Assembly (NCBI GenBank): GCA_030430565.1
Contig: JAUIKS010000002.1
Coordinates: 310,001 to 374,000 of the forward strand
Length of the DNA: 64,000 nt
Origin: Polyangia bacterium
Lineage (GTDB): Bacteria; Myxococcota_A; Polyangia; Nannocystales; Nannocystaceae
Direction: 5' to 3'
Position 1 is the stretch's first letter. Every line of letters starts with the position of its first letter. A program made the position numbers and the translations under genes. This document shows positions 1 to 64,000 of this stretch, piece by piece. Under the pieces are notes generated by a model that was given only the letters and a program-made list of their open reading frames with translations, ran no database searches and had not been told where the DNA came from.

Positions 1-1697
1 CCGCCGCAGCGGCTGCTCCCGTCCGGCCCGAGCACGCAGCGGAACGTGTGGGGCGCCGCGGGCTTCCCCGCCGCGCCCGGGCGATCCCGTTCGTGCCAGC
101 GACCGAGTCGCAGCGGGCCACGCGGGGCGGTCCCCACCGCCTCGGCGGCGTAGCGCTCGTAGAAGGGATTGTCGAAGTAGTCGTAGGCGCGCCGCGTGTG
201 GAGGACCGCGCGCCGCCGCGACGCGCTCGCGCGCCAGCACTTCACGGCGCCCCCCCGCTCGAGCGCGCAGGCTTGAAAACCGTCGACGTCGAGCGCGACC
301 GCGTCGGCGACGCCGAGCACGGGCTTGGCCCGGACGTAGGGCCGCGCGACGCCGCTCTGCCCACGCGAGTTCGCGCCCCAGCACCACACCGAGTGATCCG
401 CCCGCAGCGCGCAGGTGAACCTTCGGCCGCGCGCCACCGAGACCGCGTCGTCGATGCCGACGATCGAGTGCGGCGGCTGCAGCGACGGGCGCCCGTCCGG
501 GTTCCGCGAGGGGCCGACGAGCGCGGCGTAGCTGACCCGGCCGCAGTGCACCCGACCGCCCGTGATCGCGCACAGGCCCTCGTAGTCAGCCGCGAACTCG
601 CCGTAGCGCGCGCCGGGCCAGGCCAGGTCGTCGCAGCGGACCCCGCCGTTGAAGGTGCGAAAGCACTCCGAGTCGGCGACCTCGACCCGCTCCGCGACGC
701 CGCCCGTGGTGTCGCGCTTGGACTCGGGCAGCGACTCGCGCAGGATCTCCATCGTCCTCCCGACCTTGTCGGTGCAGCTCGATCGGCGCTCGTCGATCAC
801 GCCGCACGCCGCCATGGTCGAGAGGATGAGCCGCGTGCTCCCCTCGAGCGCCGCGACCGGCGTGGGCTCGGCGCCCGACTTGGTCCAGTTGGCGCTGCCC
901 CAGCAGTACACCGGGCCGTTCTTGGTGCGGGCGCAGGCGGCGTGGTCGCTGGTGGCGAGCTCGACGACCTCGCCGCGGATCGGCACGCGCTCCGGCGCGA
1001 TCACGGGGCTGTCGTAGCGCGGCTCCGGGATGTCGGGGTGCAGCGGGAGGGAGAGCTCCCAGCACGCGACGCCGCCCTCCGCCGTGATCGCGCAGCCGAG
1101 CCGACCGCTCAGCGCGACCTCGATCGCGCCCTCGATCCCCGTGACGCGCGTGGACTCGCCGTCGTCGCCGACGCAGCGGACGCCTTCCTCGGTCGCCGCG
1201 CAGATCTCAGCGCCGACGGCGAGGTCCCGGGCCCCCGGCATCGCCGCCTCAAGCTCGGCCTCGGCGCCCTCGACCAGCTCCACGCAGCGGAGTCGCTCGC
1301 CCTCGACCGTGGCGCACAGCGTCGCGCCCCAGCCGTCGATCATCGTCGTCTTGTCGAGACCCTCGACGGGGCGCGTGACGCTGAGATCGTCGAGCCGCCA
1401 GCACACGACCTGCCCGCCGCGCCGCCGCGCGCAGGCCTTCTGCTCCGACTCCAGCAGGTCGGTGAGTTCCACGGCGTCGCGCAGCCCGGCGACCGGCGCG
1501 CGCGGCTGCCCGCCGCGCCAGCACTCGACATGTCCGTCCGACCAGACCGCGCAACCGCTCGGGCCCGGCGCGATGTCGACGATCCGGAGCTCCTCCGCGG
1601 CGGATCCGTCACCGTGCGACGCGCAGCCGACGAGCAGCAGCAGCCCAAGCAGTCCAAGCAGCCCCGGACGCCCTGTCGCATGTCTCGCGCCCCCCAC
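1..1697 (-). CDS. RCC1-like repeat lipoprotein, 3' end beyond window
   Basis: The frame is open from a GTG at 1697 to the left edge, about 565 codons. The N-terminus reads GLLGLLGLLLLVGC, a lipoprotein signal with Cys at the end. The rest carries repeated blocks with 'VCW' or 'YCWG' followed by variable loops, for example VYCWGSANWTKSG and VWCWGANSRGQSG then a VADAVAL segment. These are hallmarks of RCC1/BLIP-II-like propeller blades that are common as surface lipoproteins in myxobacteria. No ATG is in frame, so ATG-only gene callers will miss it. Its ligand is unknown. It is divergent from the Hen1 gene, with 61 bp between the starts. Confidence 0.75.
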   Translation of the reverse strand, partial: MGGARHATGRPGLLGLLGLLLLVGCASHGDGSAAEELRIVDIAPGPSGCAVWSDGHVECWRGGQPRAPVAGLRDAVELTDLLESEQKACARRRGGQVVCWRLDDLSVTRPVEGLDKTTMIDGWGATLCATVEGERLRCVELVEGAEAELEAAMPGARDLAVGAEICAATEEGVRCVGDDGESTRVTGIEGAIEVALSGRLGCAITAEGGVACWELSLPLHPDIPEPRYDSPVIAPERVPIRGEVVELATSDHAACARTKNGPVYCWGSANWTKSGAEPTPVAALEGSTRLILSTMAACGVIDERRSSCTDKVGRTMEILRESLPESKRDTTGGVAERVEVADSECFRTFNGGVRCDDLAWPGARYGEFAADYEGLCAITGGRVHCGRVSYAALVGPSRNPDGRPSLQPPHSIVGIDDAVSVARGRRFTCALRADHSVWCWGANSRGQSGVARPYVRAKPVLGVADAVALDVDGFQACALERGGAVKCWRASASRRRAVLHTRRAYDYFDNPFYERYAAEAVGTAPRGPLRLGRWHERDRPGAAGKPAAPHTFRCVLGPDGSSRCG

Positions 1698-1758
1698 CGC
1701 GGGTAAGTCAAGCACACCCGCGCCCGGCCGGCACGACCTGCTACCATCGCGGCCCGCG

Positions 1759-3249
1759 ATGCTCCTGACCATCAGCACCACGCGCGCGCCCGCGACCGAC
1801 CTGGGCTACCTGCTGGGCAAGCACCCCGACCGCGCGCAGTCCTTCGAGCTCGCGTTCGGGACCGCGCACGTCTTCTACCCCGAGGCCAGCGCGGAGCGCT
1901 GCACGGCCGCGCTGCTGCTCGAGCTCGACCCCGTGGGCCTGGTCCGTCGTCCCCCGGGCAGCGAGGGCTTCGCGCTCGCGCAGTACGTCAGCGATCGCCC
2001 CTACGCCGCGTCTTCCTTCCTCGCGGTCGCGATCGGCCGCGTGCTCGGGAGCGCGCTCTCGGGCAGCTGCGCCAAGCGCCCGGAGCTCGCCCAGACGCCG
2101 CTGCCGCTGACCGCGACGCTGACGGCCGTCCCCGCGCGCGGCGGCGAGCGCCTGCTGCGTCGGCTGTTCGAGCCGCTCGGCTACCGCGTCGCGCACCGCC
2201 AGCACGACTATGACCCTTGGGACACGCGCGGCGCGAGCGCCCGGCTCGCGTCGCTGGGCCCCTGCCCCTACTTCACGCTGACGCTGCGCGGCGAGCTGAC
2301 GCTGTCGCGCCTGCTGCTGCACCTCTGCGTGCTGATCCCGGTGCTCGACGACGATAAGCACTACTTCGTCGGCGACGACGAGATCGACAAGCTGCTGCGC
2401 CGCGGCGACGGCTGGCTCTCCGAGCACCCGCTGCGCGAGCTGATCGCGAGCCGCTACCTCAAGCGTCAGCGCTCGCTCACCCGCGAGGCGCTGCGCCGGA
2501 TCGCCGACGCGGACGAGCGCGGCGGCGAGCGCTCGCCGACCGAGGACGACGTCGCGGCCGACACCGACGCGCGCGCCGACGCCGAGGAGGACGCGCTCGA
2601 GCGGCCGATGAGCCTCAACGAGCAGCGCCTCGAGGCGGTGCTCGAGACGCTGCGCTTCCTCAAGGTGCAGACGGTCGCGGACCTCGGCTGCGGCGAGGGC
2701 AAGCTCTTGCAGCGGCTCGCGCGGGAGCCCGGGCTCGAGCGCGTGGTCGGGATGGACGTGTCGATGCGCGCGCTCGAGCGCGCGCGCGCGCGGCTCAAGC
2801 TCGACGCGCCGATCCACATCGGCGCGCCCGACGAGCGCAGCGCGGCGCCGCGCCGTCGGGGCCCGCGGATCGACCTGCTGCTCGGCTCGCTCGGCTATAG
2901 CGACCAGCGCGTCCAGGGCTTCGACGCGGTGTGCCTCGTCGAGGTCATCGAGCACATCGACAAGCCGCGGCTGCGGGCGCTCGAGCGCGCGGTGTTCGAA
3001 TCCGCGCGCCCGCGCCACGTGCTGATCACGACGCCCAACGCCGAGTACAACGCCCGCTACCCGAACCTGCCGGCCGGCGCGATGCGCCACCGCGACCACC
3101 GCTTCGAGTGGACCCGCGCGCAGTTCGAAGGCTGGGCGCGCAAGGTCGCCGCGCGCAACGGCTACGTCGTCGACTTCTCCTCCATCGGCCCCGAGGACGA
3201 AGAGGATGAGCTCGGGGCGCCCACGCAGATGGGGGTGTTTCACCGATGA
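1759..3249 (+). CDS. hen1: 3'-terminal RNA ribose 2'-O-methyltransferase Hen1
   Basis: This 496-residue protein has the bacterial Hen1 layout. The N-terminal half (about 1-230) is the Hen1-specific domain, followed by an acidic linker (about 250-285). The C-terminal half is a SAM methyltransferase with VADLGCGEGKLLQRLA (residues 306-321). The metal-binding set E395, E398, H399 (EVIEH) and H447 (HRDHRFEW) is intact. In characterised Hen1 proteins this set binds Mn2+ and directs 2'-O-methylation of the terminal ribose. The stop overlaps the Pnkp start by 4 bp, so the two are translationally coupled. In the known system Pnkp heals and seals cut RNA and Hen1 marks the broken end against repeated cleavage. 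The ATG at 1759 is preferred over the much longer upstream frame, which is antisense to the RCC1-like gene. Confidence 0.95.
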   Translation: MLLTISTTRAPATDLGYLLGKHPDRAQSFELAFGTAHVFYPEASAERCTAALLLELDPVGLVRRPPGSEGFALAQYVSDRPYAASSFLAVAIGRVLGSALSGSCAKRPELAQTPLPLTATLTAVPARGGERLLRRLFEPLGYRVAHRQHDYDPWDTRGASARLASLGPCPYFTLTLRGELTLSRLLLHLCVLIPVLDDDKHYFVGDDEIDKLLRRGDGWLSEHPLRELIASRYLKRQRSLTREALRRIADADERGGERSPTEDDVAADTDARADAEEDALERPMSLNEQRLEAVLETLRFLKVQTVADLGCGEGKLLQRLAREPGLERVVGMDVSMRALERARARLKLDAPIHIGAPDERSAAPRRRGPRIDLLLGSLGYSDQRVQGFDAVCLVEVIEHIDKPRLRALERAVFESARPRHVLITTPNAEYNARYPNLPAGAMRHRDHRFEWTRAQFEGWARKVAARNGYVVDFSSIGPEDEEDELGAPTQMGVFHR

Positions 3250-5882
3250 CCCGCGCCGACACGGCCAAGGACCCGCCCGCGGGCGCGCTCGAGATACCGG
3301 AGCTCTGCCTCGTCGTCTTGATCGGCGCGTCGGGCTCGGGCAAGAGCAGCTTCGCGCGCCGCCACTTCGCCGCCACCGAGGTCATCTCCTCCGACACCTG
3401 CCGCGGGCTGGTGTGCGACGACGAGACCGACCAGGGCGCGACCGGGGACGCCTTTGAGCTGCTGCGCTACCTCGCCGGCAAGCGGCTCGCGCGACGTCGG
3501 CTGACGGTGATCGACGCGACCAGCGTCTCGCCCGAGGCGCGCGCGCAGCTGATCGCGGTCGCCAAGGCCCACCACGTGCTGCCCGTCGCGATCGTGCTCG
3601 ACGTGCCCCCGTCGGTCTGCATCGCGCGCAACAAGTCCCGCCCCGATCGTCCGTTCGGCGGTCACGTCGTCCGTCGTCAGTACAGCGCGCTGCGGCGATC
3701 GCTGCGCGGCCTCAAGCGCGAGGGCTTTCGCCGGATCCACCGGCTGCGCGGCGCCGCCGAGGTCGAGGCCGCTTCCGTCGTGCGCGCGCGCCTGTGGAAC
3801 GATCGCCGCGACGCCCGCGGCCCCTTCGACATCATCGGCGACATCCACGGCTGTCACGAGGAGCTGCTCGAGCTGCTCGCCGCGCTCGGCTACACGATCA
3901 CCGGGGACCCCGACGGCGACCCGATCGTCACGCCGCCCGAGGGCCGCACCGCCGTGTTCGTCGGCGACCTCGTCGACCGCGGCCCGGCGGCCCAGCGCGT
4001 GCTCCGGCTCGTGATGGGGATGGTCTCCCGCGGCGCCGCGCTGTGCGTATGCGGCAACCACGAGGCCAAGCTGACGCGCTGGCTCAAGGGCAAGCGCGTC
4101 AAGCTGTCCCACGGCCTCGACCGCACGGTCGCGCAGCTCGAGGGCGAGACCAAGGCCTTCCGCGACCACGTCACCCGCTTCGTCGATCGCCTCATCAGCC
4201 ACTACGTGCTCGACGAGGGGCGGCTCGTGGTCGCACACGCCGGCCTGCGCGAGGAGCTGCAGGGGCGGACCTCCGGGGCCGTGCGCGCGTTCTGCATGTA
4301 CGGCGAGACCAAGGGCGAGACCGACTCCTTCGGCCTCCCGATCCGGGCCAACTGGGCGGCGGACTACCGCGGGCGCGCGATGGTCGTCTACGGCCACACG
4401 CCTGTCCCCGAGGCCCGCTGGCTCAACAACACGATCTGCGTCGACACCGGCTGCGTGTTCGGCGGGAAGCTGACCGCGCTGCGCTACCCCGAGCGCGAGC
4501 TCGTCTCGGTGCCCGCGCGCGCCGTCCACTACCCGCCCGCGCGCCCGCTCGAGGCCGCCGCGCAGCGAGGCTTCGAGCGCGAGGACGACCTGCTCGACCT
4601 CGGCGACGTGACCGGCCGGCGCGTGATCGACACCCGCGCGCTCGGGCCCGTGCGGCTGCGCCCCGAGCAGTCGATCGCGGCGCTCGAGACGATCAGCCGC
4701 TTCGCCGTCGACCCGCACTGGCTGATCTACCTCCCGCCGACCATGTCGCCCCCAGAGACATGTCCCGAGGGCCCGCTGCTCGAGCGCCCGCGCGAGGCCC
4801 TCGAGTACTTCGCTACGCGCGGCGTGCGGACGGTCCTGTGCCAAGAGAAGCACATGGGCTCGCGCGCGATCATCGTGGTCTGCCGCGACACGCCCTCGGC
4901 GCAGAAGCGCTTCAACGCCCGCGACGGGCGCGACGGCATCGTCTACACGCGCACCGGCCGGCGCTTCTTCAACGACGCGGCGCTCGAGTCGGCGCTGCTC
5001 GGCCTGCTGCGACGCACGCTCGAGCGCGCGGGCGTCTGGGCGCGACTCGAGACCGACTGGCTGTGCCTGGACGCCGAGCTGATGCCCTGGTCGCTGAAGT
5101 CGCGGGCGCTGCTGCGCAGCACCTACGCGGCCGTCTCCGCCGCCGCGCGCGCGTCCCTGCTGGGCGCCGACGCGCCGGTGCGCGCCGCCCTGCAGCGCGC
5201 GGGCCTCGACGACGACAGCCGCGGGCGACTCGACGCGCTGCGCCGGCGCCTCGACGCGCGCCAGCGTATGCTCGCCGGCTACGACGCGGCGTGGCGCCGC
5301 TACTGCTGGCCGACCCGCGCGGGCGAGCGCGAGCGCAAGCTCGAGGGCATCCGCCTCGCGCCCTTTCACCTGCTCGCGAGCGAGGGCGCGGTCCACACCG
5401 ACAAGCCGCACACCTGGCACCTCGAGCAGCTCCAGCGGATCGCCGAGCACGACGACACCGGGCTGCTTCAGCCAACCCGCGCGCGCCAGGTCGCGCTCGA
5501 CGATCCCGAGAGCGTCAGCGCGGCCGAGCGCTGGTGGAGCGAGCTGACCGAGGCCGGCGGCGAGGGCGTGGTCATAAAGCCGCTCGACTGGATCGTCCGG
5601 GACGCGCGCCCCGGCAAGCGCGGGCTCGTGCAGCCCGCGCTCAAGTGCCGCGGGCGCGAGTACCTGCGCATCATCTACGGCCCCGAGTACAGCGCGCCCG
5701 AGCACCTGGAGCGGCTGCGCGTGCGCGGGCTCAAGCGCAAGCGCGCCCTCGCGATCCGCGAGTACGCGCTCGGCCTCGAGGGGCTGCGGCGCTTCGTCGA
5801 CCGCGAGCCGCTGCACCGCGTGCACGAGTGCGCCTTCGGGGTCCTGTCCCTCGAGGCAGACCCCGTAGACCCCCGGCTGTGA
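3246..5882 (+). CDS. pnkp: Polynucleotide kinase-phosphatase-ligase Pnkp
   Basis: This 878-residue protein is full length for bacterial Pnkp. Residues 1-180 are the 5'-kinase with P-loop GASGSGKSS at 27-35. Residues 194-430 are a calcineurin-type phosphatase with D199, H201 (GDIHG), D241 (GDLVDRG), N271 and H272 (GNHE), H331 and H384. Residues 480-878 are the nucleotidyltransferase (ligase) domain with the nucleophile motif EKHMGSR at K535. All three catalytic sets look intact. The protein should convert 2',3'-cyclic-phosphate/5'-OH RNA ends to ligatable ends and, together with Hen1, seal them. The downstream neighbour is convergent. Confidence 0.96.
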   Translation: MTRADTAKDPPAGALEIPELCLVVLIGASGSGKSSFARRHFAATEVISSDTCRGLVCDDETDQGATGDAFELLRYLAGKRLARRRLTVIDATSVSPEARAQLIAVAKAHHVLPVAIVLDVPPSVCIARNKSRPDRPFGGHVVRRQYSALRRSLRGLKREGFRRIHRLRGAAEVEAASVVRARLWNDRRDARGPFDIIGDIHGCHEELLELLAALGYTITGDPDGDPIVTPPEGRTAVFVGDLVDRGPAAQRVLRLVMGMVSRGAALCVCGNHEAKLTRWLKGKRVKLSHGLDRTVAQLEGETKAFRDHVTRFVDRLISHYVLDEGRLVVAHAGLREELQGRTSGAVRAFCMYGETKGETDSFGLPIRANWAADYRGRAMVVYGHTPVPEARWLNNTICVDTGCVFGGKLTALRYPERELVSVPARAVHYPPARPLEAAAQRGFEREDDLLDLGDVTGRRVIDTRALGPVRLRPEQSIAALETISRFAVDPHWLIYLPPTMSPPETCPEGPLLERPREALEYFATRGVRTVLCQEKHMGSRAIIVVCRDTPSAQKRFNARDGRDGIVYTRTGRRFFNDAALESALLGLLRRTLERAGVWARLETDWLCLDAELMPWSLKSRALLRSTYAAVSAAARASLLGADAPVRAALQRAGLDDDSRGRLDALRRRLDARQRMLAGYDAAWRRYCWPTRAGERERKLEGIRLAPFHLLASEGAVHTDKPHTWHLEQLQRIAEHDDTGLLQPTRARQVALDDPESVSAAERWWSELTEAGGEGVVIKPLDWIVRDARPGKRGLVQPALKCRGREYLRIIYGPEYSAPEHLERLRVRGLKRKRALAIREYALGLEGLRRFVDREPLHRVHECAFGVLSLEADPVDPRL

Positions 5883-5915
5883 GGCGACCACCCGGGCGCC
5901 GCTCGCCCGCGCGAG

Positions 5916-7085
5916 TCAGTCACGCGCCTCGCCTCGCCAGCCGGGCGCGACGACGTCAACCGACGTCAAGACCGCGGGTCGACCGACGAACTCGATCCGC
6001 GCGCTGCGATCGACGCCCGACGCGTCCCTGAAGTCATACTCCCAGCGCCGCCGCCCCAGCATAAAATCAGGGACCCCCACGCGCCTGAGCACCTCGGGCT
6101 GCGACGCCGACGCGGGCAGCGCGTCGATGACGGACATCAGCGCCTCAGCCGGCGCCCCTAGCTCGATCGCCCGCGCCCCGTCCTCGGCTTCGAAGTCGTA
6201 GCTAGGGTATCCCGCGGGGCGCTCGCCGAGTCGCCAAAGCGCGTGCTTGACTGGCGCGGTGAACAATCGCTCGCGGACGCCCCACCGCGCGTCGCCGATC
6301 GGCATCCGCGTCGACAGGCCCTCCAGGGGGAGGGACTCGAGCGAGCGCAGCAGCGGGACCGCCTCCTTCACGCCGAGGCGCCCCGCGTGGTGTACGGCCG
6401 CCAGCGCCGCGCCCAGGCCGTCGAGCGGATAGAGTTCCTCCGCCTCCTGCTGCAGCCAGCGTTCGCGCCGCGTCACCGCGGCCTCGATCCAGCGCATCAC
6501 CCACGCGCGCTCACACGCGACGAGACGCCGCTCGTGCGCCGGGTCGAGCGCCTCCGGGCACACGACGCGCGCCCCCTCGAGGTCGAGCAGCACGCGATAA
6601 CCCCACCAGGTGCGCAGCGAGAAGCGCTCGCGGCCGTCGAGCGCGACGAACTGCGCGATCGAGCGGCCGGTCCACGAGGGACCCGCGCTCGACCAGGAGA
6701 TGTGGTCCGCGAAGCCTCGCGCCGGAAACGGGTCGTGCCGATTGGGCGAACAGACGACGCGGAGGGCCGCCTCGCCGCGCGGCGTCACGATCACCAGCCC
6801 CGTCGTCATCCAGCTGTGGGTCAAGATCACGAGCCAGCCGTGGTTGGACAACCACAGGCGACGCGGTCGGAGGTCGCTGAGTTCCTGTCCCTTGCGCCAG
6901 CGTGGCGCGCCGCTCGCCTCGTCAAACAGCGCGTAGGTGAAGTCGCGCTGATCGGTCCCGGCGGGACCGATGACGCCGCGGCGGCGAGGCGCCGCGCTCG
7001 GGCGATTGTCGGGCGAGCGCGCCTCGACCCGCAGCGCGCCGTCGGGAGAGCGCGCGACCAGGTCCTCGTAGCAGCTCGCGGTCAC
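5916..7085 (-). CDS. Uncharacterised 389-residue soluble protein
   Basis: The GTG start at 7085 gives a protein without a signal peptide or membrane segment. The N-terminal part (about 20-200) is rich in beta-type segments such as WLVILTHSW and GLVIVTPRGE, suggesting a propeller- or WG-like sheet domain. The middle (about 205-300) has helical Leu/Ala-rich segments, and the C-terminus contains SVIDALPASASQPEVLRRVGVPDFMLG followed by an aromatic strand. No family was recognised. Upstream on the same strand is another orphan gene, but a strong hairpin (7136-7164) separates them, so they are probably not one operon. It is convergent with pnkp. Confidence 0.7.
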   Translation of the reverse strand: MTASCYEDLVARSPDGALRVEARSPDNRPSAAPRRRGVIGPAGTDQRDFTYALFDEASGAPRWRKGQELSDLRPRRLWLSNHGWLVILTHSWMTTGLVIVTPRGEAALRVVCSPNRHDPFPARGFADHISWSSAGPSWTGRSIAQFVALDGRERFSLRTWWGYRVLLDLEGARVVCPEALDPAHERRLVACERAWVMRWIEAAVTRRERWLQQEAEELYPLDGLGAALAAVHHAGRLGVKEAVPLLRSLESLPLEGLSTRMPIGDARWGVRERLFTAPVKHALWRLGERPAGYPSYDFEAEDGARAIELGAPAEALMSVIDALPASASQPEVLRRVGVPDFMLGRRRWEYDFRDASGVDRSARIEFVGRPAVLTSVDVVAPGWRGEARD

Positions 7086-7135
7086 GACGGTCCCATCGTA
7101 CCCTCCGCCACGCCACGCCGGGCCGCGAACGAGCG

Positions 7136-7164
7136 GGCCCTGTCGGCGAGACGCCGACAGGGCC
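7136..7164 (-). terminator. Perfect 13-bp hairpin after the 7218-8231 gene
   Basis: GGCCCTGTCGGCG and its exact complement are separated by AGA only. The hairpin lies 53 bp past the stop of the 7218-8231 gene and 51 bp before the start of the next one. There is no T tract, which is usual for high-GC myxobacterial stem-loop terminators. A leader role for the 5916-7085 gene is possible. Confidence 0.65.
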
Positions 7165-7217
7165 TGTGGGACACCTCGCTCCGCCGCCAGGATCGCGCCG
7201 GAGCACCCCGCGCGCTC

Positions 7218-8231
7218 CTAGATCGCCCCCGCGGCGAGCTGCCGCGAGAACGACTCAAACAGCGCCTCGGCCGTCCGGATCCGCGACTGGAAGCCGGGGG
7301 AGCCCGGATCGGCGACGGGCGCGACGCCGCCGATGATCGCCAGCGTCATCGTCCCGCCGTGGCCGAAGCGAGCGGGGCGCTCGATCTCGAGGGGCGGCCC
7401 CGCCGGCAACGCGCTCAAGAGCTCGAAGGCCTGGTTGCGCAGCTCGGTGCGACGCGCCGCCTCCTGGATCGTGATCTTGACGACGAGGCGCGCGTCGTCG
7501 AACTGCAGGTGCGTCGCGATCGAGCCGTCCTCCCGCACGGGCCGCGTCATCCATCGACACGAGACGTGATCGCCGGCCCTGCGCACCATGTGCTGGATCT
7601 CCGCGCTCGCCATCCCGCCGACCGCGAAGCGCCGGCAGCGTTCGAAGAAGCCGAGGAAGTCGTGGGCGCCCCAGGCCGCGACCGGCTTCGACGCGAAGCC
7701 GCTGGCGCGGGCGTCGAGCGCCTCGAGCTGGCGGTGATACTCGACCCGCAGGCGCTCGACCTCCGGCGCGAGCAGGCGACCCGCCGCGCTCGCGCGCAGC
7801 TCGGCGAGCGCCGAGAGCAGCGCGCCGGCGTCACGGATCACGATCCGCTCCCCGGCCGCCTCCCACTCCGGCCAGCGCCGCCCGAAGGTCACCGCCGACG
7901 CGCCGAGCAGCACGAACAGCGCGCGGTCCTCCCCCGTCACTGCGGCGACCTGCTTGCGCAGGCGCTCGCGCCGCAGCGGCGCGTCGACCTCGAGCGCGAC
8001 CCACACCCGCGCCCCGCCGGACAGCTCGACGACGAAGTCGAAGTCGTGCAGGTCGTCCGCGCCGGGCCAGCGCACGCCGCTGACGGGCGCGGGCTCGCCG
8101 AGCAGCCGCGCGAGCACGTCCGAGCGCTGGATCAGCGAGACGAGCGCGACCTGGTGCAGCTGCGGGCTGTCGAGCTTGGTCCGAAACAGCAGGTCGAGGG
8201 TGGTGATCGAGTTCTTCAAGGGCGCCAACAC
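7218..8231 (-). CDS. Possible PD-(D/E)XK nuclease-fold protein
   Basis: The protein has 337 residues from a GTG at 8231 (frame GTG-TTG-GCG-CCC). No signal peptide or membrane segment is visible. Residues 55-90 contain DDLHDFDFVVEL, then a turn, then VWVALEVDAP. This resembles the D-(X)n-ExD core of PD-(D/E)XK nuclease-like proteins, followed by a helical RRERLRKQVAAV segment. The remainder is helical and then mixed, with no recognised domain. The start codon is overlapped by a perfect palindrome (8230-8249), so transcription or translation is probably controlled there. The function is unknown, and the nuclease-fold suggestion rests on a short motif. Confidence 0.68.
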   Translation of the reverse strand: MLAPLKNSITTLDLLFRTKLDSPQLHQVALVSLIQRSDVLARLLGEPAPVSGVRWPGADDLHDFDFVVELSGGARVWVALEVDAPLRRERLRKQVAAVTGEDRALFVLLGASAVTFGRRWPEWEAAGERIVIRDAGALLSALAELRASAAGRLLAPEVERLRVEYHRQLEALDARASGFASKPVAAWGAHDFLGFFERCRRFAVGGMASAEIQHMVRRAGDHVSCRWMTRPVREDGSIATHLQFDDARLVVKITIQEAARRTELRNQAFELLSALPAGPPLEIERPARFGHGGTMTLAIIGGVAPVADPGSPGFQSRIRTAEALFESFSRQLAAGAI

Positions 8232-8249
8232 ATGTCTATTTAGACATGT
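8230..8249. promoter_or_regulatory. Perfect palindrome overlapping a start codon
   Basis: ACATGTCTA-TT-TAGACATGT has 9-bp arms around a 2-bp centre. It is an AT-rich island in roughly 70% GC DNA and overlaps the GTG start of the 7218-8231 gene. A near-identical site is at 11902-11921. It is typical of a dimeric repressor operator; the regulator is unknown. Confidence 0.7.
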
Positions 8250-8402
8250 CCCTGTGATCTGTAGCGGATCACGCGAACGACCTCAAAGAACGTCGTTTCG
8301 AACGCTGTGCGGCGCGTTCGCTTCAGGTCCGCGGGCCGGCGCCGCGACGCGCGACGTCGACCCTCCCCGCGCGCGCGCTCGCCCCCGCGGCGCGCCGCCT
8401 GT

Positions 8403-8440
8403 GGTGAGCGTCCGCGTCTCGTCGCGCGTGGACGCTCACC
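8403..8440 (-). terminator. Hairpin terminator of the DUF4215 lipoprotein gene
   Basis: GGTGAGCGTCC (8403-8413) pairs exactly with GGACGCTCACC (8430-8440) around a 16-nt loop. It sits 9 bp past the stop codon of the minus-strand gene ending at 8450. No T tract follows. Confidence 0.6.
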
Positions 8441-8449
8441 GCGGGCCCG

Positions 8450-9781
8450 CTACGGCGTGCAGGTGATCTGCGTGATCTCGGATCCGTTGCAGCCGTGCCA
8501 GTCGAGCTGCTCGTTGTACCAGAAGCCGTCTTGCCAGTCGGTCCAGTGCCAGACGTTCTCGTCGTAGCTCGAGCTGCCGAACAGCCCGCCCTGCGGCGCG
8601 TTGCACGAGCGGAAGCCGTAGGTGACCTGCCCCGACCAGCTCGAGAAGCCCAGCTGCTGACACCACGCGTTGAAGTTGTTGCCGCCGTGGCTGCGCGGGA
8701 TCCCGCCCTCGACGTTGCCGTAGCGGATCTCTGGGTTGACGCAGGTGTTGCCGCCGTTGGTCACGCTCGCGCACTTCGTGAACTGCTGCATCGTGCCGTT
8801 CTGCAGGCACCAGTTGGTCGTGAACTTGCCGCCGCAGGGGAACTCGCAGGCGTTCGTGCAGTCGTCGTTGTCGACGTTGTTGCCGTCGTCGCACTCCTCG
8901 ACGCCCTCCTGCGTAAACCCGTCGCCGCAGCTCGCCGCGACGCAGCCGTCCACGCAGTCGTCGGTGTTGTCCGCGTTGCCGTCGTCGCAGTCCTCGACCC
9001 CGTCCTGCAGGTAGCCGTCGCCGCAGCTCGCCGCCGCGCAGGTGTCGAGGCACTCGTCCTCGTTGATCCCGTTGGCGTCGTCGCACTCCTCGACCCCGTC
9101 CTGCACGTAGCCGTCGCCGCAGCTCGCGTTCAGGCACAGCTCGGTGCAGGCGTCGGCGTTGTCGTCGTTGCCGTCGTCGCACTCCTCCATGTCCTGCACG
9201 ACCCCGTCGCCGCAGCCCTCGAGCTGACAGCTCGCGGAGCAGCCGTCGTTGTCGTCGACGTTGCCGTCGTCGCAGGCCTCGCCGGCCGCGACGTTCGAGA
9301 TCCCGTCGCCGCAGGCCGCCGCGCTGCAGTCGTCGTTGCAGTCGGCCGACTCGCCGCCGTCGTCGCACTCCTCCGTCCCCGCCCAGACCACGCCGTCGCC
9401 GCAGACCGCCGCGAGGCACTCGCTCGTGCACTCGTCCGCGTCGTCGTCGTTGCCGTCGTCGCACTCCTCGCCGTCGTCGACGACGCCGTCGCCGCAGGCC
9501 GGCGGCGCCCCGGTGGTCTCGCCCGTGGGGTCCTCCGTCGTGCCCGCCGAGGTCGCGGGCGGGTCGTCGGTCGTTACCGCGGCCGGCGTCGTGTCGGTCC
9601 CCGCCGCGGTCGTGCTCGCGTAGGTCGTCGAGCTCGTGCTCATGGTCGTCGGCGACGCGCCCGAGAGCCCGGTCCCGTCACCGCGCGTGTCGCCGTCGTC
9701 TCCGCTGCAGGCGAGGAGTGGGAGCCCGGCCGCGAGCAGCAGCGCGTTACGCAGAACATTTAAACATGTCACAAACAACAT
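8450..9781 (-). CDS. DUF4215-type Cys-rich surface lipoprotein
   Basis: The start at ATG 9781 gives 443 residues. A lipoprotein signal ends [13 protein letters not shown] Ser/Thr-rich stalk follows (about 30-80), then seven or eight repeats of the type CGDGVV...[12 protein letters not shown].xC, the myxobacterial Cys-rich repeat (DUF4215). Each repeat has conserved Cys and Asp suited to disulfides and calcium. The last about 130 residues form a separate Cys- and Trp-rich domain (for example [21 protein letters not shown]) that may be an adhesive head. A frame extension of nine codons upstream is possible. AT-rich half-palindromes lie in the signal-peptide codons. The role is cell-surface; the ligand is unknown. 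Confidence 0.85.
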
Positions 9782-9797
9782 GTTTATTAAGTCAGCA
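9778..9797. promoter_or_regulatory. Degenerate copy of the ACATGTCTA palindrome
   Basis: ACATGTTTATTAAGTCAGCA matches the left arm of the 8230 palindrome and part of the right arm. As at 8230, it begins on the start codon of a minus-strand gene. A further ACATGT half-site lies at 9764-9769, inside the signal-peptide codons. The evidence is weak by itself and is supported by the similar position. Confidence 0.35.
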
Positions 9798-9886
9798 CGA
9801 GGAGGCAAGCCCTCACCGCGGTCGGGCGCGAGCCCGCCCCGCGCCCGCGGCGCCTCTCGCTCGCGGCCGCGAGGCCGCCCGCGAGC

Positions 9887-10189
9887 TCACCCGGGCGCGC
9901 GCGCCCGCCTCCGCTCCCGCGCGATCAAGTACAGCAGCGGCCCGAACGACGCGATCACCAGCGTGATCACGATATAGGGCCACGGGTTGATGCCCTCGCG
10001 CGCGCCGTCGCGGGCGATCCAGATCGAGGCGAGGACCGCGAGGATCGCGAGGTCGGTCAGCACCTGGATCCCGCCCCAGCTCGCGAGCTGATGGGCGAAG
10101 GTGCCGAAGAAGCCAGGATCGATCAGCGCCACGACCGTGAGCGCGGTGAAGCCCGCGAGGACGGTCACGAGCAGGATGAGACGGGACAT
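9887..10189 (-). CDS. Small three-helix membrane protein (DUF2834-like)
   Basis: The 100-residue protein has three hydrophobic segments: LILLVTVLAGFTALTVVAL, VLTDLAILAVLASIWIA and YIVITLVIASFGPLLYLIA. There is an aromatic loop between the first two and a very basic tail. The architecture and the GREGINPWPY-type loop before helix 3 fit small DUF2834-type inner-membrane proteins of unknown function. The ATG at 10189 is chosen because the segment upstream is Arg-rich and not signal-like. It stands alone between two lipoprotein genes on the same strand. Confidence 0.72.
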   Translation of the reverse strand: MSRLILLVTVLAGFTALTVVALIDPGFFGTFAHQLASWGGIQVLTDLAILAVLASIWIARDGAREGINPWPYIVITLVIASFGPLLYLIARERRRARAPG

Positions 10190-10283
10190 GACGAGGGCCT
10201 CCCGCGCGCCCGGGTCGAGCGCGCGCGCAAGCGTCGCCCGTCTCGCCGCGCGCGGCAACTGCGTCCCCAGGTCGCGGCGCCGC

Positions 10284-11735
10284 TCAGCCCACCGGCGGGA
10301 AGGTCACGAGCTGCAGGCCGGCGCCCGTCATGTCCGAGTAGGTGTAGGGCTGGTTGAGGCCCGTCACCGTCAGCTGCACCGAGTAGTTCTGCGGGCTGAT
10401 CTTGAAGGCCTGATTGGCGCCCTGGTCGACGAGCCAGATGAAGCCGTCGACGTCGATGCTGACGCCCACCGGCGTCACGCAGCCCGGGATGTTGACCAGC
10501 GGCGCGAGCATGGACTTGGTGTTGACATCGATGACGCCCAGGCCGCAGCCGCCCCCCAGCCCGGCGCCCGCGTCGACGGCGTAGTAGGCCCGGTCCTCGT
10601 CCGAGACCATCACGCCGCGCATCGACTGGTTGCCGGTGTCGATGAACGACCACTGCCCGGTCTGGGCGTCGTAACCCGCCGCGACGCCGGCGCTCGCGAT
10701 CCACGGGTTACCGTGCTGATCCAGCGCCATGCCGTAGGTCCACATCTGCCCCGAGGGCGGCTGCGGGAACTCGACGCGGTCGTACTCGAGGGTCTCGCCG
10801 TCGATCCGCACGAGCGGGCCCTGCTGCCAGCCGACCACCCAGAAGTCGAGGTTGCCGTCGACCGCGCCGCCGTACGGCCCATAGCTCAGCTGCGCGACCC
10901 CGCTCGACCACGCCGGGACGACGACCTCATCCTCGACCTGCCCGGTCGTGCTGTTGAGCCGCTGAAACCGCCCGGTGTTGCCGGCGTAGTCGTACCAGCC
11001 GATCCAGACCCGCGGGTCCGCGTTGGCGCAGCCGTCGAGGCCGACCGCCCCCTCCCACGCGACCGGCCGCGGCCCGTGCTGGTAGTGGTCCGAGGGGATC
11101 GGGTGGTTCCACAGCACGCACTCGTCCTGGAACCACGGGAGCACGCCGCCGGCGCCGCCCGAGGTCTCGATGCTGCCGCTGCCGTCGCGGTCGTCGCAGT
11201 CCTCCTCGCGCGCCGCGATCTTCGTGACGCTGCCCGCCGAGGGGCTGCCGGTGAGCCCGCCGCCGCGGTTGACGACCACGGCGTCGCCGTAGAGGTTGAC
11301 CGAGGTCCGCGAGGGCTCAGGCACCGCCTCCGGCCCGGTGCTGTAGCGCGCGAGCTCGACGCCCGTCACCGTGTCGATCTTCGAGACCGTGCCCTCCGGC
11401 GAGTTCGCGATCCAGATGTTTGAGAAGTCAGGTGTATTGCCCGTCGGCCCCCCGCCCCAGCAGTCGCCGCCGCCGCCCGGGAGCGCGTCCGTCTCGACCG
11501 GCGCGCCCATGTCGAACTTCATGCCGCCGGCGGTCGTGAGGTCGATCCCCGAGTCGCTGCCCGCCGGCAGCGTGAGCACGCCGCCCCCGGGCCCGGAGTC
11601 GACGTAGCCGGCGCTGTCAGAGTCGGTCGCGTCGGGCGAGCCCCCGCCGCAGCCTGAACCAACGCAGGTGATGAGCCCGCACGAGACGAGCGCGGCGCAC
11701 CACGGGACGACTACCGAGAGACCACGACGACGCAT
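10284..11735 (-). CDS. Beta-propeller (Vgb/NHL-like) lipoprotein
   Basis: The protein has 483 residues. The N-terminus MRRRGLSVVVPWCAALVSCG leads to a lipobox-like LITCVGSGC. A Gly/Asp-rich stalk follows (to about residue 95). From about residue 100, blades repeat patterns such as IWIANSPEGTVSKIDTVTG, VWIGWYDYAGN, FWVVGWQQGPLVRID, PWIASAGVAAGYD and IWLVDQGANQAFKI. This matches the streptogramin-lyase/NHL-type propellers widespread in myxobacterial lipoproteins. It is probably surface-anchored and ligand-binding rather than enzymatic. Its upstream region carries two strong palindromes (11829-11876, 11902-11921). Confidence 0.8.
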   Translation of the reverse strand: MRRRGLSVVVPWCAALVSCGLITCVGSGCGGGSPDATDSDSAGYVDSGPGGGVLTLPAGSDSGIDLTTAGGMKFDMGAPVETDALPGGGGDCWGGGPTGNTPDFSNIWIANSPEGTVSKIDTVTGVELARYSTGPEAVPEPSRTSVNLYGDAVVVNRGGGLTGSPSAGSVTKIAAREEDCDDRDGSGSIETSGGAGGVLPWFQDECVLWNHPIPSDHYQHGPRPVAWEGAVGLDGCANADPRVWIGWYDYAGNTGRFQRLNSTTGQVEDEVVVPAWSSGVAQLSYGPYGGAVDGNLDFWVVGWQQGPLVRIDGETLEYDRVEFPQPPSGQMWTYGMALDQHGNPWIASAGVAAGYDAQTGQWSFIDTGNQSMRGVMVSDEDRAYYAVDAGAGLGGGCGLGVIDVNTKSMLAPLVNIPGCVTPVGVSIDVDGFIWLVDQGANQAFKISPQNYSVQLTVTGLNQPYTYSDMTGAGLQLVTFPPVG

Positions 11736-11828
11736 ACTGTTGCGCTATCACAGATCGCGGGGCCGTTGGAGGACTCGGCGCCGCCCCGCCGCGCGAGCGC
11801 GGTCGATGCTTCTTCGCTCACCCGCCGC

Positions 11829-11876
11829 GAGGCCCGACACCGAGAACGTTGCGTACACAACGTTCTCGAGGGCCTC
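11829..11876. promoter_or_regulatory. Nested palindrome, GAGAACGTTG / CAACGTTCTC
   Basis: CGAGAACGTTG (11841-11851) and CAACGTTCTCG (11858-11868) are exact complements around CGTACA. Outside them GAGGCCC (11829-11835) pairs with GGGCCTC (11870-11876). It lies 94 bp upstream of the lipoprotein start at 11735. It could be an operator or a leader stem-loop. Confidence 0.6.
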
Positions 11877-11901
11877 AGCGCGATCGCGAGAGAACGATTT
11901 A

Positions 11902-11921
11902 ACATGTCTATACAGACATGC
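11902..11921. promoter_or_regulatory. Second ACATGTCTA-type palindrome
   Basis: ACATGTCTATACAGACATGC has a CATGTCT...AGACATG core with a 4-bp centre. It is nearly identical to the 8230-8249 site and lies 167 bp upstream of the minus-strand lipoprotein start. The repetition of the same 20-bp palindrome argues for a shared DNA-binding regulator. Confidence 0.6.
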
Positions 11922-12219
11922 CATTGGCGACACGTCCCTACGGGCAGGCGCGAATTCACGCGGGCGCGCGCGCCCGCGCGTCGAGCCGTCGGGATCGCGC
12001 CGGCGCGTCCGCGCGAGGGCTCTTGGTTGACCCGGGAGACTGACCGCGCGCCTCCGCGCGGGCGCGCGATCCGGCGCCTCCCCCTGACAGCCGCTCGGCG
12101 AAGACGTCATCGGGAGCTCGTCGAGACGCGCGCGCGAGTCGCGGTAACGACGCGGCGACGTCCGCGTGTATAGTGCGTGCCCGAGTCATGAGTCCGCCCC
12201 ACCCGCGATCGGTGCCGAC

Positions 12220-12993
12220 GTGAAGCGCCTCCCAGTCGTCGAGTCACAGCTCCTCACCGAGCTCCGCGAGCGGATCGCGAGCGCGCGCGCGCAGCCCGAG
12301 GTCGCCCAGCATCTCGAGCGCGCCATCGCGCAGCTCGACGAGGCGCTCGCGCAGGTCCAACGCGCGCGTCGGGTGTCGGCGGCGACGTGGCGCGCCCTCG
12401 ACCGCGCGTACGAGGCGGTCGATCGCTACCTCGACGCGCTCGTCCGCGCCGCCGAGGTCCCGGTGCGCTGCGGCCCTGGGTGCTCGGCCTGCTGCACCGA
12501 GGCGCCGCCCGTGCACGCGATCGAGGGCCTCCGGCTGGCCCGCGCGCTGCTGGCCCGCGACGACGGTCGAGACCGCGTGCAGCGGGCGGTCGAGCAGGCG
12601 CGCAGCTTCCAGACCCTGCTGCTGGACCGCATGAGCCTCGCCGGCGCCGGGGGCCGGGCGAAGACGCGGAGCGCGATGTACCGCGAGACCCAGAAGGCCT
12701 GGCGACGCGCCCGCAACAACTGCCCGATCCTCGGCGAGGACGGGCGCTGCTCCGCCTACGCCGCGAGGCCCCTCGCCTGCCGCGTCTACGTCAGCGTCGA
12801 CGAGCCGGCCAAGTGCGACCCGCGTCACCCGGGCTTCGACACGCTCCAGCGACCCGCGCTCTGGGCCAGCCCGCGCGAGCGCGCGCTCGAGCAGCGGCTC
12901 GCGGCGATCGGCGCGGCGCTCGGCCTCAGCCCGACGCCCAACCTCCAGTGGGCGGTCGCGCAGCTGCACGACCACGCCGAGCTCAGGCGCTGA
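12220..12993 (+). CDS. CxxxCxxCC zinc/iron-cluster protein, YkgJ family
   Basis: The start is taken at GTG 12220 (257 residues); an in-frame GTG at 12166 is possible. After a helical N-terminus the protein has CGPGCSACC (about residue 95), then NCPILGEDGRCSAYAARPLACR. This is the paired Cys signature of the YkgJ/FliB cysteine-cluster family, believed to bind a metal. The precise function of these proteins is not settled. Its 3' end overlaps the convergent MFS gene by 11 bp. Confidence 0.82.
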   Translation: MKRLPVVESQLLTELRERIASARAQPEVAQHLERAIAQLDEALAQVQRARRVSAATWRALDRAYEAVDRYLDALVRAAEVPVRCGPGCSACCTEAPPVHAIEGLRLARALLARDDGRDRVQRAVEQARSFQTLLLDRMSLAGAGGRAKTRSAMYRETQKAWRRARNNCPILGEDGRCSAYAARPLACRVYVSVDEPAKCDPRHPGFDTLQRPALWASPRERALEQRLAAIGAALGLSPTPNLQWAVAQLHDHAELRR

Positions 12994-14269
12994 GCGACAC
13001 CTCGTCGCGCTGCAGCGGGCGCACGAGCCAGGCGAGCGCGAAGCCGATCAGGAGCACGCCGGCCATGATGTAGAGCGTGGCGTCGTAGATGTGAACCCGG
13101 CTCGCGCCCTCGGGCAGCGCCGCGATCGCCAGCGCGCGGCTGCGCGTGATCAAGAACGGCCCCGCGATCCCGGCGGCGCTCCACGCCAGCAAGATGACCC
13201 CGTGGACAGCCCCGACGTTACGCGCGCCGAACAGGTCGGCGAGGAAGGCCGGGATGGTCGCGAAGCCGCCGCCGTACATCGAGAAGATCGTGACGACCGC
13301 GATCTGGAACAGCAGCCACTGCCCGCCCGCGCCGAATTGGGGGATCAGCGCGAACAGCAGCGCCTGGGCGGCGAAGAAGATCAAGAACACCGCGCGCCGG
13401 CCGATGTAGTCGGAGATCGTGGCCCAGAAGAAGCGCCCGCCCGCGTTAAAGCCGCCGATCACCGAGAGCATCAGCGCGGCCTGCTCGGGCGATCGCCCGA
13501 ACATGTCCTGGATCATGGGTGACCCCTGGGACAGGATCGAGATCCCGGCGCTGATGTTGATGAAGAGCATGAGCCACAGCAGCCAGAACTGGCGCGTGCG
13601 CACGGCCATCCCGAGGGTAAGGTCGGGCTCCGCCTCGCTGCCCGCGCCGACCGCCGGCGGCGTCCAGCCCTCCGGGCGCCAGCCCTCGGGCGGGCGCTTG
13701 AGCGCCCGCGCGGCGAGCAGCATCACGACCGCGTAGATCGCCCCGAGCGTGTAGAGCGTGCCGGGCACGCCGCCGCTGTCGATCAGCCAGCGCATCACCG
13801 GGGCCGCGATCACGGCGCCGCCGCCGAAGCCGAGCACCGCCATTCCGGTCGCCATCCCGCGGTGGTCGGGGAACCACTTCACGAGCGCGCTGACCGGCGA
13901 GATGTAGGCGAGCCCGAGCCCGATCCCGCCGATCACGCCGTAGCCGAGGTAGAGCAGCCAGAGCTGCCCGCTCGAGACGCCGAGGCCGCCGAGCGCCATG
14001 CCGCCGCCGAACAGCAGCGCGGCGAGGGTCGCCGCGCGCTTGGGGCCATGCTTCTCGAGCCAGGTCCCGCCGAAGGCGGCGCTGATGCCCAGCAGCGCGA
14101 TCGCGATGGAGAAGGTGTAGGCCGAGACGCTCATCCACGCGGGGTGCAGCGCGGCGATCGGCTTGTTGAACACGCTCCACGCGTAGACCGAGCCGACGCA
14201 GAGATGGATGGCGACCGCGGCCGGCGGGATCAGCCAACGGTTCTGCTTCGACGTGGGCGCGCTGGACAT
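12983..14269 (-). CDS. OFA-family MFS transporter (oxalate/formate-antiporter-like)
   Basis: The protein has 428 residues with 12 predicted membrane helices. The opening NRWLIPPAAVAIHLCVGSVYAWSVFNKP is typical of the OFA subfamily, as are the G-rich helix 5 region (GYGVIGGIGLGLAYISPVSALVKWFPDHRG) and GGFNAGGRFFWATISDYIGRR in the second half. OFA proteins exchange oxalate/formate or carry other small carboxylates; the substrate cannot be read here. The ATG at 14269 matches the family N-terminus; an in-frame ATG at 14320 adds 17 residues. A dispersed repeat lies just upstream (14347-14495). Confidence 0.88.
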   Translation of the reverse strand: MSSAPTSKQNRWLIPPAAVAIHLCVGSVYAWSVFNKPIAALHPAWMSVSAYTFSIAIALLGISAAFGGTWLEKHGPKRAATLAALLFGGGMALGGLGVSSGQLWLLYLGYGVIGGIGLGLAYISPVSALVKWFPDHRGMATGMAVLGFGGGAVIAAPVMRWLIDSGGVPGTLYTLGAIYAVVMLLAARALKRPPEGWRPEGWTPPAVGAGSEAEPDLTLGMAVRTRQFWLLWLMLFINISAGISILSQGSPMIQDMFGRSPEQAALMLSVIGGFNAGGRFFWATISDYIGRRAVFLIFFAAQALLFALIPQFGAGGQWLLFQIAVVTIFSMYGGGFATIPAFLADLFGARNVGAVHGVILLAWSAAGIAGPFLITRSRALAIAALPEGASRVHIYDATLYIMAGVLLIGFALAWLVRPLQRDEVSLSA

Positions 14270-14346
14270 GGCCGGGGCATCATAGGACGACGCTTCCTTC
14301 TTCGATGGAGACGCGAACATTTCGAATGTCTCGAGCGCTGATAATT

Positions 14347-14495
14347 CCCCAACACCGGGCCGCTGCTTAACGCCAGGGCTCCCTCCACCTTCCGGGCGCC
14401 GAGCGCCTGCACAGATAAAGCGGACCAACGCCAACACGCTCGCCGTCCTCAGGCGGCCCCTCCTGGCTCGCGCGCGTCCCTTGAGCTTCGGTGAG
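14347..14495 (-). repeat. Dispersed palindromic element, copy 1
   Basis: The core, 14372-14467 (minus sense), runs from GCCAGGAGGGG through GGACGGCGAGCG, a spacer with GTCCGCTT, then GCTCGGCGCCCGGAAGG to CCCTGGC. Conserved flanks are CCGAAGCTCAAGGG upstream and GTTAAGCAGCGGCCCGGTG downstream. The same order occurs at 26951-27097 and 60813-60965. The two halves are imperfect inverted repeats. A 17-bp piece (GCCGAGCGCCTGCACAG, 14398-14414) recurs at 14585-14601. The 14321-14632 interval holds no gene. Confidence 0.8.
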
Positions 14496-14632
14496 ACCGG
14501 CCCGGCTTCGATCGAGTCGCGCGCTCCCCACGACGTGAGCGAAACAGCGACGTCCAAGGGTGTTCTAGAACTGCACGTTCTCCAGCCGAGCGCCTGCACA
14601 GCGCGCGCGGACCTACGCGAAGGAGCTGGAAG

Positions 14633-15607
14633 CTAGCGCCGCAGGATCCAGCAGTGGTGGATTCGCGGGTTGCGGGCGAAGTCCTTCGGGATCGTCGCGC
14701 GCGTGATGTCCTCGATGGTGAGCTCTGGGCGAGCCGAGCGCAGCGCGTCCTCGTCGAGCGTGAAGCGCCGCCGGTTGCAGGAGAAGATCAGGGCGCCGCC
14801 CGGGGTGAGCAGGCGCAGGGTCCCGAGGATCAGCTTCACGTGGTCGCGCTGGACCTCGAGGTCCGCGCGCGTCGACTTCGAATTGGAGAAAGTCGGCGGG
14901 TCGACGAAGGCGAGCTCGAAGTCCCCCGCGGGCGCGTGGCGCAGGAACTCGAGGACATCCGCGCGCACGACCTCGTGGCGACTCGGCGCGAGCTCGTTGA
15001 GCGCGAGGTTCTCGCGCGCCCAGCCGCAGTAGGTCCGCGAGAGGTCGACGCTGACCGTCGCGCTCGCGCCCCGCAGCCCGGCGTGCACGCTCGCGCTCGC
15101 GGTGTAGGCGAACAGGTTGAGCACGCGCTTGCCGAGCGCGAGCTCGCCGAGCCGCGCGCGCGTGATCCGGTGATCGAGGAACAGCCCGGTGTCGAGGTAG
15201 TCGGTGAAGTTGACGAGCAGGCGGCACGGGCCCTCGCGGACCTCGTACATGGTCCCGCGCGCGCCGGGGTCGGCCCGCCGCCGGTACTGCGAGGCGCCGC
15301 GCTGACGCTCGCGGACCTTGACGAACACGCGCTCCCGGGGGACCTCGAGCACCTCCGCCGCCCCGGCGGTCGCGGCGTCGAGCCGCGCGGCCGCCAGCGC
15401 GGGGTCGATGGACTTCGGCGGCGCGTACTCTTGCATGTGCAGCGCGCGCCCGAGGGTCGTCTCGTAGAGATCGACCGCGACCGCGAATTCGGGGATGTCG
15501 GCGTCGTACACCCGGTAGCAGCTGATCTGCTCGCGCCGCGCCCAGCGACCGAGCGTCCGTCGATTCTTCCGCAGCCGGTTGACGAACGCCGTGTTGTCGA
15601 CGCTCAC
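14633..15607 (-). CDS. rlmK: RlmK-like 23S rRNA m7G methyltransferase
   Basis: This 324-residue SAM-dependent methyltransferase resembles the C-terminal RlmK half of the RlmL/RlmKL enzyme. It has the YRVYDADIPEFAVAVDLY segment near residue 31, VLNLFAYTASASVHAG for SAM binding (about 162-177), VSVDLSRTYCGWARENLALN, and the catalytic-pocket DPPTFSNSK. The stop side ends the operon. The start overlaps the PP2C stop by 4 bp (coupled translation). In E. coli the corresponding domain makes m7G2069 of 23S rRNA. The N-terminal THUMP/RlmL half is absent, so this is a stand-alone enzyme. Confidence 0.85.
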   Translation of the reverse strand: MSVDNTAFVNRLRKNRRTLGRWARREQISCYRVYDADIPEFAVAVDLYETTLGRALHMQEYAPPKSIDPALAAARLDAATAGAAEVLEVPRERVFVKVRERQRGASQYRRRADPGARGTMYEVREGPCRLLVNFTDYLDTGLFLDHRITRARLGELALGKRVLNLFAYTASASVHAGLRGASATVSVDLSRTYCGWARENLALNELAPSRHEVVRADVLEFLRHAPAGDFELAFVDPPTFSNSKSTRADLEVQRDHVKLILGTLRLLTPGGALIFSCNRRRFTLDEDALRSARPELTIEDITRATIPKDFARNPRIHHCWILRR

Positions 15608-16458
15608 GCGGTCGCCTGCGCGCGATCGATCTTCACGGCCTCGCGCCCGCGCGGGAGCTCGAGGCCGTCGCCGGTCAGCCGCGTCATCGCGACGGTGATG
15701 TTGTCGGGGCCGCCCGCGGCGCAGGCCGCCTCGGTGAGCGCCCGGCAGCAGCGCACCGGGTCCTCATACTTGAGCATGATGTCGAGGATCATGTCGTCGG
15801 GCAGCGGCCCGGTCAGGCCGTCGCTGCACAGCATCAGGATGTCGCCCGCGCGCAGCGTCGTCCGGACGATCTCCGGGGCCACGCGCGGCTGCACGCCGAG
15901 CGCCTGCAAGAGCACGTTGCGCTGCTCAAAATTGCGCGCCTGCTCGGGCGTGAGTCGACCGGCCGCGAGCAGCTGGCCGACGATGCTGTGATCGGTGGTC
16001 AGCTGCGTCAGCGTCCGCCCGCGCCGCAGGTAGGCGCGCGAGTCCCCGACGTGCACGATGATCAGCTCGGGGTCGAAGAGCAGCGCCGCGGTCATGGTGG
16101 TGCCCATGCCGTGGCGCATGGGGTCCTGCGCGGCGAAGTCGAGGATCGCCTGGTTGGCGGCCGTGACCGCGGCGAGCAGGGCCTGGCGCGCGTGCGCCAT
16201 GTCGCGAAACGGCGTGTGCTCGAGCATCGTCCGCTGGATCATGCTCGAGGCCATGTCCGAAGCGACATCCCCTGCCGCCGCGCCGCCCATGCCGTCGCAG
16301 ACCGCGATCACGGTGCCGGCGCGGGTCAGCTCCTGCACGCGATCGTGCGGCTGCAGGCCGCTCTGACGCGTCGCCAGGTTGACGACGAGGAACTGATCCT
16401 CGTTGCGCTTGCGAACACAACCAACCTCGGTGCGTGCGAACAGTTCGAGCCGGGCCAA
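15604..16458 (-). CDS. PP2C-family Ser/Thr phosphatase (Stp1 type)
   Basis: The protein has 284 residues and all PP2C metal-site motifs: VRKRNEDQF (about 15-23), VCDGMGGAAAG (about 53-63), HVGDSRAYLRR, CSDGLTG and GGPDNITV near the end. It should dephosphorylate phospho-Thr/Ser proteins in the cytoplasm. It lies 57 bp downstream of the double-FHA protein and is coupled to the RlmK-like gene. The FHA-PP2C pairing implies phospho-threonine recognition and removal in one pathway. No kinase gene is adjacent. Confidence 0.93.
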   Translation of the reverse strand: MARLELFARTEVGCVRKRNEDQFLVVNLATRQSGLQPHDRVQELTRAGTVIAVCDGMGGAAAGDVASDMASSMIQRTMLEHTPFRDMAHARQALLAAVTAANQAILDFAAQDPMRHGMGTTMTAALLFDPELIIVHVGDSRAYLRRGRTLTQLTTDHSIVGQLLAAGRLTPEQARNFEQRNVLLQALGVQPRVAPEIVRTTLRAGDILMLCSDGLTGPLPDDMILDIMLKYEDPVRCCRALTEAACAAGGPDNITVAMTRLTGDGLELPRGREAVKIDRAQATA

Positions 16459-16515
16459 CGCTGCTTCCCCTATCTCCGGTCCATCCAGTACATCAAAACC
16501 ATCAAGCAGCGAGCG

Positions 16516-18051
16516 CTATTGAATCCTCACGCGGAAGATCTGGTCGCCGACGCGGAACATGTCGCCGTCCTCGAGATGCGCCGAGCCGCGAACGCGCAGA
16601 TACGTGCCGTTCGCTGACTGAAGATCCTCGAGTATGACCGTCATGCTCTCGCCGATCAGCTCCATCGAGAGGGTCGCGTGCCGGCGGCTGATAAACGCGT
16701 CGGTGGGGAACACGATGTCCCCGAGCTCGCGGCCGAACACGACCTGACGAGGACGCAAGAAGTAGGACTCGGCCTCGCAGCCGCCGTAGCCGAGCAGCAC
16801 GAGGCGGCCCCAGGACGGCGGCAGCGGCGTGCCGAAGATCCGCACGCCGTCCGCGCGCGGGGGCTGCTCTCGCCCGCTCTCTGGGACGTTCTCGAGGCGC
16901 AGCAGCTGGTGCCCGAGCAAAAACACGTCCCCGGGGTACACGGGCTCAGGCGCTGAGATCCGCAGGAACACGCCGTTGATCGAGTCGAGGTCGATGACCG
17001 TGAGGCCGTGCTCGGTGCGCTGCACACGAGCGTGCTCCAGCCCCAGAAACTCGTCGTCCGGGAACCGGAGATCGCCGCTTTGACGTCCGATCGTGACCGT
17101 CGGCCCGGTGAGCGAGAAGGACTCACCGTCGGAACCATCACGCTGCACGAGCACGAGCCGGACCTGCTGCGCCGGCGCGCGCTGCCAGCCCCCCGAGACC
17201 AGCTCAGGGATGTGCACGCCCGCGTCGGGGGACGCCGAGGCCGGACGACCCGCGCGGTGCGGCGTACGCTCGAGGGATCCCGGCGAGTGCTCGGGCTGGT
17301 GCTCCTGGTCACCGCGGTACGCGCCCGTGGGCGTCGCGCGATCCGGGTACCCACGCGCCGGGTCGTAGGCGTCGTAGGGCTCCGGCGGCGTGACCCGCTC
17401 CGCTGGGGCTACATCCCCGTAGTGATGATGCGGCTCCGGCACGCGCCCGGCGATCCCAGCCTCGTAGATGCTCGACTGCAGCGGCCCAGCCTCGGCCGGC
17501 GGCGGGTACTCGTGGGTCACCTCACTGGCGTGCGCATGTTGCGGCTGATGCGACTGCGCCGGCGCGTAGTGGGACGGCTCGGGCTCGGCGCCAGCGGGGC
17601 GGAACGACATCCCGCCCTCGTTATAGGACACGGTCTGGGACGACCGGGCCTGCTGCTGCTGAACCTCGTGGTGGTGGTGGTGGTGGTGATGGTGATGGTG
17701 GTGTTGGTCTTGACTCGGCTGGGGCTGCGCGGCTGGCGATGGGTCGGTCTTGCCGGTGCGGGAATGTGGCTGCACGACGTCCGGTTCAGGATCGGAACCT
17801 CGCTCGTCACCGACGATCGGGATGACTCGAAGACGCCCGGTCTGCGGTCGGGGATAGCGTGACTGCACGCGGAGACCACACACCTGGCAAAACTCGAAGC
17901 CCTCACCTAGGGCCGACCCACAGCGCGCGCACTTCCCCGAGGCGTGCTCGTGACCACGCGAATTGGCCAAATGAAAGCCACACACCCGGCAGCCCATATC
18001 GCCTGGCTCGCTCTCCGTGCCGCACAGTGGACATGGGATCCGTTCCGACAT
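16516..18051 (-). CDS. Double zinc-ribbon, double-FHA protein with His tract
   Basis: The protein has 511 residues. Two CxxC zinc ribbons open it (CPLCGTESEPGDMGCRVCG; CARCGSALGEGFEFCQVCG). A low-complexity linker (about 75-300) follows, rich in Pro, Gln and His and including twelve consecutive His. Two FHA domains close it: VTIGRQSGDLRFPDDEFLGLEHARV and VVFGRELGDIVFPTDAFISRRHATL with SANGTYLRV. The second keeps the canonical SxxH-type phospho-Thr pocket; the first has LEHA in place of the usual Ser. It likely scaffolds phospho-proteins and sits upstream of the PP2C gene. Confidence 0.88.
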   Translation of the reverse strand: MSERIPCPLCGTESEPGDMGCRVCGFHLANSRGHEHASGKCARCGSALGEGFEFCQVCGLRVQSRYPRPQTGRLRVIPIVGDERGSDPEPDVVQPHSRTGKTDPSPAAQPQPSQDQHHHHHHHHHHHHEVQQQQARSSQTVSYNEGGMSFRPAGAEPEPSHYAPAQSHQPQHAHASEVTHEYPPPAEAGPLQSSIYEAGIAGRVPEPHHHYGDVAPAERVTPPEPYDAYDPARGYPDRATPTGAYRGDQEHQPEHSPGSLERTPHRAGRPASASPDAGVHIPELVSGGWQRAPAQQVRLVLVQRDGSDGESFSLTGPTVTIGRQSGDLRFPDDEFLGLEHARVQRTEHGLTVIDLDSINGVFLRISAPEPVYPGDVFLLGHQLLRLENVPESGREQPPRADGVRIFGTPLPPSWGRLVLLGYGGCEAESYFLRPRQVVFGRELGDIVFPTDAFISRRHATLSMELIGESMTVILEDLQSANGTYLRVRGSAHLEDGDMFRVGDQIFRVRIQ

Positions 18052-18146
18052 GTTCGCTCCCGGAAGGCTTGCCAGTACTTGTAGCGTGGGCTAGACCCGC
18101 GCTCTCACCGGCGTACTAGGGTATCGGCCACAACCAACCGCGTCAA

Positions 18147-19337
18147 TTGAGCGCCTCACACGCAAACTCAGACCTCCGCACCCGGACGCAGCGGGCCCGC
18201 CCGGCGCTACTCGCCGCTGCCGTGGTTGCGACCGCGGGCGCGCTCGCGTGTGCGCCAATCGTGCGCCCCGCCCCGTTCAAGGGCTACCGCGATCAGGTCA
18301 CCGACGCGAGCCTGCACGGCCCCTTCGACGGCCAGATCGTCGACGAGAGCACGGGGGAACCGGTCGCGGACGCGGCGGTCGTCGCGGTCTGGTCCTACGA
18401 TCACGGCGACGGCTTCATCGGCCCCGCTGGCTCGGAGGTGTTCGAGACCACGACCGACGAGGCCGGGCGGTATCGCGTCCCCGAGGCCAAGCTCGCGCTG
18501 CGCGGTCCCACCACGCGGCTCGTCAGCTTTGAGTTGGTCGTCTACAAGCGCGGATACATCGCCTATCGCTCGAACCGCAAGCCCGACGGCTCCGCGCGCA
18601 CGGACTTCACGGTTCGCCACAACCGCATCAACCTCAAGAAGTGGCGACAGTCGGACTCGCACGTCGACCACCTGGTGTTCCTCGCGGCGCCGCGCAGCAT
18701 CCAAAAGCTGACCTACTGGGAGCAGGAGCTCGCCAACCTCGAGCTGTTCCGTCAACAGGGCGGCGCTGGCGAGGAGCTCGCGGGCGACGCCGAGACAGAC
18801 GGGACAGACGAAACGCCCGTGACCGGCGACGCGAAGCCCAAACCACAAACTCTGCTCGACGCCCGCGCGGTGCTCGGTCCCGACGAGGTGCGCGCGCGCA
18901 CCGGCTACGCGGGCGAGTTCACGGTCGGCGAGCCGAGCGACCTCAAGCGCACCGACTTCTACCACGGCGTCCACCTGCAGGCCGATGGCCAGGAGCAGGC
19001 CTACGACGTCATCTACCGCGTCTGGCGCTCACCGCCGGGCGGGATGGATCCGGTCGTCGACACCATCGAGGAGACGCTCCCGGGCGTGAAGCCGAGCGGC
19101 GAGGTCACCGAGGAGACGTGGGTCTACGAGACGAAGGGCGTCTACGCGGTCGGCTTTATCGATCGCGAAGCCAACGTCGGCGTGCTCCTGACCTGCGGCG
19201 ACCAGCAATGCGCGGACCTCGACACCGCGATCATCCTCGCCAAGTGGATCCAGCGAAACTTGGATCGACTCAGCGACGAAGCCGCGCCCGCGGAGGCCAG
19301 CGAGGCCACGGCGGGCGCCGCGAAGGAGAAGCCCTGA
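18147..19337 (+). CDS. Lipoprotein with carboxypeptidase-regulatory-like domain
   Basis: The protein has 396 residues from a TTG start. The signal RPALLAAAVVATAGALAC gives a lipobox. Residues 55-130 (DGQIVDESTGEPVADAAVVAVW ... TTDEAGRYRVPEAKL) match the CarboxypepD_reg-like/transthyretin-type beta-sandwich found in exported proteins. The remainder is unrecognised. The stop overlaps the next start (TGATG), so it is coupled to the phospholipase-like gene. It is divergent from the FHA gene. Confidence 0.75.
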   Translation: MSASHANSDLRTRTQRARPALLAAAVVATAGALACAPIVRPAPFKGYRDQVTDASLHGPFDGQIVDESTGEPVADAAVVAVWSYDHGDGFIGPAGSEVFETTTDEAGRYRVPEAKLALRGPTTRLVSFELVVYKRGYIAYRSNRKPDGSARTDFTVRHNRINLKKWRQSDSHVDHLVFLAAPRSIQKLTYWEQELANLELFRQQGGAGEELAGDAETDGTDETPVTGDAKPKPQTLLDARAVLGPDEVRARTGYAGEFTVGEPSDLKRTDFYHGVHLQADGQEQAYDVIYRVWRSPPGGMDPVVDTIEETLPGVKPSGEVTEETWVYETKGVYAVGFIDREANVGVLLTCGDQQCADLDTAIILAKWIQRNLDRLSDEAAPAEASEATAGAAKEKP

Positions 19338-21010
19338 TGCCCCGCGCGCCTGCAGTCGCCCCCCGTCGTCGCTGGCGCGCGCTCGCGCTCAGCGTCGCGC
19401 TCGCGCTCGCGCCGACGCTCGCCCCTGACTCGGCGCGCGCCTGGGATCCCTCGACGACCCACCTCGGGCTCACGGATCGCGCGGCGATCGAGAGCGCGGC
19501 GCACCTGCGCTGGATGGCCGGGAGCGAGTTTCAGCGCGGGCTGTTCACCACGCTGCGCGTCGATCCCGACCGCCTCAAGCGCGACGAGTGGCGGCTGTTC
19601 ATGCAGACAGCCTCGAGCGCGCACGCGTCCTCGGGCGTGCGCCCGCTCGGCGGCCCAGGCGCCTGTCCCGGCGCCGACGCGCCGCCGACCACCACGCGCT
19701 ACTGCGTGCAGGGCGACCTCTGGCAGCTGACCGCGATCCAGTGGATGGAGTTCGGCGTGCTCGCCGAGCTCGTGCCCAGCGCCCGCGAGGTCCACCACTT
19801 CGTCGACCCCGAAGATCCGACCGCGCCGCGCTGGAGGTCGCGCGGCGAGTCGCTGTCGCCCGTCGTGCTGCGCAGCCGACAGAGTCGACACAACGGCGCG
19901 AGCACGGCCGCGCGGCTGACCCGCACCGGCTTCTCGGGCGACGGCCCCTCCGCCGCCGCGTGGCTGGCGAGCGACGAAGATCCGCTCGCGCCCGCGCGGC
20001 TGTTCGAGCACCTCGAGCTGGCGTACCTCTCCGCCGAGCCCGAGGTCCGCGAGCACCACTTCGCGCTGGCGCTCGTGTGCACCGGCGCGCTGCTGCACGT
20101 CGGCCAAGATCTCGCGCTGCCTGCCCACGCCCGCGCCGACGTCGCGGCCTTCTTCCGCAATCTCTCGTCGCACCGCGCCGACCGCGGACTCCCGCTGCAG
20201 GAGCTCGCGCGGCTCCGCTTCGGCCGCAGCGATCTACCGATCGCGCGCGACGCCGCCGCGATCGCGCGGGCGCGCGGCGTGCCGCTCGCCGCCAACATCG
20301 AGGAGCACCTGCTCGGCCGCTACCTCGACGGCGGCGACGGTGTAGCGAGGCACGCGGCCGCGCGGTTTCTGTCGTCCGGCACGCTCCCAGCCCCGGCCGC
20401 GCTCGATCCGGAGCTGTCCGACACCGCCGCCGCCGCGAAGCTGATCGAGGGCGGCGGGCTCGACCCCGTGGAGCTCGAGGGCGCGCGCCTCAGCCCGTGG
20501 CCGGCGGAGCGCGGCTACCTGCTCAGCGGCGCCGGCCGACCGCTGCTCGCCTTCACCACGGACGAGGACGGCTTCATCCGCGCCTACCTCGACGACGCGG
20601 TCTACGACGATCAGCTCGCGCAGCTGCTCCCGCGCGCGCTCGACGTCAGCCGCTCGCTGCTCGACACGATCTTCTCGACATGGCCGAACATTCAGGTTCG
20701 CATGACCGCGGGGACGCTCGAGTTCACGCTCGGCGAGCAGTACGAGTCGCCCGAGCTGCTCGTGCTCACGCAGGCCGCCGACGGCGCGCGCGCGATCAAG
20801 CTCAAGGTCGCGCTCCTGCCCGGCAAGCGCAACCGCGTGCGCGGCCTCCCGGTCAACGAGCTCGGCGAGGACGGGCGCGTGGTGCTGGTGCTCCGGGCCA
20901 CGCGCAAGGGCGGCGGCGATCCGGTGCTGCTCGAGCACGTGCTCGCGCCCGACACCACCGAGATCACGCCGATGCCCGCGCCGGCGAAGCCCACGGCTGA
21001 CGCGAGCTAG
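19337..21010 (+). CDS. Secreted zinc phospholipase C/S1-P1 nuclease-like protein
   Basis: The protein has 557 residues. The signal WRALALSVALALAPTLAPDSARAW has a cleavage-type end, leaving W-D at the mature N-terminus, as in zinc phospholipase C and S1/P1 nucleases where the N-terminal Trp binds zinc. STTHLGLTDRAA supplies an early His. GALLHVGQDLALPAHARADVAAFF (about residue 250) resembles the HxxxDxxxPxH metal motif of that fold. The C-terminal third is probably beta-rich. Activity is unproven. It is translationally coupled to the upstream lipoprotein. Confidence 0.68.
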   Translation: MPRAPAVAPRRRWRALALSVALALAPTLAPDSARAWDPSTTHLGLTDRAAIESAAHLRWMAGSEFQRGLFTTLRVDPDRLKRDEWRLFMQTASSAHASSGVRPLGGPGACPGADAPPTTTRYCVQGDLWQLTAIQWMEFGVLAELVPSAREVHHFVDPEDPTAPRWRSRGESLSPVVLRSRQSRHNGASTAARLTRTGFSGDGPSAAAWLASDEDPLAPARLFEHLELAYLSAEPEVREHHFALALVCTGALLHVGQDLALPAHARADVAAFFRNLSSHRADRGLPLQELARLRFGRSDLPIARDAAAIARARGVPLAANIEEHLLGRYLDGGDGVARHAAARFLSSGTLPAPAALDPELSDTAAAAKLIEGGGLDPVELEGARLSPWPAERGYLLSGAGRPLLAFTTDEDGFIRAYLDDAVYDDQLAQLLPRALDVSRSLLDTIFSTWPNIQVRMTAGTLEFTLGEQYESPELLVLTQAADGARAIKLKVALLPGKRNRVRGLPVNELGEDGRVVLVLRATRKGGGDPVLLEHVLAPDTTEITPMPAPAKPTADAS

Positions 21011-21044
21011 CGGGCGAACGTCCGCGTATCGGGCTGCTGGGAGG

Positions 21045-22298
21045 TTATCGACGCTTGGGAGGAGCGCGCCGCGAGCTCGCCCGACTACTGTTGTTGCCCA
21101 CGCGCCCGCGCCCCTTCCCCGCCGGCGCGGTCCGCCGATCCGCACGCCTCTTCGCCTTCTTCTTGGCGCGGCGCTTCGCGAGCCGGGCGGCTTTCTCCGC
21201 CTCGCGGGCGGACCGCTCGGCCTGCTCCTCCTCTACGCGCTCGCGCACCTTCGCGATCTCCGCGCGCAGGCTGAGCAGCCCGAGATGGCGGGGCAGCACG
21301 GCGAGGCCCAGCTCGAGCAGCTCGCGGGCGTCCTCGACCTGCTCGTGCTCCAGGGCCTCGCGCACGCTCGCCTCCTGCCCGGCGGCGAAGCTCGGCGCCA
21401 GCTCGAGCACGCGCGCGGCGAGCTGCGCCCGCGCCGGCTCCTGCGAGGAGTCACCCGCGCGCGCGCGACAGGCCCAGGCCAGGAAGTAGGCCCGAAGGCC
21501 AGGTTCCTGCTCCGGGACGTGCTCGGCGGCGCGCTCGAACTTGCGCGCGGCCTCGCCGGGTTGACTCGTCATCAGCACGCGGCCGTGCTCGTGGTGGATC
21601 CACGGGAACTCGGGCGCGCAGCGAGCCGCGCGCCGCAGCTCCGACTGCGCCGCCCGCAGCTCCCCGGCCCGACGTAGCCCTTGGGCCAGCCGGTAGCGAG
21701 CCAGCGGCGCGTCGGGATCGAAGTCGAGATGCCGACGCAGCAGCTTGCGCTCGGCCTCCGGCGTCAGCTCGCCGTCGTCGCCGAAGAGCTTGTCCCGGTA
21801 CTCGCCGTCCTCCCCGAGCAGGACCGCCAGCTCGCCCAGCAGCGCCAGCACCATGCGATCGACGCGTGAGCTGTGGGGCAGCCGCGTGCCGTCCTCCTCG
21901 ACCAGCACCACGTCCGCGCCCTCGGCGTGCGGATCGGCGCACAGCGCGAACAGCTCGCGTCCGCGCTCACCGATCACGCGATCGCCGGCGCCGACTCGGC
22001 CGTCCTCGCGCGCCTCCGCGGTCGCCCGCTCCTGCTGCGCCAGCGAGAACAGCACGACCTGCGAGAAGCCGAGGTCCAGCCCGTCCCAGCGCGACCACAA
22101 CGCGGCCGCCGGCTCCCGGAGCTCGCCTGCAGAGATCAAGGCCGCGATCGCGTCGGCCTCGGCGGGCGGGCGCGCCGCGTGCAAGCCGTTATGTGCGTCG
22201 CGCAGCCGGATGTAGATCCGATCGAGGTTGTCCTCGAGCTCTCGACGCTCGCCGTCGGTCAGTTCGTCTTCCGCTGCTACCGCTTCTACCGCTGTCAC
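21045..22298 (-). CDS. TPR-like protein with basic C-terminal tail
   Basis: The protein has 417 residues with no signal peptide. The N-terminal about 160 residues (GLHAARPPAEADAIAALI ... WSRWDGLDLGF ... VVLVEEDG) loosely resemble SUKH/SMI1-type domains. TPR-like helices follow (about 170-345: ARYRLAQGLRRAGELRAAQ, FERAAEHVPEQE, ELLELGLAVLPRHLG), then a Lys/Arg/Ala tail (KRRAKKKAKRRADRR) that could bind nucleic acid or a membrane. It lies 48 bp downstream of the FHA/CpaF-like gene, probably in one operon. Confidence 0.75.
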   Translation of the reverse strand: MTAVEAVAAEDELTDGERRELEDNLDRIYIRLRDAHNGLHAARPPAEADAIAALISAGELREPAAALWSRWDGLDLGFSQVVLFSLAQQERATAEAREDGRVGAGDRVIGERGRELFALCADPHAEGADVVLVEEDGTRLPHSSRVDRMVLALLGELAVLLGEDGEYRDKLFGDDGELTPEAERKLLRRHLDFDPDAPLARYRLAQGLRRAGELRAAQSELRRAARCAPEFPWIHHEHGRVLMTSQPGEAARKFERAAEHVPEQEPGLRAYFLAWACRARAGDSSQEPARAQLAARVLELAPSFAAGQEASVREALEHEQVEDARELLELGLAVLPRHLGLLSLRAEIAKVRERVEEEQAERSAREAEKAARLAKRRAKKKAKRRADRRTAPAGKGRGRVGNNSSRASSRRAPPKRR

Positions 22299-22346
22299 CG
22301 AGACAGGGGACTAGCACGCGCCGCCCGAATACGCACGAGCCGTGCG

Positions 22347-24035
22347 TCAGAGCTTCAGCAGGTGCGGCGGGATCTCGACCCCGTTGCGGGTCAGCTCGCG
22401 CAGCGCCACCCCGAGCTTGCGCGAGGCCTTAAACACCGTCGAGCCGTCTTTGCCGTCGCGCTCGGCCGAGAACATCACGCGGTGATCGATCGTGCCGTCT
22501 TTCTCGACGCGCGGCGCGGTGATCTCGCGAATCTGCATGGACTCGCCGTTGACGCCGGTGTTGAGCTGCACCACCACGTCGGTCGCCTGCGCCAGCGCGG
22601 TCGTCAACGGCAGCAGGCCGCCGCCCGCCGAGGTCCCGAAGGCCGCCAGCCGCGAGAGCGAGTGGGCCGCGCTCACGCCCCAGAGCGAGACGACCGCGCC
22701 GCGGCTCGCGCCCGCGAGCGCGTCGAGGACATCGGGCGCGTCGACCGGGCTGACCTGATGCGAGACGAGCAGGTCGAGGCCGCCGCGGAGCAGCAGCCCG
22801 ATCACGCTCGTGAGCGACATGGTGTCCGCAGGGTCAGGCATGCGACGGACCTGGATCCACCCGCGGTGCTGCCGGCCGAGCAGGCCGCCGTCGGAGATCA
22901 ACGCGACGCGCATGTTGATCGGGATCTCGCCGACCAGCGCCTGCATGAAGCGGTTGAGGTTCACCCCGCCCGAGGCCGAGACGATCACGCGCCGACTGTT
23001 GCGCAGCATGACCAGCAGGAAGTCGCGCATCTCGTCGCTGAGCACGGACTCGGAGACGAGCGCCGCCAGGCTCTTGGCGTCGGTCTTGATGCGACGCAGG
23101 CACAGCACCGGGTGCTTGGCCTGGTGCGGGGGGAGCAGCGCGTGCATGTGGAAGCCGTGGTCGACCACGCCCTCGATGATCTGGGCGCCCTCGAACCACA
23201 GCCCGCGCTTGCGCGCGAGCCGTCGAATCGCCAGGCCGAGCGCCCGCGGGACCGTGAACCGCAGGTTCTCGAGCCGGTCGCCCGGGTGCACCTCGCGGAC
23301 CACGTGGATCGGACCCGCGCCCGCGACGTGGATCTCGCGGATCGTGTCGTCGCGCATCAGCGAGCTGAGCGGGCCGTACTCGAGCAGCTCGGCCGCGAGG
23401 CGCTGCTCCAGCTCCTCGATGTCGACGCCATCCTCGAGCGTCGCCTTGACCGCCGCGATCGCCTGCTCGAGCTTCGCTAGCGCCTTGCTGCGATCCTCGT
23501 CGGGGACCTCGGAGCGCTTGGGCGCCTTGACCGGGTCGAGACGCGGCGCCGCCTGCAGGACATCACGGATGATGCGGTCGGCGATCTTGTCGAGGTAGGA
23601 GCTCTCGATGCCCGCCGCGGCGACGCGCTTGGCCGAGGTCACCAAGCTCGACTCGTCGGCCGAGAGGTCGGCGAAGCGCGGGCGGTTTTCTTTTGAGACG
23701 CGCGCGGTCAGGCTCTCGATCGACTCGGCCGGATCGATGACCTTCTCGTCGCCGTCGAGCATGAGGATGTAGTCGCCGACGTAGATCCGATCGGCGCGCC
23801 GGACGGTCCGCGCCCCCTCGACCCGGCGCCCGTTGATATAGGTGCCGTTGGTGCTCTCGAGGTCGATACACTCGACCTTGCCCTCGTGCCGGCGGAAGCG
23901 CAGGTGATGCTTGGAGACGTTCACGCGATCGAGGACGAGGTCGTTATCCTCTTCGCGACCGATCGCGAATTGGTCCCCCCCGAAGTCAAAGCGCTGCGTC
24001 TGACCACCCTTCTCGTGGACGACAACGTAGAGCAC
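22347..24035 (-). CDS. FHA domain fused to catalytically dead CpaF-like domain
   Basis: From GTG 24035 the protein has 562 residues; a GTG at 24125 would add 30. An FHA domain opens it (FAIGREEDNDLVLDRVNVSKHHLRF ... STNGTYINGRRV). The C-terminal 330 residues follow CpaF/TadA secretion ATPases: EYGPLSSLMRDDTIREIHVAG, then a pilT-like core. The Walker A position reads IVSASGGVNLNRF with no GKT. The usual GE(V)RG Walker B stretch reads SHQVSP, and the TxHAN histidine region reads SLWGVS. All ATP-binding residues appear lost, so it is probably a phospho-Thr-responsive scaffold. Confidence 0.85.
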   Translation of the reverse strand: MLYVVVHEKGGQTQRFDFGGDQFAIGREEDNDLVLDRVNVSKHHLRFRRHEGKVECIDLESTNGTYINGRRVEGARTVRRADRIYVGDYILMLDGDEKVIDPAESIESLTARVSKENRPRFADLSADESSLVTSAKRVAAAGIESSYLDKIADRIIRDVLQAAPRLDPVKAPKRSEVPDEDRSKALAKLEQAIAAVKATLEDGVDIEELEQRLAAELLEYGPLSSLMRDDTIREIHVAGAGPIHVVREVHPGDRLENLRFTVPRALGLAIRRLARKRGLWFEGAQIIEGVVDHGFHMHALLPPHQAKHPVLCLRRIKTDAKSLAALVSESVLSDEMRDFLLVMLRNSRRVIVSASGGVNLNRFMQALVGEIPINMRVALISDGGLLGRQHRGWIQVRRMPDPADTMSLTSVIGLLLRGGLDLLVSHQVSPVDAPDVLDALAGASRGAVVSLWGVSAAHSLSRLAAFGTSAGGGLLPLTTALAQATDVVVQLNTGVNGESMQIREITAPRVEKDGTIDHRVMFSAERDGKDGSTVFKASRKLGVALRELTRNGVEIPPHLLKL

Positions 24036-24190
24036 ACCATGGCTTACCGCGAACGCGCCGCCCCCAGCAAGCGCCGATCCTTCGCGCGCGCGCGGTAGTG
24101 CACCGCGCCCGAAACGACTTCTCACACGGGCGGGTGAGCGAGTTCATTCAAATGAGATCGACGCGCCGCGACGCGCTGCACGATCGCTCG

Positions 24191-24652
24191 CTACGAGAAA
24201 CCGTCTACGCGATCGAGCGCGTCATCGAGCGCATCCATCTCGCGCGCGTTCGCGGGACCGCCCGGCGGCTGCGCCCCGCCCGATCGCTCGCGCGCGGCTT
24301 GCCCCTGACGGATCCAGCGACGCGAGATCATGAACAAGCCCGCGATCGCGATGAGGGCCAGCACGAGCGTCCCGTAGATCAGCTCAGGGCGGCCGATGTA
24401 GCCCTGAATATCGGGGAAGCGCGAGACGAGCTCGGTCTCGATCTGCTCGCGCGTTTGGCCCTCTTCGGCCATCGTCAAGATCTCTCGCTCGAGCTTGCGC
24501 GCGGCCGGAGACGGGCACGTAGCGATGGTCCGCCCCGGGCAGTAGGGCGACATGAGGTCCTGCGCGAGACCGTTCGCGATCTGCTCCGCGTGCGCGCGCG
24601 GGACCTGCGAAGGCGAAGGTGACGCGCCAGGACTCGATGGGCTCATGAACAC
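24191..24652 (-). CDS. CcmH/NrfF-like cytochrome c maturation protein, variant
   Basis: The protein has 153 residues. IANGLAQDLMSPYCPGRTIATCPS followed by REILTMAEEGQTREQIETELVSRF is the CcmH heme-lyase thiol-oxidoreductase domain. A membrane helix (GTLVLALIAIAGLFMIS) and an Arg-rich tail follow. The usual LRCPxCQ pair is replaced by Cys-Pro plus a Cys 7 residues on, a variant also known in some delta-proteobacteria. No clear signal peptide precedes it and no other ccm gene is present in the window. It is therefore a lone subunit, partners elsewhere. Confidence 0.8.
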   Translation of the reverse strand: MFMSPSSPGASPSPSQVPRAHAEQIANGLAQDLMSPYCPGRTIATCPSPAARKLEREILTMAEEGQTREQIETELVSRFPDIQGYIGRPELIYGTLVLALIAIAGLFMISRRWIRQGQAARERSGGAQPPGGPANAREMDALDDALDRVDGFS

Positions 24653-24677
24653 CGTGCCTCAACCATAGCACCGGGCA

Positions 24678-24707
24678 GACGCGCGCGCGACGCGATGCAC
24701 GCGCGTC
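24678..24707 (-). terminator. GACGCGCG/CGCGCGTC hairpin downstream of 24742
   Basis: GACGCGCG (24678-24685) pairs with CGCGCGTC (24700-24707). It lies 35 bp past the stop of the minus-strand lipoprotein and before the ccmH-like start. In such GC-rich DNA it could be chance. Confidence 0.35.
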
Positions 24708-24741
24708 CGGGATCTCAAGTGTCAGTTGCGAGCGAGCGGGG

Positions 24742-25524
24742 CTAGATGTCGAGGCGCTTGGCCTTCCGCTTGCCGCCGGTGCCCTTCTTCTTACGCAGCT
24801 TCTGCTTCTTGGGCTCGAGCGCCTCGGCGCAGAACTTGTCGTGCTGCTCTTTCTGCTTGGGATCGCTCAGGTCGAGGCGCTCCCACTCTTTCTCGGTCAG
24901 CTGGCGCACGTACTTGCCGACCTTCTGCTCGACGACCTGCCACTGCACGTCGACCTTCTCGAGCTCGACCTTGTCGCCGTTGTTGTAGGCCTTCGGGTAG
25001 TTGTTCATCACGTGCTCGTGCCCCTCGAGGATCGAGCTGATGAACTTTGACTGCTCCAAGATCCGCGGCTCCTGCGAGAACAGTCGCTTCTGCCACTGGT
25101 CGATCTTGGGGATGAAGAGCTGCTTGAACTGGAACCACTGCTCCTCTTCGGGGGTCCCGGGCTCAACGCCGAAGGCCTTGGAGCCCTCTTCCTTGATCTT
25201 CTCGCGGAAGCACTCCAGCTCCTCCCAGTAGTCGAGCATCTTCTTGAGATGCTTCTTGTCGTACTTGTAGAGGTGCTTCTCGCCCTCGGGATCCTTGCGA
25301 TCCCAGGCCTTCAGCTCGGCGTCGGTGGGCGGCGGGAGACCGTTCGGCCGCGGACGCGGCTTGGCCTTGTAGGTCTTTTCGAACTCGGCCTTTGGATCAC
25401 TCGCCAACGCGTCTTTGATCGACTTGCGCTCACCCTTGCCGCTGCACGCGGACACCATGACCAGTGACAGTGCGAACGCACCGAGCGTAGCCGTGCCAAC
25501 AACCCGTATCGCGCCTGATCTCAT
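24742..25524 (-). CDS. Charged lipoprotein of unknown function
   Basis: ATG 25524 is chosen because GGGAG sits 8 bp upstream, giving 260 residues. The signal GTATLGAFALSLVMVSAC ends in a lipobox. The mature protein is almost free of hydrophobic runs and rich in Lys, Glu, Gln and Trp (FREKIKEEGSK, QWFQFKQLFIPKIDQWQKRLF). It ends in KKQKLRKKKGTGGKRKAKR. A helical periplasmic protein is likely. No family was recognised. It is divergent from the peroxiredoxin fusion. Confidence 0.75.
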   Translation of the reverse strand: MRSGAIRVVGTATLGAFALSLVMVSACSGKGERKSIKDALASDPKAEFEKTYKAKPRPRPNGLPPPTDAELKAWDRKDPEGEKHLYKYDKKHLKKMLDYWEELECFREKIKEEGSKAFGVEPGTPEEEQWFQFKQLFIPKIDQWQKRLFSQEPRILEQSKFISSILEGHEHVMNNYPKAYNNGDKVELEKVDVQWQVVEQKVGKYVRQLTEKEWERLDLSDPKQKEQHDKFCAEALEPKKQKLRKKKGTGGKRKAKRLDI

Positions 25525-25849
25525 TGCATCTCCCTGCCTTCGCAAACCGAACCGTGGCTCCAACTGTAACGATCGATCCCCTGCGCTGTAAAGCGTGTTT
25601 CGGGGGGCACGGCCCCCACCCTTCTTTAGCTCGCAAATTCACCAAAAACCTGCTTGTCGGGCCCTCTCGAACCTGTAGACTGCCCCCAACTGGCGCGGGT
25701 CCCAAGCCAACCTCGAGTCATACGCACTCGATCATCGATCCTGCGCCGCGCCGTAAAGACGGACCGCTGCCCACCCCCCGGGTAGCCGCAGCCCCGATCC
25801 TACGGCGCACAAACACGACTCGAGACAAACACAGGAGAAGTCGCCTGCC
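25525..25849. other. 325-bp divergent intergenic region
   Basis: This separates the lipoprotein and peroxiredoxin starts. It is less GC-rich than its surroundings. GGGGGC-ACG-GCCCCC (25603-25617) is a short hairpin, of unclear use. No gene was seen; promoters for both directions must lie here but no convincing box pair was found. Confidence 0.5.
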
Positions 25850-26725
25850 ATGACAGTCGCCAGGAAGGCCAAAAAGACCGCCAAGAAATCGGCCAAGAAG
25901 TCCGCGAAGCGCTCGGCCGCCAAGAGCAAAGCCAAGAAGAAGGCTTCCAAGAAGAGCGCCAAGAGGAAGACGACGAAGAAGAAGGCCGCCAAGAAGAAGA
26001 CCACCAAGAAGGTCTCGAAGAAGAAGGCTTCCAAGAAGAAAGCCTCCAAGAAGACCTCGAAAAAGAAGGCCTCCAAGAAGACCTCCAAGAAGACCTCCAA
26101 GAAGGCCTCGAAGAAGAAGGCCGCCAAGAAAAAGGCCTCTAAGAAGTCGACCAAGAAGAAGTCGACCAAGAAGAAGTCCGCCAAGAAGAAGCCCGCCAAG
26201 GCCAAAAAGACCGCCGCGGCCAACAAGAAGCCGCGCCGGCGCAGCGCGAACGCGCGTAAGCCCGTCGTCTTGACCGTCGGCGACCCCGCGCCCGCCTTCG
26301 AGCTCGACGCGGACAACGGCAAGACCTACTCGCTCGTGCGGCTGCACGGCAAGCGCGTGGTCCTCTACTTCTACCCGCGCGACAACACCCCGGGCTGCAC
26401 CACCGAGGCCTGTGACTTCCGCGATCTCCACGACGACTTCAAGTCGGCCAACACGGTCGTCCTAGGCGTCAGCTCGGACTCGCTGGACTCGCACAAGAAG
26501 TTCCGCAAGAAGCTCGACCTGCCGTTCCCGCTGCTCACCGATCCGGGCAACAAGGTCGCCACCGCCTACGGGGCCTACGGCAAGAAGAAGGGCAAGGACA
26601 CGGCCGGCTCGATCCGCAGCACCTTCATCATCAGCCCGGCCGGCCGCATCGAGGCCATGTACACGGCCGTGCGCGTGAAGGGTCACGCCAAGACCGTGCT
26701 GGCCCAGGCGCAAGAAGCCGCCTGA
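25850..26725 (+). CDS. Histone-H1-like Lys-rich domain fused to Bcp peroxiredoxin
   Basis: The protein has 291 residues from ATG 25850, with AGGAGA upstream. Residues 1-138 are an Ala/Lys/Ser/Thr repeat (KKASKK, KKTSKK, KKSTKK), like histone H1 tails and some bacterial nucleoid proteins. Residues 139-291 are a complete Bcp/PrxQ peroxiredoxin: VGDPAPAFELD, YFYPRDNTPGCTTEACDFRD with peroxidatic C183 and resolving C188 spaced as in the family, and SIRSTFIISPAGRI. Peroxide reduction through thioredoxin is expected, and the tail probably places the enzyme on DNA or RNA. The codons keep the frame without a break, so the fusion is real rather than a frameshift. A perfect hairpin terminates it. Confidence 0.92.
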   Translation: MTVARKAKKTAKKSAKKSAKRSAAKSKAKKKASKKSAKRKTTKKKAAKKKTTKKVSKKKASKKKASKKTSKKKASKKTSKKTSKKASKKKAAKKKASKKSTKKKSTKKKSAKKKPAKAKKTAAANKKPRRRSANARKPVVLTVGDPAPAFELDADNGKTYSLVRLHGKRVVLYFYPRDNTPGCTTEACDFRDLHDDFKSANTVVLGVSSDSLDSHKKFRKKLDLPFPLLTDPGNKVATAYGAYGKKKGKDTAGSIRSTFIISPAGRIEAMYTAVRVKGHAKTVLAQAQEAA

Positions 26726-26755
26726 TCCGCGCCCCGACGGGCACACGAGGCAACC

Positions 26756-26785
26756 AACGGCCGCCGGCTCCCCCCGGCGGCCGTT
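26756..26785 (+). terminator. Perfect 12-bp hairpin after peroxiredoxin gene
   Basis: AACGGCCGCCGG and CCGGCGGCCGTT are exact complements around CTCCCC, 31 bp past the stop at 26725. There is no T tract. Confidence 0.75.
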
Positions 26786-26880
26786 CGCCGTCTGAGCCAT
26801 CGCTCCCCCTCGCGCGACGCGTCCGCTCGCCTTCGACATTCACGATCGCGGACGTTCGACCGAGTTCCGACTCCGCGCTG

Positions 26881-26963
26881 CTCGTTCGCGTCATCAGAGT
26901 TCAAGGGCCGCGAGGACGCTGTCCGTCCGTGTTGCCTCGCTCGCATCATCAGAGTTCAAAGGC
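26881..26963. repeat. 28-bp direct repeat pair
   Basis: CTCGTTCGCGTCATCAGAGT + TCAAGGGC at 26881-26908 recurs at 26936-26963 with three changes. The repeats are 55 bp apart and lead into the dispersed palindromic element. Only two copies are present, so it is not a CRISPR array. Confidence 0.6.
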
Positions 26964-27097
26964 GCTGCTGCGAGTCGAGCCAGGGAGGGGCCGCCCGAGG
27001 ACGGCGAGCGAGTCTGAGTTCGTCCGCTTGACCCGCCCAGGCGCTCGCCGCCCGGAAGGCGGAGGGTCCTGGCGTTAAGCAGCGGCCCGGTGCCCGC
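26951..27097 (+). repeat. Dispersed palindromic element, copy 2
   Basis: The core at 26979-27073 runs from GCCAGGGAGGGGCCG, GGACGGCGAGCG, GTCCGCTT, AGGCGCTCGCCGCCCGGAAGG to CCTGGC, then GTTAAGCAGCGGCCCGGTGCCCGC. It aligns along its whole length with 14372-14467 and 60841-60937. The region 26786-27146 contains no gene. Confidence 0.8.
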
Positions 27098-27146
27098 GGA
27101 CCGCGTTCGTTCGAAACCAGGCCCTGTATGCATCGAAAACCTGGGC

Positions 27147-27509
27147 CTACGGCCAGCCGATCAGCTGCCGCAGCACCAGGCCCACGAGCACGCTCGCGCC
27201 GTTGGCGATGAGCGCCCACAGCAGCGGGTGTCGCAGCCCGAGCGCGCGCATGAGCAGCGCCTCGACGGCGACCGCGAAGCCCTCCGCGACCACGAAGAAC
27301 AGCGCGTAGTGCTCGAGCGGGATCAGCTCGGGGATCACCCACCACACCGCGGGGTGCGTCAGCGAGCTGGCCAAGAAGCCATATCCGACGCAGACCGCCA
27401 GCCCGCGGCGAGGGTCGGCCCGTGACGCGAGCCCGGCCGCGTAGATCGGCGTCTCGACGAGCTGCGTCAGCGCGAAGGCCGACAGCCACATCCAGAACCA
27501 CTCGCTCAC
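27147..27509 (-). CDS. Four-helix membrane protein
   Basis: The start at GTG 27509 overlaps the stop of the upstream gene by 4 bp (GTGA), giving 120 residues. Four hydrophobic segments are visible, with LVETPIYAAGL after the first and WALIANGASVLVGLVLRQL as the last. No family was recognised. It is coupled to the 27506-28483 membrane protein, so the two are likely partners. Confidence 0.72.
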   Translation of the reverse strand: MSEWFWMWLSAFALTQLVETPIYAAGLASRADPRRGLAVCVGYGFLASSLTHPAVWWVIPELIPLEHYALFFVVAEGFAVAVEALLMRALGLRHPLLWALIANGASVLVGLVLRQLIGWP

Positions 27510-28483
27510 GGTCGACGCGCCTCCGCCCACAGCAACGCCGCCGCGGCGAGCTCGAGGTGTCCGTGGAAGCGCGCCATCCGGAAGTAGCCGTGGCCCGCCT
27601 CCATCAGGTCGAAGACGGCCCAGATCGCGAGGCCGGTGACCGCGAGCGCGGTGAGCACGACGAGCGGCCCGCCGACGTCGCGCCAGAGCCCGCGCAGGCT
27701 GGTCGCGAAGGTCGGCGGCGTGACGCGATCGCGATCGTCGTCGGGCAGCAGCACGAGCCAGACGACGTAGTGGATCGTCTGCGCGAAGGCGTAGAGCAGG
27801 ACCAGCCGCGTCGCCAACGATCCGGTGAGCCCCGGGGACAGGCGCGCGACCTGGTAGTGCTGATCGAGGAAGCCGAGCGATCGCGTGAGCCCCCCCGCTC
27901 CGCTCGCCACCCCGAACGCGAGCTCACTGAGCAGGAAGCACGAGACGCCGAGGTAGAGCGCGAGCGGGAGCCAGTGCAGCCGACCGCCGCGCGGGCGCCA
28001 GGCCCACCACAGGAGCACCGCGATGACGTTGTGCGCGTGGGCGAAGACGATGTCGCGGGCCTCACCGCAGGCCGCGAGCGCGCCCGCGAGCGCGCCGACC
28101 AGCAGGAGCCCGAGGAGCTTGCGCCCGCCGCCGGCGCGAGAGACCAGGACCGCGCCGGCGGCCCCGACGAAGCCGTAGAGCACGTCGGCCCCGAGCGCGG
28201 TCGCTAGGATCGGGAGCCCGGCGGCGATCCACAGCGCGCCGCGCCGGTGAAAGCCGGGCTGAATGACCAGGTAGCGAAGATCGCCGAGCAGGTGCGGGAT
28301 GCCCCAGACGATCGGGCCGAGCGCGAGCAGCCACAGCGGGATCAACAGCGTGGCGAGGGTCGCGGAGATGATCGCGGCGCTGGCGAAGACGGCGACGCGC
28401 AGCTCGCGACGAACCATCAGCGGCCGCGCCAGCGGGCCGAGCAGACGCAGCCAGCGACGGCGCAGCCAGTCGATCGGCGCCAT
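27506..28483 (-). CDS. Polytopic membrane protein with intramembrane histidines
   Basis: The protein has 325 residues and about nine membrane helices. Histidines fall in or beside helices: GIPHLLGDLRY (about 65), FAHAHNVIAVLLWW (about 150), AQTIHYVVWL (about 240) and FHGHLELAAAALLW (near the end). The GxPH...D plus several membrane His pattern is reminiscent of the Brp/Blh beta-carotene dioxygenase fold, but the match is only partial. An iron-binding membrane enzyme is a guess. Confidence 0.7.
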   Translation of the reverse strand: MAPIDWLRRRWLRLLGPLARPLMVRRELRVAVFASAAIISATLATLLIPLWLLALGPIVWGIPHLLGDLRYLVIQPGFHRRGALWIAAGLPILATALGADVLYGFVGAAGAVLVSRAGGGRKLLGLLLVGALAGALAACGEARDIVFAHAHNVIAVLLWWAWRPRGGRLHWLPLALYLGVSCFLLSELAFGVASGAGGLTRSLGFLDQHYQVARLSPGLTGSLATRLVLLYAFAQTIHYVVWLVLLPDDDRDRVTPPTFATSLRGLWRDVGGPLVVLTALAVTGLAIWAVFDLMEAGHGYFRMARFHGHLELAAAALLWAEARRP

Positions 28484-28691
28484 CAACGAGACGGCGAGCC
28501 GCGGCGGCTCGGCCTCGCCCCAGGTTCGCGCGCTCAGGACCTCGCCTCCATGTGCGCGGCGATCTTGTCACGCGCGGCGAGTCGAGCAAACCAGAAGTGA
28601 CCGGGACCGCGCGGGAGCGCGCGCCGGCGATGAGCTGACCCAAAAGTCATGCAGGAACGAACGCGCGCGCGCCCGCGAAGGCCTGCGCGGA

Positions 28692-29912
28692 TCAGGCGTT
28701 GACGACGAAGGCCAGCAGGTCGCCGCGGTTCGTGATGGTGTAGAAGCGCTGCGTCTGCGGGTCGTAGCTCGGCACGCTCGAGATGCCGCTGCCAGTGTCG
28801 AGGCGCGCCAGGAACTCGCCCGTGCGCGCGTCGAGGGCGAGCAGGCCGGCGTCGGAGTGCGTGACAAAGACGACGTCACCGACGACCACGGGCATCGAGA
28901 GGACGCCGGGATCGACCTGCTGGTGCCAGCGCTCGCGGCCGCCGCGCTCGATCCCGAAGATCCCCTCGAGCGAGGAGGTGAACACGTAGACGCCGCCGGG
29001 GCCGGCGACGACGGTGCCGGCGCCCTTGACGGGCTTGTGCCAGCGCTGCGCGCCGTCGTCGAGCGCGAGGCCGAACACGCCGGTGCTCTCGCCGCTGACG
29101 ATCAGCTCGTCGGCCTCGACGTCGACGAGCGGGGTGCCGTCGGCGTCGACGAAGTCGCCGCGCTCGGGCGGCGCGACGCTCGCCGTCCACAGCGGCACGC
29201 CCGAATTCGCGCCGAGCGCGACGACGCGACCGTCGTCGAAGCCGGAGAACACCACGCCGTCGCTGGAGACGCCGTCGCCGAGGTCGAGGAACGCGAGCCC
29301 CGAGCGCCCGTGGACGGTGAAGTTGGTCTGAAACAGGCTCTCGTCGGCGGGGTACTGCCAGCGCCAGTCGCCGGACTCGAGATCGAGCGCGTAGATCTGG
29401 TCGCGCGAGTTGGCGAAGTAGACGATGCCGCCGTGCACGAGCGGCTCGTTGCGGATCGTGCCCGGGGTCTCGTAGGACCAGCGCGGCTTGTGGCTCTCGA
29501 GATCGAGCGCGACGAGGGCGCCGTTGTCGCTGCCGAAGACCAACACGTCGCCGCCACCGGTGAACACGGGCACGCTCGAGATCGAGCCGCTGATCGGGAT
29601 CTCCCACTGGACCGTGCCGCGGTTGCCGTCGAGCGCGAACAGGGTGCCCTCGCGGCTGCCGACGTAGAGCACGCCGCGCTTGTGGTCGGTCGAGACGCCG
29701 GCGAACTCGTCGGGACGAAGCACGAAGTTATCCGGCAGCGTGAGCCGCTGCTTGAACACGAGCTCGACGACCTGGCGCGCGGCGGCGTCGTCTTCGGGGT
29801 AGAGCTGGATGTCCGCGCCGCGCGAGTGACAGGCGGTCAAAGCCGAGCTCGCCGCGAGCGCGATGACGGCCCCAGCGAGCAACGAGCGGCGTGACGAACG
29901 CGTGCCGCTCAC
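28692..29912 (-). CDS. bamB: BamB-like PQQ-repeat propeller lipoprotein
   Basis: The protein has 406 residues. The signal SLLAGAVIALAASSALTAC ends in a lipobox. Repeats such as GVLYVGSREGTLFALDGNRGTVQWEI, GALVALDLESHKPRWSYETPG and QIYALDLESGDWRWQYP form PQQ-type blades of a propeller. The start overlaps the YfgM-like stop by 4 bp. In E. coli yfgM and bamB (yfgL) are adjacent in the same order, so this is likely the BamB subunit or analogue of the outer-membrane BAM complex. Confidence 0.85.
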   Translation of the reverse strand: MSGTRSSRRSLLAGAVIALAASSALTACHSRGADIQLYPEDDAAARQVVELVFKQRLTLPDNFVLRPDEFAGVSTDHKRGVLYVGSREGTLFALDGNRGTVQWEIPISGSISSVPVFTGGGDVLVFGSDNGALVALDLESHKPRWSYETPGTIRNEPLVHGGIVYFANSRDQIYALDLESGDWRWQYPADESLFQTNFTVHGRSGLAFLDLGDGVSSDGVVFSGFDDGRVVALGANSGVPLWTASVAPPERGDFVDADGTPLVDVEADELIVSGESTGVFGLALDDGAQRWHKPVKGAGTVVAGPGGVYVFTSSLEGIFGIERGGRERWHQQVDPGVLSMPVVVGDVVFVTHSDAGLLALDARTGEFLARLDTGSGISSVPSYDPQTQRFYTITNRGDLLAFVVNA

Positions 29913-30754
29913 GGAGCGACGCCCGCCTCTTCGAGGATCGCCGCCGGGTCGGAGCTCGCGGCGCTGGCGAGCGCCGAGGGGTCGAGCGCCTCGAGCCGCG
30001 CGCGAACCTCCTGCTGGGCCATCGACATCTCGGTCTGCGGGTATTCCTCGTTGTACTGGCGATAGATCTCGATCGCCTCGTCGGTGCGCTCGAGCTTCTC
30101 GAGCAGGCGCGCTTGGTTGTAGAGCCCGACATCGCGGTAGAACGCGCCCTTCTCGGGTCCGAGCAGCTTGAACTCGCGCAGCGCCCCCTCGATGTCACCG
30201 GTCGCCTCGAGCGAGTAGCCGAGACCCTCGCGGGCGATGAAGGTGAGCGGGTGCAGCTCGGGGGCCTTGTCGAGGAAGCGGCGGTAGATCGTCACGGCCT
30301 CGGCGTGGTTCCCGAATTTTACTTTCTGGGCGGCGCGGACCAGGTCGGCGTTGAGGTCGGCCGCGCTGCCGCCCTGCGCCGACGCCAGCTCCTCGAGGGT
30401 CTTGTTGACTCGCTCGGCGCGCTGGGCCTCCTCCTTGAGGAGCGGGAACGGAGGGTTGCGCACGCTGCCGTCGGGCAGCTGCTCGGGCTCACCGACCTTG
30501 GCGCGCGCCTCGATGCCGACGGCGGTCGCCAGGATCCGCGTGGCGTCGGAGCGCTTGCTCTGCTGGCTCGCGTACACGTAGACGACGATCGAGATCACCA
30601 CGATGACCGCCACGAACACGCCGATGGTCAGCCGGGTGTTGTTGATCGCGGTCCGTCCGCCCTTGCGCACGGTCGCCTGAAACGCGTCATCTTCGGCGCC
30701 TGGACCCCGCTTCTTTCGCTTGGTGCGAGTTCGGTTCCAGGTCGGGAGCGCCAT
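29909..30754 (-). CDS. YfgM-like membrane-anchored TPR protein
   Basis: The chosen start, ATG 30754 with AGAAGG upstream, gives 281 residues; in-frame starts further up to 30868 are possible. A very basic N-terminus (RTRTKRKKRG) precedes one membrane helix (LTIGVFVAVIVVISIVVYVYA). The periplasmic part has TPR-like helices (AVTIYRRFLDKAPE, ALREFKLLGPEKGAFYRDVGLYNQARLLEKL). YfgM in E. coli is an inner-membrane chaperone-associated TPR protein next to bamB. Confidence 0.82.
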   Translation of the reverse strand: MALPTWNRTRTKRKKRGPGAEDDAFQATVRKGGRTAINNTRLTIGVFVAVIVVISIVVYVYASQQSKRSDATRILATAVGIEARAKVGEPEQLPDGSVRNPPFPLLKEEAQRAERVNKTLEELASAQGGSAADLNADLVRAAQKVKFGNHAEAVTIYRRFLDKAPELHPLTFIAREGLGYSLEATGDIEGALREFKLLGPEKGAFYRDVGLYNQARLLEKLERTDEAIEIYRQYNEEYPQTEMSMAQQEVRARLEALDPSALASAASSDPAAILEEAGVAP

Positions 30755-30862
30755 CGGCTCGCCTTCTGCCGGGGAGTCCCCCAAATCGCGCTTTTCGTCG
30801 GACACGGAGGGCCTGTCTAGCAAGAGCCCCGGGGCCATGTCCACCCGGAGCGGGGTATAACG

Positions 30863-31948
30863 GTGCACGTGTCCGCTTCTGGCCCGCCGCGCCGCGAATC
30901 AGGGGAGCCGCGCCGCCCGCACGGGGCCCGAAGGCCGCTTTTTTTACGTCGGCGACGGCCGCTGATCGCGTCGACGACGACCGGGCCGCTCGCCCTCTCG
31001 CTCGCGCTCGGCGTCTCGGCCTCGATCGCGCTCGCCAGCCCGGCAACGACGGCGCCCGCGCCCGCGAACGCCGATCTCGACATCGACAACAAGTCTGCGG
31101 AGTCAGCAGTCACGGCGGACGAACCACAGCCGGCCGACACGTCTTCCCAATCGTCTTCCCAATCGTCTTCCCCCCCGTCTTCCGACGCGTCGCCCGAGCC
31201 GTCTTCTTCGCCCGACACGACGCCCACGAAGCCCGCGATCCCCGAGGGCCCGCCGCAGGATCCCAACGACGCGCCGTTTATGGCGCCGCCGAACGGGCAG
31301 CCGTCGCGACGCTCGACCACGACCATGCCCGAACTCACGCCCCGGCACTCGCGACTGCGGCGGCTCCAGCTCACGGCGGTCCCGGTGTACGCGGCGGTCA
31401 AGCTCTCGCTCGTGGGGCGCGGGACCCCGACCCTGCACGGCACGGGCGCGGCGGCCCAGGTCGACGTCAAGCTGCACCCGTGGATCTTCCTGCGCGTGCA
31501 CGGCGGGCACACGGTTCACCCGGTCGACGAGGTGCGCGCGGAGGACGAAGAGAGCGGCGAGATCGACCTGCTGGCCAACAGCGGGCTGATCCAGGCGACG
31601 GTGTTCGGGGCCGCGGCGGTCCTCGCCATCGACATCGGGCGGTTCTTGCCGCTGCTCGATATCGGGCTCGGCGGGCTGCGGATGAGCTACCCCGAGGGGG
31701 CGCTGACGGGGCAGCAGGGCTCGCCCTGCGGCGCCGAGGCGAGCTGTGACCCGGGCCTGAGCTGCTCGGCGGAGGGGATCTGCGTGCCGGGCGTGGCGGG
31801 CGATCTCAACGCCGGGCTCGGGGTCGACATCATGCTGTACCGGCACCTGACGGTCGGCGCCGAGTTTCGCTACCACGCGCTGATGATCAACCCGGGCACC
31901 TTCCCGATCTACCTGACGCTGGGCGTCCGCGTCGGTGTGCGCTGGTGA
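30863..31948 (+). CDS. Exported outer-membrane beta-barrel-like protein
   Basis: The protein has 361 residues. A basic N-terminus and a hydrophobic stretch (GPLALSLALGVSASIALASPA) form a signal. A Ser/Pro/Thr-rich segment follows (about 75-140: SSQSSSQSSSPPSSDA). From about 165, alternating strands suggest a small barrel, ending in FPIYLTLGVRVGVRW with a C-terminal aromatic, the usual OMP end signature. A Cys-rich loop (PCGAEASCDPGLSCSAEGICVPG) is inserted. The function is unknown. It is divergent from yfgM. Confidence 0.75.
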   Translation: MHVSASGPPRRESGEPRRPHGARRPLFLRRRRPLIASTTTGPLALSLALGVSASIALASPATTAPAPANADLDIDNKSAESAVTADEPQPADTSSQSSSQSSSPPSSDASPEPSSSPDTTPTKPAIPEGPPQDPNDAPFMAPPNGQPSRRSTTTMPELTPRHSRLRRLQLTAVPVYAAVKLSLVGRGTPTLHGTGAAAQVDVKLHPWIFLRVHGGHTVHPVDEVRAEDEESGEIDLLANSGLIQATVFGAAAVLAIDIGRFLPLLDIGLGGLRMSYPEGALTGQQGSPCGAEASCDPGLSCSAEGICVPGVAGDLNAGLGVDIMLYRHLTVGAEFRYHALMINPGTFPIYLTLGVRVGVRW

Positions 31949-31993
31949 TCCGCGCGTCGCGGCAGACAGCCACGGAAGACAGTCACGGAAGAC

Positions 31994-32788
31994 ATGTCTG
32001 AGAAACCATATGCCTTCGGGCGCGTCGCGCTCGCGCTCGGCCCCGCGCTCGCGGGCCTGATCGCCTGCGCCCCGCGCGACGCCGCGCGCCCGCCTGCCCA
32101 GGAGTCGCCGCGAGCGCGCTTCGAAGCCGCCGTCGCGGATCCGGGGCGACCGTCTGAGGATCGCGAGCGCGACGCCGTGCGACGCCCGATCGAGTACCTC
32201 GCGCTGCTCGGCCTCGCGCCGGGCGACCGCGTGCTCGAGCTCGGCGCGGGCTGGGGCTACATGGCGTATTTGGCGGCGCGCGTCGTCGGTCCAAACGGTC
32301 AGGTCGTCGCCCACAACCCACCGGACTGGGCGGCGTACCCGGCGCCGGCGTGGTCGAAGGGTCGCGCCGAGAAGGCGCCGCCCGGCGTCTGGGTCGACCA
32401 CGTCGCGCCCTGGGACGCGCCGATCCCCGCCGGCGCGCGCTTTGACGTCGTGCTGAGCAGCTTCGCCTACCACGAGGTGGTGATCGCGAAGGCCGATCGC
32501 GACGCGATGAACCTGGCCGTGTACGCCGCGCTCGTTCCAGGCGGGCTGTACGTCGTCGCCGACCACCACGCCGCCCCGGGCACGTCGATGTCCGAGGTCG
32601 CGCGCCTGCACCGGATCGACGAGCAGCGCGTGCGTCGGGAGATCGAGCGCGCGGGCTTCGAGCTCGTGCGCAGCTCGCCGCTGTACGAGAACGCCGACGA
32701 CGCGCTCGCGGAGCCGACCTGCTGCGAGCGGTTCCCCGGCGCGCAGCACCGCTTCATCCTGCTCTACCGCCGCCCTGAGCGCTCTTGA
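31994..32788 (+). CDS. Class I SAM methyltransferase with lipoprotein signal
   Basis: The protein has 264 residues. The N-terminus ALALGPALAGLIAC is a lipobox-type signal, then RPIEYLALLGLAPGDRVLELGAGWGYMAYLAA is the SAM-binding loop. The C-terminus has the PLYENADDALAEPTC-type motif seen in COG4798 predicted methyltransferases, which commonly carry signal peptides. Such export is odd, as SAM is cytoplasmic. Two CACGGAAGACA direct repeats precede the start, and ACATGTCT overlaps it. Confidence 0.82.
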   Translation: MSEKPYAFGRVALALGPALAGLIACAPRDAARPPAQESPRARFEAAVADPGRPSEDRERDAVRRPIEYLALLGLAPGDRVLELGAGWGYMAYLAARVVGPNGQVVAHNPPDWAAYPAPAWSKGRAEKAPPGVWVDHVAPWDAPIPAGARFDVVLSSFAYHEVVIAKADRDAMNLAVYAALVPGGLYVVADHHAAPGTSMSEVARLHRIDEQRVRREIERAGFELVRSSPLYENADDALAEPTCCERFPGAQHRFILLYRRPERS

Positions 32789-32910
32789 CCCGTGGACGCG
32801 CGCGCGAGCGCGAGGCACCATGCGGGTGCGTGTCTTCGAGTTCGAAACCGCCGACGAGCGACACGGTGCTCTCGACGCCGCCCCGGTGGGCGCCGCCCGA
32901 GGGCGCGCCC

Positions 32911-33828
32911 GTGAAGCGGCGCGGCGGCCTGCCGACCCGCTCACACGCGACGGCGCGCGCGCCGAGCACCGCGCCGCGCGGGCCGTCGAAGCAGCCGCCC
33001 CAGGAGCCGAAGGCGACGCGCGAGCCGCTGATCGAGCTGAGCGGGATCTACAAGGCCTTCGGCGAGCAGGTGATCTTCGAGGACATGGACCTGACGATCT
33101 ACGAGGGCGAGCTGCTCTCGATCCTGGGCGAGTCGGGCACGGGCAAGAGCATCGCTAGCAAGATGGCCGTGGGGCTCGTGCAGCCCGACGACGGCCAGGT
33201 GCTGTTCCGCGGCCGCGACGTGCTCGAGATGGATCGCGACGAGCTGCGAAAGCTGCGTAAAGAGGTCTCGTACGTGTTCCAGGAGGACGCGCTCTTCGAC
33301 TCGATGACGATCCTCGAGAACGTCGGCTACGGGCTCTACGAGCACACGCGCATGTCCGACGACGAGATCCGCGAGCGCGCGCGCAGGAGCTTAGAGGTGG
33401 TCGGCCTCGAGGAGCGCGTGCTCGACCTGATGCCGGCCAACCTCAGCGGCGGCATGCGCAAGCGCGTCGGCCTGGCGCGCGCGGTCGTGACCGAGCCGAA
33501 GATCGTGCTGTTCGATGATCCGACCCGCGGCCTCGATCCGCAGAGCATCACCCGCATCGGCCGGATGATCGCGGACCTGCGCGAGCGGTTTAAGATCACC
33601 GCGGTGCTGATCACCCACGACCTGCGCACGGCCTTCGCGGTCTCCGATCGCCTGACCGTCCTGCACGACCACAAGTTCCCGTACTCGGGCACGCTCGACG
33701 AGCTGCGCGCGCTCGACGATCCGGCGATCAACGACTTCCTCTACGACCCAGACGCGGCCATGCGCCGGCGCTGGGCCGAGGCCGACGCGCGCCACGCCGC
33801 CGCGCGCATGGTCCCGCCGGTCGAGTGA
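32911..33828 (+). CDS. MlaF/Mkl-type ABC transporter ATPase
   Basis: From GTG 32911 the protein has 305 residues; an in-frame TTG at 32785 would overlap the upstream stop. It has Walker A GESGTGKS, signature LSGGMRKR, FDDPTRGLDP at Walker B and ITHDLRTAF for the H-loop. YGLYEHTRMSDDEI and MRKRVGLARA fit the phospholipid/toluene-type MlaF-Mkl group. The Walker B glutamate is Asp here. No permease (MlaE) or MCE gene lies in the window, so partners are elsewhere. It probably belongs to retrograde lipid transport. Confidence 0.85.
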   Translation: MKRRGGLPTRSHATARAPSTAPRGPSKQPPQEPKATREPLIELSGIYKAFGEQVIFEDMDLTIYEGELLSILGESGTGKSIASKMAVGLVQPDDGQVLFRGRDVLEMDRDELRKLRKEVSYVFQEDALFDSMTILENVGYGLYEHTRMSDDEIRERARRSLEVVGLEERVLDLMPANLSGGMRKRVGLARAVVTEPKIVLFDDPTRGLDPQSITRIGRMIADLRERFKITAVLITHDLRTAFAVSDRLTVLHDHKFPYSGTLDELRALDDPAINDFLYDPDAAMRRRWAEADARHAAARMVPPVE

Positions 33829-33847
33829 TCCGCGGCCCGCTGCGGCC

Positions 33848-34819
33848 TCAGACGCGCTCGGCGGAGATGCAGTGCTCCAGCGCGCCGCGCAGCGATCGGA
33901 ACAGCGTCGACGCGCCCCAGCTGATCTCGAGCGTGGCGATCGTCGTCGCCACGCTCGGGCGCACCCCGGTGACCAACGCGGTCGCCCCGAGCAGGCCCAC
34001 CGCGCGCAGGATCTTCTGCAGGTGATCGGCGGTCGCGGTGTCGATCACCTCGATGCCGGTCAGGTCCAGGATCGCGAAGCGGGCCCCCGAGGCGACGACG
34101 CGCGCCAGCAGCTGCTCCGTCAGCTGCTCGGCGCGCTCGCGGTCGAACGCGCCGACGATCGGCGCGCAGACGACTCGATCCCAGACCTCGATCACGGGCG
34201 TCCCGAGCGCGGCGATCAGCGCCCGCTGACGCTCGATCACGGCGACCTTCGCCGACAGATCGTCGTTGCTCCGCTCGAGCGCCTGCTTCACGGTCTCGGT
34301 CTCGACCGCGGCGCGGGAGACCTCCGCCAGCTTCTTGCGCAGCTCGAGCTGCACGATCACTTGGTTGCCGAGCACGCGCAGCGCCTTGCTCTGCCGGGCG
34401 TCGAGCGTGCGCGGCTCGTGATCGATGACGCAGAGCGTGCCCAGCGAGTAGCCGTCCGAGGTGACCAGCGGGACGCCGGCGTAGAAGCGGACGTTGGGCG
34501 CCCCGACCACGAGCGGGTTGTCGGCGAAGCGCTCGTCGGCGAAGGCGTCCGGGACTTCGAAGATCTCGTTCTGCAGGATCGCGTGGGCGCAGAAGGCGTA
34601 CTCGCGGGGCGTCTGCGCGGCCCCGAGGCCGACGCGGGACTTGAACCACTGCCGGTGCTCGTCGATCAGGCTCACGAGCGCGATGGGGGTCTGGCACAGC
34701 TCGCTCGCCAGCTCGGTCAGCTCGTCAAAGGCTTCCTCCGCGGCGGTGTCGAGGACCTCGTAGCTGCGCAGCGCCTCGAGCCGCCCTGCCTCGTCGTCCG
34801 GGGATGGTGCGGAGAGCAT
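33848..34819 (-). CDS. GAF-STAS sensor (RsbR-like)
   Basis: The protein has 323 residues from ATG 34819. After a short acidic head ([14 protein letters not shown]), the GAF domain spans about 20-170 ([36 protein letters not shown]). A helical linker precedes the C-terminal STAS domain ([36 protein letters not shown]). This GAF-STAS form is used in stressosome-type partner-switching proteins. No partner kinase (RsbT/W) is in the window. It converges with the ABC ATPase gene. Confidence 0.88.
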
Positions 34820-34917
34820 GCGGCCGCAACAGTACCCGAGGACAGCTTCGTGGACCCACCGTCGCGGCGCGCGCGAGCTCGCCGCGCGCGACCGCGCCCG
34901 CGCACACATGGCAAAAT

Positions 34918-34935
34918 GGTCATGTCGTCATGACC
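34918..34935. promoter_or_regulatory. GGTCATG-TCGT-CATGACC inverted repeat
   Basis: Exact 7-bp arms around TCGT lie 99 bp upstream of the GAF-STAS start and 55 bp past the DNA methyltransferase stop, so the site could regulate the former or mark the latter's end. Confidence 0.45.
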
Positions 34936-34990
34936 GCGTCCGCGTGAGGGCGTTCGCGCACCGGATCGCGCGCGCCGCGGCGCGCCGCGC

Positions 34991-37576
34991 TCACAGGCGC
35001 CACGGCTGAAACGCCGCCGGCCAGCCGCCGTGACGCGTGATCGCGGCGTCGATCTCGAGCGCGCGCGCGCGCGTCTCGTGGATCGCGTCGATCATCGCGC
35101 GCAGGGCCGCGAGCTCGCCGGGGCGCGCGGGCTGCCCGGCGCGCGCCTTGAGCCACTTGCGGACCACGCGGTGCCCCCCGATCGTGTAGGCCCACACCTC
35201 CGCGCTCACGCCGGGGATAGTGACGTGCTCGTTGAGACAGATCACCCCACCCTCGCGCCGCGGCTGAAGCATCACGGGGGCGCCCGCGCCCGCGCCCGCG
35301 TCGACGGCTGCGGGCTCGGGCGGCGCGTGCAGCCGCAGCAGCCGACGGCCGAGCGCGACGAGCTCGCGCAGCAGCGCCGGCGTCCGCGGCCGAAACACGC
35401 GCGGGAACTCGACCGCGAAGCGGGTCGCGTAGCGCGAGCGGTAGCCGCTCGAGAACACCTGGGCGTAGAGGAAGGCGAGCAGCTCGTCGGGCGCGGGCGC
35501 GCGGGCGAGCTCGAGATCCCGCGCGAACGCGCGCGTGGCCTCCTCGTGGAGGTTGGGGCGACGCGGCCCGCCGGGCTCGCGCGGCGCGAGCCACAGCGGG
35601 AACAGCCGCGACTGCGTGGTCGACTCGCCGCACTTGGCCTCGATCATGCTGCGCGCGCAGAAGAAGTGATCGGCGACCGGCGACTTGTTGGTGCGCGCCG
35701 AGACCAGCGCGACGCTGCCAGGCGCCCGCATGTGTCGCGTGACCCGCTCGGCGGTCCGCCAGACGATCGCCGGGTGGTAGAAGATCGTCCGCCGATCAAA
35801 CGGCCGGTAGAGGATCGGGCGTAGGCAGGCGCGGAGCGTGGGCTCGTCGGGGCAGTCGGCGCGCAGCCGCGCGCGCGCCCGCTCGGGGTCCCAGCCCTTC
35901 TTGGTCCGGATCCCGAGCGCGTGACAGGCCCGCGTCGCGTCGCCCGTGGCGTCGCGCAGCCGCCGGACGCGATCCAGCAGCGCCTCCGGGTCACGATCGA
36001 TGACGAAGCGGTCGCGGGCGGTCGTCAAGCCCACGCCCTGCACGGGGAACAGCGCGTCGAGGCCGAGCCCGCCGGCGTACTCCTCGTCGCGCGCGCGGTC
36101 GGTGACGGTCAGCAGGTACAGCGGCGCGCGCGGGCGCACCGGCGCGGGCTGCAGATCCGTCAGCGAGCTCGCCTCGAGCCGCGCGAGCTTGCGCGGGCGC
36201 GGGCCGTGCAGGTCGCTCGCGCGCACGCCCGCGCTGATGTCCGCCGGATCGCGACCGGGCGCGCGCGCGAACGCGGCCACGCACACGCCCTGCTGCACGC
36301 CGAACACGTTCTCGTCGCGCGCGAAGGGCCCCGCGCGCTCGCGTCGCTTGCTGTTGCCGTGCAGATCCACGAGCTCGATCGCCGAGAAGCTGTGCAGCAG
36401 GGAGCGCCGCATCCCGCGAAACGTGGGGTTGGTCAAGAAGCCGTGGTTGACGGCGAAGCCGAGCACGCCCGCGCCGCTGCCCGCGATCTCGGCCTGCGCC
36501 TGCCGCATGAACGCGACGTAGTCGTCGTTGAGCCACTTGCTCGTGCGCTCGCGCAGGGGCGCGCCGTCGATTTCGAAGTACCCCGGCGCGCCGTCGACCA
36601 GCGGTCCGCGCAGGAGCGCGCGGATCCACGGCGCGCGCTCCCCTGGCGCCGCGCGGTACGGCGGGTTACCGATGATCACCGGGCGCGCGAGGCCGGGGAA
36701 CGCCGGCTCCTGCCGCGACGCGCCCCCGTGACGCGCCCCGCCGACGCCCCACGGGCCGCGGAGCGCGTCGCGACGCAGCAGCCGCAGGCGATCGCCCGGC
36801 GCCGGCGCGACGCCGAGCTCGCTGAGCGTGGCGCTGATCCGCAGCGCCGCGACGGCCCACGCCGCCGGCAGCAGCTCGAGCCCGTAGAGCCGCGGCAGCA
36901 GGCGCTCACGCGCGAACGCTCGCCAGCGACGCGCGCGCTCGTCGGCCGCGAGCGTCGACCAACGCAGGCTGAGCCGCGCGTGCAGCATGCGGATCAGCGC
37001 GACCGGGAAGGCCGCGGCGCCGACCGCCGGATCGAGCACGCCGGGGGCTCCGCGCGGGCCATCGCATGACTCGAAGAACATATCCTCGAGACCCCGCCCC
37101 AGCGCGCGGCGGTGCAGCTCGTCGACGCCGCGCAGGACGAAGCGGACCAGCTCCGGCGGCGTGTAGTACACCCCGTGCGCGCGCCGCCCCGCCGGGTCGA
37201 TCGCGGCGAGCAGCTCCTCGTAGAGCCCGTCGTCCGTCTCGGGGCGGCCCGCCTCGCCCGCCGCGCCGCGCTCGCGCAGGCGGTCACGCGCGCGCGCGAC
37301 CGCGGGCGCGTCGGCGAGCGCGCCGGCGGCCCAGTCGAGGAAGCGGCGCAGCGTCGGCTCGAGCGCCGGCAATGATCCCAAGGTGTCCTCGAGGTCACCT
37401 CGGTCCTCGGCCAGCGCGCAGCTGCAGGCGAAGATCTGCGCGCAGGCGTCGACGCGCGCCGGCGCGGACCACCGCGCGAGATCGGCTGGGAGCACCTCCT
37501 CGGGCGCGCGCGCGAGGCCGTCACGCGCCGCCGTCACGAGCGCCGCGACCGCGCGCACCCGCCGGTCACCGCTCAC
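34991..37576 (-). CDS. N6-adenine DNA methyltransferase of ISP/PglX style
   Basis: GTG 37576 overlaps the stop of the Cys-knot lipoprotein (GTGA), giving 861 residues. GVYYTPPELVRFVL (about 140), LDPAVGAAAFPVALIRMLHA (motif I region, DPaxG-like) and the IIGNPPYRA active site give a gamma-type N6-adenine methyltransferase. Next come KWLNDDYVAFMRQAQ and VNHGFLTNPTFRGMRRSLLHSFSAIELVDLHGNSKRRE. The C-terminal RPILYRPFDRRTIFYHP is the ISP-type specificity domain. No helicase or nuclease domain is present, so it may be an orphan methyltransferase or one part of a system like Type ISP or BREX PglX. Frames extended to 37942 overlap the upstream gene and are rejected. Confidence 0.85.
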   Translation of the reverse strand: MSGDRRVRAVAALVTAARDGLARAPEEVLPADLARWSAPARVDACAQIFACSCALAEDRGDLEDTLGSLPALEPTLRRFLDWAAGALADAPAVARARDRLRERGAAGEAGRPETDDGLYEELLAAIDPAGRRAHGVYYTPPELVRFVLRGVDELHRRALGRGLEDMFFESCDGPRGAPGVLDPAVGAAAFPVALIRMLHARLSLRWSTLAADERARRWRAFARERLLPRLYGLELLPAAWAVAALRISATLSELGVAPAPGDRLRLLRRDALRGPWGVGGARHGGASRQEPAFPGLARPVIIGNPPYRAAPGERAPWIRALLRGPLVDGAPGYFEIDGAPLRERTSKWLNDDYVAFMRQAQAEIAGSGAGVLGFAVNHGFLTNPTFRGMRRSLLHSFSAIELVDLHGNSKRRERAGPFARDENVFGVQQGVCVAAFARAPGRDPADISAGVRASDLHGPRPRKLARLEASSLTDLQPAPVRPRAPLYLLTVTDRARDEEYAGGLGLDALFPVQGVGLTTARDRFVIDRDPEALLDRVRRLRDATGDATRACHALGIRTKKGWDPERARARLRADCPDEPTLRACLRPILYRPFDRRTIFYHPAIVWRTAERVTRHMRAPGSVALVSARTNKSPVADHFFCARSMIEAKCGESTTQSRLFPLWLAPREPGGPRRPNLHEEATRAFARDLELARAPAPDELLAFLYAQVFSSGYRSRYATRFAVEFPRVFRPRTPALLRELVALGRRLLRLHAPPEPAAVDAGAGAGAPVMLQPRREGGVICLNEHVTIPGVSAEVWAYTIGGHRVVRKWLKARAGQPARPGELAALRAMIDAIHETRARALEIDAAITRHGGWPAAFQPWRL

Positions 37577-38127
37577 GCGCAGGTGTGCCGCTCGGGATCG
37601 CAGACCTGGCCCCCCGCGCAGTCGCTGTCGCCGGTGCACGGCGTCCCGCGTCGACAGGTCTTCGTCACGGGGTCGCAGAAGTCGCTCTTGTCGCAGTCCC
37701 CCTGCTCGTCGCAGGGCATGGTCCCGCGGCAGGACTCGGTCTCGACGTCGCAGACCTCGCCCTCGGAGCACTCGGCGTCGTCCGAGCACGGCAGCGAGGC
37801 GTCGACGCACAGCGCCGAGTTCGGCGCGCAGAGCTGGGTCTCGAGGCAGTCGTCGTCGATCTGGCACGGCGCCGGCTCGACGCAGGACTTCGAACTCGCC
37901 GAGCACAGCTGCGTCGACGAGCAGTCGTCGTCGCTCTCGCACGGGCGCACGTAGACGCAGACGTTGTCGACCGGGTGACAGAAGTGGTCCGCGCCGCAGT
38001 CCGCCGCCTCCTGGCAGCGCTCCTCACCCGTGCCGCAGGCGCCGACGGCAGCCCCCAGCACGGCCGCGAGCAGCGACGCGAACGCCCACAGCCCAACACC
38101 CCGTCGTCCTGCGTCCGTGATGTTCAC
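37573..38127 (-). CDS. Cys-knot lipoprotein with six CxxDxDC repeats
   Basis: The protein has 184 residues from GTG 38127 (an ATG at 38142 is also in frame). The signal FASLLAAVLGAAVGAC is followed by six units such as PCESDDDCSSTQLCSASSKSCVE, with conserved Cys spacing like Dickkopf/EGF-type modules. It is surface-bound by lipid. Its stop is coupled to the DNA methyltransferase start, an unusual operon partner. Confidence 0.82.
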   Translation of the reverse strand: MNITDAGRRGVGLWAFASLLAAVLGAAVGACGTGEERCQEAADCGADHFCHPVDNVCVYVRPCESDDDCSSTQLCSASSKSCVEPAPCQIDDDCLETQLCAPNSALCVDASLPCSDDAECSEGEVCDVETESCRGTMPCDEQGDCDKSDFCDPVTKTCRRGTPCTGDSDCAGGQVCDPERHTCA

Positions 38128-38148
38128 GAACGCATAGTACACGAGCCC

Positions 38149-38760
38149 CTACATGCCGTTGGGGAATCGCGCGTGGTCCACGAGGCCGGGCGTCTCGCGA
38201 ACCGTCGTCAGCGCGCGCCCGTAGGCCAGCAGCAGCTTGACCGCGTAGTCGATGCGCTCGCGCAGGTAGCGATCGTCCTCGGAGGCCGGCTCGCCGGGGT
38301 TGAGCACCTGATTGACGTCGCGGACGATGACGTGCTCGGGGATGTAGCAGATCCGCGTGTTCTTGTAGCCGCTCGCGCGCAGCTCCGCGATCGGGTACGC
38401 GCCGTTGCGCGAGCCCGAGACGCTGACGAGCAGCCCGGCCTTGTGGGCCAGGAGGTTGTTGCCGGCGAACAAGAACAGGTTCTTGACGGCCGGCGGCGCG
38501 CAGCCGTTCCACTCGGGCGCGACCACGATGATCGCGTCGGCAGCCTGCAGCCGCCGCGACAGCGGCCCCCAGTGCGGCTCGTGCTTCTCGGGCGCGTTCC
38601 AGACATCCATGTCCCACATCGGGAGCGGGTCCACGCCGAGGTCGTGCACCACGACCTCCGCCGCGCTGTCGGCCGCCGTGACCGCCTGCGCGAGGTAGCC
38701 GGCGACCTTGGAAGACTGCGAGTTGAGGCGGTGACTGCCTGAGATAATGACGACCTGCAC
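38149..38760 (-). CDS. NADPH-dependent FMN reductase-like flavoprotein
   Basis: GTG 38760 with GGGAG upstream gives 203 residues. ISGSHRLNSQSSKVAGYL is the FMN phosphate loop, and IIVVAPEWNGCAPPAVKNLFLFAGNN is the flavodoxin-fold second loop. It belongs to the chromate/azo-reductase-like family (COG0431). The GSHRLNSQSS motif is complete. The substrate is unknown. Confidence 0.88.
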   Translation of the reverse strand: MQVVIISGSHRLNSQSSKVAGYLAQAVTAADSAAEVVVHDLGVDPLPMWDMDVWNAPEKHEPHWGPLSRRLQAADAIIVVAPEWNGCAPPAVKNLFLFAGNNLLAHKAGLLVSVSGSRNGAYPIAELRASGYKNTRICYIPEHVIVRDVNQVLNPGEPASEDDRYLRERIDYAVKLLLAYGRALTTVRETPGLVDHARFPNGM

Positions 38761-38969
38761 GTGGCGCTCTCCCTCCCGGCGCCGCCGTGAGCTGCGGTGA
38801 CCGGACGGCCTGATCAACGCCGCCGATGACAACGCTGTCAAGCGCGTGATCGCGCGGGCACATGATCGCGCGACGATCCGCGCCCGGCGTCCCGCCCTGC
38901 ACCGGCCGCGCCGGCGCTCAGCGCAGGACGCGAAGGCCGCGCGCGGCCCGGCGCCCCTACGGTGGTGGG

Positions 38970-38983
38970 TGCCCGAAAGGGCA
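38970..38983 (-). terminator. TGCCC-GAAA-GGGCA hairpin after DUF4215 gene
   Basis: A short stem closed by a GNRA-type tetraloop (GAAA) lies 14 bp past the stop at 38998. The stem and its flank (..GGTGCCCGAAAGGGCATGGTCGA) recur at 60970-60985 in a similar position. Confidence 0.5.
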
Positions 38984-38997
38984 TGGTCGAGCGGGCG

Positions 38998-39909
38998 CTA
39001 CGGCGCCGGCACGCAGCTGCCGACCTGGCACATCTCGCCGTCCTCGCAGGCCATGCCGCACTCGAGGCAGTTGTTCACGTCGTCGGTGAGGTTGGCCTCG
39101 CAGCCGTCGGCCGGGTCCAGGTTGCAGTTGGCCCAAAAGCCCGTGCACTCGACCGTGCAGGTCTCGAGGTTGCACGCGCCGTTCATCAGCGGCTCCTGCG
39201 TGTCGCACTCCTCGCCGGCGAGCGCGTTGGTGTAGTCATCCCCGCACTCGGCCGCCGAGCAGTCGGCGTCGCAGGTCTCGCTCTCGCCGCCGTCGTCGCA
39301 GCTCTCGCCCGCCGCCTCGTTGATGTACGAGTCGCCGCAGCTGGCGGTGGTGCAGCTCGCCGCGTTGCACTCGGCGGTGTCCTCGGTGCCGACGTCGCAC
39401 TGCTCGCCCGCCGCGTCGTTGGCGTTGCCGTCGCCGCACTCCACGGGCGAGCAGTCGTCATCGCAGGACGCGGTGGGGCCGCCGTCGTCGCAGCTCTCGC
39501 CCGCCGCCTCGTTGACGTACGAGTCACCGCACTCCTGGAACGTGCAGTCCGCGTCACACTCGTCGCTGTCTTCCCCGCCCGCGTCGCAGTCCTCGTCGCC
39601 GCCGACCTCACCGTCGCCGCAGACCGCCGGCGCCTCGGTGGTCGGCTCCTCGGTGGTCGGCTCCTGCGTGGTCGTGGGCTGGATCGTGGTCCCGGTCGAC
39701 CCGCCCGCGGTGGTGCCCGTCGAGCCGTCGTCCTCCGTCGTGCTGGTCTCATCCTCGGTGGTGCTCGCCGTGGTCGTGACTACGCCGTCGACGCACGCGC
39801 CCGCGGACAGGGACAAGCACAGCCCGAGCCCCGCGAGGCCGGCGACGCGACCGAAGGCCGCGAACCACGGGGAGGAAAGAGCGCCGTCAACAGTTCGACT
39901 TTTACCCAC
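38998..39909 (-). CDS. DUF4215-type Cys-rich lipoprotein
   Basis: The start at GTG 39909 is supported by AGGAGA at 7 bp, giving 303 residues. The signal LAGLGLCLSLSAGAC ends at the lipobox. A Thr/Glu-rich stalk (TTTASTTEDETSTTEDDG) is followed by repeats AVCGDGEVGGDEDCDAGG, CGDSYVNEAAGESCDDGG, CGDGNANDAAGEQCDVG and others. It ends in a CNLDPADGCEANLTDDVNNCLECG module. Surface anchoring is expected; the ligand is unknown. Confidence 0.85.
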   Translation of the reverse strand: MGKSRTVDGALSSPWFAAFGRVAGLAGLGLCLSLSAGACVDGVVTTTASTTEDETSTTEDDGSTGTTAGGSTGTTIQPTTTQEPTTEEPTTEAPAVCGDGEVGGDEDCDAGGEDSDECDADCTFQECGDSYVNEAAGESCDDGGPTASCDDDCSPVECGDGNANDAAGEQCDVGTEDTAECNAASCTTASCGDSYINEAAGESCDDGGESETCDADCSAAECGDDYTNALAGEECDTQEPLMNGACNLETCTVECTGFWANCNLDPADGCEANLTDDVNNCLECGMACEDGEMCQVGSCVPAP

Positions 39910-40155
39910 AGTAGATCTCCTAATCACCCAATCAGACAGCGCCCGCGCGCAGACGCAAACTTCAGCGGCACGATGTTCACACCGGTCCTGCGAGGACGCA
40001 AGCGAAGCGGGCGAGCGGATCGACGCGGCTCATCCACGCGGCTCGTCGGCCGTGGGCGCGCGCGAGCGCGGCGTGATCACGCGGGCGCCAGACGACCCCG
40101 GCTCCACCGGCCGCGCGGACTAATCCGCGGGCGCGTGGGCGTCGCTATCGATAGT

Positions 40156-41808
40156 ATGATCGTCACGATGCCCGCGCTCGTTTCCACGCTCTCGATCGCC
40201 CTGGCGCTTCACCCGGGAGCCGCTCCCGACCACTCGCACGGCCAGCAGCAGACCGCGCGCAGCACCACGGCGGCGCGGCAGCAAGCCGGCCAGGCGTTCA
40301 AGCGCGGCGAGTACGTCGCCGCGGCGACGCACTACGAGACGCTGTGGCAGCGCGAGCAGGAGCCGCGGGACCTGTTCAACGCCGGGCTCGCGTGGTTCGC
40401 CGCCGGCGAGCACGCCCTCGCGGTGCTCCGCTTCGAGACCTATATCGAGCTGGGCGACCGGGTCCCCTCCGAGTACGTCGCGCGGGCCGAGACCCAGCTC
40501 GCCCGCGCCAAGCAGCACACCGTCGAGGTCGCGGTCACGGTGATCCCGCCCGCGGCCTCGAAGGGCGAGGTCCGATTGCAGGGCACGCGCCAGGCGAGCG
40601 CGACCCCCGGGGGGCTGCCCTCGCGCACCCTCGAGTTCAGCCCGCCGCGCGCCTACGGGGCGGCGACCCGCGCCGTCACGACGATCCGCGTTGACCCGGG
40701 GCAGTGGCGCCTGACCCTCGAGGCGACCGGCTATCGACCCGCCTCCCGCGCGATGACGGTGCAGGCCGGACAGGGCGGCTTCACCATGGACATCGAGCTG
40801 CAGGCCGACCCGAGCCAGCCGCGCCCCGCGGCCGCCTCGGGCCGCGCCCCGAGCCCGGTCGGCGCGCCGGCGACCGAGATCATCTTCGCGCTGCCGCCCG
40901 AGACGCACGAATATGTCGAAGGGGACATCATCGTCACCGCGAGCGAGCCGGGCCGCGCGGACCTCGGCGGACAGCGCTGCACGATCCCGGTCCTGTTCCC
41001 CGAGCCGCCCGGGACCTGCTCGCTGCGCCTGGCCCCGGGGACCTGGCAGATCTCGGCGTCGGGGCCCGGCATCGACGGCTACAGCACGCTCGCGGAGCTG
41101 CGCCCCGGCGCCGCGACCCAGCGCGTCCTCCTGCCCGTTGAGCCAGCCCCGGAAGAGGGCGCCGCGCCGCCCCCCGAGCCGTCGATCATCCCGGTGCCGG
41201 AGCGCGTCAAGCTGTCGCGCAACTTCAGCATCGCCGGCACGGTCGCGGCGGTCGCCGGGCTGACCTTCACCATCGTCGGCGACATCCGCTACGGCGACGC
41301 CGAGGGTGAGACCAACACCGACGTGGCGACCCGCGACTGCGCGCGCGCCAACGCCGACGGCCTGTCCTGCCAGGCGCGGCTGATCGGCCCGATGCGCCTG
41401 CGCAGCGCGGGTCTCGGGATGTTCGGCGGCGCGGCGGGGCTGTACGCGACCGCGGCGACGATCCGCTACGACGTCAAACCCCGGGTCTGGTTCGCCGAGA
41501 TCGGGGTCGGCGCGGCGCTGACCGTCGGCGGCGCGATCTGGCTGATCGCCCGCACCCCGACGCTCGACCAGCAGATGTCCAAGCTCGACATCAACTTCGA
41601 CGACATCTCGCGGATCGGATCCCTGACGGCGGAGCGCATGGCGGGATCGCTGTTCCTCGGCGCGGGCGTCGGCCTGCTGACCGGATCGGTGACAGGCCTG
41701 ATGATCCAGCGCAAGCACCTCAACGCGAAGACCGCGACCACCCTCCGCGGGCTCACGCCCTACTGGACCCGGGGCGGCGCCGGCCTGTCGCTCAGCGGAC
41801 GGTTTTAG
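40156..41808 (+). CDS. Exported TPR/PEGA-like protein with C-terminal helices
   Basis: The protein has 550 residues from ATG 40156; MPALV 12 bp later is an alternative. A signal-like STLSIALALHPGAA is followed by TPR-like helices (GQAFKRGEYVAAATHYETLW, DLFNAGLAWFAAGEHALAVLRFETYIELG), then beta-rich PEGA-like segments (TTIRVDPGQWRLTLEATGYRP). Four hydrophobic helices lie between about 370 and 530 (FSIAGTVAAVAGLTFTIVG; GSLFLGAGVGLLTGSVTGLMI). The function is not recognised; myxobacteria have many such proteins. Confidence 0.75.
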   Translation: MIVTMPALVSTLSIALALHPGAAPDHSHGQQQTARSTTAARQQAGQAFKRGEYVAAATHYETLWQREQEPRDLFNAGLAWFAAGEHALAVLRFETYIELGDRVPSEYVARAETQLARAKQHTVEVAVTVIPPAASKGEVRLQGTRQASATPGGLPSRTLEFSPPRAYGAATRAVTTIRVDPGQWRLTLEATGYRPASRAMTVQAGQGGFTMDIELQADPSQPRPAAASGRAPSPVGAPATEIIFALPPETHEYVEGDIIVTASEPGRADLGGQRCTIPVLFPEPPGTCSLRLAPGTWQISASGPGIDGYSTLAELRPGAATQRVLLPVEPAPEEGAAPPPEPSIIPVPERVKLSRNFSIAGTVAAVAGLTFTIVGDIRYGDAEGETNTDVATRDCARANADGLSCQARLIGPMRLRSAGLGMFGGAAGLYATAATIRYDVKPRVWFAEIGVGAALTVGGAIWLIARTPTLDQQMSKLDINFDDISRIGSLTAERMAGSLFLGAGVGLLTGSVTGLMIQRKHLNAKTATTLRGLTPYWTRGGAGLSLSGRF

Positions 41809-41825
41809 TCGGGGCAAAAACAAAG

Positions 41826-41841
41826 CCGCCGCGCGCGGCGG
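41826..41841 (+). terminator. GC palindrome after the 40156-41808 gene
   Basis: CCGCCGCGCGCGGCGG is an exact 16-bp palindrome 17 bp past the stop. It is preceded by AAAAACAAAG and may be a weak terminator. Confidence 0.45.
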
Positions 41842-41987
41842 GGATATCCGAAGGTTCATGTTGTATGTGCCGCGCGCCGGCGCGACGACTCTCGACGTCC
41901 GGCTCGGGATTCGTCGCGTCCGCGCAAAGAATGACCCACGGCGCCCGCGGATTTCGAAATACACGCGCTTTGCGCACCTGTCCCAAG

Positions 41988-42011
41988 GCGCTACACCAAG
42001 AGTTGTAGCGC
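41988..42011. promoter_or_regulatory. GCGCTACA-N8-TGTAGCGC inverted repeat
   Basis: Exact 8-bp arms around CCAAGAGT end 36 bp upstream of the response regulator start at 42048. The position fits an operator or leader hairpin. Confidence 0.5.
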
Positions 42012-42047
42012 GCTGTCGCAATTACGGATCAGACGCGCGATCTCGCC

Positions 42048-42440
42048 ATGGATCCCCGGTCTCTCTCGATCTTGGTCGTCGACGACGACGCGCTGAGCCT
42101 GCGCCTGCTGTCACGTCAGCTCGATCGGCTCGGTGACCACCGCGTGGACACGGTGGCCGGCGGCCACGAGGCGCTCGATCACCTCGCAAACCGAGTCTAC
42201 GATCTCGTGCTGCTCGACCTGATCATGCCGAGGATCAACGGCATCGACGTGCTGCGCTGGATCGCCCGGCGCCCGGCGCTCGACGACATCCGCGTGATCG
42301 TGATCTCGGCCGAGGACTCGCACATCTCGCTACGGGCCGCCTGGGCCAACGGGGCGAGCGACGTGCTGCTCAAGCCGTTCTCGACCCGCACGCTCGAGCG
42401 CCGGATCTCGCGTCTCTCGGCGACGCCGATCCTGCACTGA
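42048..42440 (+). CDS. Single-domain response regulator (CheY-like)
   Basis: The protein has 130 residues and only a receiver domain. VVDDDAL carries the acidic pair D12-D13, LLDLIMP has the phospho-acceptor D57, VISAED has the Ser near 87 and LLKPF has K109. No output domain follows, so it works by protein contact or in a phosphorelay. It sits 21 bp from the convergent TlpA gene. Confidence 0.94.
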   Translation: MDPRSLSILVVDDDALSLRLLSRQLDRLGDHRVDTVAGGHEALDHLANRVYDLVLLDLIMPRINGIDVLRWIARRPALDDIRVIVISAEDSHISLRAAWANGASDVLLKPFSTRTLERRISRLSATPILH

Positions 42441-42461
42441 CGCCGGTATCACGCGCGCGCG

Positions 42462-43670
42462 TCACTCGATCAGCTCGACCGCGCACTTCCACTGGCCGCC
42501 CCCGAGTTCCTGACAGGTCTCGAGATCGGAGCAGCCGCAGTCGCTCGTGCAGCTGCGACAATCCTCGCCGGCGGCGGGCTCGCAGCGCCCGTCCCCACAA
42601 GCACTCACACGCGCCGGCGTGGGCGCGCGCCGACAGTCCTGCGGGCAGGTTCGCGCGCGCTCCCCGAGCTCGGGCTGACAGACGCCATCGCCGCAGCCTT
42701 CACAATCCTCGGGGCAGCGGTCCAGCTCGCCGAGGTCGCAGCGCCCGTCCCCGCATCGCGTCACCGCGAGCTCGACCTCGTCACCGCGCGGCGCGGCTGA
42801 CTCGCCCGGGGCCGGACGACGCGCCTGCTGACACCGCGGCGAGTCGAGCTCGGCGACCAGCGAGTCGACGGTCTCGCCCAGGCCGACAAACTCCGCCGGT
42901 GCGATCGCGCCGAAGCGGACCCAGCGGACGCGGCGCTGGCAGCCGAGCACCAGCGTCACCGGGAGGTCGCCGCGAAACAGCTTGTGGTGCTTCAGCGGCG
43001 CGATCAGCTCGACGCTGTCGGGGCTGCGATCGACGAGCCGACGCGTCACGGGGGGCAGCAACGGCTCGATCGCCTGATAGGCGCTGCGCGGCTCGGTGTT
43101 GTCCTGGACGTGCACGGCGACGAAGTGGACCCGCTCGCGGTCGGCCAGCAGCTCGCGAAAGCGCGGCATCTCGGCCTTACACGGCTCGCAGAAGGTCGCC
43201 CATAGGTTGACGATCGTGACGCCGCCGCGGGGCAGCACCGCGCGACCCTGGAGCTCGACCGCGAGCGTCCCGTCGTCGCGCACCTCGTCGACGCGCGCGT
43301 GAAGCAGCTCGTCGACCTCGACGCCGACTTCGAAGACCTGCAGGACATCCTCGGGCCGCGCGCTCACGGTGTCGACGGGCGGCAGCTTCCCGCCGCGGGC
43401 GCGCCGATCCGCGCGCGGGCCGTCGGCGAGGACGCGCTTCGCGACGCGCTCGGCCTTGCACCACGCGGTCCGCTCGAGCAGCGCGCCGCGCTGGGCCTCC
43501 GCGCGGGCCGAGAGCCACCACAGCGCCAGGCTGAGCAGCGCGAAGCCGACGGCCACCCCGGTGAAGGTCGACACGCGACGCATCATCCAGCGCTCGCCGG
43601 CGTCCAGCGCTCGCGGCTCGTCTCCCTGCTCGTACCCGCCGTGCATCGCCGTGGCTCCGCCGCCGCTCAC
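42462..43670 (-). CDS. TlpA-like membrane thioredoxin with Cys-rich tail
   Basis: GTG 43670 overlaps the small upstream gene's stop (GTGA), giving 402 residues. One membrane helix (GVAVGFALLSLALWWL, about 35-55) anchors a TlpA/ResA-type thioredoxin fold with VNLWATFCEPCKAEMPRF as the redox site (CEPC). The C-terminus (about 300-400) has EGF-like Cys repeats (RCGDGRCDLGELDRCPEDC, GCGDGVCQPELG). The tail resembles the DUF4215-style surface lipoproteins. It is the last gene of the redox operon. Confidence 0.88.
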   Translation of the reverse strand: MSGGGATAMHGGYEQGDEPRALDAGERWMMRRVSTFTGVAVGFALLSLALWWLSARAEAQRGALLERTAWCKAERVAKRVLADGPRADRRARGGKLPPVDTVSARPEDVLQVFEVGVEVDELLHARVDEVRDDGTLAVELQGRAVLPRGGVTIVNLWATFCEPCKAEMPRFRELLADRERVHFVAVHVQDNTEPRSAYQAIEPLLPPVTRRLVDRSPDSVELIAPLKHHKLFRGDLPVTLVLGCQRRVRWVRFGAIAPAEFVGLGETVDSLVAELDSPRCQQARRPAPGESAAPRGDEVELAVTRCGDGRCDLGELDRCPEDCEGCGDGVCQPELGERARTCPQDCRRAPTPARVSACGDGRCEPAAGEDCRSCTSDCGCSDLETCQELGGGQWKCAVELIE

Positions 43671-43885
43671 TCAGCGCGATCGGGCGCCGCGACCAGGCCG
43701 GATCCGGCGTCGGCCTGGGCCTCGCAGCACGGGCCGCACTCACGCGAGAGCTGCTCCAGGCGCGCCTGCGTCTCGAACAGCCGGTAGCCGACGACGCCGG
43801 CGAGCACGGCGCTCATGAACGCGAGCAGGCCGGCCAGCTTGCTCAGCCAGCGCAGGATCGGGGTTATCTCGGGTCCTTGGCTCAC
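43667..43885 (-). CDS. Small single-helix membrane protein
   Basis: The protein has 72 residues: an N-terminal helix MSQGPEITPILRWLSKLAGL, a membrane segment LLAFMSAVLAGVVGYRLF, then CGPCCEAQADAG. The Cys-Gly-Pro-Cys pair (CGPC, plus a further Cys) resembles a thioredoxin-type CxxC, apparently on the far side of the membrane. It lies between the OmpA-like and TlpA genes. Confidence 0.75.
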   Translation of the reverse strand: MSQGPEITPILRWLSKLAGLLAFMSAVLAGVVGYRLFETQARLEQLSRECGPCCEAQADAGSGLVAAPDRAE

Positions 43886-43897
43886 GATCGTCTCCCG

Positions 43898-44962
43898 TCA
43901 GTCCGCGGCCGCCGCCGCCCCGACCTGTCCCTCGGTTCCATCGCAGGGGACCGGCACGACCAGCACGACGCGGTTGATCGTGTCGAAGACCCACTGCTTC
44001 TCGTCCCGCGTCAGCTCGCCGAGCCGCCCGAGCTGCCGGCGCAGCTGACGACGCGAGGGCTCGTCCCAGGTCACGTGGTTGTTGGCGTAGAAGTTGCGGA
44101 AGAACTCGGGCTGCACCGGGCGCGTGTCGCCCATGGTGAACTGCTTGATCTTGGTCCCCAGCGGGTTGACCTCGCCGCTGACGTACAGCTCGTCCATCAG
44201 CCTGCGCACCACGTCCATGCGCAGCAGCGCCGTGCGGTAGTTGACCTCGGGCGCGCCCTCGGGGCTCGCGCGCCCGATCATGAAGATGATCTTGGCGTCG
44301 GAGAGCGCCTCCTTCGACTCGAGCAGCTGCGCGCGGTACTCGGCGATCGTGCGCTGCAGCGGCCACCAAGTCGCCCAGCGCGAGGGCTTGCCGAAGGGGA
44401 AGTGCACCGACACGCGATCGGGGAAGGCCGCCATGATCGTGTCGAAGCGGTCGTCGTTCATCGCGAAGTCGTGCCAGTCGCTCGGCTCGCAGCCCTCGAT
44501 GGTCGAGTTGCCGCGCTTCTTGCACTGCTGCACGAGCACCTGCAGGGCCTCCTGCACCGCCGGGTCGTTGCAGGCCGAGACCGCGCTCGCGGGCGGCGGC
44601 GCCTGCTCGGGGTCGACGCACTGCCCGCGGACGCACATCCGCGGCGCCGGACACTGACAGTATCGGCACAGCTCGCCGTCTTCGCAGGTCGGCAGCGGCG
44701 CGTCGGGGACGCAGCGCGTGCCGACGCACAGCATCCCGTCGGGGCACTGGTTGTCGTACTCGCCCTCGCGACAGGCCAGCACCGGCGAGCCGTCGTCGGC
44801 CAGCGCGACGCGGGACGATCCGCCGCCAGGGCCGACGGCGGCGGCGCCCGGGATCAGCAGCATGAACAGGACGAACGCGAGCACCGACATGACGAGCGCC
44901 ATGCACAGGGCCACGATGACCAGGAACTTCGTCGAGATGGCGGTGGCGTCACCGCGTGGCAT
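43898..44962 (-). CDS. Membrane-anchored OmpA-like domain protein
   Basis: The protein has 354 residues. An N-terminal helix (FLVIVALCMALVMSVLAFVLFMLLI) is followed by a Cys-rich segment (CPDGMLCVGTRCV, CEDGELCRYCQCP). From about 205 an OmpA/MotB-like peptidoglycan domain is present (SVHFPFGKPSRW ... IIFMIGRASPEGAPEVNYRTALLRMDVVRRLMDEL). The gene overlaps the VKOR gene by 14 bp (44949-44962). Confidence 0.8.
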   Translation of the reverse strand: MPRGDATAISTKFLVIVALCMALVMSVLAFVLFMLLIPGAAAVGPGGGSSRVALADDGSPVLACREGEYDNQCPDGMLCVGTRCVPDAPLPTCEDGELCRYCQCPAPRMCVRGQCVDPEQAPPPASAVSACNDPAVQEALQVLVQQCKKRGNSTIEGCEPSDWHDFAMNDDRFDTIMAAFPDRVSVHFPFGKPSRWATWWPLQRTIAEYRAQLLESKEALSDAKIIFMIGRASPEGAPEVNYRTALLRMDVVRRLMDELYVSGEVNPLGTKIKQFTMGDTRPVQPEFFRNFYANNHVTWDEPSRRQLRRQLGRLGELTRDEKQWVFDTINRVVLVVPVPCDGTEGQVGAAAAAD

Positions 44963-46328
44963 GGTCTGGCTCCGGCGTAGTGGCGGCGAGCGAAGCGGCG
45001 GCGCCCGAGGCGGGGCTGCGCAGGACCTCCGCGATCACCTCGTCGACGAAGGAGCGCGGCTTGACCCCGGCGTAGGCCCGGCTGCGGCGCCAGTTGAGCG
45101 CGCCGCCCGGCCCGCGCGGAACGACGTAGGTCTGGGGCGTCACCGCGACGCCCTGGGATTGCCCAAAGTCCATGTGCTCGGCGATCCGCCGGGCGACCTC
45201 GGTGTTGCCGCGCATGCACATGTACAGCGGGTTCGTGGCGTCCTCGGGATCGAGCTCGACGCCGAGCTCGCGGGCGAGCGCGGCCAGCTTCCGGCGCGTG
45301 AAGTACGGCTCGCCGGGCGGCCCGTCCTGCAGCGTGAACGCGCGCGCGAGCATCTCGACGCCGGCGCCTGGCTTGAGGACCTCGACGCAGGCGACCGCGC
45401 GGGCGGCCTCACACGCGTTGTTGGCCATGGACGCCGAGGACGCCATCTCGAAGCCGGGCGGACCGCAGACGCCGCGCTCGCGCGGGTAGTGATACAGCCG
45501 CAGGGCGACGCGCTCGGGTCGCTCGTCGACCAGCGCCTTGAGCGACTCAAACTCGCGGCGGCAGCTGGGGCACGCGGGGTCGACGAACATCGCCAGCACC
45601 ACCGCCGCGTCGTCCCGCCCGTGCTGTAAGTCCGTCGTCGGGAGCACCAGCGGTCCGGCCTCGCAGCCGCGCGCCTGCCCGCGACCCTGCAGCTGCTGGT
45701 AGCCGAGCGCCTGGACGCCGACCGCGAGCGAGAAGCCGAGCCCGACCATCACCGCCAGCGCCAGCGCCGAGCGCCTCGAGGCGCGATCGCGGGTGGGCGC
45801 CATCAACCACATCACCGTCACCGCGCCGAGCAGGATCAGCGAGAGCAGGTAGAGCAGCGCGCAGTAGAGGCAGATCGTGTGCAGCCCGACCGCAGCGACG
45901 CCGGCCAAGAACACGCTCACGGCGACGTTCCACAGCGCGATCAACCCGAGCATTCGCAGCGCCTGCGCGGCGTAGGGGCCAGGACGGAGAAACAGACGCC
46001 CGGCGAGCGCGAGCGTGACGAGGTAGAGCGCCGCCGCGTAGACCGTCAGCGGGAGCCCCCAGAGCGTCGCCCAGGCGCTCGAGAACGCGACCGCGCAGCT
46101 GAAGCCCGGCCCGATCTCGCAGGCGTTGAGCGGCGAGGCGTCACAGGTGAAGTCCGCGAGCAACTTCCAGTAGGTCAAGATGACCGACAGGGCCACGCCC
46201 ACCGCGCTCGTGAGCGCCGCGATCCCGGCGCCCAGACGCAGGAAACGGGGAGGCGCGGATGACCGTGGGCCACGCCGAGTGACGCGACCGCGCGAGGTCC
46301 CGCGCGTCGTGTGCTGCCGTTGGCTCAC
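44949..46328 (-). CDS. VKOR-thioredoxin (DsbA-like) fusion
   Basis: The protein has 459 residues. The N-terminal half is a four-helix VKOR domain with loop cysteines C70 and C78, the conserved Ser/GLP segment (FSSAWATLWGLPL) and the active CLYC pair at C153/C156. After a membrane helix, the C-terminal thioredoxin-fold domain has CPSC at C253/C256. In cyanobacteria and actinobacteria such fusions oxidise envelope proteins, with quinone as final acceptor. This is probably the main disulfide source for the many Cys-rich lipoproteins. Confidence 0.92.
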   Translation of the reverse strand: MSQRQHTTRGTSRGRVTRRGPRSSAPPRFLRLGAGIAALTSAVGVALSVILTYWKLLADFTCDASPLNACEIGPGFSCAVAFSSAWATLWGLPLTVYAAALYLVTLALAGRLFLRPGPYAAQALRMLGLIALWNVAVSVFLAGVAAVGLHTICLYCALLYLLSLILLGAVTVMWLMAPTRDRASRRSALALAVMVGLGFSLAVGVQALGYQQLQGRGQARGCEAGPLVLPTTDLQHGRDDAAVVLAMFVDPACPSCRREFESLKALVDERPERVALRLYHYPRERGVCGPPGFEMASSASMANNACEAARAVACVEVLKPGAGVEMLARAFTLQDGPPGEPYFTRRKLAALARELGVELDPEDATNPLYMCMRGNTEVARRIAEHMDFGQSQGVAVTPQTYVVPRGPGGALNWRRSRAYAGVKPRSFVDEVIAEVLRSPASGAAASLAATTPEPDHATR

Positions 46329-46440
46329 CAGACTTCAGGACGATAGCCGGGCGCGCAGAGGCCAGCAAGCCGAACCGCGGCGCACCGCGAACGCTCGCCG
46401 CACTCCATGCATGCTCACACACACGGATTTCAAAAACGAC

Positions 46441-47325
46441 CTACTTGTTCAGCGGAAGATCGCCGTCGGTGAGCGATCGGTAGTCTTTGCGATCTTTCAG
46501 CGCCCGCGTGGCCGCGAACACGGAGCAGGTGTCCTTGAGGTCACGCCCTGGCATCGCCGCCGCGACCCGCGCTCGAAGCTCTGGATCATCGCCGCGGAGA
46601 AACGGGTTGGTCGCCCGCTCCTCGGCGATGGTCGAGGGCACGGCGCAGCCGCCCTCGCCGCGCACCCGCCAGACCTCACGGATGCGCGCGGCCAGCTCGG
46701 CGTTGTTCGGGTCGACGCTCCACGCGAAGCGCAGGTTGTCCTCTGTGTACTCGTGGGCGCAGCAGACCCGCGTCTGTGGGTCGAGCGCGGCGAGGCGCTG
46801 CAGGCTGGCGTGCATCTTCGCGGCCGGGCCGTCGAACAGGTACCCGCAGCCGGCCGCGAACAGGGTGTCGCCGCAGAACAGGACGTCCTCGAAGAGGTAT
46901 GAGACGTGGCCGTCGATGTGCCCCTCGGTCAACATCACGGCGCCCTCCACCGATCCGAAGCGCACACGGTCTCCGTCGTCGACCGGCTCGTTGATCCCGG
47001 GGACATCGGCGGCGGCGCGCTTCGGGCCGATCACGCGCATGCGGGAGAGCAGCCCGCGTCGCCGCAGGTCGAGGTTGACGCCGATGTGATCGTGGTGCGT
47101 GTGGGTGTTGATCACGGTGGTGAGCTGCGCGCCCTCGGCGGCGCAGTAGTCGAGCACGGCGCGGGCGTCGGGCCCGTCGACGACGGCGGCCTGCTGCGCG
47201 GCGCGATCGAGGATGATCCACGCGAGGTTGTCGCGGGCGACCGGGACCTGATGGACTTCGAGCTGCCCGCTGCGCGTGGTGAAGGGCGCCCGCGGCTTGC
47301 TCACGACATGGGCGGAGGTCGGCAT
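46441..47325 (-). CDS. gloB: Hydroxyacylglutathione hydrolase (glyoxalase II)
   Basis: The protein has 294 residues of the metallo-beta-lactamase fold. THTHHDHIG (about 74-82) is the HxHxDH metal site. FCGDTLFAAGCGYLFDG carries the bridging Asp and CAHEYTEDNLRFA the last His, all in the glyoxalase II spacing. The C-terminus ending RALKDRKDYR is usual. The product is lactate plus glutathione from the methylglyoxal detox path. Confidence 0.9.
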   Translation of the reverse strand: MPTSAHVVSKPRAPFTTRSGQLEVHQVPVARDNLAWIILDRAAQQAAVVDGPDARAVLDYCAAEGAQLTTVINTHTHHDHIGVNLDLRRRGLLSRMRVIGPKRAAADVPGINEPVDDGDRVRFGSVEGAVMLTEGHIDGHVSYLFEDVLFCGDTLFAAGCGYLFDGPAAKMHASLQRLAALDPQTRVCCAHEYTEDNLRFAWSVDPNNAELAARIREVWRVRGEGGCAVPSTIAEERATNPFLRGDDPELRARVAAAMPGRDLKDTCSVFAATRALKDRKDYRSLTDGDLPLNK

Positions 47326-47417
47326 CCCGCGTAGAATACCCCCTTCGGCGCGACCGGATCGTGCGTGACCAATTGGACACGCGGGCGTTCGCTATGGCGG
47401 GCCCCTCGGGGGGTCGC

Positions 47418-49580
47418 TCAACGATCGGGCGCCGGCGCGGGCTCGCACTGGCCCATGCGCCCGACCAGCTCGCCGGTCTCGACCTCGAGCGCCCGCATGG
47501 TGAGGACCATGGTCAGGGCCGCGAGGCTGCAGATCACGGCGACGGCGAGCGTGAGGACGATGCGCAGCTGGGCGCGCTGGGTGCCGGCGCGCTGCAGCGC
47601 CTCGCGCTCGCCGACGCCGAGACCGGCCGCGTAGTCGTGCTCGTCGAACAGGCCCTTGGGGACAGGTATCCCGTGGGCGCTCTCGGCCGCGGGGTCGAGG
47701 AAGCCAGAGTCCTCCCCCGAGACGAAGACGACGCCGGGGCCGGACATCGAGGCGGAGGGCTCGGGGCGGGCGGCGCCGAGCTCGGGCTCGCGCGGGAGCT
47801 CGAGCAGCGCCTCGCCCTCGGCGTCGCGCAGCATCTGACGCGCGCGCGGGTCGACCGGCTCGCGCGCGACCGCCTCCCAGTCGATGTCGATCGACTCGCA
47901 GATGTCGGTGAGCACGCGGCACATCGACGCGACATCGCGGTAGCGGTCGCTCGGCTCCGGCGCGGTCGCCTTGCGCAGCAGCTGCTTGAGCGGCGGCGGG
48001 AGCCGCAGCCAGCCGATCGTCGCCACGGGGTCCCCCGGCACCGGCCAGTCGCCGCCGCAGATCATGAACACCGCCAGCACGCCGAGGCTAAAGACATCGG
48101 CGCGCACGCTCGCGGCGGCGGCCTCGCGGCGGACCTCGGGCGCCAAGAACGGGAACGTCCAGGCCGCGCCGGTGCGCAGGCCGCCGGTCGTGTCGGCGAC
48201 GCGGGCGAGCCCGAAGTCGACGAGCCGCACCCTGCCCTCGGCGTCGATCAGCACGGTCGTCGGGCGAAGATCTTCATGCAGCACGCCGCGCTCGTGGGCG
48301 TGGGTGAGCGCGGCTCCGATCGCGGTGAGCACGGCGGGCGTCTGCGCTGGTGCGAGTCGGCCGACGCGCTGGGCCTCGCGAAGATCCCAGCCCTCGACGA
48401 AGTCCGCGGCGAAGAACCGATGGCCGCCCTCCTCGGCCGCCGGGCAGACGATCGGCACGACGCCCGGGTGCTCGAGGCTCTGCATGCGGGCGACGACCTG
48501 CTCAAAACGCGCGACGCGATCGGGCAGCCGGGCGAACTCATCGTGCAAGACCCGCACAGCCGCCCGCTCGCGCCGCTGGTTGTCGATCGCCAGCCACACC
48601 GCGGTCGCGCCGCCGAGCGCGAGTCGGCGCACGAGCTGAAACCGACCGCCGCCGACGAAATCGCCGCGCCGCAGCGGGCGGTCATCGGGCGCCGGCGTGG
48701 CGGCGCCCGGCAGCGACTCGGCCGCCAGCGACTCGCCGTCGTCGCTGTCCTCGAGCTCGTCGATCGCGTTGAGGGCGTCGGCGAGCGCGCCCATCTCGAC
48801 GAAGCGGCGCTCGCGGTCGGGGTGCAGCGCCTTCGCCAGGACCTCGCGGATGACCCCCGAGCGAACCGCCGAGAGGTCGAGCTCGAGCTCGGGTCGATCG
48901 ACGCGCAGCCGCAGCACCGGGAGCTTCCGCGCGGTCAGCAGCTCGTAGATGATCGCCCCGACCGCGAACACGTCGACCCGGCGATCGATGGCCGCGGCCG
49001 CGAGCTGCTCGGGCGCGGCGTAGGGCGCGGAGGCGACCGAGCGCTCGCCGCCCGGCAGGATGCCCGCGACGCCGAAGCCGAGCAGCTTGATGCGCTCGCG
49101 CCGGCGCCGGTCGACCATCCGCAGGCAGCGCGCGGTCGTCAGGTAGCGGTGCACGACGCCCTGGCGGTGGCCGGCGTCGACGGCGTGACACAGCTGGATC
49201 GCCAGGGGTCGCACGCGCGACCACGGCAGCGGACCGGTGTGCCGCAGGTAGGTCGCCATGTCCTCGCCGCCGGCGATCCGCTCCATAGCGACGAACACCC
49301 AGCCGTTGGCGGTCGCGCCGACCTCGAGGATCTCGACGACCGCGGCGTGGCGGATCGCCGAGGCGACCTCAGCCTCGGCGAGGAAGGCGTCGACGACGTC
49401 TTTGTTCTCGCACAGCGCGGGGCGCAGGACCTTGAGCGCGACGTCCCGACCGGTCCGCTGCTCGAGGGCCGCGTAGATGAGACCGGTCCGCCCCTCGGCG
49501 ACACACTCGATGATCTCGTAGTGCTCCGCGAACAGCGTGCCCACGAGGCCGAAGGCGTCGCCAGCTGACATGCCGCCCAC
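47418..49580 (-). CDS. Tandem pseudokinase with C-terminal membrane helix
   Basis: The protein has 720 residues and two Ser/Thr-kinase folds in series. First (about 20-270): VALK keeps K50, but the HRD site reads HRYL (144-147), so the catalytic Asp is lost, and DFG reads GFG (168-170). Second (about 305-560): the Lys of VAIK is R343, the loop reads HEDLRPTT (435-442, Asn replaced by Thr), yet DFG at 455-457 is kept. Neither domain has a full catalytic set. A membrane helix lies near 660-680. It is likely a scaffold or allosteric partner. Confidence 0.88.
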   Translation of the reverse strand: MGGMSAGDAFGLVGTLFAEHYEIIECVAEGRTGLIYAALEQRTGRDVALKVLRPALCENKDVVDAFLAEAEVASAIRHAAVVEILEVGATANGWVFVAMERIAGGEDMATYLRHTGPLPWSRVRPLAIQLCHAVDAGHRQGVVHRYLTTARCLRMVDRRRRERIKLLGFGVAGILPGGERSVASAPYAAPEQLAAAAIDRRVDVFAVGAIIYELLTARKLPVLRLRVDRPELELDLSAVRSGVIREVLAKALHPDRERRFVEMGALADALNAIDELEDSDDGESLAAESLPGAATPAPDDRPLRRGDFVGGGRFQLVRRLALGGATAVWLAIDNQRRERAAVRVLHDEFARLPDRVARFEQVVARMQSLEHPGVVPIVCPAAEEGGHRFFAADFVEGWDLREAQRVGRLAPAQTPAVLTAIGAALTHAHERGVLHEDLRPTTVLIDAEGRVRLVDFGLARVADTTGGLRTGAAWTFPFLAPEVRREAAAASVRADVFSLGVLAVFMICGGDWPVPGDPVATIGWLRLPPPLKQLLRKATAPEPSDRYRDVASMCRVLTDICESIDIDWEAVAREPVDPRARQMLRDAEGEALLELPREPELGAARPEPSASMSGPGVVFVSGEDSGFLDPAAESAHGIPVPKGLFDEHDYAAGLGVGEREALQRAGTQRAQLRIVLTLAVAVICSLAALTMVLTMRALEVETGELVGRMGQCEPAPAPDR

Positions 49581-49662
49581 GATAGTGCAGGTCGCGGCGC
49601 GGCGCAGCGAAAATCGTGTAGACGCAACGACTGGCGGCGACGACTCGGCGCGACGACCCCGC

Positions 49663-50061
49663 TCAGCGCAGGAACACGTCGCCGCGCTCGACGGGGTTGA
49701 CGCTCGCGTCGTCTTCGAACGAGGCGGTCACGACCGTGTGGATCCCGCCGCGGACCATGAAGTCGCCCTCGACCGTCATGCTCCGCGGGCGCGTCGCGGC
49801 CACGAGCTCGTCGAGGATCTGATTGGTCACGGCCTCGTGAAAGTGACCCTCTTGACGAAACGACCAGAGGTACAGCTTCAGGCTCTTGAGCTCGACGCAG
49901 GTCGCCTGCGGCACGTAGCGGATCCGGATCGTCGCGAAGTCGGGCTGCCCGGTCTTCGGGCACAGGCAGGTGAACTCCGGGCACTCAAAGCGAATCTCGT
50001 AGGCCCGGCCCACGCGCGGATTTGGGAAGGTCTCGAGCTGCTTGGAGGGCGAGGTAGACAC
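49663..50061 (-). CDS. queF: NADPH-dependent 7-cyano-7-deazaguanine reductase QueF
   Basis: GTG 50061 gives 132 residues. [20 protein letters not shown] carries the nucleophile Cys (CPKTG) and catalytic Asp. The QueF-specific [27 protein letters not shown] follows. This is the short (unimodular, FolE-like tunnel) type. It makes preQ1 from preQ0 for queuosine in tRNA. No other queuosine gene is in the window. Confidence 0.94.
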
Positions 50062-50234
50062 GCCGCGACGGTGCCACGAGACCGAAGCTAGGACAACTCG
50101 CACAGCCAGGGCGGCCGCCTCCGCCGAAATTCGCGGCGCGCCGCGCTGGCCGCCCGCGAAAAATCGAGCACGCGCGGCTACGCGTCGCCGCACCACGTGA
50201 CCCGGGGCCCCTCGCGGTGCGATGATCCTCGGAC

Positions 50235-53135
50235 ATGCACCCGCGCCCGCGTGTTCGCCCCTCGTGGTTCCCCCTGCTCGTGATCGCCGCGATGTCCGTC
50301 GGCGCGGCAGCCTGCACACGCGACGCGGTCCCGACGCCGCCGGAGCCGAAGCGTGCCGAGCCTGCGCGGGGGCGGCACGCGTCGACGCCGAAGCTCCCGA
50401 CGGCGGTTAAACAGCACAGCGTCGAGGGCATCAGCGAGTACACCCTGCCCAACGGGCTGCGCGTGCTGCTGTTCCCCGACCCCTCGCGCGCGCGCGTCAC
50501 GGTCAACGTCACCTACCTGGTCGGCTCGCGCCACGAGGGCTACGGCGAGACCGGGATGGCGCACCTGCTCGAGCACATGCTGTTCAAGGGCACCAAGGCG
50601 TTCCCGAAGCCCTGGGGTGACCTGCAGGACCACGGCGCGTTCTTCAACGGCACCACGTGGCTCGACCGCACGAACTACTACGAGACCATGCCCGCGAGCG
50701 AGGAGAACCTCGCGTGGGCGCTGCGCTTCGAAGCCGATCGCATGGTCAACAACCCGATCGACGCGGCCGAGCTGGCCAAGGAGTTCTCGGTCGTCCGCAA
50801 CGAATTCGAGATGGACGAGAACGATCCGGGCACCGTGCTCAACGAGCGGATCCTGTCGAGCGCGTACCTCTGGCACAACTACGGCAAGTCCACCATCGGC
50901 TCGCGCAGCGACATCGAGCACGTCCCGGCCGCGCGCCTGCGCAGCTTCTACAAGCGCTACTACCGACCCGACAACGCGGTGCTCGTCGTCGCCGGGGACT
51001 TCGAAGAGGCGCGCGCGCTGCAGCTCGTGCGCGAGCACTTCGGCGCGCTGCCCAAGCCGCCCGAGCCGCTCCCCGCGACCTACACCGTCGAGCCGATCCA
51101 GGACGGCGCGCGCGAGGTCATCCTGCGCCGCAGCGGCGACATCGGCCTCGTCGGCCTCGTCTATCACTCGGTCGCGGGCGCCGATCCGGACTACGCCGCC
51201 TCCGAGGCGCTGCTGCACCTGCTCATCGATGAGCCGTCGGGGCGCCTGTACAAGCAGCTCGTCGAGACCGGCGAGGTCGCCGGCGTCGACGGCTTCACGA
51301 CGCCGCTGCACGACCCCGGCTGGATCGAGCTCGACGCCGAGGTCCCGGTGCCCGACGACTCCTCCGCGGCGAAGGCCGCCGATCGCCAGCGCCGCGCCGT
51401 CGAGACGATCCGCGACCGCATGATCGCGATCATCGAGGACGTCGCGCGCGCCGGCGTCACGGCGGCCGAGGTCGACCGCTACCGCAACAGCGCGCTCAAG
51501 CGCTTTGACCTGGCGATGGCGAACACCACGGAGATCGCGATCGAGCTCAGCGAGTGGGCCGCGCTCGGCGACTGGCGGATGATGTTCCTGCACCGCGATC
51601 GCGTCGAGGCCTTGACCGCCGCCGACGTCGAGCGCTTCGCTCGCGCGTACCTCAGGGCCGACAACCGCACGGCCGGGCTGTTTCTGCCGACCGACGCCCC
51701 CGCCCGCGCGCCCCAGCCCCCGCAGCCCGATCTCGCCGCGATGCTCCAGGGCTACACGGGCCGCGGCGCGCTCGCGGCCGGCGAGGCCTTCGCGGCGACG
51801 CTGCCCAACATCGAGTCCCGGACCGCGCGCGCGCGCCTCGAGCCCGGCGTCGCGCTCGCGCTGCTGCCCAAGCGCACGCGCGGCCGCACCGTCACGCTGC
51901 GCCTGCGCCTGCGCTACGGCGACGAGCGCACGCTCGCGGGCAAGCAGCTGGCGTCGACGATGCTCCCCTACCTGCTGTTGCGCGGGACCGAGAAGCACGA
52001 CTACCAGCAGCTGCGCGACGCCTTCGACCGGCTGCGCGCCTCGGTGTGGTTCGAGGGCGACCCTGGCGTCGCTACCGTCACCGTCACGACGATCCGCGCC
52101 AGCGTCCCCGAGGTGCTCGCGCTCGTCGCCGAGGCCCTGCGCGCGCCCGCGTTCCCGAAGCGCGAGTTCGAAATCCTGCGCAAGGAGTGGAAGAGCTCCC
52201 TGCTCGAGGATCGCGGCGACCCGTCCGCGCAGGCCTCGCTGCGATTCGAGCGCGCGCTGTCCCCCTACTCCAAGGGACATGTTCGCTACACGCCGAGCAC
52301 CGACGAGGCGCTGGCCGAGCTGCACACCGTCAAACTGCGTGACCTGAAAGACATCCATAAGCGGCTCTGGGGCGCGAGCGCGGCGGAGCTCAGCGTCGTC
52401 GGCGACTTCGACCCCGACGAGCTGAAGGCCGCGCTCACGCGTGAATTCGGCGACTGGCGCAGCCCCCAGCCCTACGCGCGCGCGCCCGAGGGCGTCCGCA
52501 TCGCCGGCGCCGCCAGCGTCGAGACGATCAACACGCCTGATAAAGAGATGGCGATGGTCGTCGTCGGTCACGGCCTCGAGCTCCGCGACGACGCGCCCGA
52601 CTACCCCGCGCTGCTGCTCACCAACTACATCCTCGGCGGGAGCTCGGACTCGCGGCTCAACGATCGCCTGCGCGAGCGCGAGGGCTGGTCCTACGGGGCC
52701 TACTCGGGGGTCTACGCCAGCGCCCACCAGCGCGTCGGCGAGTTCGTGGCCTCGGCCATCTGCGCGCCGCAGAACGCCCACAGCGCCCTCGCGGCCGTGG
52801 TCGAGGAGATCGAGCGTCTGCGCGACGGCGGCGTCACGAAGGCCGAGCTAGAGACAGCGAAGACGGGCTACTTGGCCGAATTCAAGACTCGGCTCACGAA
52901 CGACGGCGCCGTCGCCGACGACCTCATCGACGAGCTCTACCTGGGTCGAACCACCGAGTTCACGGCCAAACAAAACGCCGCGATCGCGGCGCTGACCCCC
53001 GCCGACATCCAGCGGGTCGCCAAGACCTACCTGCGCCCAGAGCGCTTGATCCAGATCCTCGCGGGGGATCTCAAGAAATCTCGCCCTGTTGCCGCCACCA
53101 GCGCAGAACCCGCCGACTCACCGCGACCCGACTAG
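50235..53135 (+). CDS. M16-family zinc metalloprotease, lipoprotein
   Basis: The protein has 966 residues. The signal [15 protein letters not shown] ends at lipobox C27. The first half is active-type: HLLEH at 110-114 and the third zinc ligand E190 in [11 protein letters not shown], exactly 76 residues after the first His, the family spacing. The second half (about 525-950) has the fold but no HxxEH ([17 protein letters not shown]), as in pitrilysin-like two-domain proteins where half is structural. It acts in the envelope, cutting peptides. Confidence 0.92.
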
Positions 53136-53188
53136 CCGACCTTTGTACGTTTTTTGACTACATCGATCGCCGGCGCGAAGGTCCGGAT

Positions 53189-53977
53189 ATGTATGACTCC
53201 GACTCCCCGTCCGCGACTCCCTGGACTCGCCGTCGCCTCCTGGGTCGCGCGCTCACGCTCGGCGCCTGCGGCCTGGTCGCCGCTGGACTGGGCCCGCGCG
53301 CCGCCTGGGCGCGCCCGAAAGCGAGCCAGTTCCGCGATCTAGAGCCCTTTAGCTCCGGCGAGGTCGAGGCCCGCGCGGACGAACTCGCGCTCGCGCTCGG
53401 CGTCGACGTGGCCAAGCGCCAGGAGATCAGCCGGCGGCTGCGCAAGGTGCTTTGGAGCTCGCGCTTCCAGAAGATCCTAGAGAGCCCCGGCATCACGGGC
53501 GTCGCCGCCTACCGCGGCGGCGGTGGTGGGCTGCTCGTTCGCCACGCGCGCTCCAAGGGGCTCGTGGCCTACAAGCACATGGCGGAGACCGGCGAGCCCG
53601 CGATCCCCTTCGAGCTCGGCATCACGACCTTCGGCGCCCACATCGGCGGCTCCGGCGACTGGGGCGTGCTGCTGCTCGTGGGCCTGCGCGAGGCCGCCGG
53701 CTTCGGCGGGCAGTACCGCGCGAAGCTGACCGCGGCGACAGCCGCTGAGAAGAGCAGCGTGACCGCCTCGATGTACCGCCACAAGGTCGTCGAGGCCCGC
53801 CACGTGCACGACGTCTACTTCATCGGCGCGGCCGAGGGGCTCTCGGCGGACGCGGGCGGCGGCGTCGTCAAGATCAAGGTCAAGGCCCCGGACCCGAGCG
53901 CGACGCCGAGCGACGGCGGCGCGGAGCTCGGGGCCGAGGTCAAGCTCAGCACGAAGCCCACCCGGCGCGGCGGCTGA
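53189..53977 (+). CDS. Tat-signal exported protein of unknown function
   Basis: The protein has 262 residues. TRRRLLGRALTLGACGLVAAGLG with twin arginine leads to AWARP, a Tat-type signal. The mature part contains RQEISRRLRKVLW and alternating Gly-rich strands (GVAAYRGGGGGLLVRH, GITTFGAHIGGSGDWGVLLLVGL) that recall SYLF/lipid-binding Ysc84-like proteins, but only weakly. It follows the M16 gene by 53 bp and has a terminator after it. Confidence 0.75.
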   Translation: MYDSDSPSATPWTRRRLLGRALTLGACGLVAAGLGPRAAWARPKASQFRDLEPFSSGEVEARADELALALGVDVAKRQEISRRLRKVLWSSRFQKILESPGITGVAAYRGGGGGLLVRHARSKGLVAYKHMAETGEPAIPFELGITTFGAHIGGSGDWGVLLLVGLREAAGFGGQYRAKLTAATAAEKSSVTASMYRHKVVEARHVHDVYFIGAAEGLSADAGGGVVKIKVKAPDPSATPSDGGAELGAEVKLSTKPTRRGG

Positions 53978-54088
53978 GCGTGCGCGCGCGAGCGAGGCGC
54001 CCGCGAGCGTTTTGCGAGCGGCGCTAAAACGGCTGCGAACGCCCGACAAAGCCCCGGGAGAGCGCGCCCGCGCCCTCACACCTCACAC

Positions 54089-54124
54089 CACACCCCGCCG
54101 GCCGAAGACGCCGCGCGGGGTGTG
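54089..54124 (+). terminator. CACACCCCGC/GCGGGGTGTG hairpin
   Basis: An exact 10-bp stem with a 16-nt loop lies 112 bp past the Tat-protein stop and is followed by TCGCGTTTGCT. It separates that gene from the response regulator. Confidence 0.65.
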
Positions 54125-54253
54125 TCGCGTTTGCTCTCCGGATAGACTATCCCGGCACGACTCGCCGAGGCGAACCGACGTGGCAGTGAAGAAGCACAAC
54201 AACACTCACGCTGAAGACCGAGCGGTGACCGTCGCGCAGGAGGTCCGCCGCCG

Positions 54254-54628
54254 ATGACCAAGGACCCAATTCGCGTCATGGTCGTCGACGACGATCCGGA
54301 CCAGCTGGACATGGTGGCACGTGTCCTAAAGCGCAGGGGCTTCGTGGTCGAGACCTCGAACTCGCCGTTCGGCGTCACCAACAAGGCGCGAGCCTTCGAC
54401 CCCCACCTGATCCTCGTCGACGTGAACATCCCGGCGCTCTCCGGGGATCAGCTGATCGGGCTCATCCGCAAGAACACCTCGCTCGATCACACCAGGATGA
54501 TCCTGTTCTCGGCCATGGACGAGGCGGAGCTGCGCAAGCTCGCCAAGCAGGTCGGCGCCGACGGCAGCATCCAGAAGAACTTCAACGGCGACTACCTCTC
54601 GCGCAAGATCAAGGCCGTCCTGCGATAG
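54254..54628 (+). CDS. Single-domain response regulator (CheY-like)
   Basis: The protein has 124 residues and only a receiver domain. MVVDDDP has the D12-D13-D14 acidic triad, LILVDVNIP has D56 as phospho-acceptor, LFSAMD has the Ser and SIQKNF the Lys. The Lys is in QKN rather than the usual KP. It has no output domain. GCAGGAGG lies about 8 bp upstream of the ATG. Confidence 0.93.
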   Translation: MTKDPIRVMVVDDDPDQLDMVARVLKRRGFVVETSNSPFGVTNKARAFDPHLILVDVNIPALSGDQLIGLIRKNTSLDHTRMILFSAMDEAELRKLAKQVGADGSIQKNFNGDYLSRKIKAVLR

Positions 54629-54669
54629 GCCAAATTCGCCGCGCGCCGACAGCCGACGTCCGCCCGCGA

Positions 54670-56412
54670 TCACTCGGGCCAGGGATCGAGCAGGTCGTAG
54701 CGCCGCGGCGGCCGTCGGCGCGCGACGTGCCGCTCAATCATTGAACCTGCCTTAATGAGCAGGTTCTCTTCCCACGGCCGCGCGAGCAGCTGCAGCCCGA
54801 TCGGCAGCCCCTGGCCGTCGTAGCCGACCGGCACCGAGATCGCCGGGAAGCCCGTGAGGTTGGCCGGCGCCGCGAAGCGCATGATCCTGCTGAGCGTCTC
54901 GAGGTCGCTCTCGCCGGCCGCGAGCGCGTCTTGGCGGATCGGCGGCGCGACGCAGCCGGTGGTCGGCGTGACGATGAGGTCGACGCCGCTGGCGGGCGCC
55001 AAGAGCTCGGTCATGTGCTCGGAGAGCTGCGTGCGCACGCGCTGCGCCTTCACGTAGTCCGTCGCCGTGAACGAGCGCGCGACCGCGAGGTTGATCCGCA
55101 CGTCATATCCGAACTCCCGCCCGTGCGCGGCCATCAGCGGCGCCATCGCCGCCGCCATCTCGCTGGAGATCGTGATCATGTGGGCGACGCGGCAGCGCTC
55201 GAGGTGCCGGACGGTGATCTCGTGGACCGTCGCGCCGTCTCGCTCGAGGCGCGCGAGCGCGCGCTCGCAGGCCTCGACGACCTCGGGCTCGGCGTCGGAG
55301 AAGTACGGGCGGTACACGCCGACGCGCAGGCCCTCGAGGGAGTCCGCCTCGAGCCACGATCGCAGATCACCCGGCGCCGGCTGGGAGCGTGAGTAGCTGT
55401 CTTTTTGGTCTGGTCCCGCCGTGGCCGCGTAGAGCAGCGCGCAGTCGCGGACGGTCGCCGCGATCGGGCCGATGTGACCGACGCTCCACGCCAGCTCATA
55501 GCAGCCGTGGTGGCTCACGCGCCCCCAGGTCGGCTTGAGCCCGACGACGCCGCACAGCGCCGCGGGGATCCGGATCGAGCCGCCTCCGTCCGCGCCGATC
55601 GCCAGCGGGCACAGGCCCGCGGCCACGGCCGCCGCCGAGCCGCTCGAGGAGCCGCCGGTGAAGTAGCCGCCGCGCGCCCGCCCCTCGCCGTAGGGGTTGC
55701 GCGGGGTGCCGTGGTGGAGGTTGAGCCCGGTGACGCCGATCCCGATCTCGTGCATGTTCGCCACGCCGGCGATCAGCGCCCCGGCGGCGCGCAGGCGCGC
55801 GACCACCGTCGCGTCCTCGGTCTCCGGCGCGGTCCCTAGAAACCGCGTCCCGACCGACATCGGCAGGCCGGCGACCTGGAGCTCATCCTTGATGACCACC
55901 GGCACGCCGTCGAGCGACGACAGCGGCTGCCCGGCGCGCCAGCGCGCCGCGGACTCCTTCGCCGCCCGCCGCAGCGCCCGCGCGTCGTGTCGGATCACCG
56001 CCCGCAGCGGCGGGTAGTGCGAGTCGCTGTCCGCGAGCGCGCTGAGGTAGCGCTCGGCGACATCCTCGGGTGTACACAGCCCGCGACGATAGCGACGCGT
56101 GAACCCGCTGGCGGTCTGCGGCGGCGCCCCCTCGCCGGCCCGCGCCCGCTCCCGCGCCGCGTCCTCCTCCACCAGCGTCTCCGGCGACAGCGGCGCGTCG
56201 TCCTCACGATGCGCCGAGGAGGCCGGGTGCAGCGGGAACAAGGTCGGCGGCGCGTCGACGTCGAGCGCGCGGAAGTCTGTCAGGCCCGAGTCGCGCTCGA
56301 GCTTCGGCAGCAAGAGCCCGCGCGTCGCCGCGCCCTCCATCGCGCGGCTGAACATCGCCAGCGCGCGCCCGGTCAGCCGGGGCGCCTTCAGGGTCCGAAG
56401 TTGATAGCTCAC
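54670..56412 (-). CDS. Amidase-signature family hydrolase
   Basis: The protein has 580 residues and the Ser-cisSer-Lys triad: K175 in VVIKDEL, the GGSSSGS loop (253-259), and S279 in [13 protein letters not shown]. The amidase signature family covers amidotransferase GatA and fatty-acid amide hydrolases. The N-terminal about 100 residues are an extension, and no GatB/C is near, so it is probably a stand-alone amidase. A half-palindrome of the ACATGTC type lies 31 bp upstream of the start, and a perfect hairpin falls inside the 3' coding end. Confidence 0.88.
54743..54766. repeat. GAACCTGC-N8-GCAGGTTC inside amidase gene
   Basis: Exact 8-bp arms lie around CTTAATGA within the codons for the last 35 residues of the amidase. 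This may be a chance site or an internal operator/structure. Confidence 0.35.
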
Positions 56413-56443
56413 GCGCGCACCTCCCTGATCCTCGCCTGGAAAA

Positions 56444-56463
56444 ACATGTCCATTAAGACACCA
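56444..56463. promoter_or_regulatory. Degenerate ACATGTCYATTAAGACA site
   Basis: ACATGTCCATTAAGACACCA keeps the left arm, the AT centre and part of the right arm of the 8230 palindrome. It is 31 bp upstream of the amidase start, in a 51-bp gap, so it may regulate the amidase gene. Confidence 0.4.
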
Positions 56464-57606
56464 TTAAAAATCGACCCGCACGAGCGACGCGTCGATGTCA
56501 CAAACGCGCGGGCAGCCGCACAGCGCCATGCCGCGATCGAGCTCGTCGCGCAGCAGCTCCAGCACCCGCGCGGCGCCCCGCTCGCCGTCGACCGCGAGCC
56601 CCCACAGCACGGGCCGCCCGAGCAGCACCGCCCGCGCCCCCAGGGCGATCGCCTTGATCACGTCGGTGCCGCGACGCACTCCGCCGTCGAGCAGGACCTC
56701 GGCGCGACGCCCCACCGCGTCGACGATCGACGGGAGCACGTCGAGGGTCGCCGGCGCCGTGTCCAGCTGCCGACCGCCGTGGTTGGAGACGATGATCCCG
56801 GCCGCGCCGCGATCGACCGCCTGACGGGCGTCGTCCGGCCGAACGATCCCCTTCACCAAGATCGGCAGCGTGGTCCGCGAGCGCAGCCAGTCAAGGTCAC
56901 GCCACGAGAGCGAGGGATCCAGCAGCGACGCGAAGTAGGCCGCGAGCCCCGAGTCCTCCGGCGCGTCGGGCAACGACGCCCGCGCCTGGTTCGCCAGCAT
57001 GTTCTCGATCCGCACCCCGGGCGGCAGCTGAAACCGATTCTGGACGTCACGCTCGCGCCGCCCGAGCACCGGCGCGTCCACGGTCAGCACCAGCGCCGAG
57101 CAGCCCGCCGCCTCGACGCGCTCGATCAGCGCCTCGGTCGCCGCGCGCTCCCGGTACACGTAGAGCTGAAACCACACCGGGCCCGAGGCCGCCGCCGTGA
57201 TCGTCTCGATCTTCGTGGTGCTCAGGGTGCTCACGATCATGATCGTGCCCGCGCCGCCGGCGGCGCGAACCGTCGCCAGCTCGCCCTCGGGCGTCGCCAA
57301 GCGCTGAAACGCGGTCGGCGCGACGAGCACCGGCGTCGCCAGCTCATGCCCCAGCACGGTCGTCCGCGTGCTCCGCTCGGACACGTCGACCAGCACCCGG
57401 TAGTGCAGCGCCACGCGTTCGAACGCGCTGCGGTTCGCTCGCAGCGTGATCTCATCGCCGGCGCCGCTCGCGAAGTAGTCGCGCGCGCTCGGGCTCAGCC
57501 GGGCCTGGGCCGTGCGTTCGAAGGCGAACAAGTTGATCAGCTTGTCGGACGCCGAGCTCGGCGCCACGTTCGAATCCGAGGGCGCCACGAGCTCCGCCAC
57601 AACCAT
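56464..57606 (-). CDS. FMN-dependent 2-hydroxyacid oxidase/dehydrogenase
   Basis: The chosen start, ATG 57606, gives 380 residues (longer frame to 57630). YFASGAGDEITLRANR near 45 and VLVAPTAFQRLATPEGE (FMN loop) are followed by WFQLYVYRER, LTVDAPVLGRRERD, ILVKGIVRPDDA with the catalytic Lys region, and IIVSNHGGRQLDTAPATL with the active His/Arg. The protein matches lactate/glycolate oxidase enzymes. It precedes the amidase on the same strand, possibly an operon. Confidence 0.9.
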   Translation of the reverse strand: MVVAELVAPSDSNVAPSSASDKLINLFAFERTAQARLSPSARDYFASGAGDEITLRANRSAFERVALHYRVLVDVSERSTRTTVLGHELATPVLVAPTAFQRLATPEGELATVRAAGGAGTIMIVSTLSTTKIETITAAASGPVWFQLYVYRERAATEALIERVEAAGCSALVLTVDAPVLGRRERDVQNRFQLPPGVRIENMLANQARASLPDAPEDSGLAAYFASLLDPSLSWRDLDWLRSRTTLPILVKGIVRPDDARQAVDRGAAGIIVSNHGGRQLDTAPATLDVLPSIVDAVGRRAEVLLDGGVRRGTDVIKAIALGARAVLLGRPVLWGLAVDGERGAARVLELLRDELDRGMALCGCPRVCDIDASLVRVDF

Positions 57607-57761
57607 TGGGTACCAGGTCGGGCGGCTCAACCAACAAAAAACCCGCGGTGGGCTGCTCGGTTCCCCGCCTGACCCGTTGCCGCAGGTTGCCCATCCGCGA
57701 ACGGACTGGACTCGCTGAAGCTACGGCGCGCGCCAGGAGTCGTCAAGTCGTAACCTCTTCG

Positions 57762-57791
57762 TTGACGATTACACCAATTACAAAAATAACT
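57762..57791 (+). promoter_or_regulatory. Possible promoter, AT-rich stretch before 57835
   Basis: TTGACG (57762-57767) is followed 17 bp later by AATAACT in a long AT-rich patch (57768-57800) that stands out from the local GC. It is about 45 bp from the start of the zinc-ribbon/Cys-rich gene. The -10 match is poor. Confidence 0.35.
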
Positions 57792-57834
57792 ACCATTCAT
57801 TGCAATCGTCGCCCGTGCGTGAGACGCTCCCCGC

Positions 57835-58902
57835 ATGCTGATCTGTCCCGGGTGTGCCCGCCACGTCCTGCCCGCCGAGCCCGTCTGCCCGTTCTGCGGC
57901 GACGCGCTGCGCAGCGACGAAGCGCCCCGGCCCCAGGCCGCCTTCGGCGTCGCGGTCGCGGCCGTCATCTGCCTCGGGCTCGGCGTCGCCTGTGGCCCCG
58001 GCTCGGACAACACCACCGGCACCACTGCGGGCATGTCGGCGGATCCCACCACGAGCCCGGTCCCGACCAGCACTTCGCCGAGCAGCTCGACGAGCACGAG
58101 CCCAGGCACCTCCACCGCCACCGCCACCACCACCACCGCCAACACCTCCGAGACCAGCGCCGGCCCGACCGACACCGCAGGCACCACCGAGGACGACTAC
58201 ACCGATCCCTGCGCTTTCTACGCCGGCTGCCCTCCCGAGGACTTCTTCGACGACTCGCCCTGTGATGTCTGGTCCCAGGACTGTCCCGAGGGCGAGAAGT
58301 GCGCGCCCTACGACGAGAGCGGCGACGACGTGTGGGACGCGGTGCAGTGCGTCCCCGTCGACGCCGAGCCCGACGCCGTCGGCGAGGCCTGCATCTACGA
58401 GAGCATCCAGTCCGGCGTCGACACCTGCGAAGCTGGCGCGATTTGCTGGGGCGTCGAGCCGGGCACGCAGGACGGCACCTGCGTCGCGCAGTGCACGGGG
58501 ACGCCGCAAAACCCCAGCTGCCCGCCGAGCGCCAGCTGCGTGATCGCCAACGACGGCGCGCTCACGCTGTGCCTGCCGATCTGCGACCCGCTGATCATGG
58601 ACTGCGACGACGGCCAGCTGTGTGTGAATAACCCCGACGACGAAGACAGCTTCGTCTGCGTCTTCGCCGGCGACACGCTCGGCGGCGAAGACGACGTCTG
58701 TGAGTTCATCAACGCCTGCGAGCCGGGGCTCGCCTGTCTTCTTAACGGTGACGGTCTCCCGGACTGTGAAGGCGGCGCCTGCTGCACGCCCTTCTGCGAC
58801 CTCAACGAGCCCGACACGTGCGCGGCGCCGAAGGCCTGCACGCCCTACTTCGACGACCCGCCGCCGAACTACGAACACTACGGCGTGTGTATCGTCCCGT
58901 AG
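57835..58902 (+). CDS. Zinc-ribbon, membrane-anchored Cys-rich protein
   Basis: The protein has 355 residues. It opens with a zinc ribbon CPGCARHVLPAEPVCPFCG, then a hydrophobic segment AAFGVAVAAVICLGLGVACG about residue 35, a Thr/Ser stalk (to about 120) and a long Cys-rich ectodomain (CEAGAICWGVEPGTQDGTCVAQC, ACCTPFCDLNEPDTCAAPKAC). The ribbon would remain in the cytoplasm while the rest is outside, a bipartite design. The GVAC could also be a lipobox. Confidence 0.8.
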   Translation: MLICPGCARHVLPAEPVCPFCGDALRSDEAPRPQAAFGVAVAAVICLGLGVACGPGSDNTTGTTAGMSADPTTSPVPTSTSPSSSTSTSPGTSTATATTTTANTSETSAGPTDTAGTTEDDYTDPCAFYAGCPPEDFFDDSPCDVWSQDCPEGEKCAPYDESGDDVWDAVQCVPVDAEPDAVGEACIYESIQSGVDTCEAGAICWGVEPGTQDGTCVAQCTGTPQNPSCPPSASCVIANDGALTLCLPICDPLIMDCDDGQLCVNNPDDEDSFVCVFAGDTLGGEDDVCEFINACEPGLACLLNGDGLPDCEGGACCTPFCDLNEPDTCAAPKACTPYFDDPPPNYEHYGVCIVP

Positions 58903-58963
58903 CGCCGTCCCGCGTTGGCCCCAGCAGCGGGCGAATTGTCGACGAATTGTCCCAACGCCGCGG

Positions 58964-58992
58964 TTGACACTTCCGCGTCTGCTGGGGGAATG
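58964..58992 (+). promoter_or_regulatory. Possible promoter before the 59091 gene
   Basis: A perfect TTGACA (58964-58969) is followed at 17-18 bp by GGAATG/GAATGT, a weak -10. It is 98 bp upstream of the start of the OB-fold lipoprotein gene. Confidence 0.3.
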
Positions 58993-59090
58993 TCGCCGCG
59001 CGAGTGCGCGCATGCCGTGCTCCTCCTGACGTGCTCCTCCTGAACTGAACGACCGTCCCTGTGCACACCGTGACGGCATTGGAGAATTCC

Positions 59091-60515
59091 ATGACCCGGC
59101 TTTCCACCGCCCTGTTCGCCCCGACCCTCGCCACCACCTTCGCCGCGGCATCCCTGGCCTGCACGATCACCGACGGCAACACCGCCAGCGACACCGACGC
59201 GCCGACGAGCGCGACCGAAGGCACCGACGGCATGAGCGGCACCTCGGCCGGCCCCGGCACGGACACCACCCCGATGGGTGACGAGGTGACCATCCCGATG
59301 ATCCGCCAGGGCATGGTCGCGCCCGACACCGTGGTCACCGTTAAAGACGCCATCGTGACCGCGCCGGTCCGCGTCTACGGCGGCGAGGATCAATACGCCC
59401 AGTACTACATCGGCGACCCGGCCGGCGGCGAGTGGTCCGGCATCTACCTGTTCACCTTCTCCGACCTCGGGCTGCAGCTCAACGTCGGCGACCAGGTGAC
59501 CGTGACCGCCACCTACGAGGAGTACAACGGCGTCTCGCAGCTCAGCGTCAACTCGCTCGAGAGCGTCAGCGTGACCGGGACCGCGACCCCCCCCGCCCCG
59601 GTCGTCGTGCCCGCCGCGACCTTGGCCGGTGACGCCACGGGCGAACCCTACGAGAGCGTGGTCGTCCGGGTCGAGAACGTCGAGGTCACCGACGACTCGC
59701 AGGGCTTCGGCAACTACGTCCTCAGCGACGGCCTCACGCTCAACAATCAGTACCTGTTCGCCGCCGGCGAGCAATTCCAGCCGGTCAACGGCGACACCTT
59801 CGGCGCGCTCATCGGCCCCTTGGCGCGCAACACCTACGACCCGCCCTTCTTCTACATCGCCCCGCGCACCTGGGACGACGTCATCGACTGGGACTCCGGC
59901 GGCAACCCGACCACGACCACCGACACCGACACCACGGGCCCGTCCGAGGACGCGACGGTCTACCAGGTGCAGATGGGCGACGTCCCCGAGGGCAACACCG
60001 TCACGATCAAGAACGTGGTCGTCTCGAGCCCCCTGACCTTCGCGGGCAACAACATGTACGTCCAGGAGCAGGACGGCGGCGCGTGGTCCGGCATCAACGT
60101 GTTCCTGCCCAACGGCGCGCCCGCGCTCGCGGTCGGCGATGTCGTCGACATCACCGGCACCTACGAGGAGTTCTTCGACAACTCGCAGATCGTCGTCCAG
60201 GACATGGCCGACATCGTGCCGACCGGCGGCACCGCCCCGGTCGTGCCCGAGGTCCTGACCCCCGCCGACTGCCTGCTCGAGGACTGGGAGGGCGTGCTCG
60301 CCACGGTCGAGAACGTCACGGTCACCGTCGAGGGCATGGAGATGTACTGGGAGTGGGAGGTCGACGGCCTCACCATGGACAAGCAGTTCATCGCCAACGA
60401 CGACTGGCCGAAGCCCACCGTCGGCACCACCTACAGCTCGCTCACCGGCCCGCTGCGCTTCGCCTTCGAAAAGCGTCGCATGTCGCCGCGCGACCTCAAC
60501 GACATCGTCGAGTAG
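59091..60515 (+). CDS. OB-fold repeat lipoprotein (YhcR/DUF5689-like)
   Basis: ATG 59091 with GGAGA upstream gives 474 residues. The signal PTLATTFAAASLAC ends in a lipobox. A Thr/Ser stalk is followed by several OB-type units recognisable by GMVAPDTVVTVKDAIVTAPV, GDQVTVTATYEEYNGVSQLSV and GDVVDITGTYEEFFDNSQIVV, ending in SPRDLNDIV. Such domains occur in extracellular nuclease-associated proteins. No catalytic domain is present. It is followed by a hairpin terminator. Confidence 0.82.
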   Translation: MTRLSTALFAPTLATTFAAASLACTITDGNTASDTDAPTSATEGTDGMSGTSAGPGTDTTPMGDEVTIPMIRQGMVAPDTVVTVKDAIVTAPVRVYGGEDQYAQYYIGDPAGGEWSGIYLFTFSDLGLQLNVGDQVTVTATYEEYNGVSQLSVNSLESVSVTGTATPPAPVVVPAATLAGDATGEPYESVVVRVENVEVTDDSQGFGNYVLSDGLTLNNQYLFAAGEQFQPVNGDTFGALIGPLARNTYDPPFFYIAPRTWDDVIDWDSGGNPTTTTDTDTTGPSEDATVYQVQMGDVPEGNTVTIKNVVVSSPLTFAGNNMYVQEQDGGAWSGINVFLPNGAPALAVGDVVDITGTYEEFFDNSQIVVQDMADIVPTGGTAPVVPEVLTPADCLLEDWEGVLATVENVTVTVEGMEMYWEWEVDGLTMDKQFIANDDWPKPTVGTTYSSLTGPLRFAFEKRRMSPRDLNDIVE

Positions 60516-60521
60516 CCCCGA

Positions 60522-60560
60522 AGCGCTCCGGCCGGATCGCGTAGGTCTCGCCGGAGCGCT
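60522..60560 (+). terminator. 11-bp hairpin after the OB-fold gene
   Basis: AGCGCTCCGGC and GCCGGAGCGCT are exact complements with a 17-nt loop. They start 7 bp past the stop at 60515. There is no T tract. Confidence 0.75.
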
Positions 60561-60615
60561 AAGCATCGACCCCGGCCGATCAGACGCTCGCCGCCCGAAG
60601 TCCGCTTCGGTCAGG

Positions 60616-60850
60616 CCTCGACGTGCAGATGACGAGGTCTCGCCGAAGCTCAAGGGTCGCGCGCGAGCCAGGAGGGGCCGATCAGGCCCTCGACGTGCAG
60701 ATGCCGAGGTCTCGCCGAAGCTCAAGGGTCGCGCGCGAGCCAGGAGGGGCCGATCAGGCTCTCTCGGCTCGAGTTCCGCTTCGGTCAGGCCTCGACGTGC
60801 AGATGCCGAGGTCTCGCCGAAGCTCAAGGGTCGCGCGCGAGCCAGGGAGG
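60616..60850 (+). repeat. Three tandem copies of the element's 5' flank
   Basis: A roughly 65-bp segment starting CCTCGACGTGCAGATG and running through GAGGTCTCGCCGAAGCTCAA to GAGCCAGG begins at 60616, 60688 and 60790. The first and third are also preceded by CCGCTTCGGTCAGG. The third copy continues into the complete palindromic element. Confidence 0.85.
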
Positions 60851-60965
60851 GGCCGGCTGAGGACGGCGAGCGCCGCGACGCCCGTCCGCTTCGCCCGTTC
60901 AGACGCTCGCCGCCCGGAAGCCGGAGGGTCCCCTGGCGTTAAGCAGCGACCCGATGCCCGCACGC
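60813..60965 (+). repeat. Dispersed palindromic element, copy 3
   Basis: The core at 60841-60937 starts GCCAGGGAGGGGCCGGC and ends GGAGGGTCCCCTGGC, with GGACGGCGAGCG and CGCTCGCCGCCC as the inner arms. The 3' flank GTTAAGCAGCGACCCGATG is conserved with the other two copies. There is no gene in 60516-61038. Confidence 0.82.
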
Positions 60966-61020
60966 TAAGGGTGCCCGAAGGGGCATATGGTCGACGCCCG
61001 CACGCTATGGGTGCCCGAAG
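60956..61020. repeat. 25-bp direct repeat with GAAG hairpin
   Basis: GCCCGCACGCTAAGGGTGCC + CGAAG (60956-60980) recurs at 60996-61020 with one change. The first copy folds as TGCCC-GAAG-GGGCA (60972-60985), like 38970-38983. It lies beyond the 3' end of the minus-strand lipoprotein gene. Confidence 0.65.
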
Positions 61021-61038
61021 CACGCGCTCGCGTGAAGC

Positions 61039-61845
61039 CTAGCCCTCGTCGAAGCCGATCGGCAGGTAGCGCAGCGCGACCAGGAGCGCGAGCGAGAGCT
61101 CGCGCTCCTCGTGCTCGAGCCCCTCGTCGACCCACGCCCGCTCAGGTCGCGCGAGGATCATCGCCGCGACCGCCCGCTCCCCGCGTCGGATCTGCACCGC
61201 CGCCGTCGGGAGCGAGCGGCGCATGAACTTCCACATCGTGAACCACAGCAGGATCTCGACCCGCTCGGCGGCCTCCTGCCCCGGCGCCGCGCTGCTCTGC
61301 GCCCGCGAGAACGTGCCCTCGAAGTTCTGCCCGAGGTTGCCCTCGGCGGTGAACTCCCAGCGCCCCCCCGCGCCCGCGAGCTGACAGCGAATCGCCACGT
61401 CGTCGCGCGCCTCACCGGCGGTCGCGGCGAAGTCCGCGTCCTGCGACTGCCGACGCTGCCCGGTGCAGGTCGTCGTCCACGTGCGCGACTGCTCGGGCGC
61501 GGCGAACTCGAGCGCGAGCTGGTACTCGCGGATCGGTCGACCCGGGACCTGCGAGGAGAACATCGAGCCGTCGACCGCGAACGCGCGCTCCCGCACCGAG
61601 ACCCCGCGGACCTCGTAGGGCCCGAGCTTCATCCCGCCCCTGACCCGCGCGCGCTCGCGCTCCAGCTGCAGGCCGGCTCCCGGCGTCCGCAAGCCCGGGT
61701 CGATCATCTTCTCGGCGGCGCGCTGCTCGATCGCGCACCCGCTGCCGACTGCGCTGACGAGCAGCCCGAGCGCCAACACGATCCCGGGGGCGCGACAACT
61801 GCGCGCTCGGGCGTAGAACAACGAACTCGGGTCGCGGGATCGCAC
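61039..61845 (-). CDS. Lipoprotein of unknown function
   Basis: GTG 61845 gives 268 residues (a longer frame to 61956 is possible). GIVLALGLLVSAVGSGC is a clear lipobox. The mature part has alternating strands (MKLGPYEVRGVSVRERAFAVDG, REYQLALEFAAPEQSRTW) and an FTMWKFMRRSLP helix. No family was recognised. It diverges from the thermonuclease gene. Confidence 0.75.
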   Translation of the reverse strand: MRSRDPSSLFYARARSCRAPGIVLALGLLVSAVGSGCAIEQRAAEKMIDPGLRTPGAGLQLERERARVRGGMKLGPYEVRGVSVRERAFAVDGSMFSSQVPGRPIREYQLALEFAAPEQSRTWTTTCTGQRRQSQDADFAATAGEARDDVAIRCQLAGAGGRWEFTAEGNLGQNFEGTFSRAQSSAAPGQEAAERVEILLWFTMWKFMRRSLPTAAVQIRRGERAVAAMILARPERAWVDEGLEHEERELSLALLVALRYLPIGFDEG

Positions 61846-61991
61846 GGCGCGAAAGTGTAGCCTGGGCGTCTCTCGGCTCCAACGGCCCAGTCGGTACAAA
61901 CGCTTTCTGGAGTCACCTGGGGGCGTTGGTCTGCAATTTGTCACCGATTGGGTCATTGCCTATTGTGGTCGATTTCGGCCATCATGCGGTC

Positions 61992-63011
61992 GTGGCCGCT
62001 CGCCCCCGCAAACGAAGACCAGGACTGTATCGCGCACGATGGCGCCTCGGACTCGGCGCTCTCGCTTTCGCGCTCGCCGGCGCGGCACAGGTGACGCCGC
62101 CGCGCCTCGTCGAGGCAGCCGAGGCCCGGTCCAAGGTCATCCTCGATGGCCAGGTCGTGGCCGTGCACTTCAACGACGGCGACAGCTTCCGCGTCGTCAG
62201 CGGCCCGGGCAACGGGACCAAGGCCCGCCTCATGGGCTTCAACACCCTCGAGTCCTACGGGCCGGTGCACCAGTGGGGCACCTGGACCGCGAAGGAGATG
62301 TACGTGCTCGCCAAGATGGCGACGCTCAACGCCCGTCGAGGCGTCTGGGAGTGCCGCAACACCGGCGAGGCCGACACCTATAACCGCGCGCTGATCCACT
62401 GCCCCGGGCTCGCCGAGGACCAGATCCGCAAGGGCCTCGCGCACGTCATGAGCGTGACCGACGACCCCGGCGACGCCCGCTTGATCGAGGCCCAAAAAGA
62501 AGCCATCGCCGCGCGCCGCGGGATCTGGGCCCACGGCGTGCCCGAGTACGTGCTCACCTCGCTGCACTCCGCCGACGAGGCGGTCGGCAAGAAAGACCGC
62601 GCCCGCAACTACAACCGCCTCGTGTCCTCGGCCGACGGCCACTCGGTCAAGTGGAAGCACCAGGACATCTACCGCGAGTGCGCGCGCGCCTGCCACCGCG
62701 TGTACCAGGTCGACGAGGGCGCGGTCGACACGGTGACGCAGCAGGTCCGCGCCGACGCCCGCGTGAGCGCGATGATCACGGGGCTCGACGACGCCAAGCT
62801 GCGCGCGGTCATCCGCGACTTCGCCCGCTTTCGCCACGTCAACCGCCTGGTCCCCTACGATCAGCGCGACGCGCTCAAGGACCACCTGACGCGCGAGTAC
62901 GCGGCGAAGGGCAGCTTCGGCGCCGACGCCCAGGGCAGCGAGGCCGCGTGCATGATCCACGTTCCCTTCAAGCGCCGCTACGGCGGGGGTAAGGCCGAGT
63001 GTCTCAAGTGA
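61992..63011 (+). CDS. Thermonuclease (SNase-like) family protein, exported
   Basis: GTG 61992 gives 339 residues. An Arg-rich head precedes GLGALAFALAGAAQVTPPR, a signal. Residues 50-150 resemble the TNase fold (GQVVAVHFNDGDSFRVVSG, ARLMGFNTLESYGPVHQWG, CRNTGEADTYNRALIHCPGLAEDQIRKGLAHVM). RNTGEADTYNRAL supplies the family's RxR-like site only partly, so activity is uncertain. The stop is coupled (GTGA) to the next gene. Confidence 0.82.
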   Translation: MAARPRKRRPGLYRARWRLGLGALAFALAGAAQVTPPRLVEAAEARSKVILDGQVVAVHFNDGDSFRVVSGPGNGTKARLMGFNTLESYGPVHQWGTWTAKEMYVLAKMATLNARRGVWECRNTGEADTYNRALIHCPGLAEDQIRKGLAHVMSVTDDPGDARLIEAQKEAIAARRGIWAHGVPEYVLTSLHSADEAVGKKDRARNYNRLVSSADGHSVKWKHQDIYRECARACHRVYQVDEGAVDTVTQQVRADARVSAMITGLDDAKLRAVIRDFARFRHVNRLVPYDQRDALKDHLTREYAAKGSFGADAQGSEAACMIHVPFKRRYGGGKAECLK

Positions 63012-64000
63012 GCCGCCGACGCTGGCGCGACGCGCTGCTCCCCCTCGTCTGCTTCGCGAGCGCGCTCGGGCTGGGGCTCGGCTGTCAGTACAATTCGCCG
63101 CTGCTGCCGCTGTACGGCTACGAGAAGGACGACCAGAGCTGCTCGGACGGCATCGACAACGACGGCGACGGCCTGGTCGACTGCGACGATCAGGACTGCC
63201 TCGTGCTCTCGCACCTGTGCGGCGAGTTCGTGCCCGACATCCCGCCGTATGACCGCGAGGACAGCTACGAGCTGTGCTCGGACAAGCTCGACAACGACGA
63301 CAACGGCCAGTTCGACTGCGGCGATCCGAACTGCCGCACCATCGCCGAGCTCTGCTGCTCGCGCGAGAACACCGACGATACCTGCTCGGACGGCGTCGAC
63401 AACGACGGCAACGGCTACATCGACTGCGCCGACTTCGGCTGTCGCCAGGGCGTCTACGTCACCGTCTGCCGCGAGGTGTCTGAGAACGATGACATCGTCT
63501 GCGCCGATACCGTAGACAACGACATGGACGGGGACGTCGACTGCGACGACCTCGACTGCGCCGGCACGATGCCCTGTCGCCGGCCCGAGGAGGATCTCGA
63601 GGCCTGCTCCAACGGCGTCGATGACGACGGCAACGGCTACACCGACTGCGCCGACTTCGCCTGCTCGATGTCCATGAGCCAGGAGATCCTCGACTACTGC
63701 GCCGACGTGCCCGAGGAGGACACCCTCGAGGCCTGCTCCAACGGCGTCGACGACGACAACAACGGCTTCACCGACTGCAACGACTTCTCGTGCAGCCAGA
63801 GCGAGGATCAAGCGGTCCTCGACTACTGCGACTCGGTGCTCGAGATCTCGCTCGGGAAGTGCTCTGACGGCGAAGACAACGACGGCAACGGCTTCGCCGA
63901 CTGCGCGGACTTCTCGTGCAGCGAGAGCGAGGATCAGGAGATCCTCGACTACTGCGCGTCCGTGCTCGAGAACACCCTCGAGAAGTGCACGGACGGCGTC
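63008..64000 (+). CDS. CSDGxDNDGDG-repeat lipoprotein, 3' end beyond window
   Basis: GTG 63008 overlaps the thermonuclease stop by 4 bp. LLPLVCFASALGLGLGC is a lipobox. The protein then carries repeats of CSDGIDNDGDGLVDCDDQDC, CSDGVDNDGNGYIDCADFGC and CSNGVDDDGNGYTDCADFAC, about every 50-60 residues. The Asp/Asn spacing is like calcium-binding thrombospondin type 3 repeats, with flanking Cys pairs. About 331 codons are visible. It is one of the multi-Cys surface proteins of the window. Confidence 0.85.
   Translation, partial: MSRRRWRDALLPLVCFASALGLGLGCQYNSPLLPLYGYEKDDQSCSDGIDNDGDGLVDCDDQDCLVLSHLCGEFVPDIPPYDREDSYELCSDKLDNDDNGQFDCGDPNCRTIAELCCSRENTDDTCSDGVDNDGNGYIDCADFGCRQGVYVTVCREVSENDDIVCADTVDNDMDGDVDCDDLDCAGTMPCRRPEEDLEACSNGVDDDGNGYTDCADFACSMSMSQEILDYCADVPEEDTLEACSNGVDDDNNGFTDCNDFSCSQSEDQAVLDYCDSVLEISLGKCSDGEDNDGNGFADCADFSCSESEDQEILDYCASVLENTLEKCTDGV

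Follow-up and report, generated by a model that had tools for sequence, protein, structure and literature searches.

The window, by which we mean the whole 64,000-nt stretch of DNA analysed here, carries three copies of a ~177-bp intergenic repeat. Tentatively, we read these as members of a likely old family built around a covarying four-helix hairpin; we predict that one of its strands folds as RNA and likely forms a boundary signal.

A dispersed intergenic repeat family

All three copies that the first-pass annotation had placed in the window were recovered with a model built from 34 repeat copies. The other 15 window matches listed score at most 19 bits and include two fragments that lie immediately before the 60818 copy, on its upstream side. 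The copies, two 5′ fragments upstream of copy 3 and the genes around it are given below. Genes were predicted throughout with a home-made codon-usage gene finder.

60810..60986, plus strand: copy 3, full unit, edges from the 64-copy profile (model core 60818-60961, 164.4 bits)
14323..14498, minus strand: copy 1, full unit (model core 14348-14490, 140.1 bits)
26942..27122, plus strand: copy 2, full unit (model core 26950-27097, 113.3 bits)
60639..60680, plus strand: upstream 5′ fragment of the repeat, 98% identity to query positions 1-43
60711..60752, plus strand: second upstream 5′ fragment, 98% identity to query positions 1-43
59091..60515, plus strand: predicted gene upstream of copy 3, in the same orientation (home-made gene finder)
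61039..61779, minus strand: predicted opposing gene, its stop codon facing the 3′ end of copy 3 (home-made gene finder)

The inverted half-sites and conserved flanks that had been described for these copies are real, except that the exact sequence CTCAAGGG is absent from the 26950 copy. The core of 95–97 nt described with them is only the inner part of the repeat: helix P1 (GGGYCGC/GCGRCCC) lies outside it and the unit measures ~177 bp. An ungapped profile of 64 copies gives this unit sharp edges, with conservation running from position −8 to ~169 and flanks at background level; it extends ~25 nt beyond the model end.

A model search of the 11,594,881-base (11.6 Mb) genome assembly (68 contigs, 87.67% complete, 5.31% contaminated) yielded at least 90 matches at E ≤ 1e-3, a lower bound because 150 of 35,725 candidates were scored, so the family is larger than the three copies first noted. 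A DNA search of the same genome gave at least 66 matches (40 of 435 candidates scored). Within 76 stretches examined in detail, 93 copies or fragments from this genome passed E ≤ 1e-3; a copy from a relative (L069) came up alongside them. The copies are thus neither confined to the window nor alignable by base composition alone, as the true pattern matched 43 times in the genome and the same pattern read backwards not once. The intergenic placement first noted also extends to the family, with none of the 93 midpoints inside a predicted gene and five copies overlapping a gene end by 6–33 nt. Degraded copies and fragments are common. Six contig ends (C5, C10, C11, C30, C47 and C56) fall within ~85 bp of a repeat copy, and two pairs of loci, L107/L134 (identity 0.975) and L087/L128 (0.898), probably each represent one locus that was broken up during assembly.

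The description of the family as new holds relative to Rfam 15 and the literature searched. No window match reached the Rfam 15 gathering threshold, three matches on locus L003 scored 14–17 bits, far under their gathering scores of 35–61, and the literature search returned no description of the repeat element.

Secondary structure and covariation

The alignments describe four stacked helices, P1 (model positions 11-19/126-135), P2 (24-30/114-120), P3 (36-41/102-107) and P4 (47-55/87-95). Their positions in copy 3, together with two of the internal loops, are as follows.

60828..60836, plus strand: 5′ strand of P1 (GGGTCGC GC), partners 60946-60952 and 60943-60944; covarying pair 14-132
60841..60847, plus strand: 5′ strand of P2 (GCCAGGG), partner 60931-60937; double changes at pairs 25-27/117-119
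60853..60858, plus strand: 5′ strand of P3, partner 60919-60924; pairs 39-104 and 41-102
60864..60872, plus strand: 5′ strand of P4 (CGGCGAGCG), partner 60904-60912; double changes at 47-95, 50-92 and 52-90
60859..60863, plus strand: internal loop GAGGA, opposite CCCGGA at 60913-60918; among the 27 internal-loop positions
60938..60942, plus strand: internal loop GTTAA, opposite GCGA at 60837-60840; conservation of 100% among the 64 top copies

Compensatory stem changes, which the first-pass annotation had proposed as a check, were found as strong covariation in the four helices. In a MAFFT alignment that was not fitted to the structure (A2), nine pairs were double-changed against 2.4 in shuffles, and 36 double-changed cells stood against 5.4, with none of 500 shuffles as high. 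Paired cells made up 97.7% in this alignment, 94.0% in shuffles and 29–53% in slid controls. Alignment A3, which comprises 94 matches and was fitted to the model, gave 16 double-changed pairs versus 6.1 in shuffles and 117 cells versus 29.0. Counted over 55 loci, nine double changes were of a single-locus type, 66 cells belonged to shared types and 37 cells were broken. The top three column pairs by mutual information are pairs of P1, P2 and P3, and several of the next-ranked ones represent linkage between P2 columns.

Each helix contributes its own kind of variation. P1 pair 14-132, scored in 63 copies, is UA in 25 and CG in 20, and is unpaired in 18 (AG 14, GA 2, GG 2). The double changes in P2 include CCAGG to CGTGG, plus others at the pairs listed above, and P3 pair 39-104 was seen as CG, GC, UA and AU, with pair 41-102 as UA and CG. 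Those in P4 each occur in single copies. Part of this stem compensation could have been produced by gene conversion or by template-switch repair of hairpins.

RNAalifold applied to A2 returned the same P2–P4 with a different P1 register and a small covariation term (−1.27 kcal/mol), and the minimum free energy structure of the copy 3 plus strand shows P1–P4. Copy 3 is more stable on the minus strand (−94.9 kcal/mol, z −1.49) than on the plus strand (−90 kcal/mol, z −0.62), neither z-score being notable. For the relative L069, the minimum free energy structure is a different fold that lacks the one in the model (z +1.14). Three further pairings were considered and rejected. A terminal fifth hairpin (143-157 with 165-194) gave −10.73 kcal/mol for its own pairing and −10.63 for swapped arms; a pairing that would join the two ends of the unit gave z-scores of +1.12 and +1.35; and a GGAC/GTCC pseudoknot between loops was dropped because copies with GGAT or GCCC leave the other side unchanged.

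Substitutions differ between the strands. Among the top 64 copies, G-U pairs outnumber A-C mispairs by 43 to 7, and over all 94 rows by 87 to 32. Pair 38-105 alone supplies 23 of the 43 G-U pairs, and without it the counts are 20 versus 6 (p = 0.009, 55 loci). Where a site is shared by 80% or more of these 64 top copies, C>T versus G>A changes number 16:7 in stems and 15:36 at unpaired sites (Fisher p = 0.002). As the C>T excess is found in stems and not at unpaired sites, mutation bias is a poor explanation. Together with the G-U preference, the pattern suggests that it is the plus strand of 60818-60961 that folds, either as RNA or as single-stranded DNA. The lower free energy of the copy 3 minus strand and the different fold of L069 speak against this.

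The internal loops hardly vary. At their 27 positions, 10 of 1473 cells were changed (0.7%), compared with 227 of 3402 in stems, 383 of 1142 (34%) in the variable apical loop and 179 of 330 in the outside flank. The whole unit has a mean pairwise identity of 0.779 and a median identity of 0.859 to the nearest non-local copy, and no dispersed pair reaches 0.90 save loci likely split by contig ends. The age argument rests on the whole unit, including its variable 3′ part, because some cores are close: copies on C2 and C29 share 95–96% identity with copy 3 across 143–153 bp. Loops this constant next to saturated flanks are not readily explained if each copy decayed freely after insertion, though gene conversion between copies may also be a source of the loop constancy. 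The first-pass annotation had offered a mobile element, a structured RNA and a protein-binding site as readings; the covariation, the excess of G-U over A-C and the near-invariant internal loops make the structured RNA the best supported of the three.

Genomic placement

Repeats lie preferentially between gene ends. Both neighbouring genes could be assigned at 71 sites, which divide into 38 convergent, 31 tandem and 2 divergent, compared with 31 convergent, 117 tandem and 45 divergent among element-free gaps (Fisher p = 4e-9 for convergent enrichment and p = 4e-5 for divergent gaps). The 3′ side of the repeat is the nearer one at 30 of the 38 convergent sites, where the median distance between the model end and the stop codon of the opposing gene is 49.5 nt, against 116.5 nt on the 5′ side. 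Tandem contexts comprise 17 sense and 14 antisense copies, so any function is not tied to the upstream gene.

Most sites are single-copy, and none of the 71 holds copies on both strands. Where same-strand tandem copies differ by more than 20 bits, the degraded copy lies upstream and the intact one at the 3′ side in nine of nine loci; L074, with a partial copy downstream, is a counter-case. The remaining same-strand tandem loci differ by at most 16 bits, the upstream copy scoring lower at L090 and L134 and higher at L106, L084 and L085. The 5′ motif also occurs 40 times beyond the matches themselves; 30 of these occurrences lie on the same strand within 600 nt upstream, and 1 lies on the same strand within 600 nt downstream. 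Some tandem copies share one variable loop, which makes local duplication likely.

Flanking genes have no common theme: among the genes scanned at loci from the best 80 matches, no Pfam family was present more than three times in the 63 upstream genes or more than twice in the 64 downstream ones. With 38 of 71 sites convergent and no functionally related downstream genes, the placement is not that of a riboswitch or leader. Nor do most copies resemble an intrinsic terminator with a U-tract. A terminator scan at copy 3 found none; of 62 copies, 7 have a T-rich stretch within 40 nt after P1 on the plus strand, and 15 have one on the minus strand.

Other sequence features were seen on the 3′ side of some copies. 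At L105 the copy is followed by a tandem array of period 17 with the small hairpin unit GGTGCCCGAAAGGGCAT. The motif TGCCCGAAAGG was matched 14 times 3′ of a copy, seven of these being the unit end and five fitting the spacing of the L105 array, and four times on the 5′ side. A weak extra motif resembling GCCTACGCGCTT follows the unit at positions 171–184 in some copies (Gibbs score 307–344, versus 250–275 in shuffled sequences).

Distribution in other genomes

Searches of 39 relatives, 29 genomes of the family and 317 of the class (overlapping sets that include the own genome; the class search used stricter filters, with 10 candidates scored per listed genome) found matches only in the own genome and in G002, a genome from another genus listed with 6% contamination. 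The copy in G002 is the relative L069 mentioned above. It is single and diverged (69.1 bits, E 4.7e-11), keeps GCGCGCGAG, CCTGAGGACGG, CCGCCCGGAAGG and CGTTAAGCAGCG as well as the GTTAA loop, differs in its stems, and has a tRNA-Val gene downstream on the opposite strand. No repeat matches were found in G001, a genome of the same genus. Comparison with G001 for empty sites recovered some synteny, with two long matches at 65–66% DNA identity and one of 78 bp at 91%; the two genomes are too diverged for this purpose, and one orthologous gene was recovered.

Across 377 genomes of the phylum, the exact loop pattern occurred 43 times in the own genome and once in one other, which we take as chance. 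Pattern matches in two viral contigs and in G313 were likewise taken as chance, as their loci score at most 17.1 bits with the model. A wider contig search gave four exact 18-mer matches (two in Collimonas, one in Tenebrionibacter and one in an uncultured Erysipelotrichaceae), about the number expected by chance, this expectation being an estimate.

Signs of mobility

The first-pass annotation had also suggested a REP/MITE-like mobile element. A mobile origin is indeed plausible, because the repeat is amplified in one genome and has no matches in a genome of the same genus. The marks of such an element, namely a Y1 transposase, terminal inverted repeats and a clear target duplication, were not found. 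The search for a cognate transposase returned no Y1, TnpB or IntI-type enzyme over the cut-off in the 88%-complete assembly. Profiles for Y1 (RAYT) transposase (PF01797) and TnpB (PF07282) had no matches in the genome and matched 5 and 6 of 14 controls, respectively, whereas PF14239, used to look for IscB, matched neither the genome nor the controls. The best IntI match reached 59.6 bits against a cut-off of 435, which none of the 14 controls passed either. Tyrosine recombinase-like matches below this cut-off occur at 32 places in G000; each may have nothing to do with the repeat or may be the enzyme sought.

The unit begins with CGTCTCAT and ends with AAGGTCAT, and these ends form no terminal inverted repeat as expected of a MITE (end-to-end pairing z +1.12). 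No clear target duplication emerged from 2400 combinations of edge offset and k-mer length in 62 copies; the best excesses, uncorrected, were 7 versus 2.4 (k = 3) and 4 versus 0.34 (k = 4), and a direct-repeat test gave z-scores of −0.48 and −1.55. Old copies could have lost their target duplications. Insertion into a pre-existing hairpin was set aside; flank pairing had a z-score of −1.39 when short flanks were used and of −2.81 with long ones, the latter a weak positive.

The genome contains three reverse transcriptase genes, one of them within a group II intron. The other two are presumably retron-like, by resemblance.

L149:5007-6943 (G000:C4): group II intron with reverse transcriptase (RF02005, 140 bits; PF00078)
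L150:5103-6692 and L151:5047-6348: the remaining two reverse transcriptase genes

Rfam searches around the reverse transcriptases returned group II intron families only, and no match above 16 bits was found within 12–12.5 kb around those on C11 and C25, where a retron msd would be expected. A retron, group II, IS200/605, TnpB or integron origin found no support in these searches.

A possible boundary signal and its alternatives

We tentatively propose that the plus strand of the repeat is transcribed and folds as RNA, where it would halt or shorten transcripts that run towards the next gene. In most copies the hairpin is not followed by the T-rich stretch that intrinsic termination requires, so this control would have to work through a protein, for instance Rho or an RNase. 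At convergent sites, a plus-strand boundary RNA would protect the opposing gene from antisense transcription; at tandem sense sites it would end the upstream transcript, and at tandem antisense sites it would end antisense RNA. By our reckoning, such a plus-strand boundary would misfit only 2 of the 71 sites. Points against the proposal are the unremarkable folding energies, the different folds given by RNAalifold for P1 and by energy minimisation for L069, the P1 pair that is unpaired in 18 of 63 copies, the mixed orientation in tandem contexts and the lack of a theme among flanking genes. The copies themselves may have been spread in trans by an enzyme, as a non-autonomous interspersed repeat, after which each locus would have retained one intact copy since it is useful there. 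A bolder version, which we think unlikely, is a new class of structured RNA with ~70 loci, acting as a one-way transcription boundary with one working copy beside the end of each next gene, a dedicated protein on the invariant loops and a SINE-like spread through an RNA intermediate.

The main rival is a purely parasitic non-autonomous repeat of the ERIC/BOX type, possible in our judgement though doubtful, whose hairpin would serve mobilisation in trans and whose position at 3′ ends would reflect tolerance of insertions. The family has what such repeats have, namely many intergenic copies (at least 90 matches, 0 of 93 gene-centred) with a conserved, covarying hairpin. A structured parasite tolerated after genes would explain the placement equally well, given that no copy is centred in a predicted gene and that divergent gaps account for only 2 of 71 sites. 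The available excerpts of PMC3049150 describe the same convergent bias for pneumococcal repeats and IS elements. Amplification in one genome with no matches in the same-genus genome, and the many degraded copies and fragments, also fit a parasite. This explanation is weakened mainly by divergence and loop invariance: the unit shows no recent burst (nearest non-local median 0.859), yet its internal loops hardly vary. Retention of the 3′ copy in all nine unequal tandem pairs, with L074 as the counter-case, speaks against it as well, as does the failure to find a terminal inverted repeat, a clear target duplication or a candidate enzyme.

It is quite unlikely that the plus strand folds instead as single-stranded DNA that is bound by a protein or recombined, like attC sites or IS200/IS605 ends. 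The strand asymmetry fits this too, because G-T pairs are tolerated in DNA hairpins, and the repeat ends at its 3′ side in GTTAAGC, which is similar to GTTRRRY, the core of integron attC sites. However, the attC partner box, RYYYAAC, is absent at the pairing position, there is no Y1 transposase match or clear target duplication, and the best IntI match stays far under a cut-off that the controls likewise did not pass.

We regard as very unlikely a double-stranded DNA site for a protein between convergent genes, like the BIMEs, which bind gyrase or IHF. Convergent enrichment (p = 4e-9) and the lack of orientation preference in tandem contexts (17 versus 14) agree with such a site, but it predicts neither the asymmetry of G-U over A-C nor conserved internal loops between compensating stems. 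Highly improbable are retroelement remnants, whether retron msDNA or a product of a group II intron, that had inserted at sites across the chromosome: three reverse transcriptase genes, one in a group II intron, and RNA-like evolution would suit them, but no match above 17 bits lies beside these genes, the nearest real copies are ~9 kb from the group II intron, and fragments often keep the 5′ end, unlike the 5′ truncation left by target-primed reverse transcription.

Interspersed repeats of bacteria are often treated as decaying parasites, and here dozens of diverged copies keep their internal loops. With compensated drift in the stems and many natural replicates, one genome allows a direct test of when a selfish repeat turns into an RNA signal of use to its host. 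If the boundary reading is true, the repeat would represent a structured way, free of U-tracts, to separate convergent genes in GC-rich genomes.

Comparison with known systems

The ERIC elements or intergenic repeat units of enterobacteria are intergenic imperfect palindromes of ~127 bp. To our knowledge they have no transposase and no sequence relation to the repeat described here, which differs in its ~177-bp unit and in covariation with conserved loops. REP/REPIN sequences with their RAYT form many extragenic palindromic copies, sometimes clustered; the present repeat has no Y1 match in the assembly, and none of its 71 sites holds both strands. Like integron attC sites it is an imperfect palindrome that ends in GTTAAGC, whereas its GTTAA faces GCGA in the alignment with no paired inverse core box, and its copies are dispersed and not arranged in a cassette array.

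BOX, RUP and SPRITE of Streptococcus pneumoniae are, in the available excerpts of PMC3049150, short interspersed repeats with predicted RNA structure and enrichment between convergent genes. Compared with these elements as described there, the repeat has no terminal inverted repeats and most copies lack a SPRITE-like U-rich tract; it is GC-rich, probably forms a long interrupted hairpin with near-invariant internal loops, and comes from another phylum. According to the same excerpts, SPRITE elements lie near 3′ ends and may be co-opted as terminators, which makes them the nearest precedent for co-option of an interspersed repeat near 3′ ends (PMC3049150).
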